Positions 1 through 64,000 of a stretch of 64,000 bases of DNA are shown here, in pieces (the stretch's first letter is position 1; each line of letters opens with the position of its first letter). Where the stretch lies: the IMG/VR virus record IMGVR_UViG_3300036823_000301, positions 1 through 64,000 of that record, one strand, 5' to 3'. The notes under the pieces were generated by a model. That model ran no database searches and was not told where the DNA came from. It saw only the letters and a program-made list of their open reading frames with translations. The translations under genes were made by a program, and so were the position numbers. The stretch is from a virus.

Positions 1-57
1 GATCTGACCGCTGACGAACGATCCCACATCGAAGCAACCATCAAATCTATCAGGTAG
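1..57 (+). CDS. C-terminal end of an upstream methylase-like gene (partial)
   Basis: Only the last 18 codons and the TAG stop of a gene entering from the left are present. The final residues (DLTADERSHIEATIKSIR) are nearly the same as the C-terminus of the next gene (DLTAEEQDHIEATIKP). The two neighbours therefore look like tandem paralogues or a duplicated C-terminal domain. The function is inferred only from that similarity. Confidence 0.6.
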   Translation, partial: DLTADERSHIEATIKSIR

Positions 58-59
58 GT

Positions 60-1013
60 ATGTCACACCGGATCGTGTTTGTGGGGAATCCACCTTATCA
101 TGAACAGGATGGCGGACATGGACCATCATCTCGACCGATCTATCAGAATTTCCTTGAACATGCTTTAGAGCATGGTACCGAGGTATTGTTTGTCATTCCG
201 GCAAGGTGGTACACCGGAGGGAAAGGTCTGGATGGTTTTCGCAACGAAATGCTAAATTCAGGCAAGATCAAGCAGATCGTAGATTTTCCTATTTCTGCCG
301 CTGTCTTCCCTACAGTCGAGATTTCAGGTGGCGTCTGCTTTATCCACGCCGCAAATTCACATGATGGAACTTGTTCTTTCACTTCAAAAAACATCGCAAC
401 CGATGTAAATTTATCTCTTTTCGATGTGTTGGTGCGTGAGCCTAAAGCCATTACGGTCATCCAAAGGGTACTAGCCAGTCATAATAATGGGTTTTTTGAC
501 GAGGTGGTATCGTCGCGCAAGCCCTTTGGATTGGCGACGAACTTTGCACGGTTCAGCACCACTGCTGATGCGACAACCTTAACCTGTCGGACGATGAAGG
601 GCTGTAGACCGATAAATGCCGCCGAAGTAGTCCATGGACTTGCTTTTATTCCACGCTGGAAGGTGATCACGACACGTGCTGGTCCCGGACGTGATGGACG
701 CGGCGCCGAACAGCGAAAAGTTCTTAGTACAGTCGATGTGTTGCCACCACAGCACGTTTGTTTGGAGACTTATTTGGTGGTCGCGTCGTTCGAAACCGAG
801 CAGGAAGCTCGAAGTTGTGCAGCGTTTTTGACGCGAAAATTGCCGAGATTTCTGCTCAATCCTCGGATGACTTCTCAGGACATATCCAAAGAAAAATTCG
901 CCTGGGTTCCGATTATGGATTTCACGCGATCATGGGCAGATCAGGAACTCTACGATCATTTTGATCTGACCGCCGAAGAACAAGACCACATCGAAGCAAC
1001 CATCAAACCTTAA
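60..1013 (+). CDS. Eco57I-like adenine methylase fragment (NPPY motif at N-terminus)
   Basis: The 317-residue protein begins almost directly with a methyltransferase motif IV, FVGNPPYHEQDGG, at residues 7-19. A region typical of Eco57I-type N6-adenine methylases follows (IYQNFLEHAL, then VLFVIPARWYTGGKG at about residues 42-56). The SAM-binding motif I, which normally lies far upstream of NPPY, is missing. The ATG at 60 sits two bases after the stop of the preceding gene, whose C-terminus is homologous. The protein is either a catalytic/target-recognition half that needs a partner supplying the SAM-binding domain, or a degenerate duplicate. Methylation activity of this chain alone is doubtful. 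Confidence 0.65.
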   Translation: MSHRIVFVGNPPYHEQDGGHGPSSRPIYQNFLEHALEHGTEVLFVIPARWYTGGKGLDGFRNEMLNSGKIKQIVDFPISAAVFPTVEISGGVCFIHAANSHDGTCSFTSKNIATDVNLSLFDVLVREPKAITVIQRVLASHNNGFFDEVVSSRKPFGLATNFARFSTTADATTLTCRTMKGCRPINAAEVVHGLAFIPRWKVITTRAGPGRDGRGAEQRKVLSTVDVLPPQHVCLETYLVVASFETEQEARSCAAFLTRKLPRFLLNPRMTSQDISKEKFAWVPIMDFTRSWADQELYDHFDLTAEEQDHIEATIKP

Positions 1014-1171
1014 TGGGGCATGCCCGGCGAGAAGCCATTGAAGTTTACGTAGCGGCACCTCCCTCGTTGCGTCACATAACCAGCCAACAGAGCTCACATC
1101 GAACCAGCATTCGTCCGCGGAATCTATAAAAACACCACGAACGCCGATTCCTTGGCATTCAGGACATTACA

Positions 1172-1372
1172 TTATCGTTTAACTACCTTGAGCGTGCGTT
1201 TGTATTCAGCCCAACGCTGAATCATTAGGGAGGCCAGTTCAATTTTTTCGTAAGGTGACAACTGCGTTGTGATGCACGTCTGATACCCCAACGTCAATGT
1301 GTAACCACGTTCGTCACAATAAATACCGACAACTCCGTAGTTGTCATCAGCTTCAAGCTCGTTCCTGTTCAT
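1172..1372 (-). CDS. hypothetical protein, 66 aa
   Basis: A small acidic to neutral protein with no motif I recognise. Its ATG overlaps the stop of the upstream minus-strand gene by four bases (ATGA), so the two are translationally coupled. The pair runs against the surrounding plus-strand genes. Confidence 0.55.
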   Translation of the reverse strand: MNRNELEADDNYGVVGIYCDERGYTLTLGYQTCITTQLSPYEKIELASLMIQRWAEYKRTLKVVKR

Positions 1373-1812
1373 TCTCGAAAAAACCTCCGAATTTGCTGTT
1401 TGAGGCCGCGCGTCCCCCCTGTATCGTGCGTTTGGAGTAGACCCATCCGCTCAATAAATCTATGGGGTACGGCTGGATCATAAACGCTGGCTAGGATCGG
1501 TACAGTGTGCCGACGCCGCCATCGCCATAACATACCGACATCGCGCCATGACCAATACTGCATTCCAGTTGGAAACCTGACAATGACCAATTCATCGCCT
1601 GCAACACGATAGGAATCGGCCAATTTAACGTAATCGAAATAATTCACTGTATCCAAACGAACATAGACAACCTGTAGGCCGTGAGCCGTTGCAATAGTCC
1701 TATAATCACTGGTAAGCCAATCCATACTCCTAGGCTGATCCCAAAGCAGATGATCACGGAAGATTCGTAACATCTCCCCCTGATCCAACAGCCGTTTCAG
1801 CTCGGGGTCCAT
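1369..1812 (-). CDS. hypothetical protein, about 147 aa
   Basis: I do not recognise the family. The protein has a charged N-terminus, a Trp-rich centre (MQYWSWRDVGMLWRWRRRHT) and a basic C-terminus (QQIRRFFRE). I chose the ATG at 1812 over the one at 1824 because GGAG stands about six bases ahead of it. It forms a two-gene minus-strand unit with the 66-aa gene downstream. Confidence 0.5.
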   Translation of the reverse strand: MDPELKRLLDQGEMLRIFRDHLLWDQPRSMDWLTSDYRTIATAHGLQVVYVRLDTVNYFDYVKLADSYRVAGDELVIVRFPTGMQYWSWRDVGMLWRWRRRHTVPILASVYDPAVPHRFIERMGLLQTHDTGGTRGLKQQIRRFFRE

Positions 1813-1918
1813 ACCAATCTCCATTTGATCTCATCACCATAAACCCATGGTGGGGAGCATCCGAATTTGCAAAGCCACAATACGGCTCAACGATTTATCG
1901 GTCAACTGTTAATTTTCG

Positions 1919-1948
1919 TTGGACACAAAGATTCGTACCCGCTATATA
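1919..1948 (+). promoter_or_regulatory. possible sigma70-like promoter before the first HTH gene
   Basis: TTGGAC at 1919-1924, an 18-nt spacer and TATATA at 1943-1948. The ATG of the HTH gene follows only six bases later, so a transcript from here would be leaderless. This is weak evidence from consensus matching only. Confidence 0.25.
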
Positions 1949-1954
1949 GGGCTC

Positions 1955-2185
1955 ATGACGCAGCGCACCGACCCCGAGAGTCTTGCTCATGTTTTGGAAC
2001 GTCTTGAAGAGGCTATACAGATCGCGGGAACGCAGTCGGCATTTGCCGTCAAATATGGGCTCGGGCAAGCCGCTGTATCATTGACTCGACGTGGACTCAT
2101 TAACCCACCACCTAGCCTGTTACATACACTTAACTTAGAGGCAGTGACATATTATGTCAGACTTAACTCTAGATCTCGTCGTTGA
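1955..2185 (+). CDS. small helix-turn-helix regulator, 76 aa
   Basis: The core is AFAVKYGLGQAAVSLTRRG, followed by INPPPSLL and a short C-terminal strand (VTYYVRLNS). This is the layout of the small phage/prophage HTH proteins in which an XRE-like helix pair is followed by a P-rich turn and a YY-containing tail. A paralogue with the same layout lies on the opposite strand at 4636-4860. It probably binds an operator near its own gene. The ATG at 1955 is preferred over an in-frame TTG at 1919. Transcription or replication control is inferred from family resemblance. Confidence 0.6.
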   Translation: MTQRTDPESLAHVLERLEEAIQIAGTQSAFAVKYGLGQAAVSLTRRGLINPPPSLLHTLNLEAVTYYVRLNSRSRR

Positions 2186-2321
2186 CGAACTTCTCAAACT
2201 TGACCCCCAAATCCGCACAATGATCGCCAAGTCACTTATTGACGACGTCACTTGTCAATACTATCTATGGCTTGCATTAGGCAGCATCGGTAATATGGAG
2301 GTCCACCACAAATCCCCCTGA
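2154..2321 (+). CDS. hypothetical small protein, 55 aa
   Basis: An ATG at 2154 overlaps the last 32 bases of the HTH gene and opens a 55-codon frame ending at the TGA at 2319-2321. The product is acidic and helical in appearance (DLVVDELLKLDPQIRTMIAK). Overlap with the upstream gene suggests translational coupling. No family is recognised, and it may be a chance frame. Confidence 0.4.
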   Translation: MSDLTLDLVVDELLKLDPQIRTMIAKSLIDDVTCQYYLWLALGSIGNMEVHHKSP

Positions 2322-2395
2322 CACCTGTCGAAATTTCTTGACAAATTTGCTTATTTTTCAACAGTCTATCTATCTTTAGACTCAAGGTCAATTAC

Positions 2396-2899
2396 ATGCA
2401 AGATCGGATCGCCATCATCATTGATGGCACGAACATTCACCACGCCAGCCGTGCGCTAGGAATCGACATCGACTACGATAAATTGTTGAAATGGTTCAAC
2501 TCACAAGGCCGTTGCGTACGTGCTCTATACTACAACAGCATCCCGACAGGCGAGGAATACTCCCCTGTCCGTCGGCTGGTTGATTGGGCCTCTCGCAACG
2601 GCTTCGTGGTTGTGTCCCGGCCAGATGATGGGGAAGCGGAAAAGCCTCGTTTCAATGTCGATATGGCCTGCCATATGCTAGAACTAGCAGACAGAATCGA
2701 TCATTTTTACATTTGTGCAGGATCGGCGGAACTCAGACTGCCGGTGGATATCATCCAGCGGAAGGGTGCGAGGGTTACTGTTGTCAGCACCGTTCGCACT
2801 CAACCGCAGCACGTCAGTGACAGTTTGCGGCGTCAGGCCGATGGATTCATCGACCTGAATGACCTCAAAAGCATTGCACGCTCCACAGCCGACAGCTAA
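2396..2899 (+). CDS. NYN-domain (PIN-like) protein, LabA/DUF88 type
   Basis: The N-terminus IAIIIDGTNIHHASRAL (residues 5-21) and the NVDMACHMLELAD segment (D89) match NYN-domain ribonuclease-fold proteins. The third acidic cluster, usually SGDGDF, reads CAGSAELRLPV (107-117) and lacks both aspartates. Either catalysis is lost and the protein only binds nucleic acid, or another residue substitutes. At 167 aa the length is normal for a single NYN domain. It lies between the HTH gene and the SNF2-like helicase. Confidence 0.75.
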   Translation: MQDRIAIIIDGTNIHHASRALGIDIDYDKLLKWFNSQGRCVRALYYNSIPTGEEYSPVRRLVDWASRNGFVVVSRPDDGEAEKPRFNVDMACHMLELADRIDHFYICAGSAELRLPVDIIQRKGARVTVVSTVRTQPQHVSDSLRRQADGFIDLNDLKSIARSTADS

Positions 2900-2941
2900 T
2901 TTCCAAACGGATCAGGCTGGATAGCGTGGCGGAACGATAAC

Positions 2942-2967
2942 CAGGGCGGTGCGCGGGCACCGCCCTG
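2942..2967 (+). terminator. perfect 11-bp GC-rich hairpin after the NYN gene
   Basis: The arms cAGGGCGGTGC (2942-2952) and GCACCGCCCTg (2957-2967) pair perfectly around the loop GCGG. No T-run follows, so it is a terminator-like or mRNA-end-protecting hairpin rather than a canonical intrinsic terminator. Confidence 0.4.
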
Positions 2968-3055
2968 CCCGACCACAAACGTCCCCTTGGATCGATCCAG
3001 CCCATCCCCAGCATAGGTCGCCTTAGCAGCGGTGCCACAATTGAAAAAGTAGACC

Positions 3056-4639
3056 ATGGAAATATTCAAAACCACACCTTACAAACACCAGCTCGACATT
3101 TACAAACAGAGTAAAGACATGCCTTACGCAGCGTTATTCTTGGAACAACGCTGCGGTAAGACCAAGATCATCTTGGACACAGCCGCTTACCAATACCATG
3201 CCGGCCATATAAACGGGCTGCTCATCATTGCCCCGAATGGCGTTGCCCGGAACTGGTTGGATGAGGTCCAGATCCATCTAACGGAAACTGTTAACCACAA
3301 GATCGTGTTATGGCGATCCGGCAAGATGGCAACCAAGGCCGCTATGGTGGATCTGACGGGTTTACTCCGACACGGCGGCCTGTCGATCTTAAGTATGAAC
3401 ATCGACGCACTCATCACCACGGCCGCCAAAACCTATCTCACCAAATGGTTCCAAGCCCGGCGCACCTTCGTAGCTTTGGACGAGAGCATTGATATTTCCA
3501 GCCCCGGCGCTGCCAGAACAAAGGTGGCGTTACGTGTGGCCCGGCGTTCCATTATCCGTAGAATCGCGGATGGTACGCCGGCGGATGCCAAACCGCTTGG
3601 CCTCTATGCACAGACGCAATTCCTGGAGCCAGGGCTGCTAGGCGCTTCGACTTATGTGGCGTTCAAGGCGCGCTACACCGAGCAAGAAACCCGAGATGTT
3701 GGTGAGCATAACCGAATCTGCGATAATTGTGGCGGAAACGGTTGGTTTGATGGTGGCGTTCGTTGCGAACGATGCCGTGGTAGCTGTTTCATTGGTAACA
3801 AACAGATCGAAACCGTTGTTGGCTACAAGAATCTTGATGAATTAGCACAGAAACTGAAGCCGTTCGCGTTTCGCGTCACCCGCGCGGACTGTGCTGATCT
3901 CCCTCCGAAGGTTTTCGAGCGACGCTATTTCGCGCTCTCACCTGTTCAACAGCGGATTTTCAACGAACTGAAGATGGAGTTTCGTGCAGAGCTCGCCGGA
4001 AAGGTGGTGACCGCAAACATTGTGCTGACGCGCTTGCTGCGGCTCCAGCAGGTTGCCAGCAACCACTTACCGATCGATGGGGATCTGCGAATCTGTGAGG
4101 GGTGTCAGGGGGAGGGGTGCGCGAACTGCGACGATCGCGGCGTGTTGGGGCAAAGTCGCCGCGTGGCTGTGGTCGATCCCGACAAAAACCCTCGCCTGGA
4201 AACGCTTCAGACTGTGCTGGAACCGTTGACGGGACAAGGAATCATATGGACACGGTTTGTTCCAGACGTGGAGGCGGTGATGGGAAGTTTACGGAACGCT
4301 GTGCGCTATGACGGGCAGGTTCCCCCTGACCAACGCATTGAGGCGATCCAGAACTTCCAGGCTGGTAACGCGCAATATTTTGTGGCGAACCCGCGCGCGG
4401 CAGGAAGGGGATTGGATTTATCTGCGGCTAATTTTGTGGTGTACTATGCCCATGACTGGAGCTTGCGGTGGCGTAATCAGAGCGAGGACCGGGCGCAGTC
4501 CCTGAAACGCACCGAATCTGTGCTTTATATCGATCTTGTCGCCGAAGCGACTCCAGATGAAAAGATTATTGCCGCGCTTCGCGATGGAAAAGAGTTGAGT
4601 GAGCAGGTTTTAGGCGACCTGAAACGCGTATTCGATTAA
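3056..4639 (+). CDS. SNF2/SF2-type DNA helicase with two CxxCxGxG zinc modules
   Basis: The N-terminal lobe has a Walker A-like QRCGKTK (31-37), motif Ia (LLIIAPNGVARNWL) and a DEAx-box variant LDES (141-144). The C-terminal lobe has the motif V/VI signature ANPRAAGRGLDLSAANFVVY and QSEDRA. Two zinc modules of the DnaJ CxxCxGxG type interrupt the lobes: C222, C225, C237, C240, and C347, C350, C355, C358. The same type of module occurs in the phage primase at 7082. It is probably a replication, recombination or repair helicase/translocase. At 527 aa its length is close to other phage SNF2-like helicases. Its 3' end overlaps the minus-strand HTH gene by four bases. Confidence 0.85.
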   Translation: MEIFKTTPYKHQLDIYKQSKDMPYAALFLEQRCGKTKIILDTAAYQYHAGHINGLLIIAPNGVARNWLDEVQIHLTETVNHKIVLWRSGKMATKAAMVDLTGLLRHGGLSILSMNIDALITTAAKTYLTKWFQARRTFVALDESIDISSPGAARTKVALRVARRSIIRRIADGTPADAKPLGLYAQTQFLEPGLLGASTYVAFKARYTEQETRDVGEHNRICDNCGGNGWFDGGVRCERCRGSCFIGNKQIETVVGYKNLDELAQKLKPFAFRVTRADCADLPPKVFERRYFALSPVQQRIFNELKMEFRAELAGKVVTANIVLTRLLRLQQVASNHLPIDGDLRICEGCQGEGCANCDDRGVLGQSRRVAVVDPDKNPRLETLQTVLEPLTGQGIIWTRFVPDVEAVMGSLRNAVRYDGQVPPDQRIEAIQNFQAGNAQYFVANPRAAGRGLDLSAANFVVYYAHDWSLRWRNQSEDRAQSLKRTESVLYIDLVAEATPDEKIIAALRDGKELSEQVLGDLKRVFD

Positions 4640-4860
4640 TTTCGTTCCGCGTAATAGATCACCTTACGCTTGTAGCCGATAGCCTTTAGGACAACCGGAG
4701 GTGGATCAATGCGACCCGATACTACCAATGATAGTTGTGATTGATCAATACCATTCTGGCGCGCAAACGCCCCCTGGCTACCGATTCGCTCAATCTCTTT
4801 GGTAAGTTTGGTGTAGACCCTATCGCGGCTAGCGATGTCAATTTCGAGCTTTGCAGCCAT
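4636..4860 (-). CDS. small helix-turn-helix regulator, 74 aa (paralogue)
   Basis: The core SQGAFARQNGIDQSQLSLVV is followed by IDPPPVVLKAIG and VIYYAERN, the same three-part layout as the protein at 1955. I chose the ATG at 4860 because AGGA lies about eight bases upstream; an in-frame TTG at 4923 is less likely. The gene is divergent from the 5076 gene, so the 215-bp gap between them is a good place for an operator. A repressor or Cro-like role is inferred. Confidence 0.65.
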   Translation of the reverse strand: MAAKLEIDIASRDRVYTKLTKEIERIGSQGAFARQNGIDQSQLSLVVSGRIDPPPVVLKAIGYKRKVIYYAERN

Positions 4861-4894
4861 GGATTTTATCCTGTTTTGATTTGACGATATACCC

Positions 4895-4923
4895 AATATC
4901 TCACATCTGGTTGACATATCCAA
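4895..4923 (-). promoter_or_regulatory. possible promoter for the minus-strand HTH gene
   Basis: On the minus strand, TTGGAT (4923-4918), a 17-nt spacer and GATATT (4900-4895) form a sigma70-like pair. The predicted start lies about 28 nt before the ATG at 4860. Consensus match only. Confidence 0.3.
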
Positions 4924-5075
4924 GGGTTAATTGAGTCAAGAGGCAATGACGATATCGTTAGGCTTCGTACGGAGTGTGTGCCCAGTTAGTCGCACCTCGA
5001 AATTCTGGATTGACCCATCAATTGGTAATAGCCCATAACCCAACATCATCGATCAATCGTTAAGGGGGTCAATTG

Positions 5076-5348
5076 ATGACACGCAGGCAGCATCTCGAAC
5101 TTTTGGAACTCTATCAGCAGCGCGGTGGATTATTGATGAACCTCCGGGATCTGATGCCTGAAGTAGAGTTTCTGAAATATCTAAGTCGGAATATGACAAG
5201 CCTACAGATGGCACTTGATCTAATTCATTTTCATCTTCATTGGGATATATTTCAACAACAAGAACTTCGAATACATCAGCGCGGATGCCCAACACCTAAC
5301 AACATTTATTGGGCAATTGACGTTGTTAACGCTACACTTGGTATTTAG
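5076..5348 (+). CDS. hypothetical protein, 90 aa
   Basis: I do not recognise the family. The protein is largely helical (RRQHLELLELYQQRGGLL). A strong ribosome binding site (AAGGGGG at 5062-5068) precedes the ATG at 5076. It is the first gene rightward of the divergent HTH gene. The following 180 bp before 5530 hold no gene, only a GC-rich hairpin at 5485-5502 (CCCGCC and GGCGGG). Confidence 0.55.
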   Translation: MTRRQHLELLELYQQRGGLLMNLRDLMPEVEFLKYLSRNMTSLQMALDLIHFHLHWDIFQQQELRIHQRGCPTPNNIYWAIDVVNATLGI

Positions 5349-5529
5349 ACCAGAGCCATCAAGAGATTCGGTCGCTTTTACTTTACAGTTGACGACCGAA
5401 CCCGAATCGGTGCACAGTCCTCTCCCGTCGATCAGGGGGGAACCGAGGCCACCACCCACTATTTTCAACACTATTCGCGCTTGACCCGCCGATCAGGGCG
5501 GGTGCAGTAATCCAGACGGAGGGCATCCA

Positions 5530-6123
5530 ATGCATAACGAGAACAACGTTGTCAGCGAATGGGCTGACACGATGGATGACGTCCCGCAAGGTCCGAGCGG
5601 GGAACAGTTGTCTGTCGTGATTGGACTTGCTCAACGACAAACTCAACTTGAAGATTACATTGAACTGCTCGAAAGGGACCTAGATCAATCGAAAGCGGAT
5701 CTCCGCAGAATCCAGGAACGTGAGTTACCGGATGCCATGCAACTGGCCGGTATTGAAAACTATACACTGAATGGTGGACGTAAGGTTGAAATCGTCACAT
5801 CGATCGTAGCCAGTCCGACAAATGACCAAAAGCCGCTGATGTTGGAATGGCTACAAAACAACAACCACGCCGATATCGTCAAGCACGAGCTCAAGATCGG
5901 TTTCGGTAAGGGTGAAGACGACATTGCCAAAAAGTTGAAAAGCTGGCTTGGCATGCACCTACCGAAACAGAAGGTAGACGACAAAACGTTTGTGCATCCG
6001 CAGACATTGAATGGTTTCGTTCGCGAGATGTTTAGAGAAGGTTACGACATTCCTGATACGTTTAACGTAACGTTCCTCCGGAAGAGTGTCGTATCCCGCC
6101 CAAAGGGAGACGGTCCTCTGTAG
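5530..6123 (+). CDS. conserved phage replication-module protein, 197 aa
   Basis: The N-terminal half is a predicted coiled coil (QTQLEDYIELLERDLDQSKA). Next comes a compact domain with RELPDAMQLAGIENYTLNGG, KVEI and DIVKHELKIGFGKGEDDIAK. I recall this pattern from conserved phage proteins encoded beside single-stranded DNA binding proteins and helicases, with no assigned function. It lies directly upstream of the SSB gene with a clear GGAGGG ribosome site (5518-5523). A role in DNA metabolism follows from position only. Confidence 0.65.
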   Translation: MHNENNVVSEWADTMDDVPQGPSGEQLSVVIGLAQRQTQLEDYIELLERDLDQSKADLRRIQERELPDAMQLAGIENYTLNGGRKVEIVTSIVASPTNDQKPLMLEWLQNNNHADIVKHELKIGFGKGEDDIAKKLKSWLGMHLPKQKVDDKTFVHPQTLNGFVREMFREGYDIPDTFNVTFLRKSVVSRPKGDGPL

Positions 6124-6181
6124 CTGTCCCCCTGCCGCCACCGGCGCGGTTCCTGCCGGCTAACGAGAATGGAGACTATGG

Positions 6182-7030
6182 ATGATTACCAAGACGGTAA
6201 CACGAGAGCACGAACACGAGGCACCTCCAGTCGAGCTGGAACAGGCGCTGGTGACGCAGGACGACGTCTATGAGGGCACAGCTGGCCTGGGTATGGATGG
6301 CGCCACCGCTGACGATTTTGGTCGTCCGCCGCAACTGCGGATCTTGCAGTCTAACAGTCCAGAGGTGAACGAGGCCGAGGGTGCTTATGTGGTTGGTGCC
6401 AAAGCTGGAATGATCATTGATACCGGCACCAAAGAGGTCTTTGACGGCAAGGTTGGAATCACTTTCATACCAGTCAGCCGCGATCACCAATATGTCCAGT
6501 GGCACCAACGGGTTAATGGCGGTGCCGGCGGCGGATTCGTCAAAGTTCTGGCGGTGTCCGATCCCATCATTGCTGAGCTCAAAAAGGCACAAGGCGCTTT
6601 CAACAAGCTGATTTTGCCAGACCAGGACGAGCTGGTGGAGACGTTCCCCCTGTTCGGTCTGGCCATTGCCGCCGGGCTGGCTGATGAGCAATGTTCCCCC
6701 GCGATGATCGCGTTCGCCTCGACGCAGATCAAAAAATACCAGATGCTCATGCAGCGGTTGAACAAGTACATGCGCGATCCGCGAAACCCACCGATGTGGG
6801 CATGGCGGTGGAATTTCGGGACGCAGTCGGAACGTAATAAGAAAGGCTCGTTCTACGGTTGGCGTATCAATCTAGCCAACGGGAATCCAGCAGATTCCAT
6901 GCTGTCTCCGCGTAGCTTCCTCGTCGGCGAGGCCAAGGCATTCTACCAGCAGATCCGGGAAGGCCGTGTCACAGCCGACTATGTCACAGCTGGGCAGCAG
7001 CCCGAAAACGAAGACGACATCCCGTTCTAA
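6182..7030 (+). CDS. phage single-stranded DNA-binding protein with SSB-type acidic tail
   Basis: A 282-residue protein whose last residues are ENEDDIPF, essentially the DDDIPF tip that bacterial SSB proteins use to recruit partner enzymes. The body (for example KVGITFIPVSRDHQYVQW and NKKGSFYGWRINLANG) fits an OB-fold phage SSB rather than host Ssb. It sits between the coiled-coil protein at 5530 and the primase at 7082, in the replication block. The ATG at 6182 has GGAG eight bases upstream; another ATG at 6178 is out of frame. The tail suggests it docks host repair proteins or the phage's own primase and helicases. Confidence 0.75.
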   Translation: MITKTVTREHEHEAPPVELEQALVTQDDVYEGTAGLGMDGATADDFGRPPQLRILQSNSPEVNEAEGAYVVGAKAGMIIDTGTKEVFDGKVGITFIPVSRDHQYVQWHQRVNGGAGGGFVKVLAVSDPIIAELKKAQGAFNKLILPDQDELVETFPLFGLAIAAGLADEQCSPAMIAFASTQIKKYQMLMQRLNKYMRDPRNPPMWAWRWNFGTQSERNKKGSFYGWRINLANGNPADSMLSPRSFLVGEAKAFYQQIREGRVTADYVTAGQQPENEDDIPF

Positions 7031-7081
7031 CCTAATCATCACCAGGAAGGGCGCTCCGGCGCCTTTCCGATTCTTGGGGAG

Positions 7082-8776
7082 ATGGCTTTGTCAACATTAG
7101 CCGGCGATTTTTGCGAATTATTTGCCGGCTTAGAGCACGCTCATGGGCAATACTTGCTATCAGGCCAAAAATCATCAAAAGGCAAAGCATTAGGCCGCGG
7201 AACGTGGATTAAGACTGGGCCTGCTACTGAGACTGACTGGCAGCGGCATCTTGCCGGCGACATGCATCTCGGTGTCCCACCTCTGCGCCGCGATGGGACC
7301 TGTACCTGGGGTGCGATCGACGTTGATGAATATCCCGTTGACCATAAATCAGTTGCCAAGCGGGTCTCAGATCTCGCGCTTCCTCTGACGCTAATCAGAT
7401 CGAAATCGGGGGGCGGCCATCTTTTCCTGTTTCTGACGCGGCCAGAATCCGCTGCTGCTGTCAGATCAAAGCTCTTTTTGTTCGTCAAAATTCTTGGTTG
7501 GTCTACCAAGACCGAGATTTTCCCGAAGCAGAATGTGCTTACAGAAAATCAGGATGCCTGCGCTGAATGCAGGGGGTCCGGCGGGGTGAATGGTGAACAG
7601 TGTCCGAGCTGCGATGGGTCCGGAAAAGAATCCAGTCTCGGTAGCTGGCTCAACATGCCTTACCAGAACATCGATTATGGGCTGCGTTATGCGTTGGATT
7701 CAGATGGTAATGCGCTTTCAGCGGAAGAATTCATTCAGATAGCCCGTGATCGCGCTATTGATCCCGCACTTCTCGCGGATTTCAGCGAGACCAAGCTCCA
7801 AGCGGACGCCATAGCATCTTCCAATGAAGGGGCCGACGACACCCTCCCATGGGGTCCCCCCTGTCTAAACGCCCTGCTTGTAAATGGTGAAGTTCGGGCT
7901 GGGCTCAGCCGGAGATCTGAAGTTCTTTTCAACCTTGCTATTTATTATAAAAAAGTGTTTCGCGGCAATCGGGATAAGATGATCTCTGCGATCTCTGAGA
8001 TTAATTCGAAATATTTCAATCCTCCAGTTCATTTAAGCGATGTACGTGCGCGTGTTGGAAGCGCCCTCAATAAGAATTATCAATATCGTTGCAATGAATC
8101 TCCGCTCGTAGAGCATTGCGACAACGCCGCCTGCAAACTGAGAAAATTTGGAATTGTAGATCCACTCAGGGTGCGCGGAGTAAACGGAGCGTCTACGCCT
8201 GGACTCAGTGGTGGTGACTTTGGACAGCTTGTTCGCTACGGCACGGATGACGCCACTTTCGAATGGACCATAAGGGGTAAAAAATTAAAATTTAAGGCTA
8301 AGCATATACTTAACCAACGAGAATTTCGTGTCAAGCTGATGAACGATACTGGCTGGGATGTAGGGATCACTAATCCATCAAGTTGGGCCATTATAGTTAA
8401 CAATGCCATGGCCACGTTGATAAATGTTGAAGTTACTTCAGCATTGTTGGAAAAGGGTCAATTCTATAGACACATCGTGAAATTTTGTAGTGGTCGTGTC
8501 ATCGCTAAAGATCTTGAAGAAATTACATCTGGAAAGCCTTTCGTGAAGAATGGTAATTACTATTTTGTGGTGGAAGATTTCATGGAGTATTTGCGTGAAA
8601 AAGGCCAGCCAACAAGATTGGATGACATTTTCATGAAATTCAACGAGATAGGCGTGTTGAGCAAAAGAGAAATATTTAACGGATTAACGTGCGAATACTT
8701 CGTTGTGCCTGGGGCGGAAGCCCTGCAAACTGAAGATTTCAATGTGCCTCGCGACAACCAGGAATCACGATTTTGA
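7082..8776 (+). CDS. AEP-superfamily DNA primase with zinc module
   Basis: The catalytic DxD lies in WGAIDVDEYPV (D80, D82). The sxH motif is SKSGGGHLFLF (108-118), followed by KTEIFPKQ and GSWLNMPY, as in archaeo-eukaryotic primases of phages and of TOTE-type systems. A CxxCxGxG zinc pair (C160, C163, C174, C177) is inserted between catalytic motifs. A C-terminal domain has RRSEVLFNLAIYYKKVFRG and a Cys cluster (C339-C351 region), like a primase C-terminal or helicase-loading domain. No helicase motor is fused. The stop overlaps the TTG start of the UvrD-like helicase, so the pair is coupled. The 3' third is noticeably AT-rich compared with the 5' part. Confidence 0.8.
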   Translation: MALSTLAGDFCELFAGLEHAHGQYLLSGQKSSKGKALGRGTWIKTGPATETDWQRHLAGDMHLGVPPLRRDGTCTWGAIDVDEYPVDHKSVAKRVSDLALPLTLIRSKSGGGHLFLFLTRPESAAAVRSKLFLFVKILGWSTKTEIFPKQNVLTENQDACAECRGSGGVNGEQCPSCDGSGKESSLGSWLNMPYQNIDYGLRYALDSDGNALSAEEFIQIARDRAIDPALLADFSETKLQADAIASSNEGADDTLPWGPPCLNALLVNGEVRAGLSRRSEVLFNLAIYYKKVFRGNRDKMISAISEINSKYFNPPVHLSDVRARVGSALNKNYQYRCNESPLVEHCDNAACKLRKFGIVDPLRVRGVNGASTPGLSGGDFGQLVRYGTDDATFEWTIRGKKLKFKAKHILNQREFRVKLMNDTGWDVGITNPSSWAIIVNNAMATLINVEVTSALLEKGQFYRHIVKFCSGRVIAKDLEEITSGKPFVKNGNYYFVVEDFMEYLREKGQPTRLDDIFMKFNEIGVLSKREIFNGLTCEYFVVPGAEALQTEDFNVPRDNQESRF

Positions 8777-10152
8777 CCCAAACATTGCTGCTAGGGCCAC
8801 CAGGGACCGGTAAGACCCACCGATTGCTTAATGAGATGGAAAAGGTGTTAGCTAGAGGGGTCAAACCCGAGCACATTGCGTTCTGTTCATTTACCCGAGC
8901 AGCAGTCACTGAAGCCACGGAACGTGCCTGCATCAAGTTTGGTCTTGACCCTCAACAGTTACCGTATTTCCGAACACTACATTCTCTTGCTTTTCGTGAA
9001 CTTGCACTGCGTCGTGTGGACGTGCTCGATCGTGAAGATCTTCATAGATTTGGCGAAGTTGTTGGGGAAAATCTAACAGGCCATCATGATTTGGATTCGC
9101 CTACGTTGGGTGAGGATGGTGATGGTTTTCTATTTTTAGATCAATACGCACGCGCCACTGGTATGGATGTCAAAAGTGCGTGGCACGAAACCGGCCTCGA
9201 AGTTAACTATCATCGTGCCAAGAGATTCGCTGACGCCTACACACTGTTCCGTGACGACATTGGCAAGGTCGATTTTACCGACATGCTCGAACAATATGCT
9301 GCGAGAGGCATCGCACCGAATGTCTCCGTCGCGATCATCGATGAAGCCCAAGATCTAACCCCTCTCGCATGGCAGGTCGTGGATCGTGCATTCGGACAGA
9401 TTGACGATCTCTGGGTGGCTGGTGACGATGACCAGACTCTCTATGGATGGTGCGGTGCAAAATCGGACCGTCTATTCGATTGGGGCGGCCAACGCGAAGT
9501 TCTAAGCCAATCTTATCGCCTTCCTAAAACAATTTTCAATGTTGCTTCAGATGTTGTCGCAAACATAGAAAAGCGGAATCCTAAAACTTGGCATCCACGC
9601 GATGCTGTTGGAGAAGTTGAATATTTGGGAGATATTAATCAGTTAGATCTATCTTCTGGTCGCTGGCTGATGTTAGCTAGGACTCGTTACCAATTGAAAC
9701 AACTGGTGAATATTGCGCGGGCGCAGGGGGTAGCGTATTCGCGGATGGGGCAGCCGGCAATTGACGGTGGTGTCATCCGCGATATCCAGGAATACGAACG
9801 CGATCGTAAGGCTGATCCGACGATGCCTGTCTGGTATGAAGCTATGCATGAAATTCCCGCTGAGGACCGCAGTTATATTCGCGGGTTGCGGCGTCGTGGC
9901 GAAGACGTTTTCAGTATGCGTAAGAAAGGAGATGATCGACACATCGAGCCACGTGTTCGCATCAGCACCATCCACGGAGCTAAGGGGTTAGAGGCCGATA
10001 ATGTATTTCTCTTACCAGAATTGACCAAGCGGGTACGTAAAGGGATGGAATTAAATCCTGATGCCGAACGTAGAGTTCAGTATGTGGCTGTAACGCGTGC
10101 CCGTGAACGTCTTGTCATCTTGAATCCTACGCGTCGTGGCTATCAATTTTAG
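8773..10152 (+). CDS. UvrD/PcrA-like SF1 DNA helicase
   Basis: Walker A is GPPGTGKTHRLL (8-19). The Walker B region is VAIIDEAQDLTPLAWQ and motif III is VAGDDDQTLYGWCG. Motif IV is QSYRLP, motif V is ISTIHGAKGLEADNV and motif VI is YVAVTRARERL. The protein is complete but short at 459 aa, with reduced 1B/2B subdomains. The start is a TTG overlapping the primase stop (TTGA). It should be a 3'-5' helicase in replication or repair beside primase and SSB. Confidence 0.88.
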   Translation: MTQTLLLGPPGTGKTHRLLNEMEKVLARGVKPEHIAFCSFTRAAVTEATERACIKFGLDPQQLPYFRTLHSLAFRELALRRVDVLDREDLHRFGEVVGENLTGHHDLDSPTLGEDGDGFLFLDQYARATGMDVKSAWHETGLEVNYHRAKRFADAYTLFRDDIGKVDFTDMLEQYAARGIAPNVSVAIIDEAQDLTPLAWQVVDRAFGQIDDLWVAGDDDQTLYGWCGAKSDRLFDWGGQREVLSQSYRLPKTIFNVASDVVANIEKRNPKTWHPRDAVGEVEYLGDINQLDLSSGRWLMLARTRYQLKQLVNIARAQGVAYSRMGQPAIDGGVIRDIQEYERDRKADPTMPVWYEAMHEIPAEDRSYIRGLRRRGEDVFSMRKKGDDRHIEPRVRISTIHGAKGLEADNVFLLPELTKRVRKGMELNPDAERRVQYVAVTRARERLVILNPTRRGYQF

Positions 10153-10162
10153 CAAAATGGCA

Positions 10163-10192
10163 TTTACAAATCGGCAACACGTCGGCTATAAA
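10163..10192 (+). promoter_or_regulatory. likely sigma70-type promoter
   Basis: TTTACA (10163-10168), an 18-nt spacer and TATAAA (10187-10192), in the 68-bp gap between the helicase and the small-gene cluster. The predicted start is near 10199, with GGAG at 10211-10214 ahead of the ATG at 10221. Together these support a new transcription unit. The -35 is the same TTTACA as in the Y RNA promoter. Confidence 0.5.
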
Positions 10193-10220
10193 TAGCTGCG
10201 TTTTGAACTTGGAGATTTTG

Positions 10221-10526
10221 ATGACAACTCAACAGCGTAAGCGTCCAGGCGGTGGCAAGCCCCCGAAGTCAGCCACTGAGCTTGGCCAAATTCGAGCGGG
10301 TACCACACGCCACAAGATATTGACTATGATGTCAGACAGTAACGTAAGCCATACGCTTGAAGACATGGCTAATGCCGTCGGTGTGACGGCAACACGAGTC
10401 GCGCAGCACGCCTACTGCTTGTGGCGTGACCTTGGAGTCGGTTATCGCTTACGGCCTGATCACACGCTGATTGCGCTGTATCCCCCTGGCAAATCCTTGA
10501 CCGACGCTGTCAAACATGCCCCGTGA
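10221..10526 (+). CDS. winged-helix/HTH-like protein, about 101 aa
   Basis: A basic N-terminus (QQRKRPGGGKPPKS) is followed by TRHKILTMMSDSNVSHTLED and VGVTATRVAQHAYCLWRDLG. The spacing fits a winged helix that reads a short DNA site. It is the first gene after the 10163 promoter, so an early regulator is plausible. The ATG at 10221 has GGAG at a good distance. Confidence 0.5.
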   Translation: MTTQQRKRPGGGKPPKSATELGQIRAGTTRHKILTMMSDSNVSHTLEDMANAVGVTATRVAQHAYCLWRDLGVGYRLRPDHTLIALYPPGKSLTDAVKHAP

Positions 10527-10701
10527 CGATGAGACAGTTGAACTGGTGCTGGACGTCCTGGGGGAGACTGATCTCGGCTGGAGCGTCAGCGATGGTGATG
10601 ATACAGTTGTCTGGTTGCCCAAATCGCTGGTAGAGCGAATAGGTGATACTTCTGTATTTGTTCTTCCTGGCTGGCTCGCGAAGGACAGGGGGTTCGTGTG
10701 A
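10516..10701 (+). CDS. hypothetical protein, 61 aa
   Basis: A short acidic protein that overlaps the end of the preceding gene by 11 bases and the GTG start of the next by four. No recognised family. The tight overlaps argue for a real gene in a compact operon. Confidence 0.5.
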   Translation: MPRDDETVELVLDVLGETDLGWSVSDGDDTVVWLPKSLVERIGDTSVFVLPGWLAKDRGFV

Positions 10702-10907
10702 TATCAGAGCGGAATCATATCGGTAGTAAGATATTCCGAGCGCTGGCAGAAACATCGCCGGTGATCGAGATCGGAGGTACCGACGTGTTCCAACATCTAG
10801 GTATTGGAGATGATGTTGTACTGTCGATCGATGATCTTGAGAACATCACCTACAAGGTCATTGATCGAACAAAGACTCATATTGTGCTTCGTCTCGCTGG
10901 CCCGTGA
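10698..10907 (+). CDS. hypothetical protein, 69 aa
   Basis: It starts with GTG inside the stop of the previous gene and ends overlapping the next GTG. The sequence looks like a small beta-rich domain (VVLSIDDLENITYKVIDRTK). No function is recognised. Confidence 0.5.
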   Translation: MISERNHIGSKIFRALAETSPVIEIGGTDVFQHLGIGDDVVLSIDDLENITYKVIDRTKTHIVLRLAGP

Positions 10908-11128
10908 ATCATCGTGTCATAAGATCACGCAAACTGAAAGGTAGAGAACCGGCTAGCTGGTGTTGCCAGTTAGCGTGTGGGCATCATGTTGAAGTTGTCC
11001 AGAAAGGTTGGCCCAGAGAGCTGGAATGCCCCCTGTGCCCGCCATCCGGACCAGAGTTTGATTTGCGGCAGATACCAATGTTTCCAGAGCTAGGTAGGGG
11101 TAACGATGACCATCGCGGCAAAAGTTAA
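10904..11128 (+). CDS. small zinc-ribbon-like protein, 74 aa
   Basis: Cysteine and histidine pairs (WCCQLACGHHVEV, then ECPLCPP) suggest one zinc site. It belongs to the run of overlapping small genes from 10.2 to 11.8 kb. A nucleic-acid-binding or adaptor role is possible but unsupported. Confidence 0.5.
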   Translation: MNHRVIRSRKLKGREPASWCCQLACGHHVEVVQKGWPRELECPLCPPSGPEFDLRQIPMFPELGRGNDDHRGKS

Positions 11129-11405
11129 TTACGTAGGAAGTCAGTCTCAGTACCGTAAACACACTTGTCATTGGCCGGGTTGTGAGATCGCTGTCCCCCC
11201 TGCCATGTGGGGCTGTCGGATGCATTGGTTTTCGTTACCGACGATTCTACGGAATCAGATTTGGGCTGCTTACCGTCCGGGCCAAGAGATCACTGGTAAA
11301 CCATCCCGTGAATACGTCACTGTGGCAGTTAATGTTCGTGACTGGATAATCAATAATACGAAAAGGCTATCTAATGAGCGTGATTTATACACACTTGACG
11401 TATGA
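11106..11405 (+). CDS. conserved phage Cys/His protein, 99 aa
   Basis: The pattern HTCHWPGCEIAVPPAMWGCR, then HWFSLP and YRPGQE, then REYV, recurs in many proteobacterial phage genomes as far as I recall. The cysteines and histidine probably bind zinc. Its function is unknown. It overlaps both neighbours. Confidence 0.65.
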   Translation: MTIAAKVNYVGSQSQYRKHTCHWPGCEIAVPPAMWGCRMHWFSLPTILRNQIWAAYRPGQEITGKPSREYVTVAVNVRDWIINNTKRLSNERDLYTLDV

Positions 11406-11574
11406 ACAGTTTAAGAATCTCGAAGATCAGATGAAAGAATTCCATGAAACGTCTCATAAGACGACTGGTGGATTTTATCATAAGTCAATACGACTGCGAG
11501 TCACAGACGACCTCATTATGGAATTTCACGGCCCATTGGTAGGAGGTTACGGACATGACGAAGAGCCACAATAA
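11374..11574 (+). CDS. hypothetical protein, 66 aa
   Basis: An overlapping small gene in the 10.2-11.8 kb cluster. Nothing recognisable; mixed helix and strand with several histidines. Confidence 0.45.
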   Translation: MSVIYTHLTYEQFKNLEDQMKEFHETSHKTTGGFYHKSIRLRVTDDLIMEFHGPLVGGYGHDEEPQ

Positions 11575-11833
11575 TCAAAATGACGACGTGTTGGCCAAAG
11601 TGATTGTAAGCATCGACCATTCGGTCGAACCGATAGACGATCGCATTGGATTCGTTAGTGTCTCTATGGCCACGATGTGTCAGTGCCCGCAATGTTGTGA
11701 GCGGGATGCCGTGCTGATCGTGGCCGCCGTGATGGGGTTGGCTCATGCCGGGGGCGTGGAATTTACCCAGATACTGAATCAAGCCCAAGCTATGCTCGCC
11801 TCTGAACGACCTCCGAATATGCTGGTGCATTGA
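11555..11833 (+). CDS. hypothetical protein, 92 aa
   Basis: AGGAGG at 11541-11546 precedes the ATG at 11555. The centre carries a Cys cluster (CQCPQCCERDAV) followed by a hydrophobic helix. I do not recognise a family. It is the last small gene before the ribonucleotide reductase operon. Confidence 0.5.
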   Translation: MTKSHNNQNDDVLAKVIVSIDHSVEPIDDRIGFVSVSMATMCQCPQCCERDAVLIVAAVMGLAHAGGVEFTQILNQAQAMLASERPPNMLVH

Positions 11834-11874
11834 CGACGCGGATTTGTTCAGCTTGAGAAAAATGGGAGTCTCTT

Positions 11875-13704
11875 GTGATTGATCCAGCAGATATTGAAAT
11901 CGATCTGTCACGTGACGCGATTATCACCCCATTAGGTCATCTGACTTTACATGACCGCTATATGGTTAACGGGGAGACGTCGCCGCAGCAGGCATTTGCC
12001 CGTGTCTGTGCCGCTTTTGGTGATGATCTCGAACATGCTCAACGACTCTATGAATACGCCAGCAAACAGTGGTTCGGGTTTGCTACCCCTGTTCTCGCCA
12101 ACGGCGGGACGCGACGTGGTCTACCGATTAGTTGCTTCTTGAATGATGTAGAAGATTCGCGCGGTGGAATACTTCAACACTATACCGAAAATGGTTGGCT
12201 GAGTTCGGTCGGTGGTGGTATCGGCGCCTATGTTGGAGGCATCCGATCGAACGGGCAGAAGACGCGCTATGGTAGCGAATCCAGTGGGCTGATTCCGTTT
12301 ATCAAGCCAATGGATTCTATTATCCTAGCCTTCGCACAAGGCTCGACCCGTCGGGGATCTTACGCAGCCTATGTGGACATCGATCACCCGGAAGTCGAAG
12401 AATTCATCGTCATGCGCAAGCCGCAAGGCGGCGATTCTAATCGTAAGACACTGAATCTCCACCACGGTTTGATGGTGTCTGACGCATTTATGGCAATCAT
12501 CGACCGGTGCACGGCCGATCGTGACGCGGACGATTCCTGGCCCCTGGTTGACCCCCACACGAATCAGGTCGTCAAGACGATTTCAGCGCGCGCTTTGTGG
12601 CGGAGTATTCTGGAAACGCGCATCGAAACAGGGGAGCCGTATCTGATCTTTTCGGGAGCTGTCAATCGCGCCTTCCCCCCTGAACAGACCGCGTTAGGGT
12701 TGCGGTGTAAGAATAGCAATCTTTGTACCGAAATAACTTTGGCTACTGGTCAGGATATTTATGGGCGCAAGCGCACCGCGGTTTGTTGCCTTTCCAGTTT
12801 GAATTTGGCGACATATGCGCAATGGGGTGGCAAACCCTGCGAGCAATTGGTCGAAGACATGCTCCGCATGCTGGATAATGTGCTGACGTCCTTCATAACG
12901 CTAGCTCCCCCTGAACTAGGTGATGCTGTCTACAGTGCAAGTCGGGAACGCTCAGTTGGCCTGGGTGTCATGGGCTGGCACACCTTCTTACAAGACCAGA
13001 GCATGCCGTTCGATTCAGATCGAGCAACCTTCTGGAATGATGTCATCTTCAGACGCTTGCGTGCATATGCTGACAAAGCCAATGCGAAGCTGGCAATTGA
13101 GCGCGGCCCCTGCCCTGATTCGCTTGAGGGGGGGCAGGGGGATAAGCGGTTTATGCATGTTTTGGCGATCGCCCCAAACGCGACCAGCTCAATTATCTGC
13201 GGAGAGGTCTCCCCCGGCATAGAGCCGTCAGCTGCCAACGCATTCACATCGAAAACCCTATCAGGTAGTGGTTTTGTCAAAAATAAATTACTACAAAAGC
13301 TCTTAGCTGGCATCGACCAAGACACCGACGAAGTATGGTCGAATATTGTTACCCGGCGTGGATCAGTTCAGCACCTAGATTTCCTTACGTCTGAACAAAA
13401 ACTAATTTTCCGGACCGCTATGGAGATTGATCAGCTAGCCATTATCAAATTGGCCGCGCAACGCACTCCATATATTTGCCAAGCAGCTTCAACAAATCTG
13501 TTTTTTGCTGGCAATGCAAACGTCAAAGACGTGCATTTCGCCCATCTAGCTGCCTGGAAATTCGGATTGAAATCGCTCTACTACTGCCGTAGCAAGAGTG
13601 TGCGATCTGCGGAAATCCTCTCCCATGCCGTCGTCCTAAAGCCGATCGAAATGTCGGATATCGAGGCGGTTATGAATTCGGATTGCGTTGCTTGTCAGGG
13701 CTGA
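11875..13704 (+). CDS. nrdA: class Ia ribonucleoside-diphosphate reductase, alpha subunit
   Basis: Reduces ribonucleotides to deoxyribonucleotides together with NrdB at 13715. The redox and radical residues are present: the first active-site Cys in LPISCFLN, the Asn-Cys-Glu triad in NSNLCTEI, the second Cys in VCCLSSLNL, and a C-terminal CVACQG that can serve as the shuttle pair. At 609 aa it is shorter than the 760-aa E. coli enzyme. It starts directly at the catalytic region without an N-terminal ATP-cone, so dATP feedback is probably absent. It starts with GTG. It forms a dNTP-supply operon with nrdB and thyX. Confidence 0.92.
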   Translation: MIDPADIEIDLSRDAIITPLGHLTLHDRYMVNGETSPQQAFARVCAAFGDDLEHAQRLYEYASKQWFGFATPVLANGGTRRGLPISCFLNDVEDSRGGILQHYTENGWLSSVGGGIGAYVGGIRSNGQKTRYGSESSGLIPFIKPMDSIILAFAQGSTRRGSYAAYVDIDHPEVEEFIVMRKPQGGDSNRKTLNLHHGLMVSDAFMAIIDRCTADRDADDSWPLVDPHTNQVVKTISARALWRSILETRIETGEPYLIFSGAVNRAFPPEQTALGLRCKNSNLCTEITLATGQDIYGRKRTAVCCLSSLNLATYAQWGGKPCEQLVEDMLRMLDNVLTSFITLAPPELGDAVYSASRERSVGLGVMGWHTFLQDQSMPFDSDRATFWNDVIFRRLRAYADKANAKLAIERGPCPDSLEGGQGDKRFMHVLAIAPNATSSIICGEVSPGIEPSAANAFTSKTLSGSGFVKNKLLQKLLAGIDQDTDEVWSNIVTRRGSVQHLDFLTSEQKLIFRTAMEIDQLAIIKLAAQRTPYICQAASTNLFFAGNANVKDVHFAHLAAWKFGLKSLYYCRSKSVRSAEILSHAVVLKPIEMSDIEAVMNSDCVACQG

Positions 13705-13714
13705 GGAGTCGCAA

Positions 13715-14680
13715 ATGAGTTTGCTAGATAGCCGCGAATATTATAAACCATTCCACTATGGCTGGGCGTTTGATGGGTATCAGCTTCAGAAGAAAATTGA
13801 ATGGTTGCCTGAAGAGGTGCCGCTACTGAACGACGTGAAGGATTGGAATCTGCGGCTGTCACCCCCTGAACGTAATCTTCTGACGCAAATCTTCCGGTTT
13901 TTCACGCAGACAGACGCCGACATTGCAAGCGGATACTATGAGCGGTTCCTGCCGAAATTTGGGCATCCCGAGATACGTATGATGATGGGTGCGTTTGCCT
14001 CGATGGAAGCGACTCATATGCACGCCTATTCGATGTTGCTCGACACCGTTGGTATGCCTGAGTCAGAATATCGTGCATTTCACTCTTATAAAGAAATGCG
14101 TGCTAAGCATGAATTCATGTTCCGGAACCGACAAAACCCTGATCCAATTCGGAATCTAGCGATTGATCTGGCAGTCTTTTCTGCTTTCGGTGAAGGCATG
14201 CAGCTATTTTCGTCGTTTGCGATTCTTCAGAATTTTGCCCGTTACGGCAAAATGCAGGGCATGAATTCGATCATCACCTATTCGATTCGCGATGAGAGTT
14301 TACACGTCGAATATATGATTAAGCTATTCAGAGCGTTGCTTGACGAAAATCCGCATCTCTCAGGACAGAACCTCTATCCCGAGATAGCGCACATCGCCCA
14401 GGAGATGGTCGAGCTAGAGGATCACTTTATTGACCTTGCGTTTGAGCAGGGGGGAATCGAAGGTTTATCGCCGGAGGACGTAAAGCTCCATATCCGCCAT
14501 ATCGCGGACCGCCGGATGGAACAGCTTGGCTACCATCCGATCTATGGACAACGTGTCACCCCCCTGTCCTGGATCGATCACATCGTCAACGGTGCAGAAC
14601 ACGTCAACTTTTTCGAACAACGCTCGACAGATTATGCCAAATCGAGCTTGAGTGGTGACTGGGGAGATATCGGCTTCTAA
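13715..14680 (+). CDS. nrdB: class Ia ribonucleotide reductase, beta subunit
   Basis: The diiron and radical residues are visible: TQTDAD (first Asp), MEATHMHAYS (Glu, His three residues on, Tyr seven on, as in E. coli E115/H118/Y122), GEGMQL (Glu) and RDESLHVEYM (Glu, His). At about 321 aa it is complete. The ATG at 13715 follows GAGGAG and lies 10 bases after the nrdA stop. It generates the tyrosyl radical for NrdA. Confidence 0.92.
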   Translation: MSLLDSREYYKPFHYGWAFDGYQLQKKIEWLPEEVPLLNDVKDWNLRLSPPERNLLTQIFRFFTQTDADIASGYYERFLPKFGHPEIRMMMGAFASMEATHMHAYSMLLDTVGMPESEYRAFHSYKEMRAKHEFMFRNRQNPDPIRNLAIDLAVFSAFGEGMQLFSSFAILQNFARYGKMQGMNSIITYSIRDESLHVEYMIKLFRALLDENPHLSGQNLYPEIAHIAQEMVELEDHFIDLAFEQGGIEGLSPEDVKLHIRHIADRRMEQLGYHPIYGQRVTPLSWIDHIVNGAEHVNFFEQRSTDYAKSSLSGDWGDIGF

Positions 14681-14697
14681 TAGATGGAGAGTATCAG

Positions 14698-15552
14698 ATG
14701 ACAACAACTGTAAGAGTTATAGCAGACAGCTATTACGATCACGGTGTTCGCCTCACAACATTACAATTGAAATACCCGCGCTTCATTCATCCGGAATTTT
14801 TGACTCATCGTGTGTTTTCAAGAAACGCGAGCTCTTCGCGGGCAACCCCTGTTGAGCGTATCATCGAATCGCTTGAGCGCGATCCAGTACGTCCATGTGA
14901 ATGGGGTAAAAACAGACCTGGTATGCAGGCACATGAAATTTTCGACCCTCTCGAAGTTTTTGAATTGGAGAGTTTATGGATAGACGCCATGGCCGAGATG
15001 GTTCGTGTGGCCAAGAATATGGTAGCTCGTGGTGTACACAAATCCATCGTGAATCGACTATTGGAGCCATGGTCCCATATCAATGTGATTGTGACATCGA
15101 CAGAGTGGTCAAACTTTGAAGAATTGCGTTGCCATCCAGACGCCGCACCGGAAATGCAAGAATTGGCTCAAGCCATTCGTGATGAGATGGTGTTAAGTGG
15201 CCCACAAATTCTACATGCTGGTGAATGGCATATTCCATATGTCAACTTGATTGAACGCAGTCAGCTGAATCTACAGGCACAGTTGAAAATAAGTGTGGCT
15301 CGCTGCGCACGTGTGTCGTTTTTGACACACGAAGGCAAAGTACCTCAAACTGCTAAGGATTTGGAGCTTTACGATCGTTTGGTTGGTGCGAAGCCGCTGC
15401 ATGCCAGCCCATCCGAACATCAAGCTACCCCTGATCCGACGAATGCTCACTGTTCCGAGCATGGTAATTTTCGTGGCTGGCGGCAATTCCGCAAAATTCT
15501 GGAGAAAGATTCGACACTTTTAGCTTTACAGCAGACCGCCATAGCAGTATGA
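14698..15552 (+). CDS. thyX: flavin-dependent thymidylate synthase
   Basis: The ThyX motif appears as THRVFSRNASSSR (36-48), matching RHRxxSxNxxSxR except that the first residue is Thr. NRLLEPWSHINVIVTSTEWS is the typical C-terminal substrate/FAD region. It makes dTMP from dUMP with methylene-tetrahydrofolate, completing the nrdAB operon. Its last codons overlap the promoter predicted for the downstream noncoding RNAs. Confidence 0.9.
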   Translation: MTTTVRVIADSYYDHGVRLTTLQLKYPRFIHPEFLTHRVFSRNASSSRATPVERIIESLERDPVRPCEWGKNRPGMQAHEIFDPLEVFELESLWIDAMAEMVRVAKNMVARGVHKSIVNRLLEPWSHINVIVTSTEWSNFEELRCHPDAAPEMQELAQAIRDEMVLSGPQILHAGEWHIPYVNLIERSQLNLQAQLKISVARCARVSFLTHEGKVPQTAKDLELYDRLVGAKPLHASPSEHQATPDPTNAHCSEHGNFRGWRQFRKILEKDSTLLALQQTAIAV

Positions 15553-15553
15553 A
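15525..15553 (+). promoter_or_regulatory. promoter for the Y RNA block
   Basis: TTTACA (15525-15530), exactly 17 nt, then TATGAA (15548-15553). It lies across the thyX stop codon. The predicted start falls at about 15559-15561, the first bases of the closing stem of the first RNA element. The positional agreement makes this one of the better promoter calls here. Confidence 0.55.
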
Positions 15554-15557
15554 GTCT

Positions 15558-15691
15558 GTGTCGAGTCGGATGAGGTTGATTATCCTTTTGGCGGACGAGG
15601 TCGAAGGTTCGAGTCCTTCTCCTAGGGTAAATCCTAGGGTAGCTCAGCTGGTAGAGCGCGCGTATATCAACTTTGAATTTTTACTCGACAC
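15558..15691 (+). ncRNA. yrlA: Y RNA-like element 1 with tRNA-mimic module (YrlA type)
   Basis: The ends form a 9-bp stem (GTGTCGAGT 15558-15566 with ACTCGACAC 15683-15691). A hairpin follows at 15568-15585 (GGATGA/TTATCC). Its loop side AGGTTGAT (15573-15580) can pair with ATCAACTT (15666-15673). Between them lies a complete T-arm, acceptor stem and D-arm in circularly permuted order. Bacterial Y RNAs of the YrlA family are known to carry such a permuted tRNA mimic at one end and a Ro60-binding stem at the other, and the next gene encodes Ro60/Rsr. The folding is by hand; no energy was computed. A permuted tRNA gene is the main alternative, but no credible anticodon stem-loop can be drawn. 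Confidence 0.8.
15603..15657 (+). other. circularly permuted tRNA-like module inside Y RNA element 1
   Basis: The T-arm GAAGGTTCGAGTCCTTC (15603-15619) is followed by TCCTAGG (15620-15626), a 6-nt loop (GTAAAT), CCTAGGG (15633-15639), TA, and a D-arm (GCTC 15642-15645, loop with GG, GAGC 15654-15657). The two acceptor strands pair over all seven positions, the last as G-U. The order is 3' half then 5' half, joined at the acceptor end. Both AvrII-type CCTAGG strands are themselves palindromic. Confidence 0.85.
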
Positions 15692-15707
15692 TGAAGTTTG
15701 TTTGTTG

Positions 15708-15772
15708 GTGACAGTCGGATGAGTTCGTTTATCGCTAGGATGATCGCGAATTCATAAAATACTTACTGTCGC
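15708..15772 (+). ncRNA. Y RNA-like element 2 (no tRNA module)
   Basis: Closing stem GTGACAGT (15708-15715) with ACTGTCGC (15765-15772), one G-U pair. Hairpin GATGAG-TTCG-TTTATC (15718-15733). Its GAGTTCG (15721-15727) can pair with CGAATTC (15747-15753) with one G-U. The 5' motif AGTCGGATGAG is identical to element 1, and the 3' motif CTTACT is shared with element 3. The architecture matches the other two elements. Confidence 0.65.
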
Positions 15773-15780
15773 TCTAAATC

Positions 15781-15857
15781 GTGATGCTAGTCGGGTAGTG
15801 TCGTTTATCAGTTATCAACTGATCCAACGTGTGACATTAAAGACTTACTAGCATCAC
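15781..15857 (+). ncRNA. Y RNA-like element 3 (small inner hairpin)
   Basis: A perfect 11-bp closing stem (GTGATGCTAGT 15781-15791 with ACTAGCATCAC 15847-15857). The 5' motif AGTCGGGTAG opens a hairpin with TTTATC. TAGTGTCG (15796-15803) can pair with TGACATTA (15832-15839). A perfect inner hairpin CAGTT-ATC-AACTG (15809-15821) occupies the position that holds the tRNA mimic in element 1. Confidence 0.65.
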
Positions 15858-15863
15858 TTTACA

Positions 15864-15901
15864 ACGGCCCGGACAACTAGCCCCTCTGTCCGGGCCGTTT
15901 T
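15864..15901 (+). terminator. intrinsic terminator after the Y RNA block
   Basis: A perfect 12-bp stem ACGGCCCGGACA (15864-15875) with TGTCCGGGCCGT (15887-15898), followed by TTTT. It ends the noncoding block 22 bp before the rsr start codon. The protein gene must therefore be expressed by read-through or from its own promoter. Confidence 0.85.
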
Positions 15902-15923
15902 GATTCTATCGAAGGAATAGAAG

Positions 15924-17561
15924 ATGACCAACGTGTATGTGAAGAACCGTAAGTCCGTTCTGACACCGCAGAACCAGCCGATTCCAGGCCGTGAAGCTGA
16001 AATGGTGCCGAATAATGCCGGCGGCTACAGCTTTGAGCTGGATGATTGGGAACGTTTGAATCGCTTTTTGATTCTGGGTAGTGAAAAAGGTACTTATTAT
16101 GTAGGCCAAGAAAAACTTAAAGAGCAAAATGCGACCTGTGTGATTCGCTGCATCAAAGCGGATGGTGTGCGCGTTGCTGATGCCGCTGCGATGATCAATA
16201 TCTCTAATCGCACGCCGAAGGTTGACCAGCAGCTGTTTGTTCTGGCTTTGTGCTTAAAGCATGGGGACATCGCTACCCGACGTCGTGTAGCGGAGCTGGT
16301 GCCATCAGTTGTCAGAATTGGTATGCATTTGCTGCATTTCGCGGCGATGGTGGATTCGCTTGGTGGCTGGGGAAACCTCAAAAAGCGGATCTTTGCTGAC
16401 TGGTTTCTAAACAAGTCGCCGGATGATGTGGCATTTCAGATCCTGAAGTACCGGAATCGGGATGGGTGGACCATGCGCGATATCCTGCGTCTGGCGCATC
16501 CTAAACCAGAATTTTCCGGCCATATGGCGTTGTTTGCATGGGTCACCGGTAAGCTGACAAATCTTGACCATCTACCCCGAATCATCGCTGATTATCTTGA
16601 TGTGACGACAGGCACCTTCGAGACCCCTGTTCAGCAAGCGCTGGCTGGCATTGCCAGGGGGCTACCACGTGAGTGCCTACCAACGGAGGCACTAGCGGAT
16701 AAGGCCGTCTGGAGCCGGTTGCTAAGGCTCACGCCGCCACATGCCTTAATCCGGAATCTCGCAACGATCACGGCCAATGGCACCATTGTCGCCGGGAATG
16801 CTGACGCGTGCTATGTGGTCGAACGTTTGGAAGATGCCGGGTCTTTGGCGCGGGCACGGGTGCACCCATTCGCGCTCCTATTGGCGGCGCTCATCTATAG
16901 GCAAGGACACGGATTCAAAGGCACGTTGAGCTGGCTCCCCCTGCCATCTGTTGTGGGTGCATTAGACAATGCTTACGACGCTGCCTTCGCCACGATCCTG
17001 CCGACGAACAAGCGGATCTTGATCGGAGTGGATACATCAAGATCGATGAGCGGTTCTTGCACAGGGACTCCGATCGACTGTGCCACGGCAGCGGCTGCGA
17101 TGGCGATCACGTTGGCCAGAAACGAACCTGCGGCAACTGTCGTGCGGTTTGATACCTGTGTCAGATCTATCCTACCGGTGACTCTTCGTACCGGAATCAG
17201 CGATTTAAGATCGACGTCAGGGGGAGGCACCGACATATCCGCTCCAATCCGTTGGGCCTCTGGCGACAAGAGTGTATCAACGTCACGTTGGGGCCAGCGT
17301 GACGAGGGCTTAATGAGCGAAGTGAGGATATTCGACGCTTTCATCATATTGACTGATAATGAGACATGGGCTGGATCTGGTCATCCTTCACAGGCCCTGG
17401 TGGAATACCGTAAGAAAGTCAATCCACAAGCCAAGCTAATTTGCTGTTCGATGGCCGCGAACCATGCCAACATTGTTGACCCGGAAGATGGTGGATCGTT
17501 CGGCACCGCCGGGCTTGATGCCCATTTACCAAATTTGGTCAGAGACTTTTTGAGCTCTTGA
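15924..17561 (+). CDS. rsr: Ro60 orthologue (TROVE and vWA domain RNA-binding protein)
   Basis: The TROVE half includes NRDGWTMRDILRLAHPKP (178-195), the best-known Ro60 signature, in a helical repeat array. The C-terminal vWA domain has a complete MIDAS: DTSRSMSG (370-377), GGGTDIS (about 435-441) and ILTDNE. At 545 aa it matches the usual Ro60 length. Ro60 forms a ring that binds Y RNAs on its outside and misfolded or damaged RNA ends in its cavity. In bacteria Rsr acts in RNA quality control and stress, with Y RNAs as gates or tethers to nucleases. The upstream block at 15558-15857 is the matching Y RNA set. The stop overlaps the ATG of the next gene. Confidence 0.93.
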   Translation: MTNVYVKNRKSVLTPQNQPIPGREAEMVPNNAGGYSFELDDWERLNRFLILGSEKGTYYVGQEKLKEQNATCVIRCIKADGVRVADAAAMINISNRTPKVDQQLFVLALCLKHGDIATRRRVAELVPSVVRIGMHLLHFAAMVDSLGGWGNLKKRIFADWFLNKSPDDVAFQILKYRNRDGWTMRDILRLAHPKPEFSGHMALFAWVTGKLTNLDHLPRIIADYLDVTTGTFETPVQQALAGIARGLPRECLPTEALADKAVWSRLLRLTPPHALIRNLATITANGTIVAGNADACYVVERLEDAGSLARARVHPFALLLAALIYRQGHGFKGTLSWLPLPSVVGALDNAYDAAFATILPTNKRILIGVDTSRSMSGSCTGTPIDCATAAAAMAITLARNEPAATVVRFDTCVRSILPVTLRTGISDLRSTSGGGTDISAPIRWASGDKSVSTSRWGQRDEGLMSEVRIFDAFIILTDNETWAGSGHPSQALVEYRKKVNPQAKLICCSMAANHANIVDPEDGGSFGTAGLDAHLPNLVRDFLSS

Positions 17562-17791
17562 TGATAACTAACCCAGTGAAAACCTTAAAGGTTTTCGAAA
17601 TTGAATGGCGATCACGGGCTTATCTTATGGCTATCAATGCGAGAGATTTGAGCAAACAGGCATTGCAAAATGCTAAAAACGTCGCTAGCCTTGAACTTGC
17701 CGGTGCGTTGCGCCAGCGCGTTATCGATGACCTGGATGATTTGTTGAAAATTAACAAATCAAAATCGAAGAGAGGACGGGATGATGGTTGA
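17561..17791 (+). CDS. hypothetical protein, 76 aa, coupled to rsr
   Basis: A helical, basic-ended protein (KINKSKSKRGRDDG at the C-terminus). Its ATG overlaps the rsr TGA, so it is translationally coupled to Rsr. No family is recognised. The position makes it a candidate partner or regulator of the Ro60 particle; that is inference. Confidence 0.55.
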   Translation: MITNPVKTLKVFEIEWRSRAYLMAINARDLSKQALQNAKNVASLELAGALRQRVIDDLDDLLKINKSKSKRGRDDG

Positions 17792-18410
17792 TGGCATTGA
17801 AGCGTTGGCTGTAGCTGATAATTTTGTAACCAAGCGGAGTAGGGTTAAAAACCCTAAGAACATTGTTGCAACACAACACCTTTTCCCAAAAGATTTAATA
17901 TTTAAGATAATGATGAAACGAAATGGTGTGATGTATGGCTGGAAAACAGCTTATGTGGCCGCATCTCAAGTAGATGGTTTTCAGAAGGTCACCTTAGCGG
18001 AGATAAGGCTCTGGTTATACACCAAAAAGATTCCGCGGTGGGCTATAGATCAAGTTGATCAAATGACTTTTCAAAAAATTGACAGAATAGCTCCACAAGC
18101 TTGGACAGTCCTGGAGCAGCACTTCTTGGAAACTATCTATCGGGAAGATCCAGGTCGCCCCGATAAGTTGCTTTCGGAGATGTGCACACGTAAATTCAGG
18201 AGGACCATCACTACGAATGCAATCAAGGGTGCATTGTACCGTTTGCGGGAAGCGTATATTCTACCACGTGATGAGAAAAGGATAAGGCACAGTGGGCAAT
18301 TCAGTGATGATACCGAGCTTGAGCTTGACCGAGATCGACAGCATTCTCAGTTCTCCAGGCGGGGGGGACAATCTGAAAGTCTTGGGCTCGATGCGGATCA
18401 ACGTGCATGA
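17781..18410 (+). CDS. HTH-containing protein of unknown function, 209 aa
   Basis: The N-terminal and middle parts look folded (DLIFKIMMKRNGVMYGWKTA). A segment resembling a recognition HTH appears as KFRRTITTNAIKGALYRLRE. The last 40 residues are low-complexity and unlike a domain, and they overlap the next reading frame by about 100 bases. The natural end of this protein may be different (see the frameshift finding). It follows the rsr-coupled gene with an 11-bp overlap. Confidence 0.6.
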   Translation: MMVDGIEALAVADNFVTKRSRVKNPKNIVATQHLFPKDLIFKIMMKRNGVMYGWKTAYVAASQVDGFQKVTLAEIRLWLYTKKIPRWAIDQVDQMTFQKIDRIAPQAWTVLEQHFLETIYREDPGRPDKLLSEMCTRKFRRTITTNAIKGALYRLREAYILPRDEKRIRHSGQFSDDTELELDRDRQHSQFSRRGGQSESLGLDADQRA

Positions 18411-18663
18411 CGAGACAAACTTACCGAATTCGTTAATGGAATATGATCCACTTTCGAGCGGTATATTGCAAGTGACAAAGTCTGCCACCGATGTTGCCGC
18501 GTTGGAGAGTGAAATAGCACGTTTGACCAGCCTCGTTGTCAAGCTCGAAGCTGATAAGGTGCAAACCACACCATTAGCCACGGCGCCTCAGGGAAAAGCG
18601 CCGATCCCCCTGTCCGCCCTCCGCAACCAACACCAGAAAATTGGCCTGTTCGTCCTAGATTAA
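18307..18663 (+). CDS. coiled-coil protein, about 118 aa, or C-terminal part of the preceding protein
   Basis: It has a clear heptad segment (AALESEIARLTSLVVKLEAD) and a Pro-rich tail. The possible ATG at 18307 lies inside the preceding gene in the +1 frame. No convincing ribosome site is seen. It could be a separate overlapping gene, or the second half of a protein made by +1 frameshifting. Confidence 0.5.
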   Translation: MIPSLSLTEIDSILSSPGGGDNLKVLGSMRINVHDETNLPNSLMEYDPLSSGILQVTKSATDVAALESEIARLTSLVVKLEADKVQTTPLATAPQGKAPIPLSALRNQHQKIGLFVLD

Positions 18664-18673
18664 CTTTACAGAT

Positions 18674-18717
18674 GGACCGGTGCTGATGTAGTAATACCCA
18701 TGCATCAGCACTGGTCC
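18674..18717 (+). promoter_or_regulatory. 15-bp hairpin abutting the start codon of the Dda-like helicase
   Basis: GGACCGGTGCTGATG (18674-18688) pairs with CATCAGCACTGGTCC (18703-18717) with one G-U, around a 14-nt loop. Only five bases separate it from the ATG at 18723, leaving no Shine-Dalgarno sequence. There is no T-run. It may be a processing site or a translational control element. TTTACA at 18665-18670 could also be a -35 box. Confidence 0.5.
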
Positions 18718-18722
18718 CTATA

Positions 18723-19799
18723 ATGGTCGAATTCAGTCAAGATCAACTCACTGTCTACGACGGTGTCAAAAACTTCCTGGATAGCTCTACCCCAGGTCAT
18801 GTTGTATATGAAGGACTTGCTGGAACAGGTAAGTCAACATTAATGGCGAGATTGGCTGGAGAATATGATCAAGCTGTATTGTGCTCTTATACAGCTAAAG
18901 CAGCATCGGGCTTACGTGCGAAGACTGGTCTTGAGGTTTTCACAATTCATCAGATCATTTATGACTTTAAAGGGCTCATTGATTCTGATGAAAATCCAAA
19001 TAAGAAACGGCCAGTATTTTCGACCAAACATATGACAGGGGCGCTGGAAAATGCCCTGCTATTTATCGATGAAGTGTCAATGGTTGGCTCTAAAATTGGT
19101 CGCGATCTGGCAGACACTGGCGCGCGCATTGTGGCCTGCGGAGATCCAGGTCAGCTTCCGCCAGTTATGGATAATCAATATTTTACACAATCCGATTACA
19201 CGCTGCATGAGGTACATAGGCAGGCTTGGGATTCACCAATCATCAGGCAGGCTCACAGCATTCGAAATTTTGGCACATACGAATCCGATGGCGATGTCAT
19301 CGTAACCGCAGACATGAATGATGATTTGCTCGGTCAACATGACATTGCACTTTGCTGGAAAAACAAGACCAGAAACTGGCTCAATAAACGAACCCGTGGG
19401 CTCTATGGACGTCCTGCTGGCTACATGCTCGCTGGAGAGCCTGTGATGTGTTTGAAAAACGATCACTGGCGTAAAATCTACAACGGAGCCATGTATAATA
19501 TCACGCAGGATTACCATCCTGGCGATGATTTACACATTCGAGATGAGTTGAACCGCTACATTGTAGTAGCTTGTCCGACAATCGAAGGTATCGATCCAGA
19601 TTATGAGAATTTTCGATACTTAGACGACGCCCGTCCCTTCGCACCCGGTTACGCCTGCACGGTGCATAAGGCGCAGGGAAGCGAATGGGGTCGCGTGCTG
19701 CTTATTGACGAATATCGGCAAACTGATGGCCGTAACGCTTATCTTTATACGGGCCTAACACGCGCTATAAGCGCTGCAACTGTGATAAAGCGGTGGTGA
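18723..19799 (+). CDS. Dda/RecD-like SF1B DNA helicase
   Basis: Walker A GLAGTGKSTLMARL (30-43), Walker B ALLFIDEVSM, motif III ACGDPGQLPPV, motif IV-like VHRQ, motif V CTVHKAQGSEWGRVLL and motif VI YTGLTRA. At 358 aa it is compact, like T4 Dda. It should unwind DNA 5'-3' and help replication initiation or removal of bound proteins. It is the third helicase in the window. Confidence 0.88.
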   Translation: MVEFSQDQLTVYDGVKNFLDSSTPGHVVYEGLAGTGKSTLMARLAGEYDQAVLCSYTAKAASGLRAKTGLEVFTIHQIIYDFKGLIDSDENPNKKRPVFSTKHMTGALENALLFIDEVSMVGSKIGRDLADTGARIVACGDPGQLPPVMDNQYFTQSDYTLHEVHRQAWDSPIIRQAHSIRNFGTYESDGDVIVTADMNDDLLGQHDIALCWKNKTRNWLNKRTRGLYGRPAGYMLAGEPVMCLKNDHWRKIYNGAMYNITQDYHPGDDLHIRDELNRYIVVACPTIEGIDPDYENFRYLDDARPFAPGYACTVHKAQGSEWGRVLLIDEYRQTDGRNAYLYTGLTRAISAATVIKRW

Positions 19800-19848
19800 T
19801 GACGGAAATGTCCGACGCGGTGTTTGTGTGTTCTGAACGGTGGTAAGT

Positions 19849-20022
19849 ATGCAGAAGGAATTCACGAAATTTTATGATTGTCAGACAATTGAAGATGAAT
19901 TTCGTTGTCAACTCAATCAGTTAGTGTTACGGTTTGGGTGGATTTACCCATCTGATTTGGCTTATATTCTTCAAGAAGTCCAAGAAAATTTATTGGATGC
20001 AGTTTGGACCGGAAAACGGTAA
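19849..20022 (+). CDS. hypothetical protein, 57 aa
   Basis: A small acidic helical protein (YPSDLAYILQEVQENLLDAV). I chose the ATG at 19849 over an upstream GTG. No family is recognised. Confidence 0.4.
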   Translation: MQKEFTKFYDCQTIEDEFRCQLNQLVLRFGWIYPSDLAYILQEVQENLLDAVWTGKR

Positions 20023-20047
20023 TGTCAGACAAACTACGGAGTCACCA

Positions 20048-20254
20048 ATGTCCGAAATACTACCCGAAATTACTGTAAAGCAGAAGGGGTTATATGTTAG
20101 CATGATCTTCGTCTGCCAAACTATTGAAGAGGCCGACGCGCTTTATGCTGAATTGAAGTATCGGATAACGAATAAAGATAAATCACAACTGAAGGTCATG
20201 ATTGATGCTGATAACACGGAGATCGTCTCTGACGGGAGAGCGGCGGACGCTTGA
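20048..20254 (+). CDS. hypothetical protein, 68 aa
   Basis: I chose the ATG at 20048, where ACGGAGTCACC provides a GGAG site. The sequence is beta-alpha in appearance (VSMIFVCQTIEEADALYAEL). Its 3' end overlaps the following conserved gene by about 50 bases. Confidence 0.45.
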   Translation: MSEILPEITVKQKGLYVSMIFVCQTIEEADALYAELKYRITNKDKSQLKVMIDADNTEIVSDGRAADA

Positions 20255-20414
20255 CCTGCCGGTCACTGTTGAACAGCTATCGGCTTATATGGCTGGTGCT
20301 CTTGTTCAAGAAGCCTTCCCCAACCTAGACGTCGATTCGCGTGAATTCATCCTCTCGGGAGTAACTCCAGAAGAGTGGGCGGCTCAATTCGTACCAGCGG
20401 AGGGCGGTGAATGA
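20205..20414 (+). CDS. conserved small phage protein, 69 aa
   Basis: The order SLTGERRTLDLPVTVEQL, then VQEAFPNLDVDSREFI, then SGVTPEEWAAQF is a pattern I know from many tailed phages of Proteobacteria. Its function is unknown. It ends overlapping the next ATG (ATGA). Confidence 0.6.
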   Translation: MLITRRSSLTGERRTLDLPVTVEQLSAYMAGALVQEAFPNLDVDSREFILSGVTPEEWAAQFVPAEGGE

Positions 20415-20608
20415 CGCGAACATTTCATCCACTTGGTCGCATTGGCGGCCTTGCGGACGCTGTTGCAAGCGGCGCGCGCGGCGTGCTGAAGGATATGGTG
20501 ATCACCCCTGGTGAAGATGCTTATACATACCAGGGGACGACTGAAGCAGTCAATTTACTGAAGGAAGCTCTCGCGGATCTGGATCACTACTTCGAAGGTT
20601 GGCGGTAA
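20411..20608 (+). CDS. hypothetical protein, 65 aa
   Basis: Coupled to the previous gene by a four-base overlap. It has Gly-rich first and helical second halves (AVNLLKEALADLDHYF). No recognised family. Confidence 0.45.
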   Translation: MTRTFHPLGRIGGLADAVASGARGVLKDMVITPGEDAYTYQGTTEAVNLLKEALADLDHYFEGWR

Positions 20609-20665
20609 CCACAAATGAAGTATCGGAACGTATTGGCACGGATGTCTGGCTGAAAGACTCTGACA

Positions 20666-21115
20666 ATGAAATTGACCAAACTCCTGAGTTGGGATGAGTA
20701 TAAGAAACTGGGCGACGATGCTGTCGCCCAGGGTTTCTACCGTAATGACCGACGAATCTTCACGCCCGGTATGGGTTGGCCAAACCCATGGTATTATGAC
20801 CATACAGGGGAACGGGAACGTCATGGTCTGCACGTAATGTTCAAAGTTGGGGACAGGGGGAATGGTGAATTTTTGTCAAAGCATTACTGGCGGGACTGGG
20901 CGGACAAGCGAGATCCATTGACCGTTGTCTGCCCGAATGGTGCCACCTGGGAGATTGACCGCAAGTCGAGCAACGGTACCGGTTGGATTGTCACCGGTGA
21001 CTGGCCAAACCTCACTTGTACGCCGTCGATTGTCGTGCCGGGTTATCACGGCTTTCTGCGTGACGGTGAATTCACGGCCGATCTTGAAGGTCGCGGCGCC
21101 GACTGGACTGTGTAG
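20666..21115 (+). CDS. conserved phage protein, 149 aa (resembles DUF6527-type)
   Basis: The run LSKHYWRDWADKRDPLTVVC, then WEIDRKSSNGTGWIVTGDWP, then PGYHGFLRDGEFT is like a small conserved phage family I associate with DUF6527; the number is from memory. Its function is unknown. The stop overlaps the GTG start of the DNA polymerase gene. Confidence 0.55.
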   Translation: MKLTKLLSWDEYKKLGDDAVAQGFYRNDRRIFTPGMGWPNPWYYDHTGERERHGLHVMFKVGDRGNGEFLSKHYWRDWADKRDPLTVVCPNGATWEIDRKSSNGTGWIVTGDWPNLTCTPSIVVPGYHGFLRDGEFTADLEGRGADWTV

Positions 21116-23073
21116 TGGCACACGTCAAAGATTACAACCAGATGCCGCTGCTTACCCCTGACAGCACCTGGATGGCTCCAACTGAATTACCGAACCTAAC
21201 CGGTGTTAAGAATCTAGCATTTGATGTTGAAACTAACGATCCCCAGCTTCGTCAGCTGGGTCCGGGCGTACGCCGTGGTGCTTATGTTGTTGGCATGTCG
21301 CTGGGCACCGATGATGGACGACGATGGTATTTACCGATTTGCCATCAAGGCGGTGGAAATCTTGATGAACGTATTGTCTGGCGTTGGGCACGGTCGGAAT
21401 TAAACGCGTTCTGTGGTAATCTCGTCGGCGCGAATCTGGTCTATGACCTAGATTTCGCGGCTGAACAGGGGGTAACGTTTCCGAACGTTCATCGCTTCCA
21501 TGACGTGCAAATTGCCGAACCTCTGATTGATGAATGGCGGGATCGTTACAATCTCGACAGTCTGGCGTCTGACTATCTCGGGGACAACAAGCGTGAAAGC
21601 TTGCTCAGAGAGGCCGCCGAAGCCTACGGCTTCGGCGATTCGATGGGGGACATCAAGGGCAATTTGTGGCGCCTGCCGGCAGGCTATGTCGGCGATTATG
21701 GTGAGGGCGATGCGGACCTCCCTCTACGCATCCTCCCCCTGCAACTAGCTAAGCTCGAAGAGCAGGGTCTGACGGAGCTGTTCGACCTGGAATCAAGACT
21801 GCTTCCGGTGCTGCTTGGCATGCGCCGACGCGGCGTTGCTGTGTCGATCGAACAAACGGAAGAAGTGCGAGAACGTCTCGTCCGCGAACGCGCGGAAATA
21901 ATGGGACGCTTGAAGCGTCTTGCAGGTCCGAAGGCTGAACTACGTGCGTCAGAATCGTTTGCGGAAGCCTTGAAGAACAGGGGGTTGGATGTTCCTTTGA
22001 CCCCAAAGACGCGAAAACCACAGATTCAAAAGGCGTGGCTGCAAAGCCACGCTGGGGATGAGCTCGTTGACCTGATTATTGGGGGCAGAGCTGTTGACAC
22101 TATCATTAATACATTTATTGATGGTCACATCTTAAGTCATTCCATAAATGGACGCATTCACTGCGAATTTAATCAGCTAAAACGTGAGAGCGATGGTGGT
22201 GGTATATCAGGCACCATCGCTCGTCTGAGCTCATCTTCACCAAATCTTCAAAATTTGCCAAAAAGAGATCAATCTTTTGGTGCTTTGATTAGGAGTATCT
22301 TCAGACCTGAAACTGGTGAACGTTGGGGCAGCTGCGATTTAAGCCAGATCGAATTCCGCCTACTTGTACATTATGCGCAGGGACAGCTATCAGATGAAAC
22401 CCGTCAGCGCTACTGCGACGATCCGGCGACAGATTTTCATCAATATGTTGGCACGCTGCTGGGTGTCAACATGCAGGACAAGTCCAAGCGGAGCCAAGTC
22501 AAGTCCACGAATTTTTGCAAGATTTATGGTGGCGGCGCAGCGAAAATCGCCACAGTCGCTGGGTGCTCGCTGGACGAGGCCACAGTCTTTATGGGCCAGC
22601 ACGAGGCTGCGTTCCCATTCGTCAAACAGACGACGGATCTGGCGACCCGGCGGGCCGGTTCGCGCGGTTATGTCACAACGATTTATGGCCGTAGACAGCG
22701 GTTCCCCCTGTTCGAACCGGTGAACAATCGCCAGAAAGTCTATCCACCCCTACCCTATGAACAGGCCCGTGAAAAATATGGCCACCGCATCACACGGTAT
22801 CAGACTTATGCCGCACTAAACCGCGTGTTACAGGGGAGTGCTGCGGATATGATGAAAAAAGCTATGGTAGACATCCACGAAAGTGGCGTTACCGAAGTCT
22901 TGGGCTCGATGCTGATCACCGTACACGACGAGCTGAACGCATCGATGCCGGATACACCTGTGGGGTTGGAAGCCATGCATGAGGTTCAGCGTATGATGCA
23001 AAATGCTATCGGATTGCGTGTGCCCGTGCTTTCAGAGTTGAAAATTGCTAATAACTGGGGTGAGTGTGCATGA
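21115..23073 (+). CDS. polA: family A DNA polymerase with 3'-5' exonuclease
   Basis: The exonuclease motifs are AFDVETND (Exo I), NLVYDLDFAAE (Exo II) and YGEGDADLPL (Exo III, YxxxD). The polymerase motifs are CDLSQIEFRLLVHYA (A), KSTNFCKIYGGGA (B) and TVHDELN (C). No 5'-3' nuclease domain is present, as in T7-like and many phage enzymes. At 652 aa it is complete. It starts with GTG overlapping the upstream stop. It is the phage replicative polymerase and should work with the AEP primase, SSB and helicases here. Confidence 0.93.
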   Translation: MAHVKDYNQMPLLTPDSTWMAPTELPNLTGVKNLAFDVETNDPQLRQLGPGVRRGAYVVGMSLGTDDGRRWYLPICHQGGGNLDERIVWRWARSELNAFCGNLVGANLVYDLDFAAEQGVTFPNVHRFHDVQIAEPLIDEWRDRYNLDSLASDYLGDNKRESLLREAAEAYGFGDSMGDIKGNLWRLPAGYVGDYGEGDADLPLRILPLQLAKLEEQGLTELFDLESRLLPVLLGMRRRGVAVSIEQTEEVRERLVRERAEIMGRLKRLAGPKAELRASESFAEALKNRGLDVPLTPKTRKPQIQKAWLQSHAGDELVDLIIGGRAVDTIINTFIDGHILSHSINGRIHCEFNQLKRESDGGGISGTIARLSSSSPNLQNLPKRDQSFGALIRSIFRPETGERWGSCDLSQIEFRLLVHYAQGQLSDETRQRYCDDPATDFHQYVGTLLGVNMQDKSKRSQVKSTNFCKIYGGGAAKIATVAGCSLDEATVFMGQHEAAFPFVKQTTDLATRRAGSRGYVTTIYGRRQRFPLFEPVNNRQKVYPPLPYEQAREKYGHRITRYQTYAALNRVLQGSAADMMKKAMVDIHESGVTEVLGSMLITVHDELNASMPDTPVGLEAMHEVQRMMQNAIGLRVPVLSELKIANNWGECA

Positions 23074-23141
23074 CCATTCGTGATGGAGAATACTTAAACT
23101 AAATCCGCCGCACCCGTTACGCTGGAAAGGTTAGAAACTGC

Positions 23142-24155
23142 ATGGCGTTCCGAGTCCCGAACCTTGCCCCAGCTTACTTGACCGATTCGGGGGCAGCATA
23201 TTGCGGCGACTCGATTGAACTTCTGGCGCAGCTTCCCGACAACAGCATCAATCTCGTTTTCACGTCGCCGCCCTTCGCGTTGCAGCGGCAGAAGGCATAC
23301 GGGAACAAGGACCAGATGGAGTATGTTGACTGGCTGGCGGCCTTCGCCCGCGAAGTCCATCGCGTCTTGAAAGATGACGGTAGTTTCGTGTTGGACCTCG
23401 GCGGATCATACGAGAAAGGAACCCCGGCACGGAGCCTGTATAATTTCAGGGTTCTTATAAAATTCTGTGATGACCTGGGCTTTTTTCTGGCCGAGGATTT
23501 CTACTGGTTCAATCCATCGAAGCTTCCCAGCCCCATCGAATGGGTCAACAAGCGCAAACTGCGGGCGAAGGATGCCGTGAACACCGTATGGTGGTTCAGC
23601 AAAACCGCGTGGCCGAAGGCCGATATCACGAAGGTTCTGGCCCCCTACAGCGACCGCATGAAGAAATTGCTGATCGATCCTGACGCTTTTTACACACCAA
23701 AATTGCGGCCATCAGGCCACGACATTGGCAGGGGCTTCGCTAAAGACAATGGCGGAGCCATCCCGTCGAACCTGCTGCGGATACCCAATACTGAGTCGAA
23801 CGGCCTGTATCTCGACGGATGCAAGGCCGTCGGGGAGAAGCAGCACCCGGCCCGCTTCCCGGCAAAGCTGCCGGAATTCTTTATCCGCATGCTGACCGAA
23901 CCGGGTGACGTCGTTCTGGACATCTTTGCCGGATCGAACACTACCGGTCAGGTTGCAGAAGCGGAAAACCGACAATGGCTAGCGTTCGAACTGTCCCGCG
24001 ACTACGTGGCGACGTCCGCCTTCCGGTTCCTCGGAGGCAACGACGCGCACGACGAGATGCACCAGTTGTACGACCGCATCGAAAAAGGTGAATCCGTCGA
24101 TCTAAACAGCTACATCTCTCAGGGCGGCTTTATGCCAACTGCCGCAGATGAATGA
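23142..24155 (+). CDS. site-specific DNA methyltransferase (TSPPF, beta-class)
   Basis: Motif IV is VFTSPPFALQRQ (39-50), near the N-terminus. Motif I, DIFAGSNTTGQVAEA, lies near the C-terminus, the order of beta-class enzymes. SPPF/SPPY is most often seen in N4-cytosine methylases, though N6-adenine is possible. At 337 aa it is complete. By eye the gene is clearly richer in G+C, with G/C third positions, than its neighbours, which suggests recent acquisition. No restriction enzyme partner adjoins it, so it is an orphan, probably protecting phage DNA or altering host methylation. Confidence 0.85.
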   Translation: MAFRVPNLAPAYLTDSGAAYCGDSIELLAQLPDNSINLVFTSPPFALQRQKAYGNKDQMEYVDWLAAFAREVHRVLKDDGSFVLDLGGSYEKGTPARSLYNFRVLIKFCDDLGFFLAEDFYWFNPSKLPSPIEWVNKRKLRAKDAVNTVWWFSKTAWPKADITKVLAPYSDRMKKLLIDPDAFYTPKLRPSGHDIGRGFAKDNGGAIPSNLLRIPNTESNGLYLDGCKAVGEKQHPARFPAKLPEFFIRMLTEPGDVVLDIFAGSNTTGQVAEAENRQWLAFELSRDYVATSAFRFLGGNDAHDEMHQLYDRIEKGESVDLNSYISQGGFMPTAADE

Positions 24156-24181
24156 GGGAAACGGCGGCCAAGGAACCTCTA

Positions 24182-24337
24182 ATGGAATTTGAAGAGTGGA
24201 TTAAAACTGCCCGTGCTTATGCTATAAGCTGGTATGGCTCCGATATCGAACTAGGCTCGGATGATGATATGGCGGATTATTTTGTTGAAGAATATGATGC
24301 AAAAGATGCGGTCGATGATGTCATGATTTTTGGATGA
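24182..24337 (+). CDS. hypothetical acidic protein, 51 aa
   Basis: Very acidic (GSDDDMADYFVEEYDAKDAV). The ATG at 24182 follows AAGGAAC; an ATG at 24152 overlapping the methylase stop is the alternative. The acidity recalls small DNA-mimic inhibitors, but nothing else supports that. Confidence 0.4.
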   Translation: MEFEEWIKTARAYAISWYGSDIELGSDDDMADYFVEEYDAKDAVDDVMIFG

Positions 24338-24343
24338 ATTAGA

Positions 24344-24583
24344 ATGCTGAATGATAATTACAAAATTATCAATATATTGCACCAGCTTGTTGACAATCTA
24401 AAACCGATCCTCGACAATCTTGACACGAAAACGGTACCATCCATTCGGGTCACCTTGACTGAAGATAGTGGGCGAGCGGTCGTGTTGGTGGCTGGTATAG
24501 AATTTGAACGGCCGACTAAAACCGAGGGCCTTGCAGCCCATATCATAACGGATTCACCGAAATCGATTAAAACATTGGAGTAG
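24344..24583 (+). CDS. hypothetical protein, 79 aa
   Basis: A helical N-terminus and beta-rich C-terminal half (SGRAVVLVAGIEFE). Short spacing to both neighbours in the operon. No recognised family. Confidence 0.45.
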   Translation: MLNDNYKIINILHQLVDNLKPILDNLDTKTVPSIRVTLTEDSGRAVVLVAGIEFERPTKTEGLAAHIITDSPKSIKTLE

Positions 24584-24586
24584 GAA

Positions 24587-24784
24587 ATGAAAACGTGTAT
24601 ATCGTGTTGTCACGTGGTAGGGATTAGCTGTCACTATCCGCTATTGCTATCGCCAGTAACCGGTGAAAAAACCGCGGTATTATGTGCTAATGCCCGCGAG
24701 GTGGGTGGGTTTTGCGGCCCTGAAGGGCGATTTTGGTTCGGAAAAATGTTAGCGGTGCCGGACCTGCCGTCAAGTGACCAGTGA
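24587..24784 (+). CDS. conserved small Cys-rich phage protein, 65 aa
   Basis: The pattern CISCCHV, then SPVTGEK, then CANAREVGGFCGPEGRFW is typical of a short phage protein that probably binds one zinc ion. I know it as a conserved hypothetical. It overlaps the next gene's GTG. Confidence 0.55.
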   Translation: MKTCISCCHVVGISCHYPLLLSPVTGEKTAVLCANAREVGGFCGPEGRFWFGKMLAVPDLPSSDQ

Positions 24785-25190
24785 ACGTGGGCTCTGGCGA
24801 ACGCTGCGGGCAAATCTAAGTCCGTATGGCCGGCTGGTGCGGATTGAATCGAAAACTGAGGCTGGTATATCAGATGTGCTTTACTGTATTCAGGGGCACA
24901 CCGGTTGGCTTGAGCTCAAAGAGTTGGAAGATTGGCCAAAACGGGCGTCCACCCCTGTCCGCATTCACCATCTGATGCTCGAACAGGTCACGTTCTTGGA
25001 ATCATGGCAGGCTTCCGGCGGAAAAGCCCATCTTTTGCTACAAGTTAACCGTAACTATCTGTTATTAACTGCTGGATTGGCGCGCGCAATCTATATCGGT
25101 GCGACACGTGCAGAACTAGAAGCGCAGGCTATTGTGATGGGGTATCATCACCTACCGACAATAGCTCTCGTGCGGGCACTTATAAGTTGA
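24774..25190 (+). CDS. PD-(D/E)XK (VRR-NUC-like) nuclease
   Basis: The ISDVLYCIQGHTGWLELKEL segment (32-51) gives the D...ExK catalytic core, followed by WPKRASTPVR and LMLEQVTFLESWQASGG. This matches short phage nucleases of the VRR-NUC/resolvase type. At 138 aa it is a single domain. It may resolve recombination or replication intermediates. The start is GTG inside the previous gene. Confidence 0.7.
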   Translation: MTSERGLWRTLRANLSPYGRLVRIESKTEAGISDVLYCIQGHTGWLELKELEDWPKRASTPVRIHHLMLEQVTFLESWQASGGKAHLLLQVNRNYLLLTAGLARAIYIGATRAELEAQAIVMGYHHLPTIALVRALIS

Positions 25191-25198
25191 AAACTGTA

Positions 25199-25537
25199 AT
25201 GACACTTGGCGAATTAATTTGGACGTGGCGACAACGTCAAGGTTTTTCTTTGGTTGAGGCTGCGAATAGGTTTGGTGTCGCAAAAGGGCGCTGGGTCGGC
25301 TTTGAAGCAGATCGGTTTGATCCCCCTGACCTCATCTGTCAGCAGACGACAGACCTGAATCCGACAATTACCGAAGAGCTTCGTGTGTGGCGGCGGCGAT
25401 CCGGGCTCGGGAGCAGGGGAGCGGCTAAAGCTTTTGGCAAAAGTCATGTGTCGCTCTTGCGCCTGGAACGGGCCGGAAGCCAGGAGCTGCTCGAATGGTA
25501 TCTGACGCCATCACACCATATAAAGCTTTACAATTAG
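25199..25537 (+). CDS. double XRE-type HTH protein, about 112 aa
   Basis: Two helix-turn-helix units in tandem: LVEAANRFGVAKGRWVGFE (near residues 18-36) and SRGAAKAFGKSHVSLLRLE (near 73-91). A tandem HTH could bind a direct repeat as a monomer. The ATG at 25199 is chosen over a TTG at 25187 that overlaps the upstream stop. Confidence 0.6.
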   Translation: MTLGELIWTWRQRQGFSLVEAANRFGVAKGRWVGFEADRFDPPDLICQQTTDLNPTITEELRVWRRRSGLGSRGAAKAFGKSHVSLLRLERAGSQELLEWYLTPSHHIKLYN

Positions 25538-25561
25538 ACTTATCTAGGTTAATGCTAAGGC

Positions 25562-25774
25562 ATGTCAAATACTGATGAAGAAATATGCCCAGTGGCAGCA
25601 GCGGTCACCCGTGATATCATGAAACGGGCTACGCTAGGCCAATTGAAATACGGCACCAATTTGATGCGGCCGGATTTAACACATCGTCAGTGGCTGCAAC
25701 ATCTATATGAAGAACTGCTCGACGGTGCGAACTACATCAAGCGCGTGATGATCGATTTGGATAATGCATCATAG
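25562..25774 (+). CDS. conserved small helical phage protein, 70 aa
   Basis: RATLGQLKYGTNLMRPDLTH followed by QWLQHLYEELLDGANYIKR is a pattern found in many phages. It looks like a small all-helical, MazG-like fragment, but a nucleotide pyrophosphatase role cannot be claimed. It sits just upstream of a methyltransferase. Confidence 0.55.
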   Translation: MSNTDEEICPVAAAVTRDIMKRATLGQLKYGTNLMRPDLTHRQWLQHLYEELLDGANYIKRVMIDLDNAS

Positions 25775-25788
25775 GGCAGCCGTATTTT

Positions 25789-26358
25789 ATGAACTGGCAA
25801 GACAGACTTGACAACTATCATCAAGTTACCGGATTCCCGCAGGGACTCTTCATTGCTGGTGATGGTCGTGTTGTTGGGACCTGGATTTTAGGCAACAACT
25901 ATCAGGTTAAGTCCGGCTACTACGGGGGCTACCCCAATACCTACTTGCGGCGTGTTCGCGCGTTGTTCCCGGACATTTCGCGGACGCTTCACCTATTTAG
26001 CGGTCAGGTCGATCTTGAAGCCTTCCCCGGCGATACGGTAGACATTAATCCAACATTGAATCCAACTTTCGTGGACGATGCCCAGACGCTGACAGGGGTG
26101 CCGCTGGAAAATTACGATTTGATTCTAGCAGATCCACCCTATAGCATCGAAGATTCTGAGCGATATCAGAACAGTATGATCAAACGAAATGTGGTGATGC
26201 GAAATCTTCAACGCTGTCGGCCAGGAACTTATGTGGGGGTGCTCGATCAGGTGCTATGGCAGTGGCGGAAAGAAGCGTTCGCGCTCCAGGCAGTTATTGG
26301 TATTGTTCGATCAACAAATCACCGATTTAGGGTTTTATCAATTTTTCAACGTCTTTGA
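25789..26358 (+). CDS. adenine-type DNA methyltransferase, 189 aa (DPPY)
   Basis: Motif IV is LILADPPYSIED (111-122). The SAM-binding motif I is a degenerate LHLFSGQVDLEAFPGDTVDI (67-86). The short length fits the small phage-type methylases that act alone. The gene's 3' end overlaps the convergent HNH gene by 32 bases. Confidence 0.7.
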   Translation: MNWQDRLDNYHQVTGFPQGLFIAGDGRVVGTWILGNNYQVKSGYYGGYPNTYLRRVRALFPDISRTLHLFSGQVDLEAFPGDTVDINPTLNPTFVDDAQTLTGVPLENYDLILADPPYSIEDSERYQNSMIKRNVVMRNLQRCRPGTYVGVLDQVLWQWRKEAFALQAVIGIVRSTNHRFRVLSIFQRL

Positions 26359-26695
26359 TCAACGACCAATAATAGTATCGAGCTATTTTTCCGACGTCAT
26401 GGCCGACGATGGATTCGAGGCAGACTAGAGCGACAATACAGTGTCCTACGGATGCCCTGCCCTCGTTGCACCATGCACAGCTGACTTTGATGTTTTCGCG
26501 CGCATCTCTGCCCTTCAACGAAGTCGGTAAAATGTGATCTATGGTGGCTCTACCCCACGACTTTGTCGTAAATCTGCGCTGACACCATGCGCAATGTGTG
26601 CAGCTATTTCGTAATTTTTTATGCCACAGACCTTTCAATAAGCGGGACCCGCGACATGTGCCAGTTTGTTGGTCCACATACCAAATCTCCGTCAT
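26327..26695 (-). CDS. HNH homing-type endonuclease
   Basis: A zinc-bound HNH fold: CTHCAWCQRRFTTKSWGRAT, then IDHILPTSLKGRDA, then NIKVSCAWCNEGRAS. The DH and N residues are in place. I chose the ATG at 26695 because AAGGA stands about eight bases upstream. It is a free-standing gene on the strand opposite its neighbours, as is usual for mobile HNH genes in phages. Confidence 0.8.
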   Translation of the reverse strand: MTEIWYVDQQTGTCRGSRLLKGLWHKKLRNSCTHCAWCQRRFTTKSWGRATIDHILPTSLKGRDARENIKVSCAWCNEGRASVGHCIVALVCLESIVGHDVGKIARYYYWSLIKDVEKLIKP

Positions 26696-26785
26696 GTCAT
26701 TTCCTTGTTTACAAATGACCAGATAGCGCTTACTAAAATCACATCGACTCGCTGATGAGTTGGTTTTCAAAAACGGAGTGTAAAA

Positions 26786-28228
26786 ATGATCTCTTTGACC
26801 TATCCGGCGTCTGCCAACGGCACTACGGCTGGTCCGTCAGGCATAGCGATCAATGATACAAACAGCACAAGTTGGGTAATCACTGGCCCCAGCAACGAGA
26901 TTGAGCGGCTCTCGCCTACTACTGGTGGCGTCCTCGACGCGTCCACATCGAATGTGGACGCCCTTACCTTAGTGAATGGGGTGATCTGGCAGCAAGCACA
27001 CCCTAGCTGGGCACCGACGACGGCCTATTGGTTCAAGTGGACTGGAAGCGGTTGGAGCGCCGGCCAGACCGCTTCCCCGTTAGCTGGCGTGCCAAGCACC
27101 GACGGCAGCTACATTGGCACGCCGCCTGCTGGCACGCTCGGCACCAACGTCACGGACCAGCTCCTGGTCGATAATCAGGGGAATGTCTGGGGGTTGGTGA
27201 ATGGGCAAGTAACCGAAAACGGTGTGATTGATAAGACCACCGACGGCGTCCAGGCACTAGAAATTCACAATGGCGTTCTCTGGCAGGAAGCAGTCCCAAG
27301 CTGGGGTAATGGCAACGACTACTTCTTCCAGTGGACGGGGAAGACCTGGGGGACGGGCACCCTCGTGTCCCCCCTGCCCGAGCCGGAAGTTTGGGTGGGC
27401 GGCGGCAACAACAACGCATCCAATCCAACTGACTGGTTACAGGGACACGTCCCGCAAGCAAGTGAAGGTCTCGCGGATATTCTCAGCGGCACCATCAATG
27501 TGCACGGCAACGATATGGTCAACGACACCTTGCATATTGCGGGTCCCGAAGATTTTATTGGCCCGACGTCAGCCACGACCATCAATCTCTTCGCGCAGCC
27601 CGCGTTCAATATGACCGTTGGTCAGGGGGCATCTGCGATTACAATCAATATTGAGAATCAGTCGCGGTGGACAGGGGGTATCAACACGAATCCATTCGCG
27701 ACCGACAGCGTCGTGAATGGTCCAGGCGTCTGGCAGAACACAAATTCATCCATCGAGCGTGGGCTCGCGGTCAACGCGCCAGTCGCCAGTGTCGGTGGGA
27801 TCTTCGACTTGGCTGGTAATCATGGTGGGACGCCAACCTTGGAATTCATGCAGAGTGTTGTTGGCCAGACGGTCTACGTGGAAGGTGGTTCCTACGCCAA
27901 CGTCCCCAGCGCGCTGAAAATTGACGACCCCAAGGATTTCCAATCGTCAATCCAGCTGGGATTTGGCTCCATCGATCTGAAAGGCATTCTGGCTTCGATG
28001 TACCAGTTCGATGGTAAGACCTTGACCCTCTATAATGCAGCCAATCAGAAGGTAGAGACGCTGAATCTAGCACTGGACACCAATCCGACGGCTCATAGCG
28101 GCGGTTTTGGAGCCACCCATCTGGGGGTATTCCAAGTTGGCTCGGACGTGGTTATCGCTGGCAATAGCCAGAACTACAATTCCTACACACCGGCAGCGGG
28201 ATCGATCGCTCTGCCAATACATGCCTGA
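26786..28228 (+). CDS. surface/virion-type protein with Trp-rich repeat modules, 480 aa
   Basis: Two modules of the form 'N-x-G-x-V-x-x-x-G-x-I ... NGVLWQEAVPSW ... QWTGKTWGTG' lie at about 40-100 and 125-195. The same module type is in the two glycosidase-like proteins at 36053 and 38539. The C-terminal half (from about 200) is Asn/Gly-rich and looks like a beta-helix (VYVEGGSYANVPS). No signal peptide is evident. The function is unknown; carbohydrate binding is inferred from the shared modules. It stands alone on the plus strand near the junction with the structural genes. Confidence 0.55.
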   Translation: MISLTYPASANGTTAGPSGIAINDTNSTSWVITGPSNEIERLSPTTGGVLDASTSNVDALTLVNGVIWQQAHPSWAPTTAYWFKWTGSGWSAGQTASPLAGVPSTDGSYIGTPPAGTLGTNVTDQLLVDNQGNVWGLVNGQVTENGVIDKTTDGVQALEIHNGVLWQEAVPSWGNGNDYFFQWTGKTWGTGTLVSPLPEPEVWVGGGNNNASNPTDWLQGHVPQASEGLADILSGTINVHGNDMVNDTLHIAGPEDFIGPTSATTINLFAQPAFNMTVGQGASAITINIENQSRWTGGINTNPFATDSVVNGPGVWQNTNSSIERGLAVNAPVASVGGIFDLAGNHGGTPTLEFMQSVVGQTVYVEGGSYANVPSALKIDDPKDFQSSIQLGFGSIDLKGILASMYQFDGKTLTLYNAANQKVETLNLALDTNPTAHSGGFGATHLGVFQVGSDVVIAGNSQNYNSYTPAAGSIALPIHA

Positions 28229-28322
28229 AAATGTTTCGTAAGTGACGTTTTTGCCTTAGCAGCGACTACACGTGTTAGGTATATTTAATCCTGTCACGTA
28301 AACAGCGCAGAAATGGTCTTCT

Positions 28323-28688
28323 ATGGTTAAGGTCCTAATCGTAGAAGACCTACACATCAGTAGGAAATTGGTTATCCGCATGCTTTATGGCAGCGGCTAT
28401 GATGTCACAGAAGCCGATAGTGGGGTTCAGGCCCTGTTGCTGTATGAGCAGGGTCACCGCTTTGATGTCGTGATCACGGATATTGCGATGCCAGGTGGAA
28501 TTGATGGCATCGATCTAGCAGAGGCTGTACGTCAGATCGACAGTAAGGCACGAATCATATTTATATCGGGATATGCAGGCGTAGATTGGACGATTTTAGA
28601 AGAGCTTAATGCAAGTTTTATTGGTAAACCATTTCGACGTAAGGAATTACTGGATCATTTACGTCTAAAATTGCAAGGATCACAATGA
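28323..28688 (+). CDS. stand-alone CheY-like response regulator receiver
   Basis: A complete receiver domain: acidic pair E8/D9 in LIVEDLH, phospho-acceptor D53 in VITDIAMPGGIDG, Ser82 in FISGYA and Lys102 in IGKPF. There is no output domain. It ends overlapping the next gene, so it heads a short operon of three or four tiny genes. It may intercept host phosphorelay signals; no histidine kinase is nearby. Confidence 0.88.
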   Translation: MVKVLIVEDLHISRKLVIRMLYGSGYDVTEADSGVQALLLYEQGHRFDVVITDIAMPGGIDGIDLAEAVRQIDSKARIIFISGYAGVDWTILEELNASFIGKPFRRKELLDHLRLKLQGSQ

Positions 28689-28882
28689 TAGAATTTTCTC
28701 AAGAACACTCCGATGCTATCGAAGCGATGAAAAATCAATTGCTCATCGTGCTCATAAAACGTTTAGGAGGAAAAATCAAAATACCAGTGGCAGAAATTGA
28801 TGGGACTGGACAGGATCTATTGTTAATGCGGCTAGACCAAGAGCAGCATCGATTCGAATTCGTCGTGAAAAAGAAGAATTGA
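28685..28882 (+). CDS. hypothetical protein, 65 aa
   Basis: It starts inside the receiver's stop (ATGA). A small alpha/beta protein (KIPVAEIDGTGQDLLLMRLD). Coupling suggests it acts with the receiver, but no family is recognised. Confidence 0.5.
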   Translation: MIEFSQEHSDAIEAMKNQLLIVLIKRLGGKIKIPVAEIDGTGQDLLLMRLDQEQHRFEFVVKKKN

Positions 28883-29049
28883 TGCGGCTTATAACTATCT
28901 TTGATTACCTATCACTTCCAGGACTGCTTGAATTTTTTCAGGATGCTCTTGTATTTATAAGCGCATGGCTCTGTCGAAAAGCGCACGTGCGTCGCATGAT
29001 AAAGAATCTCGTGGCGCTGCGTGATGACCTAACGAACCTCAAATCGTGA
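28882..29049 (+). CDS. hypothetical protein, 55 aa
   Basis: An ATG overlaps the previous stop (TGATG). It has a hydrophobic centre (FFQDALVFISAWLC) followed by a basic helix, so it may be a small membrane-associated protein. Tight coupling supports a real gene. Confidence 0.5.
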   Translation: MRLITIFDYLSLPGLLEFFQDALVFISAWLCRKAHVRRMIKNLVALRDDLTNLKS

Positions 29050-29057
29050 GATCGCAC

Positions 29058-29231
29058 ATGGAACCGCAAATGTATGAGAGTCCGCTAACAGCGATCAATA
29101 CTAGACTCACTGAGATAAACGATCGGTTAGATGCGCACGACGCGCTACTTAACCGATTGCGCGATAACTTTAACGATCTCATTTCCGTAATGAGAGACGA
29201 TAGCCGACACGACAGCGGAGGCTGCACATAA
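29058..29231 (+). CDS. small coiled-coil protein, 57 aa
   Basis: Heptads in TRLTEINDRLDAHDALLNRL. It starts a few bases after the preceding stop and converges on the minus-strand coiled-coil gene, overlapping it by 87 bases. Possibly real; the overlap lowers confidence. Confidence 0.4.
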   Translation: MEPQMYESPLTAINTRLTEINDRLDAHDALLNRLRDNFNDLISVMRDDSRHDSGGCT

Positions 29232-29555
29232 GATGCCAGCGGCAACCTTCCAACTACCTTTCCAGGTTTGGATCGTGACCTCATGACTGTCTACACGTTT
29301 CTGCAATTCTTCAAGATCACCGTCGATGTGTCCAATTTGTTCTTGAAGTTTGCTGAAACGTTCGTGCAATGTTTTGCGAAATTCAATAAAAGTTGCATTT
29401 AATTCAGTGCTAGAGGCCAAGCCGCGATCACTGCGTTCGAGGATTTTTTGTAGGTCGGAAGCAGTTTGCAAATTGGTCGCGGCCTGTTGCTGTGAAAAGG
29501 CTCGCAATTCACCGATCACGGTCGATATTTCGCTGAGATCTGAATTGCGAAACAT
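29145..29555 (-). CDS. coiled-coil membrane protein, lysis-region type, about 136 aa
   Basis: A long amphipathic N-terminal part (ERFSKLQEQIGHIDGDLEEL) ends in one membrane helix (VAAGILCAASAVVSAIVSHY). This layout is common beside phage endolysins, where such proteins act as holin accessory or spanin-like components. The role is inferred from layout and position. It is the last gene of the leftward structural/lysis strand. Confidence 0.6.
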   Translation of the reverse strand: MFRNSDLSEISTVIGELRAFSQQQAATNLQTASDLQKILERSDRGLASSTELNATFIEFRKTLHERFSKLQEQIGHIDGDLEELQKRVDSHEVTIQTWKGSWKVAAGILCAASAVVSAIVSHYGNEIVKVIAQSVK

Positions 29556-29600
29556 GGAGCCTATTGTCAATCTAAGTTACCTAGTCCCCATGACACAATT

Positions 29601-29765
29601 TTAATAGAATCGGTGCCCCAGTAAGGCTAAAATTAAAAAGATGACAACTACGGTTATGATGATACCACCAAAGGGTGCTCCACCATAGTAGCCGGCATTG
29701 TAGCCATAGAATCCGCCGCCGCAGAGCACGAAAATAAGAACGATTATGAGGATGAGGCTAAGCAT
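29601..29765 (-). CDS. tiny membrane protein, 54 aa (DUF3309-like)
   Basis: Two hydrophobic helices (MLSLILIIVLIFVLCGGG and IIITVVVIFLILALLG) flank a Gly/Tyr-rich turn. This is the layout of the small DUF3309-like membrane proteins common in Proteobacteria. Its ATG overlaps the end of the papain-like gene. Confidence 0.65.
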   Translation of the reverse strand: MLSLILIIVLIFVLCGGGFYGYNAGYYGGAPFGGIIITVVVIFLILALLGHRFY

Positions 29766-30540
29766 GCCGGTGTCCTGTCATTTTCATAGATGACATAAGA
29801 GATTCAAGATCTGCGACGCTCATGCCAAGTGGTGTTTTACCGGTAGTATTGACCCAGTTTGGGTCCACCAGACCGTAAGCTTCTTCCGTTTGTTTTTGGA
29901 AGAATTCCCACGTCATCTGATACTTCTGGCCCCAGCTGATCAGATTGACATACTGAGCATCATAACCGGCAAGGATGACAGCATGACCACCGAGACTGGT
30001 CGCCTTCGGATCATACTGCCATATGGCAGGGGGGTCGGCATTATCTGGCATCACATTACTTGCCACATCGAAGCCGATGTAACAAACTCCGCATGAATTG
30101 ATAGTGCGCTTGATGTCATCCGCGTTACGTACGTCTACTTCGATCCAGGCGGCCAGCTTGTCCGGGCCGTATACCCCTGGCACCCCCTGAATCATCCAAT
30201 CCGTGAGCACAGTCTGCTCATCGCCCCCCTGATCTGTGTTCGGGTCCTTGGGGTCGTAAGCACAAAATGATTCATAGATCTGAAGGACATCGGCATCAGG
30301 GTTAGTCAATATTTGCCCGCTGGCACCAAAAGACCACACTTGAATAGCGTGGTAAACTGCGGAGCACGTGCAACAACCCAGGGAATCATTCAACATTACG
30401 CCGAGGGCGGCCGGCATTTTGGCTAAATAGTTGACCGAGACAGGGGGAGGCGGTAGTTGTTGCCCCCCGATGAGCGCACTCATGTGCGGAATTCGTGGGT
30501 CAAATCGCCGTGGCTTACGCCCGGTCTTAAATTTCGGCAT
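29758..30540 (-). CDS. papain-fold cysteine peptidase-like protein, 260 aa
   Basis: The catalytic Cys region is NDSLGCCTCSAVYHAIQ, the His region GGHAVILAGYD and the third element ISWGQKYQMTWEFF, in papain order. Related 'C1-like' proteins occur in phages of soil Proteobacteria. It could process virion or host proteins or take part in lysis. It overlaps the FkbM gene by 14 bases. Confidence 0.65.
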   Translation of the reverse strand: MPKFKTGRKPRRFDPRIPHMSALIGGQQLPPPPVSVNYLAKMPAALGVMLNDSLGCCTCSAVYHAIQVWSFGASGQILTNPDADVLQIYESFCAYDPKDPNTDQGGDEQTVLTDWMIQGVPGVYGPDKLAAWIEVDVRNADDIKRTINSCGVCYIGFDVASNVMPDNADPPAIWQYDPKATSLGGHAVILAGYDAQYVNLISWGQKYQMTWEFFQKQTEEAYGLVDPNWVNTTGKTPLGMSVADLESLMSSMKMTGHRHA

Positions 30541-31351
30541 CTTCAGCCTCCGTCAGCGTAATGAGCCCCGAACAGGGGTCTTCTGGGTGGACGCCCAGCA
30601 AATTCATACCGAACTTGTAAAGCTTGTTGTAGCCAAGTGGGCGCAACACTTCCGCGAGCTCATCGACGGGAGTCTTCACCCATTCTATAAACAGCATTGG
30701 TTTACAACGCTTAATTGTCGATTTGGCCCCACTGACAACCGCATTTTCCATCCCTTCGACATCGATTTTCATGAGATCGACGCGCGGTAGGTCCAATTCA
30801 TCGAGCGGGACGACATCCATCAGATATCCCCCTGTTTCCGTCCGATCAACAGCGGCTCCAAGGTACTGATGTTCGGTCCGACGGGGATGCAGCCACAGCT
30901 CCAAGCCGCCAAAGTTTTGGCACACCGCTGGGTCGAGATCCGGCACGCGGATTTGCCCACGAATATCGCCTACGGCGATATTGAAGGCCATCGCATTGAG
31001 ACAGTTGTTGAGCACAAGATTGCCGCACAGCGCGTAGTAGGACCAGCGCTGAGCTTCGAACGCGAACACCCGCCCCCACCCTGTCATAGAACGCGCCCAG
31101 GCCACTGTGTGCGGCCCGATGTTTGCGCCGATGTCCAGTGCCACTACGCCGTCACCATGAGCCTGACGGCGCACAGCAAGCAGCTTGGCGATCATGTCGC
31201 GCTCGGGAGCCTCATAGTTGGCGGTATCCAACAGCTCCAAGCCAAGACCATAGGTCTGTTGAAGTTCTTCGTCGGCATGCCAATCGAATCGATTGACAAG
31301 CATCGACCCCTGGTCAGTGCTGACCAGGACAAAAGGCGACCTGGAGGGCAT
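30527..31351 (-). CDS. FkbM-family methyltransferase
   Basis: The SAM site is VVALDIGANIGPHTVAWAR, with the later motifs FEAQRWSYYALCGNL, DLMKIDVEGMENAVVSGAK and PMLFIEWV, all typical of FkbM. I chose the ATG at 31351, which overlaps the stop of the holin-like gene (ATGA). FkbM enzymes usually O-methylate sugars; here the target could be a host or virion glycan. Confidence 0.82.
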   Translation of the reverse strand: MPSRSPFVLVSTDQGSMLVNRFDWHADEELQQTYGLGLELLDTANYEAPERDMIAKLLAVRRQAHGDGVVALDIGANIGPHTVAWARSMTGWGRVFAFEAQRWSYYALCGNLVLNNCLNAMAFNIAVGDIRGQIRVPDLDPAVCQNFGGLELWLHPRRTEHQYLGAAVDRTETGGYLMDVVPLDELDLPRVDLMKIDVEGMENAVVSGAKSTIKRCKPMLFIEWVKTPVDELAEVLRPLGYNKLYKFGMNLLGVHPEDPCSGLITLTEAEDAEI

Positions 31352-31665
31352 CAGGTTTTGCTGGAAACGAGCGACGTGATGGGTGCTGTGGTGATATAGC
31401 GCATGCCGTAACTGGCGCCGAGCACGATCAAACCATCGATCAAACTTGTCGTGGCTTCGCTCCAGCCGAGGCCATAACGACTCACCAGCCAGCCGAGCAC
31501 AGCCGCTCCAAGCACACCCCAAGGCGTCTTGGACGCGATCAACGCCTTGCCGGTCAATTGCGTAGCAAGATCCGGATCAATGGCTTTGAATTTTTCAATC
31601 AGATCCGTCAGAGAACGTGCATCACTAACTGCGATGTCAACAAGTGAAGTGTTATATCTAGCCAC
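31351..31665 (-). CDS. holin-like membrane protein, 104 aa
   Basis: A soluble N-terminus is followed by two hydrophobic segments (WGVLGAAVLGWLVSRYG and LIDGLIVLGASYGMRYI). I chose the GTG at 31665, with AGGAG nine bases upstream. It overlaps the end of the endolysin gene by eight bases, the usual endolysin/holin pairing. Confidence 0.6.
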   Translation of the reverse strand: MARYNTSLVDIAVSDARSLTDLIEKFKAIDPDLATQLTGKALIASKTPWGVLGAAVLGWLVSRYGLGWSEATTSLIDGLIVLGASYGMRYITTAPITSLVSSKT

Positions 31666-32191
31666 GATAACCAACTCCTGTCGGGATGTAATGTTCGTCC
31701 GGATACCAGGAACCGGCAAAGAGTTTTTCCTGGTCGGAAACGGAAATACGTTGGACATGATCCATATCCACAAAATGACCTGGAGTGGATTCGCCCCAGT
31801 CACCACCCCACACTAAACCATGCTTTCGCGCAAGATCCCCTAGCAATCGAAAATTACCTTGCCAAGACGGCTGTCCATAATCGTCAAAGACAATATCGCA
31901 GCCGAGGCCGTAGTGATGCACGCCGACATTTTTGAGTTGGGTTGAACCCTGGCTAAATAGATATTGTTGACGTTGTGGGCTGCGATAGGTTTCGAACACC
32001 ATCAATGAGTAACCAAGTCCTGAAGCATCAGAAATAATACTGTCCACCGCCGCACGGGTGACTGGCTCCAAATAGGTCGTGTCAGATACACGCGTAGTGT
32101 TCTGGAAATACTTAGATTTTAACAAGAAATCTGTATAGAAATTTCCATTCGCGGTGGGCGCTGCCTTCACTTGTTCAATTGTACGATACAT
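31658..32191 (-). CDS. M15-family peptidoglycan peptidase (endolysin)
   Basis: Zinc-site motifs: VHHYGLGCDIVF (His, Asp) and PGHFVDMDHVQ (His), with WGGDWGES between, as in D-Ala-D-Ala carboxypeptidase/L-Ala-D-Glu endopeptidase endolysins. I chose the ATG at 32191, preceded by AAAGG. There is no signal peptide, so release depends on a holin. Confidence 0.85.
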   Translation of the reverse strand: MYRTIEQVKAAPTANGNFYTDFLLKSKYFQNTTRVSDTTYLEPVTRAAVDSIISDASGLGYSLMVFETYRSPQRQQYLFSQGSTQLKNVGVHHYGLGCDIVFDDYGQPSWQGNFRLLGDLARKHGLVWGGDWGESTPGHFVDMDHVQRISVSDQEKLFAGSWYPDEHYIPTGVGYRG

Positions 32192-32209
32192 TATTAAACC
32201 TTTCAATAT

Positions 32210-32683
32210 TTAGATATATGCGTAGGCGGCGATGCGGTGGCCTCCCGTATCTGCGGTCCAAGTGATCGCATTTGTCGTCGGCCCGATGGTGACTGTATGA
32301 CCGGGGGGGATCTCCATAGAGGTCGATCCCCCTGTGTCTTGCGCGACACCAACAGGATCGACCCAGATACTCTCGACTGAACCAATCCCCTGCCCAATCG
32401 GGCTTAAAGGATTACAGATGACGACTGTAATACCTGGTATGACCACAGACTGCTGCAAACTCTGTGGCACTGTGGAGGCAACCAGAACCAGATTTCCGGT
32501 AACGCTAATCGGTGTAATAGTGCGGCCCATCACCGGCAATGCGTGCGTACTGTCCACCGGCCAGCCATTTGATCTGGGCACTGTCTGTGGAATGACATTA
32601 CCGGATGTATCCATCATCCAATCGGCCGCGCGCTGCACGCCGCTACCGTCTACAATGTCAACAATTGCTGGCATATCAGCCAT
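32210..32683 (-). CDS. putative minor virion protein, 157 aa
   Basis: A beta-rich protein whose C-terminal half (STSMEIPPGHTVTIGPTTNA) looks like small fibre-associated proteins. It lies downstream of the fibre genes. No exact family is recognised. Confidence 0.5.
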   Translation of the reverse strand: MADMPAIVDIVDGSGVQRAADWMMDTSGNVIPQTVPRSNGWPVDSTHALPVMGRTITPISVTGNLVLVASTVPQSLQQSVVIPGITVVICNPLSPIGQGIGSVESIWVDPVGVAQDTGGSTSMEIPPGHTVTIGPTTNAITWTADTGGHRIAAYAYI

Positions 32684-32693
32684 TTGAACCTCG

Positions 32694-33110
32694 TTAGCCC
32701 CAGATCATCGTCATCCAGGAATTTTGTGGTTTACCAAAATCGATTGACGGCACATAGGTCCAAGTTGTCGAGCTGCCAAAGCCGGCGACAGGGGGATCGA
32801 GGATGGGCCATATGGCAAATACCCGATCGATGTAAATCCAGCACTGATATTCGATTGGCAGCGTGCCGAATGGGGTCACATCGACCTTGACAAGGTAACT
32901 GCGTCCAGCTTGCCCCCCGGATAAGCTGAATTCCACCAGATCCCCAGCAACATTGAGCGCATTGATCGTGAGCTCTCCTGCCCCACTCGGTTGCACCCAA
33001 GCCTCGACTTGCTGAAGACTGACTCCCAGGAGATCTTCCGAGATGTCCAAGCCATAAGTGCGTGTGGACCCAGGCTCTTTTCCTGGCCAACGGAGACAGC
33101 GGGAGCTCAT
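32694..33110 (-). CDS. putative virion/fibre-associated protein, 138 aa
   Basis: It contains a beta domain (EFSLSGGQAGRSYLVKVDVT) of the kind found in phage fibre-tail adaptor or decoration proteins. The function is inferred from position between fibre genes. Confidence 0.5.
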   Translation of the reverse strand: MSSRCLRWPGKEPGSTRTYGLDISEDLLGVSLQQVEAWVQPSGAGELTINALNVAGDLVEFSLSGGQAGRSYLVKVDVTPFGTLPIEYQCWIYIDRVFAIWPILDPPVAGFGSSTTWTYVPSIDFGKPQNSWMTMIWG

Positions 33111-33113
33111 AGG

Positions 33114-33674
33114 TTACTCCACCACAACAGCCGCTACCGGAGTCGGTAGGGTGGTTGCTCCGAATGGGTTGCCGTCAGCGATTAGATAAAGAGTGGAAAC
33201 ATGGCTGGCGATCGCACTGGCCACTTGTAGATATTGAGAAATCGTAAACAAATGCCACGAACCGGCAGAATCCAGCATCGGATAGGTCAACGTTCCACCT
33301 GGAAACATCCCTGTCGCCGCGACCGCTGTGACGACTGCATTGAGCCGACTTTGAGTCTGTGGATCGATTGGAAACAGAGTGGGGTCGAGATTGATGGCAC
33401 CGCTGATGCTAATCGTCAGACCAGCACTGGACGCGATCACCGCAGCCTGAGAAATGCTCAAGACAGGGGGAGTCGGGGTGTACGGGACCAGATTGCCGTC
33501 CTGATCGACGCCCCAATTTTGCAAATTTTGACGACCAGACCATTGAGTCGGAGTCAACTGCACAAGAGATGCCCAGTTCGGTAAATTTCCATAAGCAAAA
33601 GCGTCTGTATCATACCAACCAACGACGGGCGAGATCGGCGTGATGCGTGTGTCAATTTCTGCGTATTGTGGCAT
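33114..33674 (-). CDS. tail fibre assembly-like protein (DUF4376-like), 186 aa
   Basis: The segment DPQTQSRLNAVVTAVAATGM, then HLFTISQYLQVASAIASHV resembles the DUF4376-type domain that often closes tail fibre assembly proteins. I chose the ATG at 33674, two bases after the fibre stop. Confidence 0.6.
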   Translation of the reverse strand: MPQYAEIDTRITPISPVVGWYDTDAFAYGNLPNWASLVQLTPTQWSGRQNLQNWGVDQDGNLVPYTPTPPVLSISQAAVIASSAGLTISISGAINLDPTLFPIDPQTQSRLNAVVTAVAATGMFPGGTLTYPMLDSAGSWHLFTISQYLQVASAIASHVSTLYLIADGNPFGATTLPTPVAAVVVE

Positions 33675-33675
33675 A

Positions 33676-35337
33676 TCAGCTTCCAATGGCCAAGATGACA
33701 ACACCCATGGTGGCAGCTACTTGATAGGCTGTGGTTACCTGCACTTGAGAAGTAGAAAATGGCTCAACACAAATGCTACCGGGGTTGTTCGCTTGCGGTG
33801 GACTGTTTCCCAGAAAACTCACGATTGCACCCAGATTGTTATTAGGAAACGCAACCGGAAGATTGATTAGTGTTGAAACTAATCCACCACCAGCCGGCAC
33901 TGATGCCGATACCCATTGATGGATCAGGCCGGATGGTTGACGTTCCCAGCCAAAATTAATCGCAGAAAATGTTGTGGTCCAATCGCTTATAATCGGGCAT
34001 TGATTAATATCACCCTTATTCAAGGCGCCTACGGCAGATCGGACTTTGCCGCCAGATGTGATATCGCTGCTGGCAGTTACGACACCCGTAATCGCGGCAC
34101 CATTCAAGATAGTGACACCGCCGGCAATGCCAACATTACCGCCTAATGTGGTTCCAGCGCCCGTGAGATCGATGTTGACAGCGCCTGTTGTCAAAGACCA
34201 TAGGAATGGCCGGAAACTGTTTGGAACCCCAGTCGAATTGCCATTGGCAGTTTGTAGTAAATAACCGAATTGTCCGTCGTTACGAAAACCTATACCATAG
34301 CCAGCATCAATAGCGCGAAAATTGAAACCACCGGAATCAAATCCGTTTGATGTCATACCAGTTGTTGAACTGACGGAGGCCAGCGTGGTTATGTTGCCAG
34401 ATGCGGCGATTCCCCCCTGTACAACGATATTCCCCCCAAAATTGACACCAGCGCCGGTATCATCGATACGCACCGCACCGGTTGTGAAAATCCAGTAGAA
34501 CGGCCGGAGCGTGGTATATTGGCCAAATTGATTGCCGGAGGCGGTCTGGAGTAAGTAGCCACCGACCCCATCATTACGAAAACCAGCGCCAAAATTGCCA
34601 GCGATCGCCCGCAAATTGAGACCACCAGCATCGACCCCTGTGGTCAGGTAGCCGGTCCCCGCGCTCACTCCTGCCGTTGCGACCAGAGAGTTTGCTGTCG
34701 CACTGGTGGCTACTGTAATCGAGGATTGGAATGCCGCAGATGTGGCGAATATTTGTGATTGAGTCCACGTGTTCGCTTTTAGATTCAGCGGCCCAGTGAC
34801 AGTAGACATTAGCTCATAACTGATGCCATCAAATAATATGATCGCAAGTGAATTTGCAATTAATTGATTGTTTGACAAAATTGAACCATCAGGATTGATG
34901 ATTCGAATAGCGCCGAGCGCATTCACATTTAACGTCGCCGTGCCAGTGTTGCTGTTAGCAATTTTGACAATAATTGGCGTGCCGCTTAAACCAGACAGGA
35001 GCCCGGTGTATTGAGGTAGATTGATAACAAGATTATTCACATTTCCAGTATCTTGAGCGAAAAACCGACTCTGTGTATGAAACAGCGCTAAAAAGTTCTG
35101 CTCGATTGTTTGAATCGTGCCGTCGTCAATAACGTCAACATCAAGCACATCTGAGATCGCTTGTGCAATCGCAGCAGTTATGATCGAGCTTTGACGCCAA
35201 ACCTTATTCAACTGATCGGCAAAAGCCGTGCCCTGGCTGAACCCTACAGGCAGCCAGTTAGAGGCGAGAAAGTCGCTTTGACTGACAACGTTAGCGTCGG
35301 CAGAGCCGGCGAAAGGAGCGAAGTCCTGCTGTGGCAT
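33676..35337 (-). CDS. tail fibre protein, 553 aa
   Basis: The N-terminal module (FNKVWRQ-like LNKVWRQSSIITAAIAQAI) is shared with the gene at 35347 and probably attaches the fibre. Two similar repeats follow (GFRNDGVGGYLLQTASGN and GFRNDGQFGYLLQTANGN). The C-terminal tip (WERQPSGLIHQWVSASVPAG) resembles the gp53-like receptor-binding C-terminus of tail fibres. Confidence 0.75.
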   Translation of the reverse strand: MPQQDFAPFAGSADANVVSQSDFLASNWLPVGFSQGTAFADQLNKVWRQSSIITAAIAQAISDVLDVDVIDDGTIQTIEQNFLALFHTQSRFFAQDTGNVNNLVINLPQYTGLLSGLSGTPIIVKIANSNTGTATLNVNALGAIRIINPDGSILSNNQLIANSLAIILFDGISYELMSTVTGPLNLKANTWTQSQIFATSAAFQSSITVATSATANSLVATAGVSAGTGYLTTGVDAGGLNLRAIAGNFGAGFRNDGVGGYLLQTASGNQFGQYTTLRPFYWIFTTGAVRIDDTGAGVNFGGNIVVQGGIAASGNITTLASVSSTTGMTSNGFDSGGFNFRAIDAGYGIGFRNDGQFGYLLQTANGNSTGVPNSFRPFLWSLTTGAVNIDLTGAGTTLGGNVGIAGGVTILNGAAITGVVTASSDITSGGKVRSAVGALNKGDINQCPIISDWTTTFSAINFGWERQPSGLIHQWVSASVPAGGGLVSTLINLPVAFPNNNLGAIVSFLGNSPPQANNPGSICVEPFSTSQVQVTTAYQVAATMGVVILAIGS

Positions 35338-35346
35338 TATTAATCC

Positions 35347-35883
35347 TTACGGTGACACTTTTTGAAATTGTGTGCCGTCATAAATTAATTGTATTATGCC
35401 CCCGGCAGCGATTGCTGAATTACCAAGCGCACTTAATGTGTTGGTCGTTACGGCGGCCCCACCTAAGCTATTGACATTAATGGTAGTTGCGCCCGTATTA
35501 GTCGCCGCTACTTTAACACGAAGCGGCATCCCAATCATCTGTGACAAACTAGAAGGTGGTGGACTCAGAGTTACGACGATGGTGTTGGTCGTTCCAGCGT
35601 CCACAACGTATAGGTTAGGTTCCCGTAGAGCGGCAACAAAGTTATGCTCGATCGTCGTAATCGAGCCGTCGTCAATGACGTCTACTTGGCTAATATCCAC
35701 AATAGTCTGTGCAATCATCGAAGCGATGATGCTCGCCTGTCGCCAGACTTTGTTGAATTGTGCCGAGCTGGAAATACCTGACGAGAAACCAGAGTTAATA
35801 AATGTCGCTGTTGCATACTCAAGTTGTGAAATGACGTTGGCACCTGACTCCGTCGCAAAGGTTTTGAAATCATTTTCTGACAT
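35347..35883 (-). CDS. short paralogue of the tail fibre N-terminus, 178 aa
   Basis: It aligns by eye with the first 180 residues of the 33676-35337 fibre (VISQLEYAT, FNKVWRQASIIASMIAQTI, DVIDDGSITTIEHNF), then stops. It is either an adaptor or collar for the longer fibre, or a remnant of a duplicated fibre gene whose distal part was lost. Confidence 0.65.
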   Translation of the reverse strand: MSENDFKTFATESGANVISQLEYATATFINSGFSSGISSSAQFNKVWRQASIIASMIAQTIVDISQVDVIDDGSITTIEHNFVAALREPNLYVVDAGTTNTIVVTLSPPPSSLSQMIGMPLRVKVAATNTGATTINVNSLGGAAVTTNTLSALGNSAIAAGGIIQLIYDGTQFQKVSP

Positions 35884-36056
35884 TATTCATCATCCTCGCT
35901 TATAAGACCGCGTTTAATGAAAACGCCACGCAGACACGAATAAATTTTCCACCATGTCCGCCAACGCTGCATATGTTCGACCTGTCGAATGAGATCCGCA
36001 TGACCCTTTATAGCTGACAAGACCTTGTTCTTGAAGTGATCTTCGGCGTCCGTCAC
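35883..36056 (-). CDS. hypothetical protein, 57 aa
   Basis: The GTG at 36056 overlaps the stop of the 828-aa gene. The protein is basic and helical (MQRWRTWWKIYSCLRGVF). No family is recognised. Confidence 0.45.
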   Translation of the reverse strand: MTDAEDHFKNKVLSAIKGHADLIRQVEHMQRWRTWWKIYSCLRGVFIKRGLISEDDE

Positions 36057-38539
36057 ATCGACAGAATCGCACAAGAGAGCGCAGGAACGGTAACAGAAGC
36101 CGTCAGGCCGCCTGTAACGGCTACGGAAGTGACTGTGCCAGGAGTGTTTTGGACAGGGGAGCCAGTGGGGGTTGCCGTTGCGCTTCCCAGACTAGAGCTC
36201 GTGGGATAAGACCAATATGCGGCGGTGCCATTACCGGTTGAATTCACAGGCCAATGTGAGAGTGCGATCTGACCTGTGACCGCCGACCCCCCTGGATTAA
36301 CGATTGCAACTCCAAATTTCGTGCCTGATTTAACACCCCACGCGATCAAACTTCCCCCTGTCCCAGTCGAAGAAGAACCAACCATCGTACCGGGTGTTGG
36401 AATTGAAGAAATCAAACGTTGTATGGTGTAGTATTGAGGATACACATTGAAACTGCTATCGATTAGCTGATATGCGGCACCCGCATCATCCATAATATCC
36501 CAAAGACCCATCCACGCTGGATTCCTTGTTGCGGTAGAAGCGAAACCCATCGTTGCCGATACCAAAAGTGCCGCACCGGCTGATGTTCCAGCACGGAGAT
36601 CGGAGAATGACGCCCCGCATTCGTTGTTATATTCACCAAGAAATACGGGAGCAGTTGCTAAATAGGTGCCGTTAAGATTACCTTGTGCTGTTGGCACTAA
36701 AGTTTGATAAGTCGGAGTCTGTATGTTGCCGGTTGTACTCTTATTGCCTGCACACATTTGCGCATTTGTCGGTGTAGCTTCTTGACCTTGACAGTAAAAA
36801 TATTGATGAAAATTCAAATAAGCTAAGCTAGTAATAGTGTTCGCATTGATAAAACCGGTGTCGAATCCGCTTGGATTATAACCCGCGCTAACCGGTCCGC
36901 CAACTTTAAAACTTGCGTTGGTTTGACGGTATCCAGCACTCCCAGCGGCAAATTGTGCAGTGTAGTTTCCAGGTAAATTCGGTTCGTTGTTAACTTCCCA
37001 GTAGTTGCATGGGATCGTGCCGTTGGCTACCCAGAAATCTGATACTGCTTTGAATTGAGCTTGCGTCGTATAATTGCTGCCTATGATAAGTGTACAGGTG
37101 CTCGGGAACATCGCGCTAGCTTGTGTCGCGAAGGCCGACAAATTGCTGGCGGCAGGTTGACTATCTGACCATCCACTGTGCAGCCGGAACAGGGGGAGAT
37201 TGAGTGCTCGCACTAAGTTTCGAAACGTCGCGTTGCTAAGATAGGCCCAGTTATTGTTCGCTAGGCCGATGCCAGATACCCCGAAAATCTGTGGCTGAAT
37301 CGTGATGTTCGACCCACCAGCCGGATTAGTTAGATTCGTGAAATCGACATTGACGAAATTGCCGGTCACAGAGGGGCCGACAGACGGTCCGGAGGACCCG
37401 ACGATGCTGAAAGTCGTCGGCCCCAGTGGGCTACCAACAGCTCCGGCGAGCGTTGCTGTGACTCCCAGACTGTAAGTTCGTGCCGCTGTCGTCTGCGAGG
37501 TGACAATTGTCGCTTGATCAGAGTTGACGGCAAAGAACGCCGCATCCGTCCCCGATAGAGTCAGGGCTCCCCCTGTCCCAGGAAATTTGTTGGCTGGTGT
37601 CGTACCAATGGTAACCGTCCCCACGGTGATCGGGGACGTCCCTACCGAGAATGTCAGGGGGGACAGTGCTGCTGAGTTGAGGCTGACCTGATTCGGATTT
37701 GTGATCTGAAAAACGTTTGAGGTTGCCGTTACTGTGGTCGCGTTGGCGTCCCTTACTGCGACCACAGCATTCGAGATGACGGTTGCCTCTGATGGGTGGA
37801 TGAATGAGAATGAGGTCGTGTTGACATTAGATCCGGCCGGCAAAGCGAGCCATGTGCCGCTTCCGTTGTCCATGTATTGCAGCGTCGGTGCCGTTGCATA
37901 GTTGAAAATCGATCCTGTGATCGTCCACGCGACACTGATAACTTGGCTCACAACAGATCCGACAGATAAGGCTGGACCGACAACAACCGGACTTACGGAA
38001 ACAGACCAGCCAGTCCCATTCCAACTCCACCATCCCGGTGTGCCACTGGCGTTGCCAAGCACGCTCTCATAATATACGCGATGATTATGATAATAGAGTT
38101 GTATGACTTGTGCCGTGGTAGCGTCAGCCGTGCCATTGCGAAGCACTTGGCCCGCAAGACTGATTGTCCAAATGTCTAGCGTTGCCCCTGCCGTAGCTGC
38201 TGTGCCCGCAGTTTGGCTCGCAAAGACGATAGGGCCTACCGAATTGACTGAAAATCCTTCAACCGTTTCGGTAATTGGGCACTGAATTGCTGTCCACACC
38301 GAGCCATTCCATGTCCACCATCCAGGAGATCCGAAGCTGCTGCCGTTTGCGGCTGAGTGGTAAATGGTGTGGTTGTGATACCACAGGCATAAACAGGCCG
38401 ATGTTGTGGAATCCGCTGAACCATTGTGACTGACCAATCCGCCGCTGGTGAGTTCCCAGATGTCCAGCGACCCCCCTGCTACCGGCACTGCGCCGGCAGT
38501 TGGGCTCGCATAAATAACTTGCGAAAGTGATTCAGACAT
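36053..38539 (-). CDS. clan GH-A glycosidase with Trp-rich modules, 828 aa
   Basis: Two N-terminal modules (for example LYYHNHRVYYES with GWWSWNGTGWS) and Ig-like linkers lead into a (beta/alpha)8 hydrolase from about residue 390. The acid/base Glu is likely in CNYWEVNNEPNLPG and the nucleophile Glu in APVFLGEYNNECG, the spacing seen in GH39/GH79-like enzymes. It lies among tail fibre genes, so it is probably a virion enzyme that degrades exopolysaccharide or capsule. It is paralogous to the larger protein upstream. Confidence 0.75.
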   Translation of the reverse strand: MSESLSQVIYASPTAGAVPVAGGSLDIWELTSGGLVSHNGSADSTTSACLCLWYHNHTIYHSAANGSSFGSPGWWTWNGSVWTAIQCPITETVEGFSVNSVGPIVFASQTAGTAATAGATLDIWTISLAGQVLRNGTADATTAQVIQLYYHNHRVYYESVLGNASGTPGWWSWNGTGWSVSVSPVVVGPALSVGSVVSQVISVAWTITGSIFNYATAPTLQYMDNGSGTWLALPAGSNVNTTSFSFIHPSEATVISNAVVAVRDANATTVTATSNVFQITNPNQVSLNSAALSPLTFSVGTSPITVGTVTIGTTPANKFPGTGGALTLSGTDAAFFAVNSDQATIVTSQTTAARTYSLGVTATLAGAVGSPLGPTTFSIVGSSGPSVGPSVTGNFVNVDFTNLTNPAGGSNITIQPQIFGVSGIGLANNNWAYLSNATFRNLVRALNLPLFRLHSGWSDSQPAASNLSAFATQASAMFPSTCTLIIGSNYTTQAQFKAVSDFWVANGTIPCNYWEVNNEPNLPGNYTAQFAAGSAGYRQTNASFKVGGPVSAGYNPSGFDTGFINANTITSLAYLNFHQYFYCQGQEATPTNAQMCAGNKSTTGNIQTPTYQTLVPTAQGNLNGTYLATAPVFLGEYNNECGASFSDLRAGTSAGAALLVSATMGFASTATRNPAWMGLWDIMDDAGAAYQLIDSSFNVYPQYYTIQRLISSIPTPGTMVGSSSTGTGGSLIAWGVKSGTKFGVAIVNPGGSAVTGQIALSHWPVNSTGNGTAAYWSYPTSSSLGSATATPTGSPVQNTPGTVTSVAVTGGLTASVTVPALSCAILSM

Positions 38540-41500
38540 TAAACACCAGTATCGTTGGATGATAGCACGACAACGGATCGTGCTGGAATATTTAAAGAAC
38601 CATCTGTAAGGTTAGCTATCGGATGCGATGCATAAAGGGGTGGATTGCTGTTCGCTGGTGACATCTCCCAATAGTTGAAAGTTGACCCAGTTAGCCCTTG
38701 CACGGTAAAAGAAGATGCAACGGCGGACGTATCATAGTTTGTGATCCAAACAGACCAATTAGTTGAGGTTCCATAAGGCACAGATGCAAACACTAGAAAA
38801 TTTGCTGGTAAACCACTCCCGAGAGTGACTGTGTGTTGAGTTCCAGGCATTGTACGTCCGAGCTTACCAAGCACATACCCCTGTGGATAGATCGTATTAC
38901 CATCGTTAGACACAATTTTGAAATTGTTATTCTGGTCTTGTTCCCAAATGGCGCTTCCCCATGCACGTGATCCAGCACTTTTCAGTGCCAAACCAGTATA
39001 CAAAGATACAAAAAGAGCACCATCGCTTGTAGCGAGCATGGGTTCAGTGCCATTGTAATCAATATTATATTCACTCATAAATAATTGAGAAGAAGGGAAA
39101 AATTGAGCAATCACCTGTAGATCAGAATTCTGTCGGGTCACCGTTTTAGCTAGCATGCTAGCAGCATCGTTTACGGTATAGCCCCCTGTTAAATAGCAGT
39201 GCCAATCGATAAAATCAGGTTTGTTGCTGTTACTTGCCAAAGCAGACAAAAATCCATTGCTGCTAGCATCTCCAGCATCAGCATACACTGGACCACCGAC
39301 CCAATAGTTCGGATTAATTTTTTTCAACGCTGTGTAGCAGGTATTGAAGTTGCTTATCCAAGCTGATGCGGTAATTCCCGGCTCATTATAAATTTGCCAG
39401 ATGAAGCACTCTACACCTTTACTTTTGAAAAGGTTTGCAATCGCTGTGCAATCAGATGCTGTTGCAGCATAATTAGTTTCTGATCCACCAAGTGTAAATG
39501 CATTGAGCATGTGGCCCGGTGTCGTGTCTGTAGGACCAGTCCCCTGCACCCAATACGCAGATGATCCAGTGAAATAATTCACCGTGCCAGATGTGTCTGT
39601 TCCATTGGCTGCGGCCGTCCAGCTCGGTGTACTGCCGGTTGCGTTATTTCGGAAAAGACGAAACCCAAGCTGGCGATATTTCGCTTGGAAATTAGAATTC
39701 AAAAACGGTAAAAAATCATTCGAGGAACCGGCAAAGTCGCCGCCTTCAGTTCCCACACCCCATAGATACGGACTGATTGTGCTCACAGTCGATGTTTGAA
39801 CAGCAATTCCTTTCGCAACGGCTGTTCCACCGACAATGGTTGCACCAGCGCTTGCGGTGACAGATTTCGCAGATGTCAGGGGGGAACCGCTTGCCCCTGT
39901 CATTTTGCCAATAATATTGAAACTATACGTGCCCGCTCCAATTGTGGCATTAGCCAACGTCAGGTTCGTGCCAGAGACACCAAACAGGTTCGCATTTGTG
40001 CCTGAAAGCGTGAGTCCGCCGGACAGATCCGGGACGAACGTTCCCCCTGTCGTAGCCACAGTAATAGGACTGACGACGGTTCCAACAGCAGAGTTCGCGG
40101 CAAAAGTTGTGGTAGGTAACGTGATGCTAGTCAACGTTACTGAGGCTGGATTCTCGATCACTAAAGTTACGGAACCTGTCGCGGTCGCTGTGTTCGCTGA
40201 ATCCTGAATATGTATAACAAAACTAGATGAGGCCGCGGCAACAAGTGGATGTGTAAATGAAAAAGTAGTTGCGGTAACTATGGGAGACGGAATATTAGTA
40301 AATGATCCGCTGTTATCAGCATATTGTAGTGTCGTAGGTGCCACGGTGTAGTTTGTCAGTGTCCCGGACACTACAAACGTTTGATTGATGATCTGCGTGT
40401 TAACGGTCGATACCGACAACGAAGGTCCTGGAGGCCGTGGATCGACGGTGCCAAAATCGTCCCAGTTCGTACCATCCCATGTCCACCAATTACCCGGCGT
40501 GGGAAAATCACTATCGACTACCTGCTGGTACATGACGTTGTTGTACCACAGCAACAGCGTCACGCTGGATGACGTGCCGGCAGCAGCACCATTCAAAAGA
40601 ATAACACCCCCAACGACGGTCCAGATCCCACCACTGTTGTCTATGATTTGCGAGGCTGATGGAATTGTGGTTCCGCTCGCGGATGCCCCTGCCGCTTGAG
40701 CGATCATCGAGCTGAATGTGTGGGTCAGGGGGGACCCTACTGCACCGGCTTGGGTCGCTGTGACAGTGTCTGAGTAGGTTCCAGGTAACAAGGCTGATGC
40801 TGTCGTCAATGTCGTACCGCTCAGCGTAAACTGTGCTGTGTTGGTATGATTTAATGTGCCAGTGAACGATCCGGTTGGGCTCGTTGTGACAGAAATTGTG
40901 CCAACAGTCGCACCAGATTGATTCGCGTTGAAAGACGTCGCAGACAAATTAATTACGCTTAATGTAATCGTAGCCTGTGCGGTCAACGTGTTGAGCGTCG
41001 AAGACAGCGGGGAATTCGTGGCCCCTTGGAGGGTCGCTGTGATGGTGTCGGTGTAGGTTCCGACGGCCAACGCAACCGCCGTCGTCAATGTTGTGCCAGT
41101 TAGCGTAAATTGGGCGCTGTTGGTGTGTGACAAGATGCCAGTAAAGGCTCCCACAGGAGTTGTGTTGACAGTGAGGCTACCGATCGAAGCACCGGCGACG
41201 TTCGCGGTAAAATTCGTATTGGACAGTGTGATGGAATTTAAGGTGACAGTCGGAGCTGGCCCTTGTGTGATTCCGGTCTGTGATAGTGCATAAACACAAA
41301 ACGTTCCGTCTGTTGTCTCATTTAGCGGCGGCGCGGTTGAAACCCAAGTTGTACCATTCCAGAAGCTCCACCCTGGTGTCCCCCCTGTCCCTCCGGAACC
41401 AGGGAGATTTCCGGGAGCAGTGGCAGCATTGAAATTGGCACCATCCCACGAAAACCAATTTCCGCTTGAGGAATCTTGCGCGTAAACAACACCGTTGTAG

Positions 41501-42087
41501 AGATCGATCGCGCCGGTCCCACCGGCGCCAGGGACGTCGTTGCCGTTTTCAACAACATTCCCTGAAGTGTCGATCGACCAGACATTTCCTGACGAATCCG
41601 TAAAAGAGCCAGAGCCGGGGGTCGCATAGGTTCCACTCCCAGTGCCGGAACCCGGCAAGTTTCCCGGTGCAGTCGCTGAATCAAAGGACGACCCATTCCA
41701 AGTGAACCAGTTCCCGCTGGCACCGTCCTCCGCGTAGACCTGCCCATTGTAGAGATCGATCGCTCCGGTGCCATCACCACCGGGAATCGCTGTACCGTTT
41801 TCCAGCACATTGCCATTGGTATCAATCGACCAAATGTTGCCCGAGCCATCCACAAATTGGCCGACACCGGGCGTGGCGTACGTACCTTGCCCGGTGTTTG
41901 TTGTCATTTCAAGTTGGTAGACGAAATGATTGTGGTAAGCGAGGATCAGGACCCCACTTGTTGCCCCTGTCACCACGACGCCGTTTTTCGTTGCGGCCCC
42001 GGATGAATTGATCTCCCACGAATCAAAAGGACCTAATATTGGTGCCGCAGTTCCTGGTGTCTGCGAAGCTAAAATGACCCCGCTCAT
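38539..42087 (-). CDS. giant tail-associated clan GH-A glycosidase, 1182 aa
   Basis: It has two near-identical Trp modules near the N-terminus (NVWSIDTSGNVVENG and GNWFSWDGANFNAATAPGN), Ig-like repeats, a third WWTWDGTNWDDF module, then the catalytic domain. Putative catalytic residues lie in CFIWQIYNEPGITASAW and QLFMSEYNIDYNG. The arrangement repeats that of the 828-aa neighbour, with which it overlaps by one base. A depolymerase role is inferred. Confidence 0.72.
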   Translation of the reverse strand: MSGVILASQTPGTAAPILGPFDSWEINSSGAATKNGVVVTGATSGVLILAYHNHFVYQLEMTTNTGQGTYATPGVGQFVDGSGNIWSIDTNGNVLENGTAIPGGDGTGAIDLYNGQVYAEDGASGNWFTWNGSSFDSATAPGNLPGSGTGSGTYATPGSGSFTDSSGNVWSIDTSGNVVENGNDVPGAGGTGAIDLYNGVVYAQDSSSGNWFSWDGANFNAATAPGNLPGSGGTGGTPGWSFWNGTTWVSTAPPLNETTDGTFCVYALSQTGITQGPAPTVTLNSITLSNTNFTANVAGASIGSLTVNTTPVGAFTGILSHTNSAQFTLTGTTLTTAVALAVGTYTDTITATLQGATNSPLSSTLNTLTAQATITLSVINLSATSFNANQSGATVGTISVTTSPTGSFTGTLNHTNTAQFTLSGTTLTTASALLPGTYSDTVTATQAGAVGSPLTHTFSSMIAQAAGASASGTTIPSASQIIDNSGGIWTVVGGVILLNGAAAGTSSSVTLLLWYNNVMYQQVVDSDFPTPGNWWTWDGTNWDDFGTVDPRPPGPSLSVSTVNTQIINQTFVVSGTLTNYTVAPTTLQYADNSGSFTNIPSPIVTATTFSFTHPLVAAASSSFVIHIQDSANTATATGSVTLVIENPASVTLTSITLPTTTFAANSAVGTVVSPITVATTGGTFVPDLSGGLTLSGTNANLFGVSGTNLTLANATIGAGTYSFNIIGKMTGASGSPLTSAKSVTASAGATIVGGTAVAKGIAVQTSTVSTISPYLWGVGTEGGDFAGSSNDFLPFLNSNFQAKYRQLGFRLFRNNATGSTPSWTAAANGTDTSGTVNYFTGSSAYWVQGTGPTDTTPGHMLNAFTLGGSETNYAATASDCTAIANLFKSKGVECFIWQIYNEPGITASAWISNFNTCYTALKKINPNYWVGGPVYADAGDASSNGFLSALASNSNKPDFIDWHCYLTGGYTVNDAASMLAKTVTRQNSDLQVIAQFFPSSQLFMSEYNIDYNGTEPMLATSDGALFVSLYTGLALKSAGSRAWGSAIWEQDQNNNFKIVSNDGNTIYPQGYVLGKLGRTMPGTQHTVTLGSGLPANFLVFASVPYGTSTNWSVWITNYDTSAVASSFTVQGLTGSTFNYWEMSPANSNPPLYASHPIANLTDGSLNIPARSVVVLSSNDTGV

Positions 42088-42266
42088 GAAGCGAACCAGT
42101 CCTCCGTTGTCTTACTAACCGGACCGCTTAGATGCCGGCGTAGATAGATCCGCTTTTCAGTGGATTTGGCCAACCATTGCCAGCCACTACCAGCATAAAG
42201 GATATCACGGCTTTTCAGCCACTCTTCTTCCGTCAGACAGCGGCTATCGTAAACAGATTTTTCCAT
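42084..42266 (-). CDS. hypothetical protein, 60 aa
   Basis: A small basic protein (LAKSTEKRIYLRRHLSG) coupled to the giant glycosidase gene by a four-base overlap. No family is recognised. Confidence 0.45.
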   Translation of the reverse strand: MEKSVYDSRCLTEEEWLKSRDILYAGSGWQWLAKSTEKRIYLRRHLSGPVSKTTEDWFAS

Positions 42267-42279
42267 CTGGTCGCTTATA

Positions 42280-43386
42280 TCAGGTTTGTCTGATTACTTG
42301 TGTGCCTTCTGACGATTCGAGGATCGTGACAGATGCAGCGCCTGTGCCTGCAATACGGCTTGTCCCCTGTTGCGTATGAGCCGCCGTGGTCGTCGCTGCT
42401 GTAACATTACCGGTGCCAGCAAGCGCGGCTTGCCCAACCTGTTGGTGGCCTGGAATGATCGCGCTGACCTTAACCGAAACTGCGCCCGGAATCACAGCGC
42501 TTGCATTGGCTCCAGATGCCTGGGCCACAACAACGGCCGAACCTCGCAGCGTTGCCGTCCCAGCGGCCGGCGTATGTGGTGCACCGATAATCGTACCCTG
42601 TGCTGAGATATTGATCATCGCGAACTGCGGCAGGTTCCCCCTGACAATGAGCGAACCAGAGCCTTGAATCGTCGCAAAGCTGTTATTGCTCGGAACAACA
42701 ACCGGAAGGCTTTGAATCTGCGATGGGTCAACACCCCACGCGCCGATGTCGAGCCCGCTGATAAACGAGGTCTCGACATCGAGTCCGAACAGGGGAGCTG
42801 TCTCGTAGCTGGTCACGTAGATGTTGAGCCGCACACCTTCCGGCTTAAACGGCACATAGTTACCTGTGATCATATAAAATATGAGGCGAGGTGGATATTG
42901 ACCGGAAATTCCGATATCCATAGTCATGTCATAATTATCGATGATGCCAAAGATTGTAGACGGATATGGATTTAGAATTGTTTGCAGCGCCTGCTGCATT
43001 TGTGTAATCGTACCATTCCATTGATTGGCAACAATTTTAGCACGTAGGAGTTGACGATAAGTTTCATCGTCAAAACTGGTCAGCCCTTCAGATGGCGTAA
43101 ACGGCCCGAACCACACCCCCTGATCAAAGCCGAGGCCAGGGATGTCGAATGAAAAAAAGACATCTGGTAGTGGTACTTCAATTTGTCGGGACCGGCCAAT
43201 CCACAAACCATCAATATCAAGCTGAACACCAACAGCTTCATCGAGATCGAATTGCTGTGGAAGACCTTCGAGAAATCGCTGCAATGAGACAAGCGGCGCC
43301 GTCAGTAGCGAGACTGTTGCTTCGAATTTCGGTTTGCCGCGATGTTCTCCGGCTAAGAGACTAATGTAATCCTGAATTGTTCTCAA
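42280..43386 (-). CDS. DUF2612-type baseplate/fibre-attachment protein, 368 aa
   Basis: The N-terminal 200 residues (FDLDEAVGVQLDIDGLWIGR, GLGFDQGVWFGPF, LTSFDDETYRQLLRAKIVAN) match the DUF2612 family found just after baseplate J in myoviruses. From about residue 235 it switches to the short G-S-G repeat family shared with the long fibres (ATIQGSGSLIVRG, AALAGTGNVTAA). The start is TTG. Confidence 0.75.
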   Translation of the reverse strand: MRTIQDYISLLAGEHRGKPKFEATVSLLTAPLVSLQRFLEGLPQQFDLDEAVGVQLDIDGLWIGRSRQIEVPLPDVFFSFDIPGLGFDQGVWFGPFTPSEGLTSFDDETYRQLLRAKIVANQWNGTITQMQQALQTILNPYPSTIFGIIDNYDMTMDIGISGQYPPRLIFYMITGNYVPFKPEGVRLNIYVTSYETAPLFGLDVETSFISGLDIGAWGVDPSQIQSLPVVVPSNNSFATIQGSGSLIVRGNLPQFAMINISAQGTIIGAPHTPAAGTATLRGSAVVVAQASGANASAVIPGAVSVKVSAIIPGHQQVGQAALAGTGNVTAATTTAAHTQQGTSRIAGTGAASVTILESSEGTQVIRQT

Positions 43387-43389
43387 ATT

Positions 43390-44832
43390 CTATGCCACGT
43401 TCAAGGTAACGTTTGTCGCTGAAATCGTTGCTGCTTCGTTGAATGCCAAAATCACATCTGCTTGCGACGCAAGCAGCGTCACTGTTGCTGAGTTCGAATG
43501 CGTGGCAGCGCTCGATCCATTATAGCCGCGAACGACAACCCACACGGCGGTCCCCTGTCCCCCTGTCACAAGCATAGTCTCACTGTCTATTTGGATCAAA
43601 TACGGCGAGAGCAGGGGAAACCCGATACTGTCAGACAGATCAATCGTATTGATGGTCGTGTTGCTGATTGCTCCACTTAATGTGGTCGATTCGACACGTG
43701 ACATCAGCACGCTGATGAGTTCGAAACTGGTCGGATCTGCTGGAGCTGTCAAAATTGCGAACGGACCCATCAGGTTAGCTGGCACGAACACACGACTCAT
43801 CAGCACCGACTGACCAATCGATAGCGAATTGATATAATTAACCACAGAATTGATAATATTATTACCAATAATTGACGTGTAACCTGTTAAATTATGAAGA
43901 TTTATGGTTACTGTGATCGTCACCTCAATAGGGCGCCAGAAATTAATCGTATGTTGCACCCCACTGGAATCAATAACGTTTTGGGAGGTGCTACCATAAG
44001 TACCTGCCCCAGGCGTTTTCTTCAATGCTATCGTATTCGCAATTGTCTGGGCATCTCCACCATCGACAACTAACGAAATCGAATGTGAGGGAAGTCCATT
44101 CGAATCCGTCGTATCGGTATCGTTTTCGTAGGGCTGTAAACGCGCCACGCCGGTAATTGACGAAACCGCGCCAACGATCCCATCGAGCACAGTCAAACTT
44201 GGCAGCATCGTTGAAACCGTCTGCCGCTTGGTCAACGTCGGATCACTCTCAACTGGTTGGCCTAGCAAAGCATCAGCTGGATTGTTTACACTCTGCCAGC
44301 CACTGATTGGCGTCAAAATTTTGACGACAGTGTTAGCGGTGGCGGCGACCGCACCAGAGGTTTCACAAACCGCAGTAACAGTAATCTGGCCTTCGTTTGG
44401 AATCGTAGCCGTTGGCAGATCCCATCGATAGGTGCCATCCCCCACTACTGCATTGATTATTGGCGTTCCGGTGACGCCAATAATGATCACATCAACCATG
44501 GAATTCGTCGGAACCAGACGGCTGATACCATTGATCTTGACAACGCTGGAGAGGCCGGTCCCTTGCGCAGATTGTGGCGAAAACGAATTATAGGCCGCTG
44601 TGGCCATGGTATTAGCATCGTTATAGGCCGCAGCAAGCAGTCCGATCAGTTCACCATCTTGGCTATCGCTGCCGAGATAGACGTCAGAACCGTAGATTGC
44701 CTGATAGCCTTCGGTGAAATAGTTAAGAATATCAGGAAAGGTCGGGATATGAATTCCCGTCGAATCTATGGTGCAAACCGGCGGAGTCGGAAGATTTATA
44801 GTTACAATTGACGGTGTCGTAGTGCCGCTCAT
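43390..44832 (-). CDS. baseplate J-like protein, 480 aa
   Basis: The N-terminus (GYQAIYGSDVYLGSDSQDGE) and middle (DPTLTKRQTVSTMLPSLTVL, IVGAVSSITGVARLQPYEN) match the gpJ/gp47 baseplate wedge family. The C-terminal part has an inserted beta domain. It is an essential part of the contractile tail baseplate. Confidence 0.85.
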   Translation of the reverse strand: MSGTTTPSIVTINLPTPPVCTIDSTGIHIPTFPDILNYFTEGYQAIYGSDVYLGSDSQDGELIGLLAAAYNDANTMATAAYNSFSPQSAQGTGLSSVVKINGISRLVPTNSMVDVIIIGVTGTPIINAVVGDGTYRWDLPTATIPNEGQITVTAVCETSGAVAATANTVVKILTPISGWQSVNNPADALLGQPVESDPTLTKRQTVSTMLPSLTVLDGIVGAVSSITGVARLQPYENDTDTTDSNGLPSHSISLVVDGGDAQTIANTIALKKTPGAGTYGSTSQNVIDSSGVQHTINFWRPIEVTITVTINLHNLTGYTSIIGNNIINSVVNYINSLSIGQSVLMSRVFVPANLMGPFAILTAPADPTSFELISVLMSRVESTTLSGAISNTTINTIDLSDSIGFPLLSPYLIQIDSETMLVTGGQGTAVWVVVRGYNGSSAATHSNSATVTLLASQADVILAFNEAATISATNVTLNVA

Positions 44833-47800
44833 TACGCGATAACCTTATTTTTGGTATGACGGCGACCAATGACAATAGTACGCCACGGAGCGAGCGGTTC
44901 AGGGTGCGGTGCACGCTTAATGTTAACCGCGACAAAGACATGACCTTCGCCAGAGATGCTTGGTGTGTCGTGTTCCGGATACACCAAGGCGTCAATCCGG
45001 ATTCGAACAAGGCCATTAATATTCGCTCGCGCAACGCCGACAGGCGCGACAAGGGTTGCCACACCGCCTGTCCCGGTAATGGTCGCGCTGGTCGAAATAT
45101 CGTGCACCGCTTCCACGATGATACTTCCAGATCCAGCAATTGCCATCGGTGCGGTCAAGATGGACGATCCGACGAAAAGCGCTACTGAGCCACTCCCTTG
45201 AATTGTGGCGGAGGCGAACGGTGTGTGGGTGGCTGTGGCCAACGCCCCCCCTGTTCCCATCAAGTTCGGCTGGGCTTCCAGCACAGTGACTTCGACCAAA
45301 GTCACTGTGCTTAAAGGGGCGATTCCGATGGCTGCTTGCGGTGTGTGAGTCGCCTGGACGACAATGCCCACGATTCCTGTTATCTGCGGAACAGCCACCT
45401 TATAGGCCAGTGCCGCAGTCGTTATCGCGGCCGTACCAGGTAGTGTAATGCTCCCAGCCAACGAGGGCGCGATACCAGCCAACACCGAGCCGGCGCCAGC
45501 CAACGCCAATGGCGCGCCAGCAAAAAGAACAAATTGTGAAGCACTGAGACTACCTGCCGGCGCAATAGCCACCGGGTTCGTCGCATTAACAATCAAGGCA
45601 GTCGCGGCAGCGGAGCCTGCAACAGCAATTGTTGCAGCAGCCTGGGGTGTGTGAATCGCGCTCGCAGCGACATTGACGACACCCGCGCTCGAAGCGGTTG
45701 GCTGAACGATGAGTAGAGCTGTGCTATTGGCCCCCCCTGTCGCTCCGATACTGATAACGGCGGAATCCAGCACGCTGGCAAAGGGCACGAAAATTGTACC
45801 GGCACCAGATAGGATCGTGTTCTGTGGAGGCACCCGATCGGCGCCGACCATAACGCTACCAGCGCCAGTAATCGGCGAACTAATCGTGTCTGCTTGTGGC
45901 GTGTGAGTCGATGTGGCACTTGCCACACCATTTCCAGATATCGTCAATGCGGCCTGGGTATCGATAAGGATCGGACTGGATGCCGCTTGCCCAGTCCCAA
46001 CAACCGTTACCGACCCCCCCGCACTGTTGGCAGCGGTAACCGTGACGTTGGCTGTGCCGGAAACAGGGGGGGCAGCTGTGGGTGTGTGGGAAGCCGTGCT
46101 GCTGACCCCCCCTGACCCCCCCAGCGTTGATGTAGTAATGGGAAGAAGGATTGCGTTCGGTAAGACTGTGCCAACACCGCTGGCTTGGACCGCAGCCTGC
46201 GGTGTATGGGTGGCGTTGAGTGTGACAGTTGCTGCACCCGCTGGTCCGGCAACTGCTTGTGCGATGAACAGAGTCGATAAACTAAGAGAACCGCTGCCAG
46301 CGAACACCGCTGAGCCCGGTGATATATGCAAACCATCAACTGCAACACCGCTGACCGGCCCAAGCGAGACCACCGCTTGGGGTGTATGGGTGGCGTTGCC
46401 GATAAGTTGGCCGGAGCCTGCGAGCGTGGGCGCTGCCGGCGCGGTGTGGCTTGAATCAGAAACGGCTTGCCCACTACCAGACAAGACCGCTTGCGGACCG
46501 GCTATGTAGCCGGTCGTAGCTGTGGCATTTCCGGTAAGCGCTATATTGGCGACGGCGGCCGGATTGTGGGTCGCATTAACGGTGACACTAGCAACAGCTA
46601 CCGTTGAAGCTGTGACAGCTTCAAGCAATGCAGCACGCGCGACGGCCGTCCCGAGAGCAGCTTGTGCAAGCTGACCGTGCTCAATCGCACGTGCAACCGG
46701 GGTAACAAGACCGGTTCCGGTGATAGCAGCAGAAGTCTGCTGCACCAACACAAGTTCCCAAGGGCCTATATCGCAAGCTGTACCTTGTGGCCGAGACGTC
46801 CCGGCAACGTCGTCGGTTACCGGCATACTAGTTGTTGTAGCGGGTCCCGCGTTTAATGCGTCAGCCGTCCGGAGTATGCGAAAGTCAGTTGCGGGATTGA
46901 CAAACTGATTCGTTGTGATTTTTGAAAAAAGATTACCACCACCGTCAACAGCGTGCTGGCTGCTGAACCAAGAATTCGACGTATTTGAGAAAATGCAATG
47001 ATCAATATTATTCGTGGCACCGGAGCTGCCAATCGGTGGGGATGTATCGGAGAATCCGAAAAACATCGAATTCTTGACAATATTAGCCGTGCCAGAGCTA
47101 TTGTTATTGTTGAACCCAGCAGCAGTATTGTTGCCAGAAACCGTATTCAAAAATAAACAGTTATAGACACTGATTGGTGTGGCGCTGTCGCCATTAAACC
47201 CTTGCAAACACCAACCGAATTCATTGTTGGCACCCCGATTGATGAAAGTGCAATTGGCTACGTTGCCGCCGGAATGGCCCACCATACCACCGGCAGATGT
47301 CTGCACGTAGCCGTCATAGAGGCAGTCATAGAGGTTAACGGCGCCGTTCGGGCCGCCGTCCATGATGGTCGAGCCTGACCCTGAATTCGGGTCCTGGAAC
47401 TGAACACCGATGATCGTGCTATTGGATGGTAGCCGAAGATAATTCGTCGCGCCTGTACCTGTTGCAGGCAGTGTAAAACTGACGCCGGCAGCGGCATTGA
47501 ATGCCAATGGTGTCGATTGACCAGCTAATGTATCACGATAGCTTTCACCCTGCGCACATTGAACCGTTACCGTATTAGTTGGGGATGTGCCAAAATAGTT
47601 TGATAAGTCGAGATACTGTGTCCCGCTAGTCGTAGTGATCGTGCCGTTGTTCCAAAGACTGGCAACGACAGCTTGAGTCAGGTCAGCTTCTGAAAATGAC
47701 GCTCCCCAAGCCAGAAGCGATGTGAAATCTATCGAGGACAGATATTTCCAAACGCAGGACCCATCCGTGATGCTGGACCCTGTTGTCGTTGGACCACCCG

Positions 47801-47933
47801 AAGCTGCGGACGTGCCAGCCGTGACCAATTGATAAGCATTACCAGAATTTGAAATTCTGGTGCCGATTGTCGTATAGGCGTGGGAGGTCGCCCACGCCGA
47901 TAGATTGTAATGAATCTGTGACGTAATGGTCAT
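44832..47933 (-). CDS. beta-helix and repeat-array tail fibre, 1033 aa
   Basis: Residues to about 390 look like a right-handed beta-helix with Asn/Cys-rich turns (NLYDCLYDGYVQT, NCTFINRGANNEFGWCLQG, IDHCIFSNTSN). The rest is an array of about 20-residue units such as LSGSGQAVSDSSHTAPAA, with a frequent 'HTPQA' step. The long array suggests an extended shaft, with the helix at one end for host glycan binding or cleavage. Confidence 0.65.
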   Translation of the reverse strand: MTITSQIHYNLSAWATSHAYTTIGTRISNSGNAYQLVTAGTSAASGGPTTTGSSITDGSCVWKYLSSIDFTSLLAWGASFSEADLTQAVVASLWNNGTITTTSGTQYLDLSNYFGTSPTNTVTVQCAQGESYRDTLAGQSTPLAFNAAAGVSFTLPATGTGATNYLRLPSNSTIIGVQFQDPNSGSGSTIMDGGPNGAVNLYDCLYDGYVQTSAGGMVGHSGGNVANCTFINRGANNEFGWCLQGFNGDSATPISVYNCLFLNTVSGNNTAAGFNNNNSSGTANIVKNSMFFGFSDTSPPIGSSGATNNIDHCIFSNTSNSWFSSQHAVDGGGNLFSKITTNQFVNPATDFRILRTADALNAGPATTTSMPVTDDVAGTSRPQGTACDIGPWELVLVQQTSAAITGTGLVTPVARAIEHGQLAQAALGTAVARAALLEAVTASTVAVASVTVNATHNPAAVANIALTGNATATTGYIAGPQAVLSGSGQAVSDSSHTAPAAPTLAGSGQLIGNATHTPQAVVSLGPVSGVAVDGLHISPGSAVFAGSGSLSLSTLFIAQAVAGPAGAATVTLNATHTPQAAVQASGVGTVLPNAILLPITTSTLGGSGGVSSTASHTPTAAPPVSGTANVTVTAANSAGGSVTVVGTGQAASSPILIDTQAALTISGNGVASATSTHTPQADTISSPITGAGSVMVGADRVPPQNTILSGAGTIFVPFASVLDSAVISIGATGGANSTALLIVQPTASSAGVVNVAASAIHTPQAAATIAVAGSAAATALIVNATNPVAIAPAGSLSASQFVLFAGAPLALAGAGSVLAGIAPSLAGSITLPGTAAITTAALAYKVAVPQITGIVGIVVQATHTPQAAIGIAPLSTVTLVEVTVLEAQPNLMGTGGALATATHTPFASATIQGSGSVALFVGSSILTAPMAIAGSGSIIVEAVHDISTSATITGTGGVATLVAPVGVARANINGLVRIRIDALVYPEHDTPSISGEGHVFVAVNIKRAPHPEPLAPWRTIVIGRRHTKNKVIA

Positions 47934-50900
47934 TGCGCACCTCGTGGGCTTACGCGAATGATTCGCGACCCCCCTGTTACCCTGCGCGCGCTTTGTGGAT
48001 CAGTGACCCGCAATGTTGTGGACCTTTCGGTGACCGTGCGCGGCGTTGGCGCAACAGTAACTTGTGCAATCCTTCGATCAGTTGCACGCGGGAATAGTGC
48101 CGGTAGCCGCCTAATAAGGGTATTGGCCTCCACGACACCGACACCAGCGATTATTGGATAAGCTGCTGATAGCTGGATTGAATCTGCGGCAACGAGACCG
48201 GAGCCGTCAATAAATGTCGTTTTCAAACGTGGTGTAGCGTCGATTAAAACATCGACTTCGCCATCAATCCCTACGCTGGCGGTCAGTGCGTGCGGAATCA
48301 GCGAATCGGTTGTGACCGAGCCCTCAGCGTCGATTTCGCCAGAAGCTGCAAGACGTAAGACACTTTCAGCGGTGACTGAGCCTTCACCGGCGGCCTGACT
48401 ACCATCAGGCCGCAACGCAGTCGAACCGGACAACGCAGAGCCAGATGCAGCAATCTCCCCCTGACCCGCCGCCAGATTGATGGTGCCGGTAGACGCTGCA
48501 CCGGACCCGCTGATGACAATATTGGCGAACGGTGCGTGAGAGACCGCACCGTTGACGCCGCCAGATCCCACCAAAACGGCTTTGCCATTAAACAGAAGCG
48601 ACGTTTGGACAGGGGGGATAGTCCCAGAGCCCGTGATTGTAGCCGCGTCACCGATCGCTGCTTCAGCAGTGACGGTGACGCTGGTCGAGCCGGAGAGTGT
48701 GGCTGTGGCGCCCGCGCTGACAATTGTCGAGGTGACGTTACCGGTGCCGTTGATCGTGACACCGGCCTGAGCGACCTCTGTAGCACGGGCTTCAACGGCA
48801 CCGGTAACGTTGACAACGGGTCGGGCTGTCGGTGTATGGGTGGCGGCGGTAACGACGCTTGCGAACCCTGTAAGGGTCGCCATGCCGGCAGGCATGTGCG
48901 TTGCCACGACCGCCCCCGCACCAGATCCGGCGAGCGCTGCGCGTCCAGCCGACAAGACGATCGCCGATGCAGCCAACTGACCTTGTGGCTGAATGGTGAC
49001 ACTGACTGTACCTGGAATAACAGCATTGGCGTTGGTTATGCTCCCAACGCCGCCGATTAGCGTCTGGGATTGGGTATCAATCAGGGTAGCGGGGACGTAA
49101 ATCGATCCTGCGCTTACAATTGAACAGGTAGCGAACGAGACTGGAAAAGCCGACGCTGAAGCGGCTCCCACGACAGCGATCAGAATCTGCGCCTGAGTAT
49201 CGGTCAGCGTCCCGTGCGCGGCTACATTACCGGAGCCAACAGCTACGCTAAGAACGTGCGCGATAACGGTGGCTGCTGACTCGACGCTGGTGGTGCCAGT
49301 GATCGTCGCTGCCGCAAAGGATTCCGAGGACAGCGCGCTGGCATTGAAGCTGGTTGAACCAACGATCGTGGTTGTGCCAGCAGCTAGCACAATAGCATCG
49401 ACGGCAACGCTACCGGTAATCACAACGGAGCAGGGATTGGAACCCGCTGCACCGCTTGGGTTAATCCCAACGCTGCCCGAACCGGTGATGCCGACGACAC
49501 CTGTCGCGACAAGCTGAGTCGCTGTGACGGCAGCGTTACCCGACCCAGCTATCGAGCTATAAGCAAACTGTTGTGGTAACCCGTTGGCTGCAACGCTACC
49601 CAAACCGTTTAGGGTGACGGGATTGGTTGCCCAAACCTGTTCGCCACTGCCAGCCCCCAGCCCCACGCCTACAAGTGCGGCCGTCGCGAATGATAAGGGT
49701 GTTAGTGCGTTACCACTGACTGTGGATGCGCCAACTAGTGCTGCCGCATCCAGCGCCAGAACGCTGGCGGTGGTCGTGACTGATCCAGCGGCTATGACCA
49801 CCCCAGACCCAGCGGACGTGCTGGCACCAACGGATGTTATGACCGAGCTGGTGCCATTGAGTGTAGCTGTCGCGAACGATTCCGGAATCGTTGTCGCTGA
49901 AAGAGCACCGACGCCGGAGACAGTTGTTGTGGTCAGTTCATCAAGAACAGCCGCGGTTGTTACGGTAGCATTACCAGACAACGCCGCTGTTGTGGCATCA
50001 AGCGCGACTGCGGCGACGGTAACGGAGCCGGTCCCGGCTGCCGAAGCGTAAGCAAATGATTCCGGCCCGATCGCACTGACGATGACCGAGCTCGCACCTG
50101 CAATGATGTCTCCATCAGACGCGAAAACGATTCGCGTGGCTGTGGTCGCGACATTACCGGACCCAGCTATGCTGGATGTGGAAAGCTGATCAGTAACAGC
50201 AACCACAAAGACACTGGCTGCCCCTGCCAATGACGAGCTTGCGAATGACAGGGGGGCTTGCGAGCTTGGGGTGACTGAACCCGAGCCAGCGATTAGGCTA
50301 GCATTCGCCGCAAAGATCTGAGTCGCGACCGCTGTGACATTGCCAGAGGTTGCAAACGTGGCTCCGGCAAACGATTCCGGCCCGATCGCATTGATGGAGA
50401 CGCTGCCAGAGCCAGCAATCAGATCGACATTAGGCGCGAAAACGATTTGCGTTGGAGTTGCTGTGGAACTACCGGAACCGGCGATCGTAGCAGTCGTCAG
50501 CTGATCAGTAACAGATGCAACGGCAACACTGCCCGCCCCTATGAGCGCTGCTGTCGCGAAAGACAGGGGAAGCAGCGCTGCGGCAGTGACTGATCCTGTC
50601 GCTGCCGCATTGACGACACCAAGCACAATCTCTGTGCCAGCTACTGCCACGTTGCCAGTGACAGTGAGCGTCGCAGAACCGGCCGTAGCTGGGGGTGTTG
50701 GGGTAGCTGTGACTGAGCCCGCCCCTATGAGCGCTGCTGTCGCGAAAGACAGGGGAAGCAGCGCTGCGGCAGTGACTGATCCTGTCGCTGCAATCCCGGC
50801 GGTTCCCGTCAGAACCTGGGTGAGTTTGATGAAGCCGGTTGCCCCAACACCACCGGCTGCGGTCGAACCATATCGCGTGCCACCGCCGCCACCACCCGGC

Positions 50901-52324
50901 CAGCCGCCGCCACCAGCCGTGCCAGTTGTCGAAGTACCGCCACCGCCACCAGATCCACCGCGACTGTCGCTCTTACCGACTGTGTTGGCAGCGCTTCCGG
51001 TTACAGTTGCCCCATCCGCACTCCCCCCTGTCGCCCCCGTCGCTGATGATGTTGTCGCTCCGGCCCCAGCGGCGCCCTCCCGTCCAGCCGTGCCGGCACC
51101 TGATGCGCCACCCCTGGCGGATGTTGTGCCGCCTGCACCACCCGCAGCACCAACTGTGTTGGTGTCGCCACCCGATCCGGCCGCGCCCGCTGCACCAGCC
51201 GACGCACCCGCTGCACCACTATGACCACCATTCGCGACAACGGTTCCGGCTGCCGTGGAGGTGCCTGTAGCGGCGCCAATGACGGCAGCGATCGTGCTGC
51301 CAGCAGTGACCGCGAGGAAATTCTTCCGTGTGTAGCCCGATGATCCGCCACCCGATCCTGATGACGTGCTTGTGCCCGGTCCACCATTACCGCCACCGCC
51401 CCAAACTTCAACCGTCGCGATGTTTGATGTCCAAGTTGCAGGAATGTTGATGCTGGTGACACCACCCAGCACGAACACTTGGTCAGGGGCATTTCCCACC
51501 CAACTGATCTTGATGCCACCGTAGCCGCCGCGTCCGATGTTGGCTGAACCTGTTGGCCCAGTTCGATCGGACCCGCCACCGCCTGGATTGCCGCCGGCCG
51601 AACCATTTATTTCTAGGGTGCCGTTGTTGCCAGAACCACCAGCTCCACCACCGCCGTTGTCGTAATCATCATCGCCAGCACCGCCGGATGCTGAACCGGC
51701 GGTCGCGCCAGATCCGCCGCCACCACCACCGCCTGGAGCTGTACCGACACCACCGACGACGCTTGCCCCTGTTCCCCCTGTTCCCCCACCGGTGCCACCG
51801 CCGTTACCACCTGCGGTTGCAGTTCCTCCGCTACCCGTTCCTCCAGATGCTGACGCGCCTCCGCCGCCACCGCCACCGGTTGTGGCACCTGTCCCGCCCC
51901 CTCCGTCGCCGCCGGTCGATCCAATTCCGCCAGGGCCGCCTGCGCCACCACCACCACCGACGCCGTTGTTGGTGCCGTTGACACCATTGAGGCCACCGGC
52001 TCCGCCAGCAAACGTGGTTGTGCCGACGCGGGTCGTACCAGAGCCACCGCCATTGGCCAGGATGGTGGCAGTCGTATTGAACCACGTGTCACCCCCTGAT
52101 TGCGCTGACGTGGTGCCAGGGGTGCCCAAGGAGAAAGGAATCGCTGTGCCGGCGGTCAGCGATTGGTTGGAAATTGTCGCATAACCGCCACCAGTACCGC
52201 CGTTGCCGGTGTTATCATCACCGGCCTCGCCTGCGCCCCAGCATTCGACCTTCGCCGCCGATGTCACGGTGAAACGGGGCGTGAACAATCCGGTACCAGA
52301 ACCGATGATGTAAACGGTGGTCAA
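47930..52324 (-). CDS. giant glycine-rich repeat fibre, about 1464 aa
   Basis: The N-terminal third is extremely Gly-rich (GGGGASASGGTGSGGT), like polyglycine-sandwich tips or glycine-rich adhesins. It begins with a small beta domain repeated once (TPRFTVTSAAKVECWGAGEA and ATVEVWGGGGN). The rest is tens of units of the type AALIGAGSVTAT. I prefer the TTG at 52324, preceded by GAGG, over one at 52360. The DNA includes exact internal duplications. Confidence 0.65.
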   Translation of the reverse strand: MTTVYIIGSGTGLFTPRFTVTSAAKVECWGAGEAGDDNTGNGGTGGGYATISNQSLTAGTAIPFSLGTPGTTSAQSGGDTWFNTTATILANGGGSGTTRVGTTTFAGGAGGLNGVNGTNNGVGGGGGAGGPGGIGSTGGDGGGGTGATTGGGGGGGASASGGTGSGGTATAGGNGGGTGGGTGGTGASVVGGVGTAPGGGGGGGSGATAGSASGGAGDDDYDNGGGGAGGSGNNGTLEINGSAGGNPGGGGSDRTGPTGSANIGRGGYGGIKISWVGNAPDQVFVLGGVTSINIPATWTSNIATVEVWGGGGNGGPGTSTSSGSGGGSSGYTRKNFLAVTAGSTIAAVIGAATGTSTAAGTVVANGGHSGAAGASAGAAGAAGSGGDTNTVGAAGGAGGTTSARGGASGAGTAGREGAAGAGATTSSATGATGGSADGATVTGSAANTVGKSDSRGGSGGGGGTSTTGTAGGGGWPGGGGGGTRYGSTAAGGVGATGFIKLTQVLTGTAGIAATGSVTAAALLPLSFATAALIGAGSVTATPTPPATAGSATLTVTGNVAVAGTEIVLGVVNAAATGSVTAAALLPLSFATAALIGAGSVAVASVTDQLTTATIAGSGSSTATPTQIVFAPNVDLIAGSGSVSINAIGPESFAGATFATSGNVTAVATQIFAANASLIAGSGSVTPSSQAPLSFASSSLAGAASVFVVAVTDQLSTSSIAGSGNVATTATRIVFASDGDIIAGASSVIVSAIGPESFAYASAAGTGSVTVAAVALDATTAALSGNATVTTAAVLDELTTTTVSGVGALSATTIPESFATATLNGTSSVITSVGASTSAGSGVVIAAGSVTTTASVLALDAAALVGASTVSGNALTPLSFATAALVGVGLGAGSGEQVWATNPVTLNGLGSVAANGLPQQFAYSSIAGSGNAAVTATQLVATGVVGITGSGSVGINPSGAAGSNPCSVVITGSVAVDAIVLAAGTTTIVGSTSFNASALSSESFAAATITGTTSVESAATVIAHVLSVAVGSGNVAAHGTLTDTQAQILIAVVGAASASAFPVSFATCSIVSAGSIYVPATLIDTQSQTLIGGVGSITNANAVIPGTVSVTIQPQGQLAASAIVLSAGRAALAGSGAGAVVATHMPAGMATLTGFASVVTAATHTPTARPVVNVTGAVEARATEVAQAGVTINGTGNVTSTIVSAGATATLSGSTSVTVTAEAAIGDAATITGSGTIPPVQTSLLFNGKAVLVGSGGVNGAVSHAPFANIVISGSGAASTGTINLAAGQGEIAASGSALSGSTALRPDGSQAAGEGSVTAESVLRLAASGEIDAEGSVTTDSLIPHALTASVGIDGEVDVLIDATPRLKTTFIDGSGLVAADSIQLSAAYPIIAGVGVVEANTLIRRLPALFPRATDRRIAQVTVAPTPRTVTERSTTLRVTDPQSARRVTGGSRIIRVSPRGAQ
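50531..50605 (-). repeat. 75-bp exact direct repeat, copy A
   Basis: Identical over 75 bases to 50717-50791, 186 bp (62 codons) away in the same frame of the long fibre gene. This indicates a recent in-frame duplication in the repeat array. Confidence 0.85.
50717..50791 (-). repeat. 75-bp exact direct repeat, copy B
   Basis: Second copy of the repeat at 50531-50605, reading GCCCGCCCCTATGAGCGC at its left end on the plus strand. Confidence 0.85.
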
Positions 52325-52414
52325 CGCTACCTCGCTATAGCTGCGAAGGTAACACGGCAAGCAGCCGCAAGAGCCGTTTTATCGGCCCTTACGGCTACAA
52401 GGGAATTGGCCTCG

Positions 52415-53084
52415 TTAGCTCAAAGTGATCGTCAACGCTCCGCTCGCAATGACCAGCGAGTCTCCAATTCCTAAAGTTCTCACGGTTGAAAGCAAACCGT
52501 ACCAAAGATAAGAACCATTAGTGCTGGAGGCAGTATCCCAAATTGAAATACCAGATACAGAGCATGCACCGGACACCGGGCCGAAGGTCATGGCCACCGT
52601 ATTGGAGGCAGAACCGGCAGGCGAGGCGGCAGGGGCAAACGACACAGTTTGCCGCGTGATACCAGACCCCAGAGCGATTTCTGAAGCTGATACCGAAGAC
52701 GGCGAACCCAACGAAATATTGACACCCATTGCACCAGGGCGCGTTGGAGTCGCCCCGAGCAGAACCCAATCAAGCATCCTATGTGTTCGCGACAGGCCGT
52801 TAATCCTATCACCGCTCTTTCGAGCTGCTGCATATCCCTATGCAGAGCAGATCATGTCATCACCCATTGCATCAAATGGGGCCGGGCGCTTCCACTCACT
52901 TGAGTGTACTCCCTCGCGGGATGATCGTTGCACCTTCCGTCTTGCGACGGCTTGGCTCAAAGTTAACCGTTCTGGTACTTCTTTGAGTTCACCCGGTTCT
53001 TCGATAGATTTCTCAATCTAAAGGGCCAAAACTCATTCGTTACGGAGTCTTTGCCTTTTGGGCATACGTGCTGATACCAGCCAC
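52415..53084 (-). CDS. small tail fibre/virion protein, split by a group I intron
   Basis: Exon 2 (52777 or 52774 down to 52415) encodes LDWVLLGATPTRPGAMGVNI through GALTITLS, a small conserved phage tail protein whose homologues start with an 'M-x-x-x-YAxNKLLDWLL' segment. That start is absent next to exon 2. It appears 270 bp upstream as VAGISTYAQKAKT (GTG at 53084-53082, with AGGAG at 53098-53094). Joining 53084..53046 to exon 2 restores a single frame of about 132 residues. The ATG at 52777 would otherwise be taken as the start, but this removes the conserved N-terminus. Confidence 0.75.
52778..53045 (-). ncRNA. group I intron (IA2, T4 td-like), no internal ORF
   Basis: Reading the minus strand, the 3' half follows the T4 td intron closely: GGTGCAACGATCATCCC, a CCCGCGAGGG hairpin, CTCAAGTGAG, CATGATCTGCTCTGCAT, ATATGCAG and GATTAACGGCC. 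Core helices can be drawn: P2 (TAGATT/AATCTA), P3 (CCGGG/CCCGG), P7 (GATCAT/ATGATC), P8 (CCCATT/AATGGG), P9 (CTGCAT/ATGCAG) and a P9.1 GNRA hairpin (GCTC-GAAA-GAGC). Exon 1 ends in U, pairing with an AGUUUU guide, though as U-A rather than the usual U-G. The 3' boundary is 52778 or 52775; both keep the frame. Confidence 0.9.
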
Positions 53085-53177
53085 CGATTTATACTCCTAA
53101 TTTAAGTTGACGGCACCATCTCCGACGCGCTCTTCTGACGATGCTCATCAATTAGAAGCGGTTGAAGATTTATATGA

Positions 53178-54329
53178 TCAAGCACGATCAAGCGCTGACC
53201 AATCTGAAATCGGCAAACCGGTCACAACATTGACCCCTGGCGAACAGATCCGAAGATCTTTCACCATACGACCATTTGCGCGAAGATGTAAAAGACCTTT
53301 GGCAACTAGAAGAATAGTTTCAACACTAATATCAGAGATGCACGCTGCCCCTGTATTATCCTTGTTCGGGAAACATGTCTCAGGGGTGTCATGTAACTTA
53401 TGACAACTGTGACAAGGCACTCTAATCTTGTCTGCTTCAAGCGTAACTGTATTTACCCAATGTTTCGTTATATTTTCCGCGGATGCGTGAGATATCATAA
53501 GGATCTTTGGTATTGACTCCATGCCTACGGACCATTGCGGTCCCGTATCAGGGCCTATCATGAGATCGCACTGCTGACATTGAGTCAACGAACGTCTAAT
53601 CGGCCAGCTCGGATCGGCTGGATCAGGGGAGAGCGCGAGATGCAGTCCGTCATCGCTACCATTTTGACGTTGTACGTGCTCCTGAATCGTTTTCGCAATT
53701 TCGAAGTCTTTGCCCGGTGCACCGAACATGATGACTGGGGTATTGAGCTCTCTAATAAGCCTAGCAATAGCCATGGCCGAATACGGATACAACTTATCAT
53801 GGCGGGAACCAGAAATACACCACCCGATGACTCGATCGCCGACTTTTCGTTTGGTGTCAAGCGCTTTTTCTATTTCCTCATCAGTTGGATAGAATCGAGG
53901 CCCGATTGTAAAGTCGTGAGGCACCTCACAGACATCGTGCACCATTTCGATATAGCTCTTGCCACACATTTTGCGACGCACCGACGACGGCCAATAAAAC
54001 TGCGTTTGAGCAGGGATAAGTGCGAGGGTGCTCTCACAGGTGTGGCTCAAGTTGACAAATTTCGTGAATTCGCCTGACCGCCCTACGAACCAGCGCTGCC
54101 ATTCCAAGATTCCCCCTTGCGGTGTGCCGATCTCCCCTGACTTCTTGACCGACAGCTTGTCAATGTAGGGATTGTTTTCAAACACGACATGATGCGGCTC
54201 TTGCGCGATAACTTCCAGGTTGTAATCCTGCGCGATCAGGGGGAACGCGGATGAGCACATCAGATTGTCACCTATGGAGCCGAGCCGCACGACACCATAC
54301 CAGCCCTTCGGTTTGCGAATGATTCCCAC
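53178..54329 (-). CDS. GT9-family glycosyltransferase (heptosyltransferase-like)
   Basis: The N-terminal Rossmann part is YGVVRLGSIGDNLMCSSAFP (ADP-heptose:LPS heptosyltransferase style, GxxGD). The C-terminal donor-site region has GWCISGSRHDKLYPY and CDLMIGPDTGPQWSVGMESIPK. At 383 aa it is complete. It starts with GTG 14 bases after the S53 gene. It may glycosylate virion proteins or modify the host surface. Such genes within a tail cassette are unusual. Confidence 0.75.
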   Translation of the reverse strand: MGIIRKPKGWYGVVRLGSIGDNLMCSSAFPLIAQDYNLEVIAQEPHHVVFENNPYIDKLSVKKSGEIGTPQGGILEWQRWFVGRSGEFTKFVNLSHTCESTLALIPAQTQFYWPSSVRRKMCGKSYIEMVHDVCEVPHDFTIGPRFYPTDEEIEKALDTKRKVGDRVIGWCISGSRHDKLYPYSAMAIARLIRELNTPVIMFGAPGKDFEIAKTIQEHVQRQNGSDDGLHLALSPDPADPSWPIRRSLTQCQQCDLMIGPDTGPQWSVGMESIPKILMISHASAENITKHWVNTVTLEADKIRVPCHSCHKLHDTPETCFPNKDNTGAACISDISVETILLVAKGLLHLRANGRMVKDLRICSPGVNVVTGLPISDWSALDRA

Positions 54330-54343
54330 TTAATTTGTATCTT

Positions 54344-56680
54344 TCAAGGTGATGCGAATGCGATTGACGGACCCCAGTCACTGGTTCCAGCGCTGGTGAT
54401 GACTTGAACTTGCGCGAGGTAAAAATCGCCAGATACGGCGCCAGACAGCGAAAGCTGCCAAGTTGTTGAGCTCGTCTGTGTAGGACTTGAAATGAATGTA
54501 GCATAACCGGGTGATAGAGAATCAAACGTCCAACGAAAGTTGAATGTTGGAGTTCCTGTCCCAACCCATGTCCAGGCTATCAGCGGCTTTCCAGCAGTTC
54601 CTCCAGCTAAATGGACATTTGTAGGAACTGGAATGATTGTGAAAACAGGTCTTGTTGTAAATGGGCTCGTCGTAAACGGTCCGTATGTCTGCGACGTCGG
54701 TCCCGTCCCCTGTGCATTTGTTGCCTGGACCTGGAACCATACTGGGATGCTGTCAAATGACGCCGACACAAGATAATTTGTTAACGCTTGAAAATTGACG
54801 ACACCCCAGCCTGTGCACGCATCCCACCCGTTGTTAACAACAGGATAGCCTGGAGATCCATTGCTACTATTATTCGTGCCACTACCGGATTGCGTACCGA
54901 TATCGCGAATGGTTAATAAAAACGGAATTGGGTCATTAACCTGAGCCCATACAGAGTTTGCATCACCAGGAGATTTTTCATAAAATAAGCCAGAACTGTT
55001 CTGTTGAAAAAGCAAATCAATGGGCGGGCTCATGTATAATAAATACACGACGTTTGCTGTTGTCGCATCCACGGTCCCATGGTTTGCGATTTGCAAACCA
55101 TTATTTGCTGACGTAACGAGGCTAAAAACATTACCGTGGGTGTCAGTAATATTGACACCGGCCCCATTAGCCGCTTGCGCGTTCCACAGACCTTGTTGAA
55201 TATGATATATTGTTGGATTAAGAAACCCCAACGGACGCCCCAACGCTTGCATGACTCTGGCAAGGCAACCGGCATACTGCGGTGCTGTCACACTAGTTCC
55301 ACCAATCACACCGAACGCGCCGTTAACTTCGGTATTGTAACCGCTGAATGAGCTAGCATTCCCTGCTACATCAGGCATTCCACGCCCTATAAAACCAAAA
55401 TCCGACTGTGCTGGCATATTTGGGACGTAGATCGTCTGATAAGTAGGTCGTGGAAAAATTCTGCTTATGCCACCCCCTGTCGCACCGATACTATTTGGGT
55501 TATCGTTCCAAACCCATTCAGTGAATGTCGGATATTGACCGGTGCCGATGCTAGCGACTGTGGTCCCACCTGTATTTAAGATCCAAGGGCTGCCACAAGG
55601 ATAAGCTATCCAATTTTCCGTTGTTGATGGAAAGTAATTTGAAGATCCTTCATCACCAACAGCAGAGATGATTGTCACCCCAATAAGTGCAGCGTCCTCA
55701 TGATAAGTCTCACATGCATTAAAAAAGGGAATGTATGTATTCTGTTCAAAATCTTCCGTAAAAACACTTGATATTGAAAATAGAGTTACAACAGGATCAC
55801 CTGGATTGGGATGCAACATTCGTGCAAGCAACTCTGGATAATTTTCAGCTGAGCGATCAGCAAAATAAATCGCTAAAGTTTTCACACCTCCGGAAAATCC
55901 CAAGATCATAACATTATCGACGTTACCTTCTCCAGCATCTCCACTATTTGGATCAGATCCATTTGTGCTCCCATCGACAGACACGAACACTGTGCTCGTC
56001 GTCGTGCCAGCAGAAGCTAAACCCCAATTGTTCAAAGTATTTTGAATTTCTGTAGCATTCTGAAGCCAACCATAAAGACCAATAACTTGCTGATTAGCGC
56101 TTGTTGTCAATCCGCTGTAAATCCCAGATATCTGTTGTGGTGTAAATGAAACACCATTAGGTAGATCGGCTGGAGGAACTGTAGCGCGAACAGCTTTATA
56201 TTCTGTATGCACACCGAGAATCGCATGCAGCATCGGATGAATATGGTCCGGAACGTGAAATCCCGTATGCGTCCGAAATTTGTAGCGGCCTAACCTTGGG
56301 TGTTCCTTTTCATAATGATGAATTTCAGTATGAAATGCCTTTTCCAACTGATCGACCGAAGCGTTAACGACAACCATACGGCGGGAGCCGTGTGATTCAC
56401 ACCAACTGAAGCCAGATGCTTTACAGAAACTCTCTATCGCTCTGATCTCATCAGGATGAGCACCATACTTCTGTTGAAAGTCCGGATCTTGCCGTGTCCG
56501 AGGTGGGCAGCCCAAGAACTCATAAAACTCCGGAATCGGATCGTGCCCCGGCCGACGGCGAAGGTGAAACTTCACACGGATAGATTCATCTTTAGGGGCA
56601 CGGCCGACATAAGTCGTCCTCGCAGGATCAGGGGGGAACCTATGCGCTGGGGCTAAAGCTTTGTATCCGATAGGGGGCAT
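54344..56680 (-). CDS. S53 serine-carboxyl peptidase (sedolisin/kumamolisin-like) with fn3 tail
   Basis: A pro-domain (VNASVDQLEKAFHTEIHHYE, RTHTGFHVPDH) precedes the catalytic domain. The Glu/Asp pair is in GDAGEGNVDNVM, the oxyanion Asp in ISAVGDEGSSNYFP and the nucleophile Ser in IGGTSVTAPQYAG. Two fibronectin-like segments follow at the C-terminus. No signal peptide is seen. I chose the ATG at 56680, overlapping the GH16 stop, over a TTG at 56701. S53 enzymes are acid proteases; a virion-borne copy may digest host surface protein or mature tail parts. Confidence 0.82.
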   Translation of the reverse strand: MPPIGYKALAPAHRFPPDPARTTYVGRAPKDESIRVKFHLRRRPGHDPIPEFYEFLGCPPRTRQDPDFQQKYGAHPDEIRAIESFCKASGFSWCESHGSRRMVVVNASVDQLEKAFHTEIHHYEKEHPRLGRYKFRTHTGFHVPDHIHPMLHAILGVHTEYKAVRATVPPADLPNGVSFTPQQISGIYSGLTTSANQQVIGLYGWLQNATEIQNTLNNWGLASAGTTTSTVFVSVDGSTNGSDPNSGDAGEGNVDNVMILGFSGGVKTLAIYFADRSAENYPELLARMLHPNPGDPVVTLFSISSVFTEDFEQNTYIPFFNACETYHEDAALIGVTIISAVGDEGSSNYFPSTTENWIAYPCGSPWILNTGGTTVASIGTGQYPTFTEWVWNDNPNSIGATGGGISRIFPRPTYQTIYVPNMPAQSDFGFIGRGMPDVAGNASSFSGYNTEVNGAFGVIGGTSVTAPQYAGCLARVMQALGRPLGFLNPTIYHIQQGLWNAQAANGAGVNITDTHGNVFSLVTSANNGLQIANHGTVDATTANVVYLLYMSPPIDLLFQQNSSGLFYEKSPGDANSVWAQVNDPIPFLLTIRDIGTQSGSGTNNSSNGSPGYPVVNNGWDACTGWGVVNFQALTNYLVSASFDSIPVWFQVQATNAQGTGPTSQTYGPFTTSPFTTRPVFTIIPVPTNVHLAGGTAGKPLIAWTWVGTGTPTFNFRWTFDSLSPGYATFISSPTQTSSTTWQLSLSGAVSGDFYLAQVQVITSAGTSDWGPSIAFASP

Positions 56681-58527
56681 TAGAATGGCCGTGTCTTCCA
56701 AACTTGGACGTAATCAATACCCATTGTCGCAGGGAGTAGTGCAGGATTGGTGATTGGGCCAACCCAATCACTCACTACATTCGCTCCAGCGGTATATTCG
56801 ACAATGATGAACATTGGCGTTGTCTTATAAACACCGCCTGGATTAGCTACCTGAAACGTCTGCACACGATCTATATAAAATGTGATAAAATCAGATTGCC
56901 AATTGCATCCATAAGTATGATAAGCTGATACATTAAAGTTCGTATACGTGTTATTTTGGTATGAATACCAGTCTTGTGTTGAATTGTCAAGGTTGTGTAC
57001 ATCCATATGAACAATCCACGGCGTAACGTTACCGTTTCCTGTGTTACCTTGCGGTGAGACAATTTCAAAAATATCGATCTCCGGCGGATCAGCATTGGCT
57101 GTCAACCAAAAGGCAGATCCACCACCTTGAAGTAACGGAGTCGAACACCTTATTTCAAAGTATCCGTAGAGTTGACGAAATGTCTGCTCCGTTGTGATAA
57201 TACCTTGCACATATTGCGTGCTACCAATTGTGTTGACTGTCGTCTGGCTCTGCGGCGTGCGAATTGATAACCCAGCTATGCTGCTAGATACAATAGTATA
57301 GACGCCAGTCTCCGGTGTATTTGGGTCAAACGGATTTATGGTATATCCGCCCCCCTGTACATTACCATCAGACACATACCAGAGGGCCGGTTGCCACGTC
57401 CCCCCTGCCGATACATTTCTGGTGCTGTAGAGACTGATCGATGTTCCCGTAAAATCATCAAAAAATGTGCTAGGATTAGTGATGGGAGCCTCACCACTAC
57501 CCCCTGCTCCACCGGTCAACACAGGCTGCACGGTCGTCGGAATATTGATCGGCATATTTACGGAGCCAGAAGGCGTCGTAAATTGCGAGACGTTTTGAAA
57601 AGGCCCGTTGGGTGACGTAGCTGCAAATACATTGTAGGTGACAGGGGCAGCACCTAACGTATCTGCGGACATGACAACGTTAAAAAGGTAATTCAGATTC
57701 GTGTAACCATTCGGAGTTGCACTTAACAAAGAGATTGCGCCCGGTGCTCCAGCCTGTGGTGTGATTATGTTCAGTGTCGGCGACACAGTTTGGCCAAAGT
57801 GATTGCTCGCAACAACTTGGAAATCGTAGTTCGTGTTTGGCAGCAATCCGGTGATAGTTTCCGACAAAGGCGTCGTGACAGAGGAACCGATATTGGCCCA
57901 CGCAGACACCGCTACGAGATCGGTCGAACCGAATCCAATGGGTGGAATATAGGTCCAGGCCGCTACCGAAAACGCCGCAACATGATGATCGGACAAAGCA
58001 AACAGCACGATACCAGGGACAACCGGAAACGCAGTCACGGTCGATGGTATCGGAATTCCACCAATGTTTGTTGACGGGTTTGCTGTTCCAGAATTGTTCC
58101 ACGGTCCAGCACCAACACGGCCCCAGACACGATTATTATTGAGGTCAAAAGCGAACCGAACCGTCTGTCCTGTTGTATAGGATTGCCATGTGGCAATCGC
58201 TGAACCATTATTGAAGACTGTGCCACTACTATCCCAACCGATTTCGTCTAAACTGGCTCCTAAATTGTTTGAAGTTGATGAGTTCGTGTTGCCAATACCA
58301 ACACGTGTAGTATTGGCAAAGTTGACTGTGATTTCGAAATTAAATAAACCTGACGAATATGAATTTGCGGCAAACGCTTTGACAAAAATATTATTCGCAC
58401 TTGTTGAAACAGCGACACCGCCGCTGGCAATCGTTACCGATACATTAGTATGGGTCGGGCTGAAAATCTGCACGACTGTGATGGGATGCACACGCTGCTG
58501 CACCTGATAAGAGACGCTGCCACTCAT
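56680..58527 (-). CDS. SPRY-fn3-GH16 glycosidase (beta-glucanase/agarase-like), 615 aa
   Basis: The first residues (SGSVSYQVQQRV) look like the second half of a fibronectin domain. A SPRY-like domain (DEIGWDSSGTVFNNG, RFAFDLNNNRVWGRVG) and an fn3 domain come next. The C-terminal GH16 domain has the catalytic EIDIFE motif and GYFEIRCSTPLLQGGGSAFW before it. It probably cleaves a beta-linked host polysaccharide. The fn3 beginning seems to lie in the preceding gene (see findings). Confidence 0.8.
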   Translation of the reverse strand: MSGSVSYQVQQRVHPITVVQIFSPTHTNVSVTIASGGVAVSTSANNIFVKAFAANSYSSGLFNFEITVNFANTTRVGIGNTNSSTSNNLGASLDEIGWDSSGTVFNNGSAIATWQSYTTGQTVRFAFDLNNNRVWGRVGAGPWNNSGTANPSTNIGGIPIPSTVTAFPVVPGIVLFALSDHHVAAFSVAAWTYIPPIGFGSTDLVAVSAWANIGSSVTTPLSETITGLLPNTNYDFQVVASNHFGQTVSPTLNIITPQAGAPGAISLLSATPNGYTNLNYLFNVVMSADTLGAAPVTYNVFAATSPNGPFQNVSQFTTPSGSVNMPINIPTTVQPVLTGGAGGSGEAPITNPSTFFDDFTGTSISLYSTRNVSAGGTWQPALWYVSDGNVQGGGYTINPFDPNTPETGVYTIVSSSIAGLSIRTPQSQTTVNTIGSTQYVQGIITTEQTFRQLYGYFEIRCSTPLLQGGGSAFWLTANADPPEIDIFEIVSPQGNTGNGNVTPWIVHMDVHNLDNSTQDWYSYQNNTYTNFNVSAYHTYGCNWQSDFITFYIDRVQTFQVANPGGVYKTTPMFIIVEYTAGANVVSDWVGPITNPALLPATMGIDYVQVWKTRPF

Positions 58528-58531
58528 TGTG

Positions 58532-59905
58532 TTAAGAAGATGTCCATATCAATGTGAGTGTTGTGCCGGTGACATTGGTAGCCTGAAGGTTGTTCGGTGC
58601 TTGGGGGTTGTTTGCGGTGTCCCAGCTAGAATATCCGGCCGGCGGCTCATAGGTCCAGCTTATAGCCGAAAAATAGCCATTTACGAAATCCCCAATTGCG
58701 CTAAGCGAACAGCCAGGGGCGACAGCTGCGGACAGCACTGAAGCTGGAATCGCGTCACCGCCGGTAAAGGTCACCGGATTCACAACAGTCGGGCTGCCTC
58801 CATACCATGGACCGTTGCCTACACGCCCATACAACGCTTTGGGTGTGCTGGTAAGATCGAGCGCGAAAGCAATCAGTGTGTTCGTGCCAACTGTTGGCCA
58901 TGTTGGCGACACAGCCACCGAATTGACCGCAACTACCCCCTGCCCAATGACCCAACCCATGCTGTTGGTATCAACACCAACAAATTTCTGGCTGGCGATG
59001 CTCGCATTGATGTTGCCTATACCAACTGAGATCAGCGTCGGGTCGGCGCATGAGACCAGAATCTCCCAGTAATAGCGCCCGGTCGTAGCCGTCGTCTGGG
59101 CGTAAACGGAGCTGTCATCAGCCGTCGTCTGTTCAGACGCTGTCGAGGCGTTGTTCGACAGCGTCATATTCGCAAACTTGTGGACGGAACTCCAGACCTG
59201 GGCATTCGCGCTTGTGGTGTCGGATTTAACAACAGCACTACCTTGTAGTGTGGCTGTCGCCTTGGAAGCACCCCCCGACACCACACCAATGGTTGAGATG
59301 CCATTGATCGGCACAGCCCCAAAGGTGATGCGCTGGCCGCCAATAGTAACACCAGCCGCGCCCGCGATCGACACAAACGATAGCGCGGAATGATTGACTA
59401 CCCCTGTTGCTGCCACTAAGGCAGCCCCAGCCACAGCACTCTTTGCCGCAATCTCGCTGATGGCGAGAGCACTAACCGCCCCGATACCTTTTACTGCAAC
59501 ACCCCAAACCGACTGAGTGGCGCTCGCTACAATTGATCCGGCACCGGCAAGATGCGCCGTGATGTGGATCGTTGCCATTGGCACAGGGGAGACAGCCCCA
59601 CGCCCTATCAGGGCCGCCTTGGCCTGCGCGGGGAGATTGACATTAGCTAAAAGCGCGCCGGAACCTGACGCTGTTGCCCCTGTTATCTGCGTCGTGCTCT
59701 GCGGCGTCAATGTTTCAATCGTAACCGTCGGTGAGATAACTGCCCCAGCCGGATTCGATGCTACAACTTGAAAATCGTAACTGGTATCTGGATTAAGGCC
59801 GGTGACAAGTTCCGACGTAGCTTCTGTGAGTGGCCCATAATTCTGCCACACTGTCTTACCAGACACCCGGAACTGTAGCTGATAGATGGTATCGAAACTG
59901 GCCAT
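58532..59905 (-). CDS. fn3/repeat/SPRY tail protein, 457 aa
   Basis: The N-terminal fn3 part is VTGLNPDTSYDFQVVASNPA. G-S-G repeats run from about 75 to 230. A SPRY-like domain (TNSMGWVIGQGVVAVN, ALYGRVGNGPWYGGSP) closely resembles the one in the GH16 protein. It ends abruptly in ATNVTGTTLTLIWTSS, the first strands of another fn3 domain. It probably links the baseplate to the GH16 enzyme. Confidence 0.65.
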   Translation of the reverse strand: MASFDTIYQLQFRVSGKTVWQNYGPLTEATSELVTGLNPDTSYDFQVVASNPAGAVISPTVTIETLTPQSTTQITGATASGSGALLANVNLPAQAKAALIGRGAVSPVPMATIHITAHLAGAGSIVASATQSVWGVAVKGIGAVSALAISEIAAKSAVAGAALVAATGVVNHSALSFVSIAGAAGVTIGGQRITFGAVPINGISTIGVVSGGASKATATLQGSAVVKSDTTSANAQVWSSVHKFANMTLSNNASTASEQTTADDSSVYAQTTATTGRYYWEILVSCADPTLISVGIGNINASIASQKFVGVDTNSMGWVIGQGVVAVNSVAVSPTWPTVGTNTLIAFALDLTSTPKALYGRVGNGPWYGGSPTVVNPVTFTGGDAIPASVLSAAVAPGCSLSAIGDFVNGYFSAISWTYEPPAGYSSWDTANNPQAPNNLQATNVTGTTLTLIWTSS

Positions 59906-59908
59906 TGG

Positions 59909-60433
59909 CTAACCTAGCAGATTTGGCTGGTCCATAACGCCAAACTGTGGATCGTCCAGGACGAAGACTGGTATTGGATTCCAGCTGACTTTGATCGCGT
60001 AAGGTGTCTCTGCAATCGCCGCTACAAAGGGTCTGGATGGTGTAGTGACAGATGGTGGAGCGACACTGGTCGCAGGCAGGAACGTCGTCACCGCGACCGG
60101 TCCAAAGGTCGTATTGACCTGCATACTGGCCTGGAACGTCCTGGTGTCGGTATTAACCTGACTATTGTAGCCCACAATGCTGGATACATTAGGTGAATTG
60201 AGGATACGTGCGCGGATGACCGGATCTCGGGTGCTTGCGGTGCGGTTACCGAGCACTTGGGTGTTCCACGGCGTACCATCCGCCGTATTTTGATACCATT
60301 CGCCGAGAAACAGGCCGAGCCGGGTGCTGATGATCTGGCCGACGGCGTCTGCATTATTGACCAGGAACGCCCGCTGTGATCGACCAAACACCATATCCCC
60401 TGTCGCGTCTTGCGCCCTTACCCTCACGATCAT
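59909..60433 (-). CDS. gp25/gpW-like baseplate wedge protein, 174 aa
   Basis: The sequence GQIISTRLGLFLGEWYQN, then ADGTPWNTQVLGN matches the phage gp25/gpW-like (IraD-fold) baseplate family. The C-terminal 45 residues add an fn3-like beginning (VAAIAETPYAIKVSWNP). It overlaps the gpV-like gene by four bases. Confidence 0.72.
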   Translation of the reverse strand: MIVRVRAQDATGDMVFGRSQRAFLVNNADAVGQIISTRLGLFLGEWYQNTADGTPWNTQVLGNRTASTRDPVIRARILNSPNVSSIVGYNSQVNTDTRTFQASMQVNTTFGPVAVTTFLPATSVAPPSVTTPSRPFVAAIAETPYAIKVSWNPIPVFVLDDPQFGVMDQPNLLG

Positions 60434-61218
60434 GATCCTGCGGTTGGAGGATTAGTTGGCACTTCACCGTCGCCGTGACCGTCGTTGCCCTGCGTATGTG
60501 TGTGAGATTGCACACCGACCTGATCACCACCACCAAAACCGGCGGTGACAACACCGGTAACGTGAAGATCTCCATTAATTTGCGTAAGCGGACAGGTAAT
60601 CGTAAGTTTTGTGTTAGCATTGACATTGATATTATCAATGTCCATACCATTAATGTTGACAACTTTGTTGTTACTATCAAGTTCAACAAGAATACCGTTA
60701 GAAATTAAACGAATTTTCTTGTTCATGTGGTCGAGCTCGGCGAAGATTGTGCCATCCTCTGAGCGCCACTGCGCGGTCGTGGCGCTCAATCCACTGAATT
60801 TGGTTTTTTGTGAATAAGGTCCCGGCACAACGAAAGCATCAGTGATATCGTGCATACGACTATCGAAGGGTGGTTGGATTCCCCCCTGCTGCCACCAGCC
60901 ATCAATATTCCGAGCCGCGTGGACGATGAGAACTTCATCGCCCACAGCCACCGGGAATGTCAAAACGTAACCACCACCACGCGGGAACACGACAGGAACA
61001 TCGGGAATGACTGGCAGATTCACCAAAGTCGTCACACCATCCGGCGTTCGTACCTTCCCCTGAACGACTGGCTGCACATCGACTGTGATTTTGCCTGCAA
61101 GATCCGAAACTTTTGTCAAAACTCCAGGCTGCGCCGTCCAGACCTCCGTCTGATGACTGACTACAGCCTGCCGCAAAACTTCACTTTGATCGGGAATTCG
61201 TTCGAAGAAATCAGGCAT
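60430..61218 (-). CDS. gpV/gp138-like baseplate spike, 262 aa
   Basis: An N-terminal OB-like domain (FPVAVGDEVLIVHAARNIDG) is followed by a triple-strand beta-helix (NINGMDIDNINVNANTKLTI) and a His-rich tip (HTHTQGNDGHGDGEVP) of the metal-binding apex type. It is the membrane-piercing spike of the contractile tail. Confidence 0.85.
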   Translation of the reverse strand: MPDFFERIPDQSEVLRQAVVSHQTEVWTAQPGVLTKVSDLAGKITVDVQPVVQGKVRTPDGVTTLVNLPVIPDVPVVFPRGGGYVLTFPVAVGDEVLIVHAARNIDGWWQQGGIQPPFDSRMHDITDAFVVPGPYSQKTKFSGLSATTAQWRSEDGTIFAELDHMNKKIRLISNGILVELDSNNKVVNINGMDIDNINVNANTKLTITCPLTQINGDLHVTGVVTAGFGGGDQVGVQSHTHTQGNDGHGDGEVPTNPPTAGS

Positions 61219-61226
61219 ATAAGCCC

Positions 61227-62279
61227 TTAAGGTGGAATGCCAGAAGCAACATCTTTGACACTATTCGGCAGTTGCGCGCTCTTGTCGATCGAGAGGCAGA
61301 TCATATCCGAATACCAATTTGTCCCTCGATTGTCACCTATATGATCAACCCAAAGAACTTTGTAGTAACCCTTGCGGCCGGACGCCCACATGTCGTTCGT
61401 CGGTGGTAGTATGTTAAGATTCGTGACTTCCAGACCGATGGGTGGCTGCTGAATATACGACGTATCCAATTGAATTTGCGCGCCGGGACCAATCGCTGGA
61501 TTTAGTAAACAGCGGACATTGATTCCGTCCGCTGTCAATCTCGGTAGTCCGATCAGACCAGTGCTCGGAGTCAACACGACCGCATCACCCGGCTTATAAG
61601 CCGTACGCGGTAGAAAATTCAGCGTGTTGTTGTCTAATGACCACGTATTGTTATGAGAGTCAGCTAAATCGTTAAGGATCGCCTTAGCTGGCCCATAAAG
61701 TGCGCGTCCCCGAGCCGCAGAATCAGGGGGTTTCACGGGGCAAGCCTTCGTGTCGTCGGTCCACGTCACCTTGGTGCCGTTGACAGTACCAAACTTTGAC
61801 ATTTGCTGTGCGACAATGTCTTGAATGTCGGCTTGACTATGACCCGCAGCAAGCGAGACATTGACGAGTCCCCAATTCCGCGCTGTATCAGAGTCCGCTG
61901 CGAGAATTTCGACAAAGGTATCGACCACATTTTGCTCGCGCCCAGACCGCACCTGACGGATGGAGCCGGTAAAAATAGTTCCGTAGTTTCCGGTATAGCC
62001 AGCCTTGATGATAACTTGCCCCTGCCATTGACCAAAGCCAGTCGATCCTGTTGACCCCTGCGCACCTGCAATGTTAGCAATGAACTGCGCTGTTTGCGTC
62101 GAGACATTCCAGATTTTAATACGTGCTGTGTGTGGTGTGCTAATGACAATATGACGCACATCGAACTCAATATGAAGTGCATTGAGTGTGGGCGCGACCA
62201 ATTCGATACCTTCCCCGCCAGCGGCAGGTGCCACGATGACAGATAGATATCGCCCAAAGAGCTGAGTGCTGCTGCTCAT
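61227..62279 (-). CDS. tail hub protein (gpD/gp27-like), 350 aa
   Basis: The N-terminal hub fold is VIVAPAAGGEGIELVAP and RIKIWNVSTQTAQFI. A central region (GRALYGPAKAILNDLADSHN) and a C-terminal part (MWASGRKGYYKVLWVDHIGD) follow. This matches myoviral baseplate hub proteins placed directly before gpV. Confidence 0.75.
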   Translation of the reverse strand: MSSSTQLFGRYLSVIVAPAAGGEGIELVAPTLNALHIEFDVRHIVISTPHTARIKIWNVSTQTAQFIANIAGAQGSTGSTGFGQWQGQVIIKAGYTGNYGTIFTGSIRQVRSGREQNVVDTFVEILAADSDTARNWGLVNVSLAAGHSQADIQDIVAQQMSKFGTVNGTKVTWTDDTKACPVKPPDSAARGRALYGPAKAILNDLADSHNNTWSLDNNTLNFLPRTAYKPGDAVVLTPSTGLIGLPRLTADGINVRCLLNPAIGPGAQIQLDTSYIQQPPIGLEVTNLNILPPTNDMWASGRKGYYKVLWVDHIGDNRGTNWYSDMICLSIDKSAQLPNSVKDVASGIPP

Positions 62280-62581
62280 GCGAAAAAATAAAGTTGTGTA
62301 TTAACACCGAGATCCGTGTAACCAACAGTCAAAATGTCACCCGATAATTGTACACCTAGACCGCCTCCGATTCCGATATAGTCGTATTGAGTAAGTAGAT
62401 TGATTCCACTTTTAAGTGGTATACCACAAATCAGTGGACTTCCATTGACATCCCCGATATCAAGAATCCACCCAGCATTCACATCATCACAATAGATCAA
62501 ACGCATCGTGTAGATGACACCGAGCAGCGTGACGCTGAAATTCTGCTGTGCGTTGATGAGGGGTATTTGATAAAAGTTCAA
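62276..62581 (-). CDS. baseplate plug-like protein (DUF6983-like), 101 aa
   Basis: The pattern NFYQIPLINAQQNFSVTLLG, then GWILDIGDVNGSPLICGIPL is that of short conserved myoviral proteins between the Dit-like protein and hub. It overlaps both neighbours by four bases. Confidence 0.7.
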   Translation of the reverse strand: MNFYQIPLINAQQNFSVTLLGVIYTMRLIYCDDVNAGWILDIGDVNGSPLICGIPLKSGINLLTQYDYIGIGGGLGVQLSGDILTVGYTDLGVNTQLYFFA

Positions 62582-63165
62582 TGGGTCCCCCCGAAAATGT
62601 TCGCCAATATGCTACCGTTCGATGAGCTCGGTGGAACAGTGGCTGGTGTTTGTGGACCAGTATTCACTGTCCCCCCTGTCTGTTGCGGCTCAGCCTGATC
62701 CGATAACGGAGGTGCCTGGACCGCTTGGGTCGATACGATAATGATTTGTTGACATACCGCTTGGCACATCAGAGCTTTTTCAGTATCTTTATCGGTTGTT
62801 ACCATGAGCGACGTCAACATCATGCTGGAATAGGCTTGTTTACCTGTGTAAAGTGTGAATGGTGTCCCTGATGTTTGTAGGACAAGCAAATAGTTGTAAA
62901 CTTCTTCAACGAAACCGTCGCCATTCCCGGCGTCCGTCCAAGCCCAACGAAGCGTCACTTCCGTTGGCATCTTAAAGTAATGGTCAGAGATATTGGCACC
63001 GACCTCAACCGGGTGCTGCGTTATCACCAAGCGATCGAGGTGACGCTCTTCTATAGCGCAGTTCGGCACCAGCGAACCGATCGATCGCGGTGTGCTGATC
63101 AGAAGCGTTTCAAGAAAACTGGCTGCACCAGCCGCCGCAGCGAAGGCAGTTATTGCCCCAGACAT
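62578..63165 (-). CDS. Dit-like baseplate protein, 195 aa
   Basis: The sequence IEERHLDRLVITQHPVEVGA, ISDHYFKMPTEVTLRWAW, then LMVTTDKDTEKALMCQAVCQ matches the Dit-like phage tail N-terminal domain. A Pro/Gln-rich tail follows. It connects the tube to the hub. Confidence 0.75.
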   Translation of the reverse strand: MSGAITAFAAAAGAASFLETLLISTPRSIGSLVPNCAIEERHLDRLVITQHPVEVGANISDHYFKMPTEVTLRWAWTDAGNGDGFVEEVYNYLLVLQTSGTPFTLYTGKQAYSSMMLTSLMVTTDKDTEKALMCQAVCQQIIIVSTQAVQAPPLSDQAEPQQTGGTVNTGPQTPATVPPSSSNGSILANIFGGTH

Positions 63166-64000
63166 TATCGATTCGGTGACTGAGAGTTACGGATCATATC
63201 CATAGTAGACTGTTCAGCGGTCGCTTGAATACGATCTGCGACGGACTGTGGGTCCTGGACCCCATGCACGTTGAGCGTCGTATCTACCTTATAGCTATGG
63301 TGTTGGACAGGGGGAGCAGTGGTGGAAGTCTGGCCGCCCTGTGCGACAGGGCCAAGTGCCGGACCATCCTTTAAGAACGCCTGCCCATAAGCTGTATGAC
63401 CAGCTTCATATTGCTGCAAATTACCAGCATGCCCGGCTTCATAATCTTCGAAAAAGTCATGAGCAAGGCTCGAAAAATTCCGCATCGGTTGACGCATTTT
63501 TTCCAATAGTTGTGGGAACTTATTCTTCAACTCCCATTCATGGTATTGGATATCGACCTCTTCTGGTGACAGATCCGGATGCGCACGTGCGAAGGCATCA
63601 CGCGCTGTTCGCCGAGGGCCGGTGAACTGCCACATACCGAAAGCTGATGTCGTTGTTTGTGGCACAAGGCCAGTCGGAATACTGCGAATGCCAGATTCGG
63701 CCGCTGCATTACCGGCATCAGCCGCCGCAGCTTGCGACGTAATGCCGAGATCTTTCTGCAAGCGCGCCATGAGCATGCGCGCGCGGCTTCGAATCTCAGC
63801 GCTGGTTGTGGCAGGGGGGGTTGGTCCCAAAGCATCCCCTGGGAGGCCGCCTCCACCGCCCCCACCCCATTCAGCAGCGTTGGCTGGCGACACTAGCACA
63901 GCGTTGTTGACAATAACTCTGTCGAATAAGCCGAATAGTTTGGAGGCAAAGTCAGCACTTTTATCAACACCTTCCTTCAGCCACGTGCCTGCGGTCGAAC
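63165..64000 (-). CDS. tape measure protein, C-terminal part with lysozyme-like domain (partial)
   Basis: The frame is open to the right edge, so only about 278 C-terminal residues are visible. They include a phage-tail-lysozyme-like segment: GNAAAESGIRSIPTG with a likely catalytic Glu, and SAFGMWQFTGPRRTARD. A Gly-rich linker precedes it. Its position before the Dit-like gene fits the tape measure protein. The domain would help the tail cross peptidoglycan. Confidence 0.7.
   Translation of the reverse strand, partial: STAGTWLKEGVDKSADFASKLFGLFDRVIVNNAVLVSPANAAEWGGGGGGGLPGDALGPTPPATTSAEIRSRARMLMARLQKDLGITSQAAAADAGNAAAESGIRSIPTGLVPQTTTSAFGMWQFTGPRRTARDAFARAHPDLSPEEVDIQYHEWELKNKFPQLLEKMRQPMRNFSSLAHDFFEDYEAGHAGNLQQYEAGHTAYGQAFLKDGPALGPVAQGGQTSTTAPPVQHHSYKVDTTLNVHGVQDPQSVADRIQATAEQSTMDMIRNSQSPNR

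Follow-up and report, generated by a model that had tools for sequence, protein, structure and literature searches.

The locus lies in a window of 64,000 nucleotides, the whole stretch analysed here, which belongs to a 74,423-base IMG/VR record. The uncultured bacterial virus carries baseplate hub and wedge genes, which support a myovirus, and Pfam matches place nrdA, nrdB and thyX upstream of a noncoding block and of rsr, a gene for an orthologue of the ring-shaped, RNA-binding protein Ro60; this is the setting that a preliminary description of the DNA had proposed. The block fills the 371-nt gap before rsr (15553-15923) and contains three tandem Y-type RNAs, Y1, Y2 and Y3 (Table 1). The two genes downstream of rsr matched no family and had no counterpart at other Ro60 loci, so a conserved partner gene did not emerge. 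RtcB and RNA ligase were unmatched in the 74-kb record, which rules out an RNA-repair operon; a PNPase gene was not found in that record either, and searches that included ARAGORN found no tRNA genes in the phage.

Table 1. Features of the Ro60/Y RNA locus, in window coordinates.
Feature	Position	Strand	Basis or remark
thyX-like thymidylate synthase	14698..15552	+	Pfam Thy1 6.6e-10
Weak promoter candidate, TTTACA-17-TATGAA	15525..15553	+	by eye; spans the thyX 3' end
Y1, predicted YrlA-type Y RNA with circularly permuted tRNA-like module	15557..15692	+	models, fold
Ro-module motif AGTCGGRTRRKKTYGWTTATC, Y1 copy	15564..15584	+	exact match
Y1 T-arm mimic, GAAGG-TTCGAGT-CCTTC, 5 bp, 7-nt loop	15603..15619	+	sequence, fold, R1 alignment
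Y1 acceptor-stem mimic, 7 bp, loop GTAAAT	15620..15639	+	sequence, fold
Y1 D-arm mimic, GCTC-AGCTGGTA-GAGC	15642..15657	+	sequence, fold, R1 alignment
Y2, predicted simple Y RNA: Ro-binding stem and short hairpin, without tRNA module	15706..15774	+	fold z -3.8
Ro-module motif AGTCGGRTRRKKTYGWTTATC, Y2 copy	15713..15733	+	exact match
Y3, predicted simple Y RNA: short hairpin, without tRNA module	15782..15856	+	fold z -3.7
Ro-module motif AGTCGGRTRRKKTYGWTTATC, Y3 copy	15789..15809	+	exact match
Intrinsic terminator	15863..15903	+	between Y RNAs and rsr; fold z -6.2
Ribosome-binding site AAGGA, 7 nt ahead of the rsr ATG	15912..15916	+	sequence
rsr, Ro60 orthologue, 545 aa	15924..17561	+	TROVE then Ro60-type vWA, full MIDAS

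The rsr reading frame is intact, and both domain and full-length matches identify its product as a full-length Ro60/Rsr protein. The profile searches suggested in the preliminary description gave Pfam TROVE (E 6.5e-23, 82 bits) and vWA_Ro60 (E 1.2e-39, 136 bits), both above cut-off, and phmmer matched the protein over nearly its entire length to solved Ro60/Rsr chains (E 1.2e-88 to 5e-83) and, with an E value of 2e-84, to Rsr of Deinococcus radiodurans. The MIDAS (DxSxS, T, D) is complete, consisting of D370, S372, S374, T436 and D478, and its residues are invariant in an alignment of 11 phage Ro60s (the window Rsr and ten others). Pfam, phmmer and alignment thus agree with the earlier assignment of the frame as a Ro60 orthologue with TROVE and vWA domains and an entire MIDAS. 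Residues K175, R179 and H192 align with K170, R174 and H187 of vertebrate Ro60, which, from structural work on that protein, we take to be Y-RNA-contact residues, and they are invariant in the same 11 phage proteins; Rsr is predicted by this alignment to keep the conserved residues for Y-RNA contact. In a FastTree phylogeny the window protein falls inside a set of 56 rows, 51 of them viral, with a local support of 98, and its nearest neighbour is the Ro60 of locus L013 (support 98). Its nearest relatives share only about 41-44% identity with it, none exceeding about 44%. The tree intermixes Ro60s of viruses with those of cells, with 16 label changes, and therefore transfer occurs.

Compared with its dinucleotide shuffles, the noncoding block folds better by 5.6 standard deviations. 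The preliminary description had credited it with a promoter and a terminator of its own and with one tRNA-mimic RNA of the YrlA type. The terminator is there, in the form of a 13-bp perfect stem (arms 15863-15875 and 15887-15899) with an 11-nt loop and a following TTTT, but a promoter scan returned no candidate above threshold directly upstream of the Y RNA array, and the candidate seen by eye is weak. The YrlA-type RNA is likewise present, but as one of three Y-type RNAs and not as a single RNA.

Between the two strands of its Ro stem, Y1 presents first a T arm, next a closed stem like that of the acceptor and finally a D arm, which is the order of a circularly permuted tRNA and is also found in the structure of Salmonella YrlA (PDB 6CU1; PMC11472068). 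The acceptor stem is closed by its loop, so a free 3' acceptor end is absent. ARAGORN detects no tRNA there, which rules out a genuine tRNA gene. The search with the Rfam YrlA model (RF02553) that had been proposed for this block produced a match at 15561-15691 (33.3 bits, E 1.4e-5) but not the gathering score, which is 69 bits, and for this reason Y1 is missed by a default Rfam scan. The YrlA-like RNAs that lie beside Ro60 in other phages score only 27-52 bits on the same model, and the cut-off was reached in none of nine further viral loci. The curated cut-off therefore misses phage members generally, and we name Y1 'YrlA-type' accordingly. R1, a YrlA model that we built from five actinophage RNAs, finds Y1 with 58 bits (E 7.6e-14) when all 64 kb are searched, its sole other match being a 13-nt fragment with an E value of 5.

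A 28-nt repeat occurs three times in the block, and its 21-nt consensus, AGTCGGRTRRKKTYGWTTATC, is present in three exact copies, where 0.08 would be expected by chance even allowing three mismatches. Every copy opens a stem that is closed by a complementary strand of its own. The closing stems of Y1, Y2 and Y3 differ in sequence, yet 28 of 30 cells are still paired, and both sides have changed in five of ten pairs; the corresponding number is 1.6 for shuffles and 0-2 for slid partners. Y2 and Y3 each have the long closing stem, the conserved internal motif and a second stem. The three RNAs have the same Ro-docking stem and different far ends; sequence, fold and covariation together predict that they are Y RNAs and that they dock on Ro60.

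Two further models extend this comparison to other phages: R2, a simple-Y model from five other actinophage RNAs, and R3, a Ro-module model trained on 68 matches of R2 to other viral loci. All three models draw on other phages alone, because inclusion of the window led MAFFT to misalign the closing stems; with the window RNAs left out, the test on the window is independent. Within the 371-nt block the top three R3 matches are Y1 (E 5.6e-5), Y3 (1.4e-4) and Y2 (7.3e-4), and the next is the terminator hairpin, at 0.11. Over all 64 kb, R3 reports Y1 and Y3 only, Y3 having an E value of 0.025 (0.33 with R2), and Y2 alone was undetected by R2 or R3 in that search. Taken singly, Y2 is therefore the least secure of the three, and it rests on array context and covariation. 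Among the 64 distinct phage Y RNAs of the R3 training set the Ro module covaries, with a covariation score of 0.79 as against 0.24 when shuffled and at most 0.16 when slid.

Ro60 with Y RNA had been described at the outset as known from scattered bacteria and a few mycobacteriophages, which our survey shows to overstate its rarity. A 2014 study by Chen et al. reportedly counted over 250 species of bacteria and phages with Y RNAs near Ro60, each with at least one tRNA-like RNA. By tblastn, Ro60 is encoded in 343 deposited phage records, mainly of Mycobacterium and Streptomyces phages, where a common annotation is 'Ro-like RNA binding protein'. A scan of IMG/VR with a single protein query gave no matches; an alignment query was needed, and with it Ro60 was found in 417 contigs, the best 80 of which were kept, and in many bacteria, whose Ro60 loci also have several Y RNAs. 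The viral loci whose upstream sequence reaches 1 kb or more, 75 in number, are a selected, non-random sample; within 1.5 kb upstream of Ro60, 55 of these had at least one Y RNA, 36 at least two and 25 at least three, counts in which a few matches may be true tRNAs or fragments. Locus L013 has five. Multi-Y-RNA arrays are thus common in phages, and the array in the window is typical. No Y RNA was detected by the R models over the same distance in the remaining 20 of the 75, and Ro60 may accordingly function in some phages by itself or with RNAs that have diverged. A simple motif test detected the tRNA-like module in 33 of 90 phage loci.

Phage Ro60 proteins and Y RNAs have been noted before. 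Ro60s of jumbo phages and of mycobacteriophages are mentioned in PMC7824862, PMC7765460 and PMC12363180, and Chen et al. 2014, cited in PMC12282133, described Y RNAs from bacteria and mycobacteriophages. Listeria phage CKA15/P100 (PMC12282133) was weighed as evidence that phage Y RNAs are expressed, and was rejected. The matching P100 protein, gp165 as assigned by size and place, has 506 aa and DUF2828/DUF7788; it has no TROVE match, and its alignment to the window Ro60 is limited to a short vWA stretch. On P100, R3 found nothing and R1 gave weak matches only, centred on the T arms of tRNAs, and the RNA upstream of gp165 matches ROOL.

The window locus is a divergent new example of the known phage Ro60/Y RNA gene set, and its closest parallels are in actinophages. 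Mycobacteriophages Dandelion (L006) and Farewell (L004) and Gordonia phage BearBQ (L003) have Ro60s of 36-39% identity to that of the window and, immediately upstream, tandem Y RNAs of the simple and YrlA types (three, two and two, respectively), although their protein and RNA sequences have diverged from those of the window and the YrlA-type RNA of Dandelion is in the middle rather than first of three. Vibrio phages and other jumbo phages, which are large and tailed, also encode Ro60/TROVE proteins, but their genomes are several times larger, and the portions of PMC7765460 and PMC7824862 available to us do not describe Y RNAs at those loci. The Salmonella rsr-yrlBA-rtcBA operon resembles the window locus in having rsr and two Y RNAs, one of them YrlA with its circularly permuted tRNA fold (PDB 6CU1; PMC11472068, PMC7790460), and differs in that the phage record is without RtcB or RNA ligase and has three RNAs, upstream of rsr, with nrdAB and thyX as neighbours. 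Deinococcus radiodurans encodes near rsr a Y RNA that combines a Ro-binding stem with a tRNA-like arm and tethers PNPase (PMC6181284, PMC8394870, PMC4726728) in the Rsr/Y RNA/PNPase complex, RYPER. The window set shares the Ro60 orthologue and a Y RNA of this build, but it is phage-encoded, without a PNPase of its own, has three tandem Y RNAs ahead of rsr and is a candidate for PNPase binding. To this background the present work adds the three-RNA anatomy, the covariation evidence and a survey of phage arrays that the Rfam YrlA cut-off misses.

The identity of the protein, the structures of the RNAs, their tandem arrangement and their recurrence in other phages are the observed basis for a mechanism whose other elements, namely transcription, binding, the partner enzyme and the benefit to the phage, are modelled on the Deinococcus system. 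We propose as most likely, with a probability of about 0.5, that the phage makes a Ro60 RNP of one ring and three Y RNAs by which a host exonuclease, for instance PNPase, is recruited or redirected. The Y RNAs would dock on the outside of the Ro60 ring, with protein and RNA stabilising each other, and through its tRNA-like end Y1 would tether the ring to an enzyme of the host with a hold on RNA that is structured or resembles tRNA. PNPase is the prime candidate because the phage record is without one; with no gene for PNPase, RtcB, RNA ligase or tRNA, the host would supply any partner, barring one encoded in a part of the genome that the record does not contain. Y2 and Y3 may be gates, occupying the ring without recruiting the partner of Y1. 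The outcome would be a machine for the decay or quality control of structured RNAs, such as damaged rRNA and tRNA fragments, during infection. Work on PNPase tethering comes from a single bacterium, and phages may not share it.

Other functions can be imagined for the same components. The YrlA module might be a decoy that protects translation, a sponge for host or rival-phage enzymes that recognise the D arm, the T arm or the elbow of tRNA, for example defence RNases and tRNA-modifying enzymes, with Ro60 serving only as a stabiliser. Y1 does retain a full tRNA T arm and D arm in a phage that is without tRNA genes, DusA and TruB act on YrlA as a substrate (PMC8394870), and YrlA has been proposed as a possible competitive inhibitor of anticodon nuclease (PMC7790460). 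The anticodon arm, the target of such a nuclease, is, however, the very part that the Ro stem replaces, the acceptor end of Y1 is closed, and Y2 and Y3, being without the tRNA module, would be left unexplained; we consider a decoy rather unlikely. The same modest standing is given to a chaperone, in which Ro60 would shield structured RNAs or mRNAs of the phage behind Y RNA gates and no nuclease would be recruited. Such a role would suit the two window RNAs that are without a recruiting module, the nucleotide-metabolism genes that surround the locus and the finding that Ro60 binds misfolded RNA ends to which Y RNAs gate access (PMC4726728), but the tRNA-like module has been kept in Y1 and in many phage loci, and its retention implies a partner that binds tRNA-like RNA.

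It is highly improbable that the locus is cargo without function or of recent capture, a chance acquisition of host rsr that selection does not maintain in the phage. The interleaving of viral and cellular Ro60s is what such a capture would have in its favour; against it, the reading frame, all MIDAS residues and the RNA-contact residues are intact, the stems have been preserved by compensatory change, and the identity to the nearest relatives, within a strongly supported and mostly viral set, is low enough to imply long maintenance.

Phages in general might encode Y RNAs that can replace one another, one bearing a tRNA module and the others different heads, as adaptors for a single Ro60 ring, thereby redirecting different host enzymes that act on RNA, simultaneously or successively; we regard this generalisation as speculative and somewhat doubtful. 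If it is true, the adaptor set would be a modular, phage-run platform for RNA processing in infection. Multi-Y-RNA arrays are common and the Rfam cut-off misses them, and phage Y RNAs are therefore under-annotated. Ro60 and Y RNAs are autoimmune antigens, Ro60 being one in humans, and their basic function is still debated. The phage sets are compact, simple and genetically tractable systems in which the function of Ro60 and its Y RNAs may be tested.

Matches to our covariance models of Y RNA form long arrays downstream of Ro60 in Chloroflexi genomes (L131, L136, L141, L147 and L148). A phage Y RNA at another Ro60 locus (L014:2720-2793) scored 38.1 bits against an Rfam gathering score of 38 for ceN72-3_ceN74-2, a nematode stem-bulge RNA family that is a relative of Y RNA in animals, and Gordonia phage BearBQ (L003:2194-2328) also matched this family weakly. 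Animal and phage Y RNAs may have more in common than has been assumed. In Gordonia phage GMA2 the Pistol ribozyme lies inside a tRNA cluster, near the tmRNA and a YrlA-type RNA of that phage.

Features in the window and at comparison loci
Feature	Location	Strand	Match
NYN-domain (PIN-like) putative RNase	window 2396-2899	+	Pfam E 2e-23
Two adjacent genes, cyanophage Pam3 gp33-/gp34-like families	window 5530-7030	+	DUF7307, Pam3_Gp34
Group I intron	window 52828-53044	-	Rfam RF00028, 54.7 bits
785-aa protein, pro-kumamolisin activation domain (sedolisin-type protease)	window 54344-56701	-	domain match
615-aa protein, glycosyl hydrolase 16 domain	window 56680-58527	-	domain match
Pistol ribozyme	L008:4955-5011 (Gordonia phage GMA2)		56.8 bits
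gp165, presumed equivalent of the proposed CKA15 Rsr protein	L174:31571-33091 (Listeria phage P100)	-	DUF2828/DUF7788
Region equivalent to CKA15 noncoding RNAs	L174:34073-34624 (Listeria phage P100)	-	ROOL RNA match

In the window, the putative RNase gene belongs to the replication-gene half of this Ro60-bearing phage. The group I intron is located amid structural genes, and the sedolisin-type protein, which had no match among 50,697 phage records, is also encoded within the structural region, where its gene adjoins that of the glycosyl hydrolase 16 protein, perhaps a virion depolymerase.

Abundant noncoding RNAs of the P100-like phage CKA15 were suggested to be Y RNAs adjoining an Rsr protein (PMC12282133). 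This assignment may be mistaken, because the equivalent region of P100 matches ROOL RNA (86 bits, E 1.3e-16, slightly below the cut-off) and gp165 is a DUF2828/DUF7788 protein, not a TROVE protein. Its presumed CKA15 counterpart, CKA15_055, was found in purified virions (PMC12282133), so a ROOL-associated protein inside phage particles merits attention.
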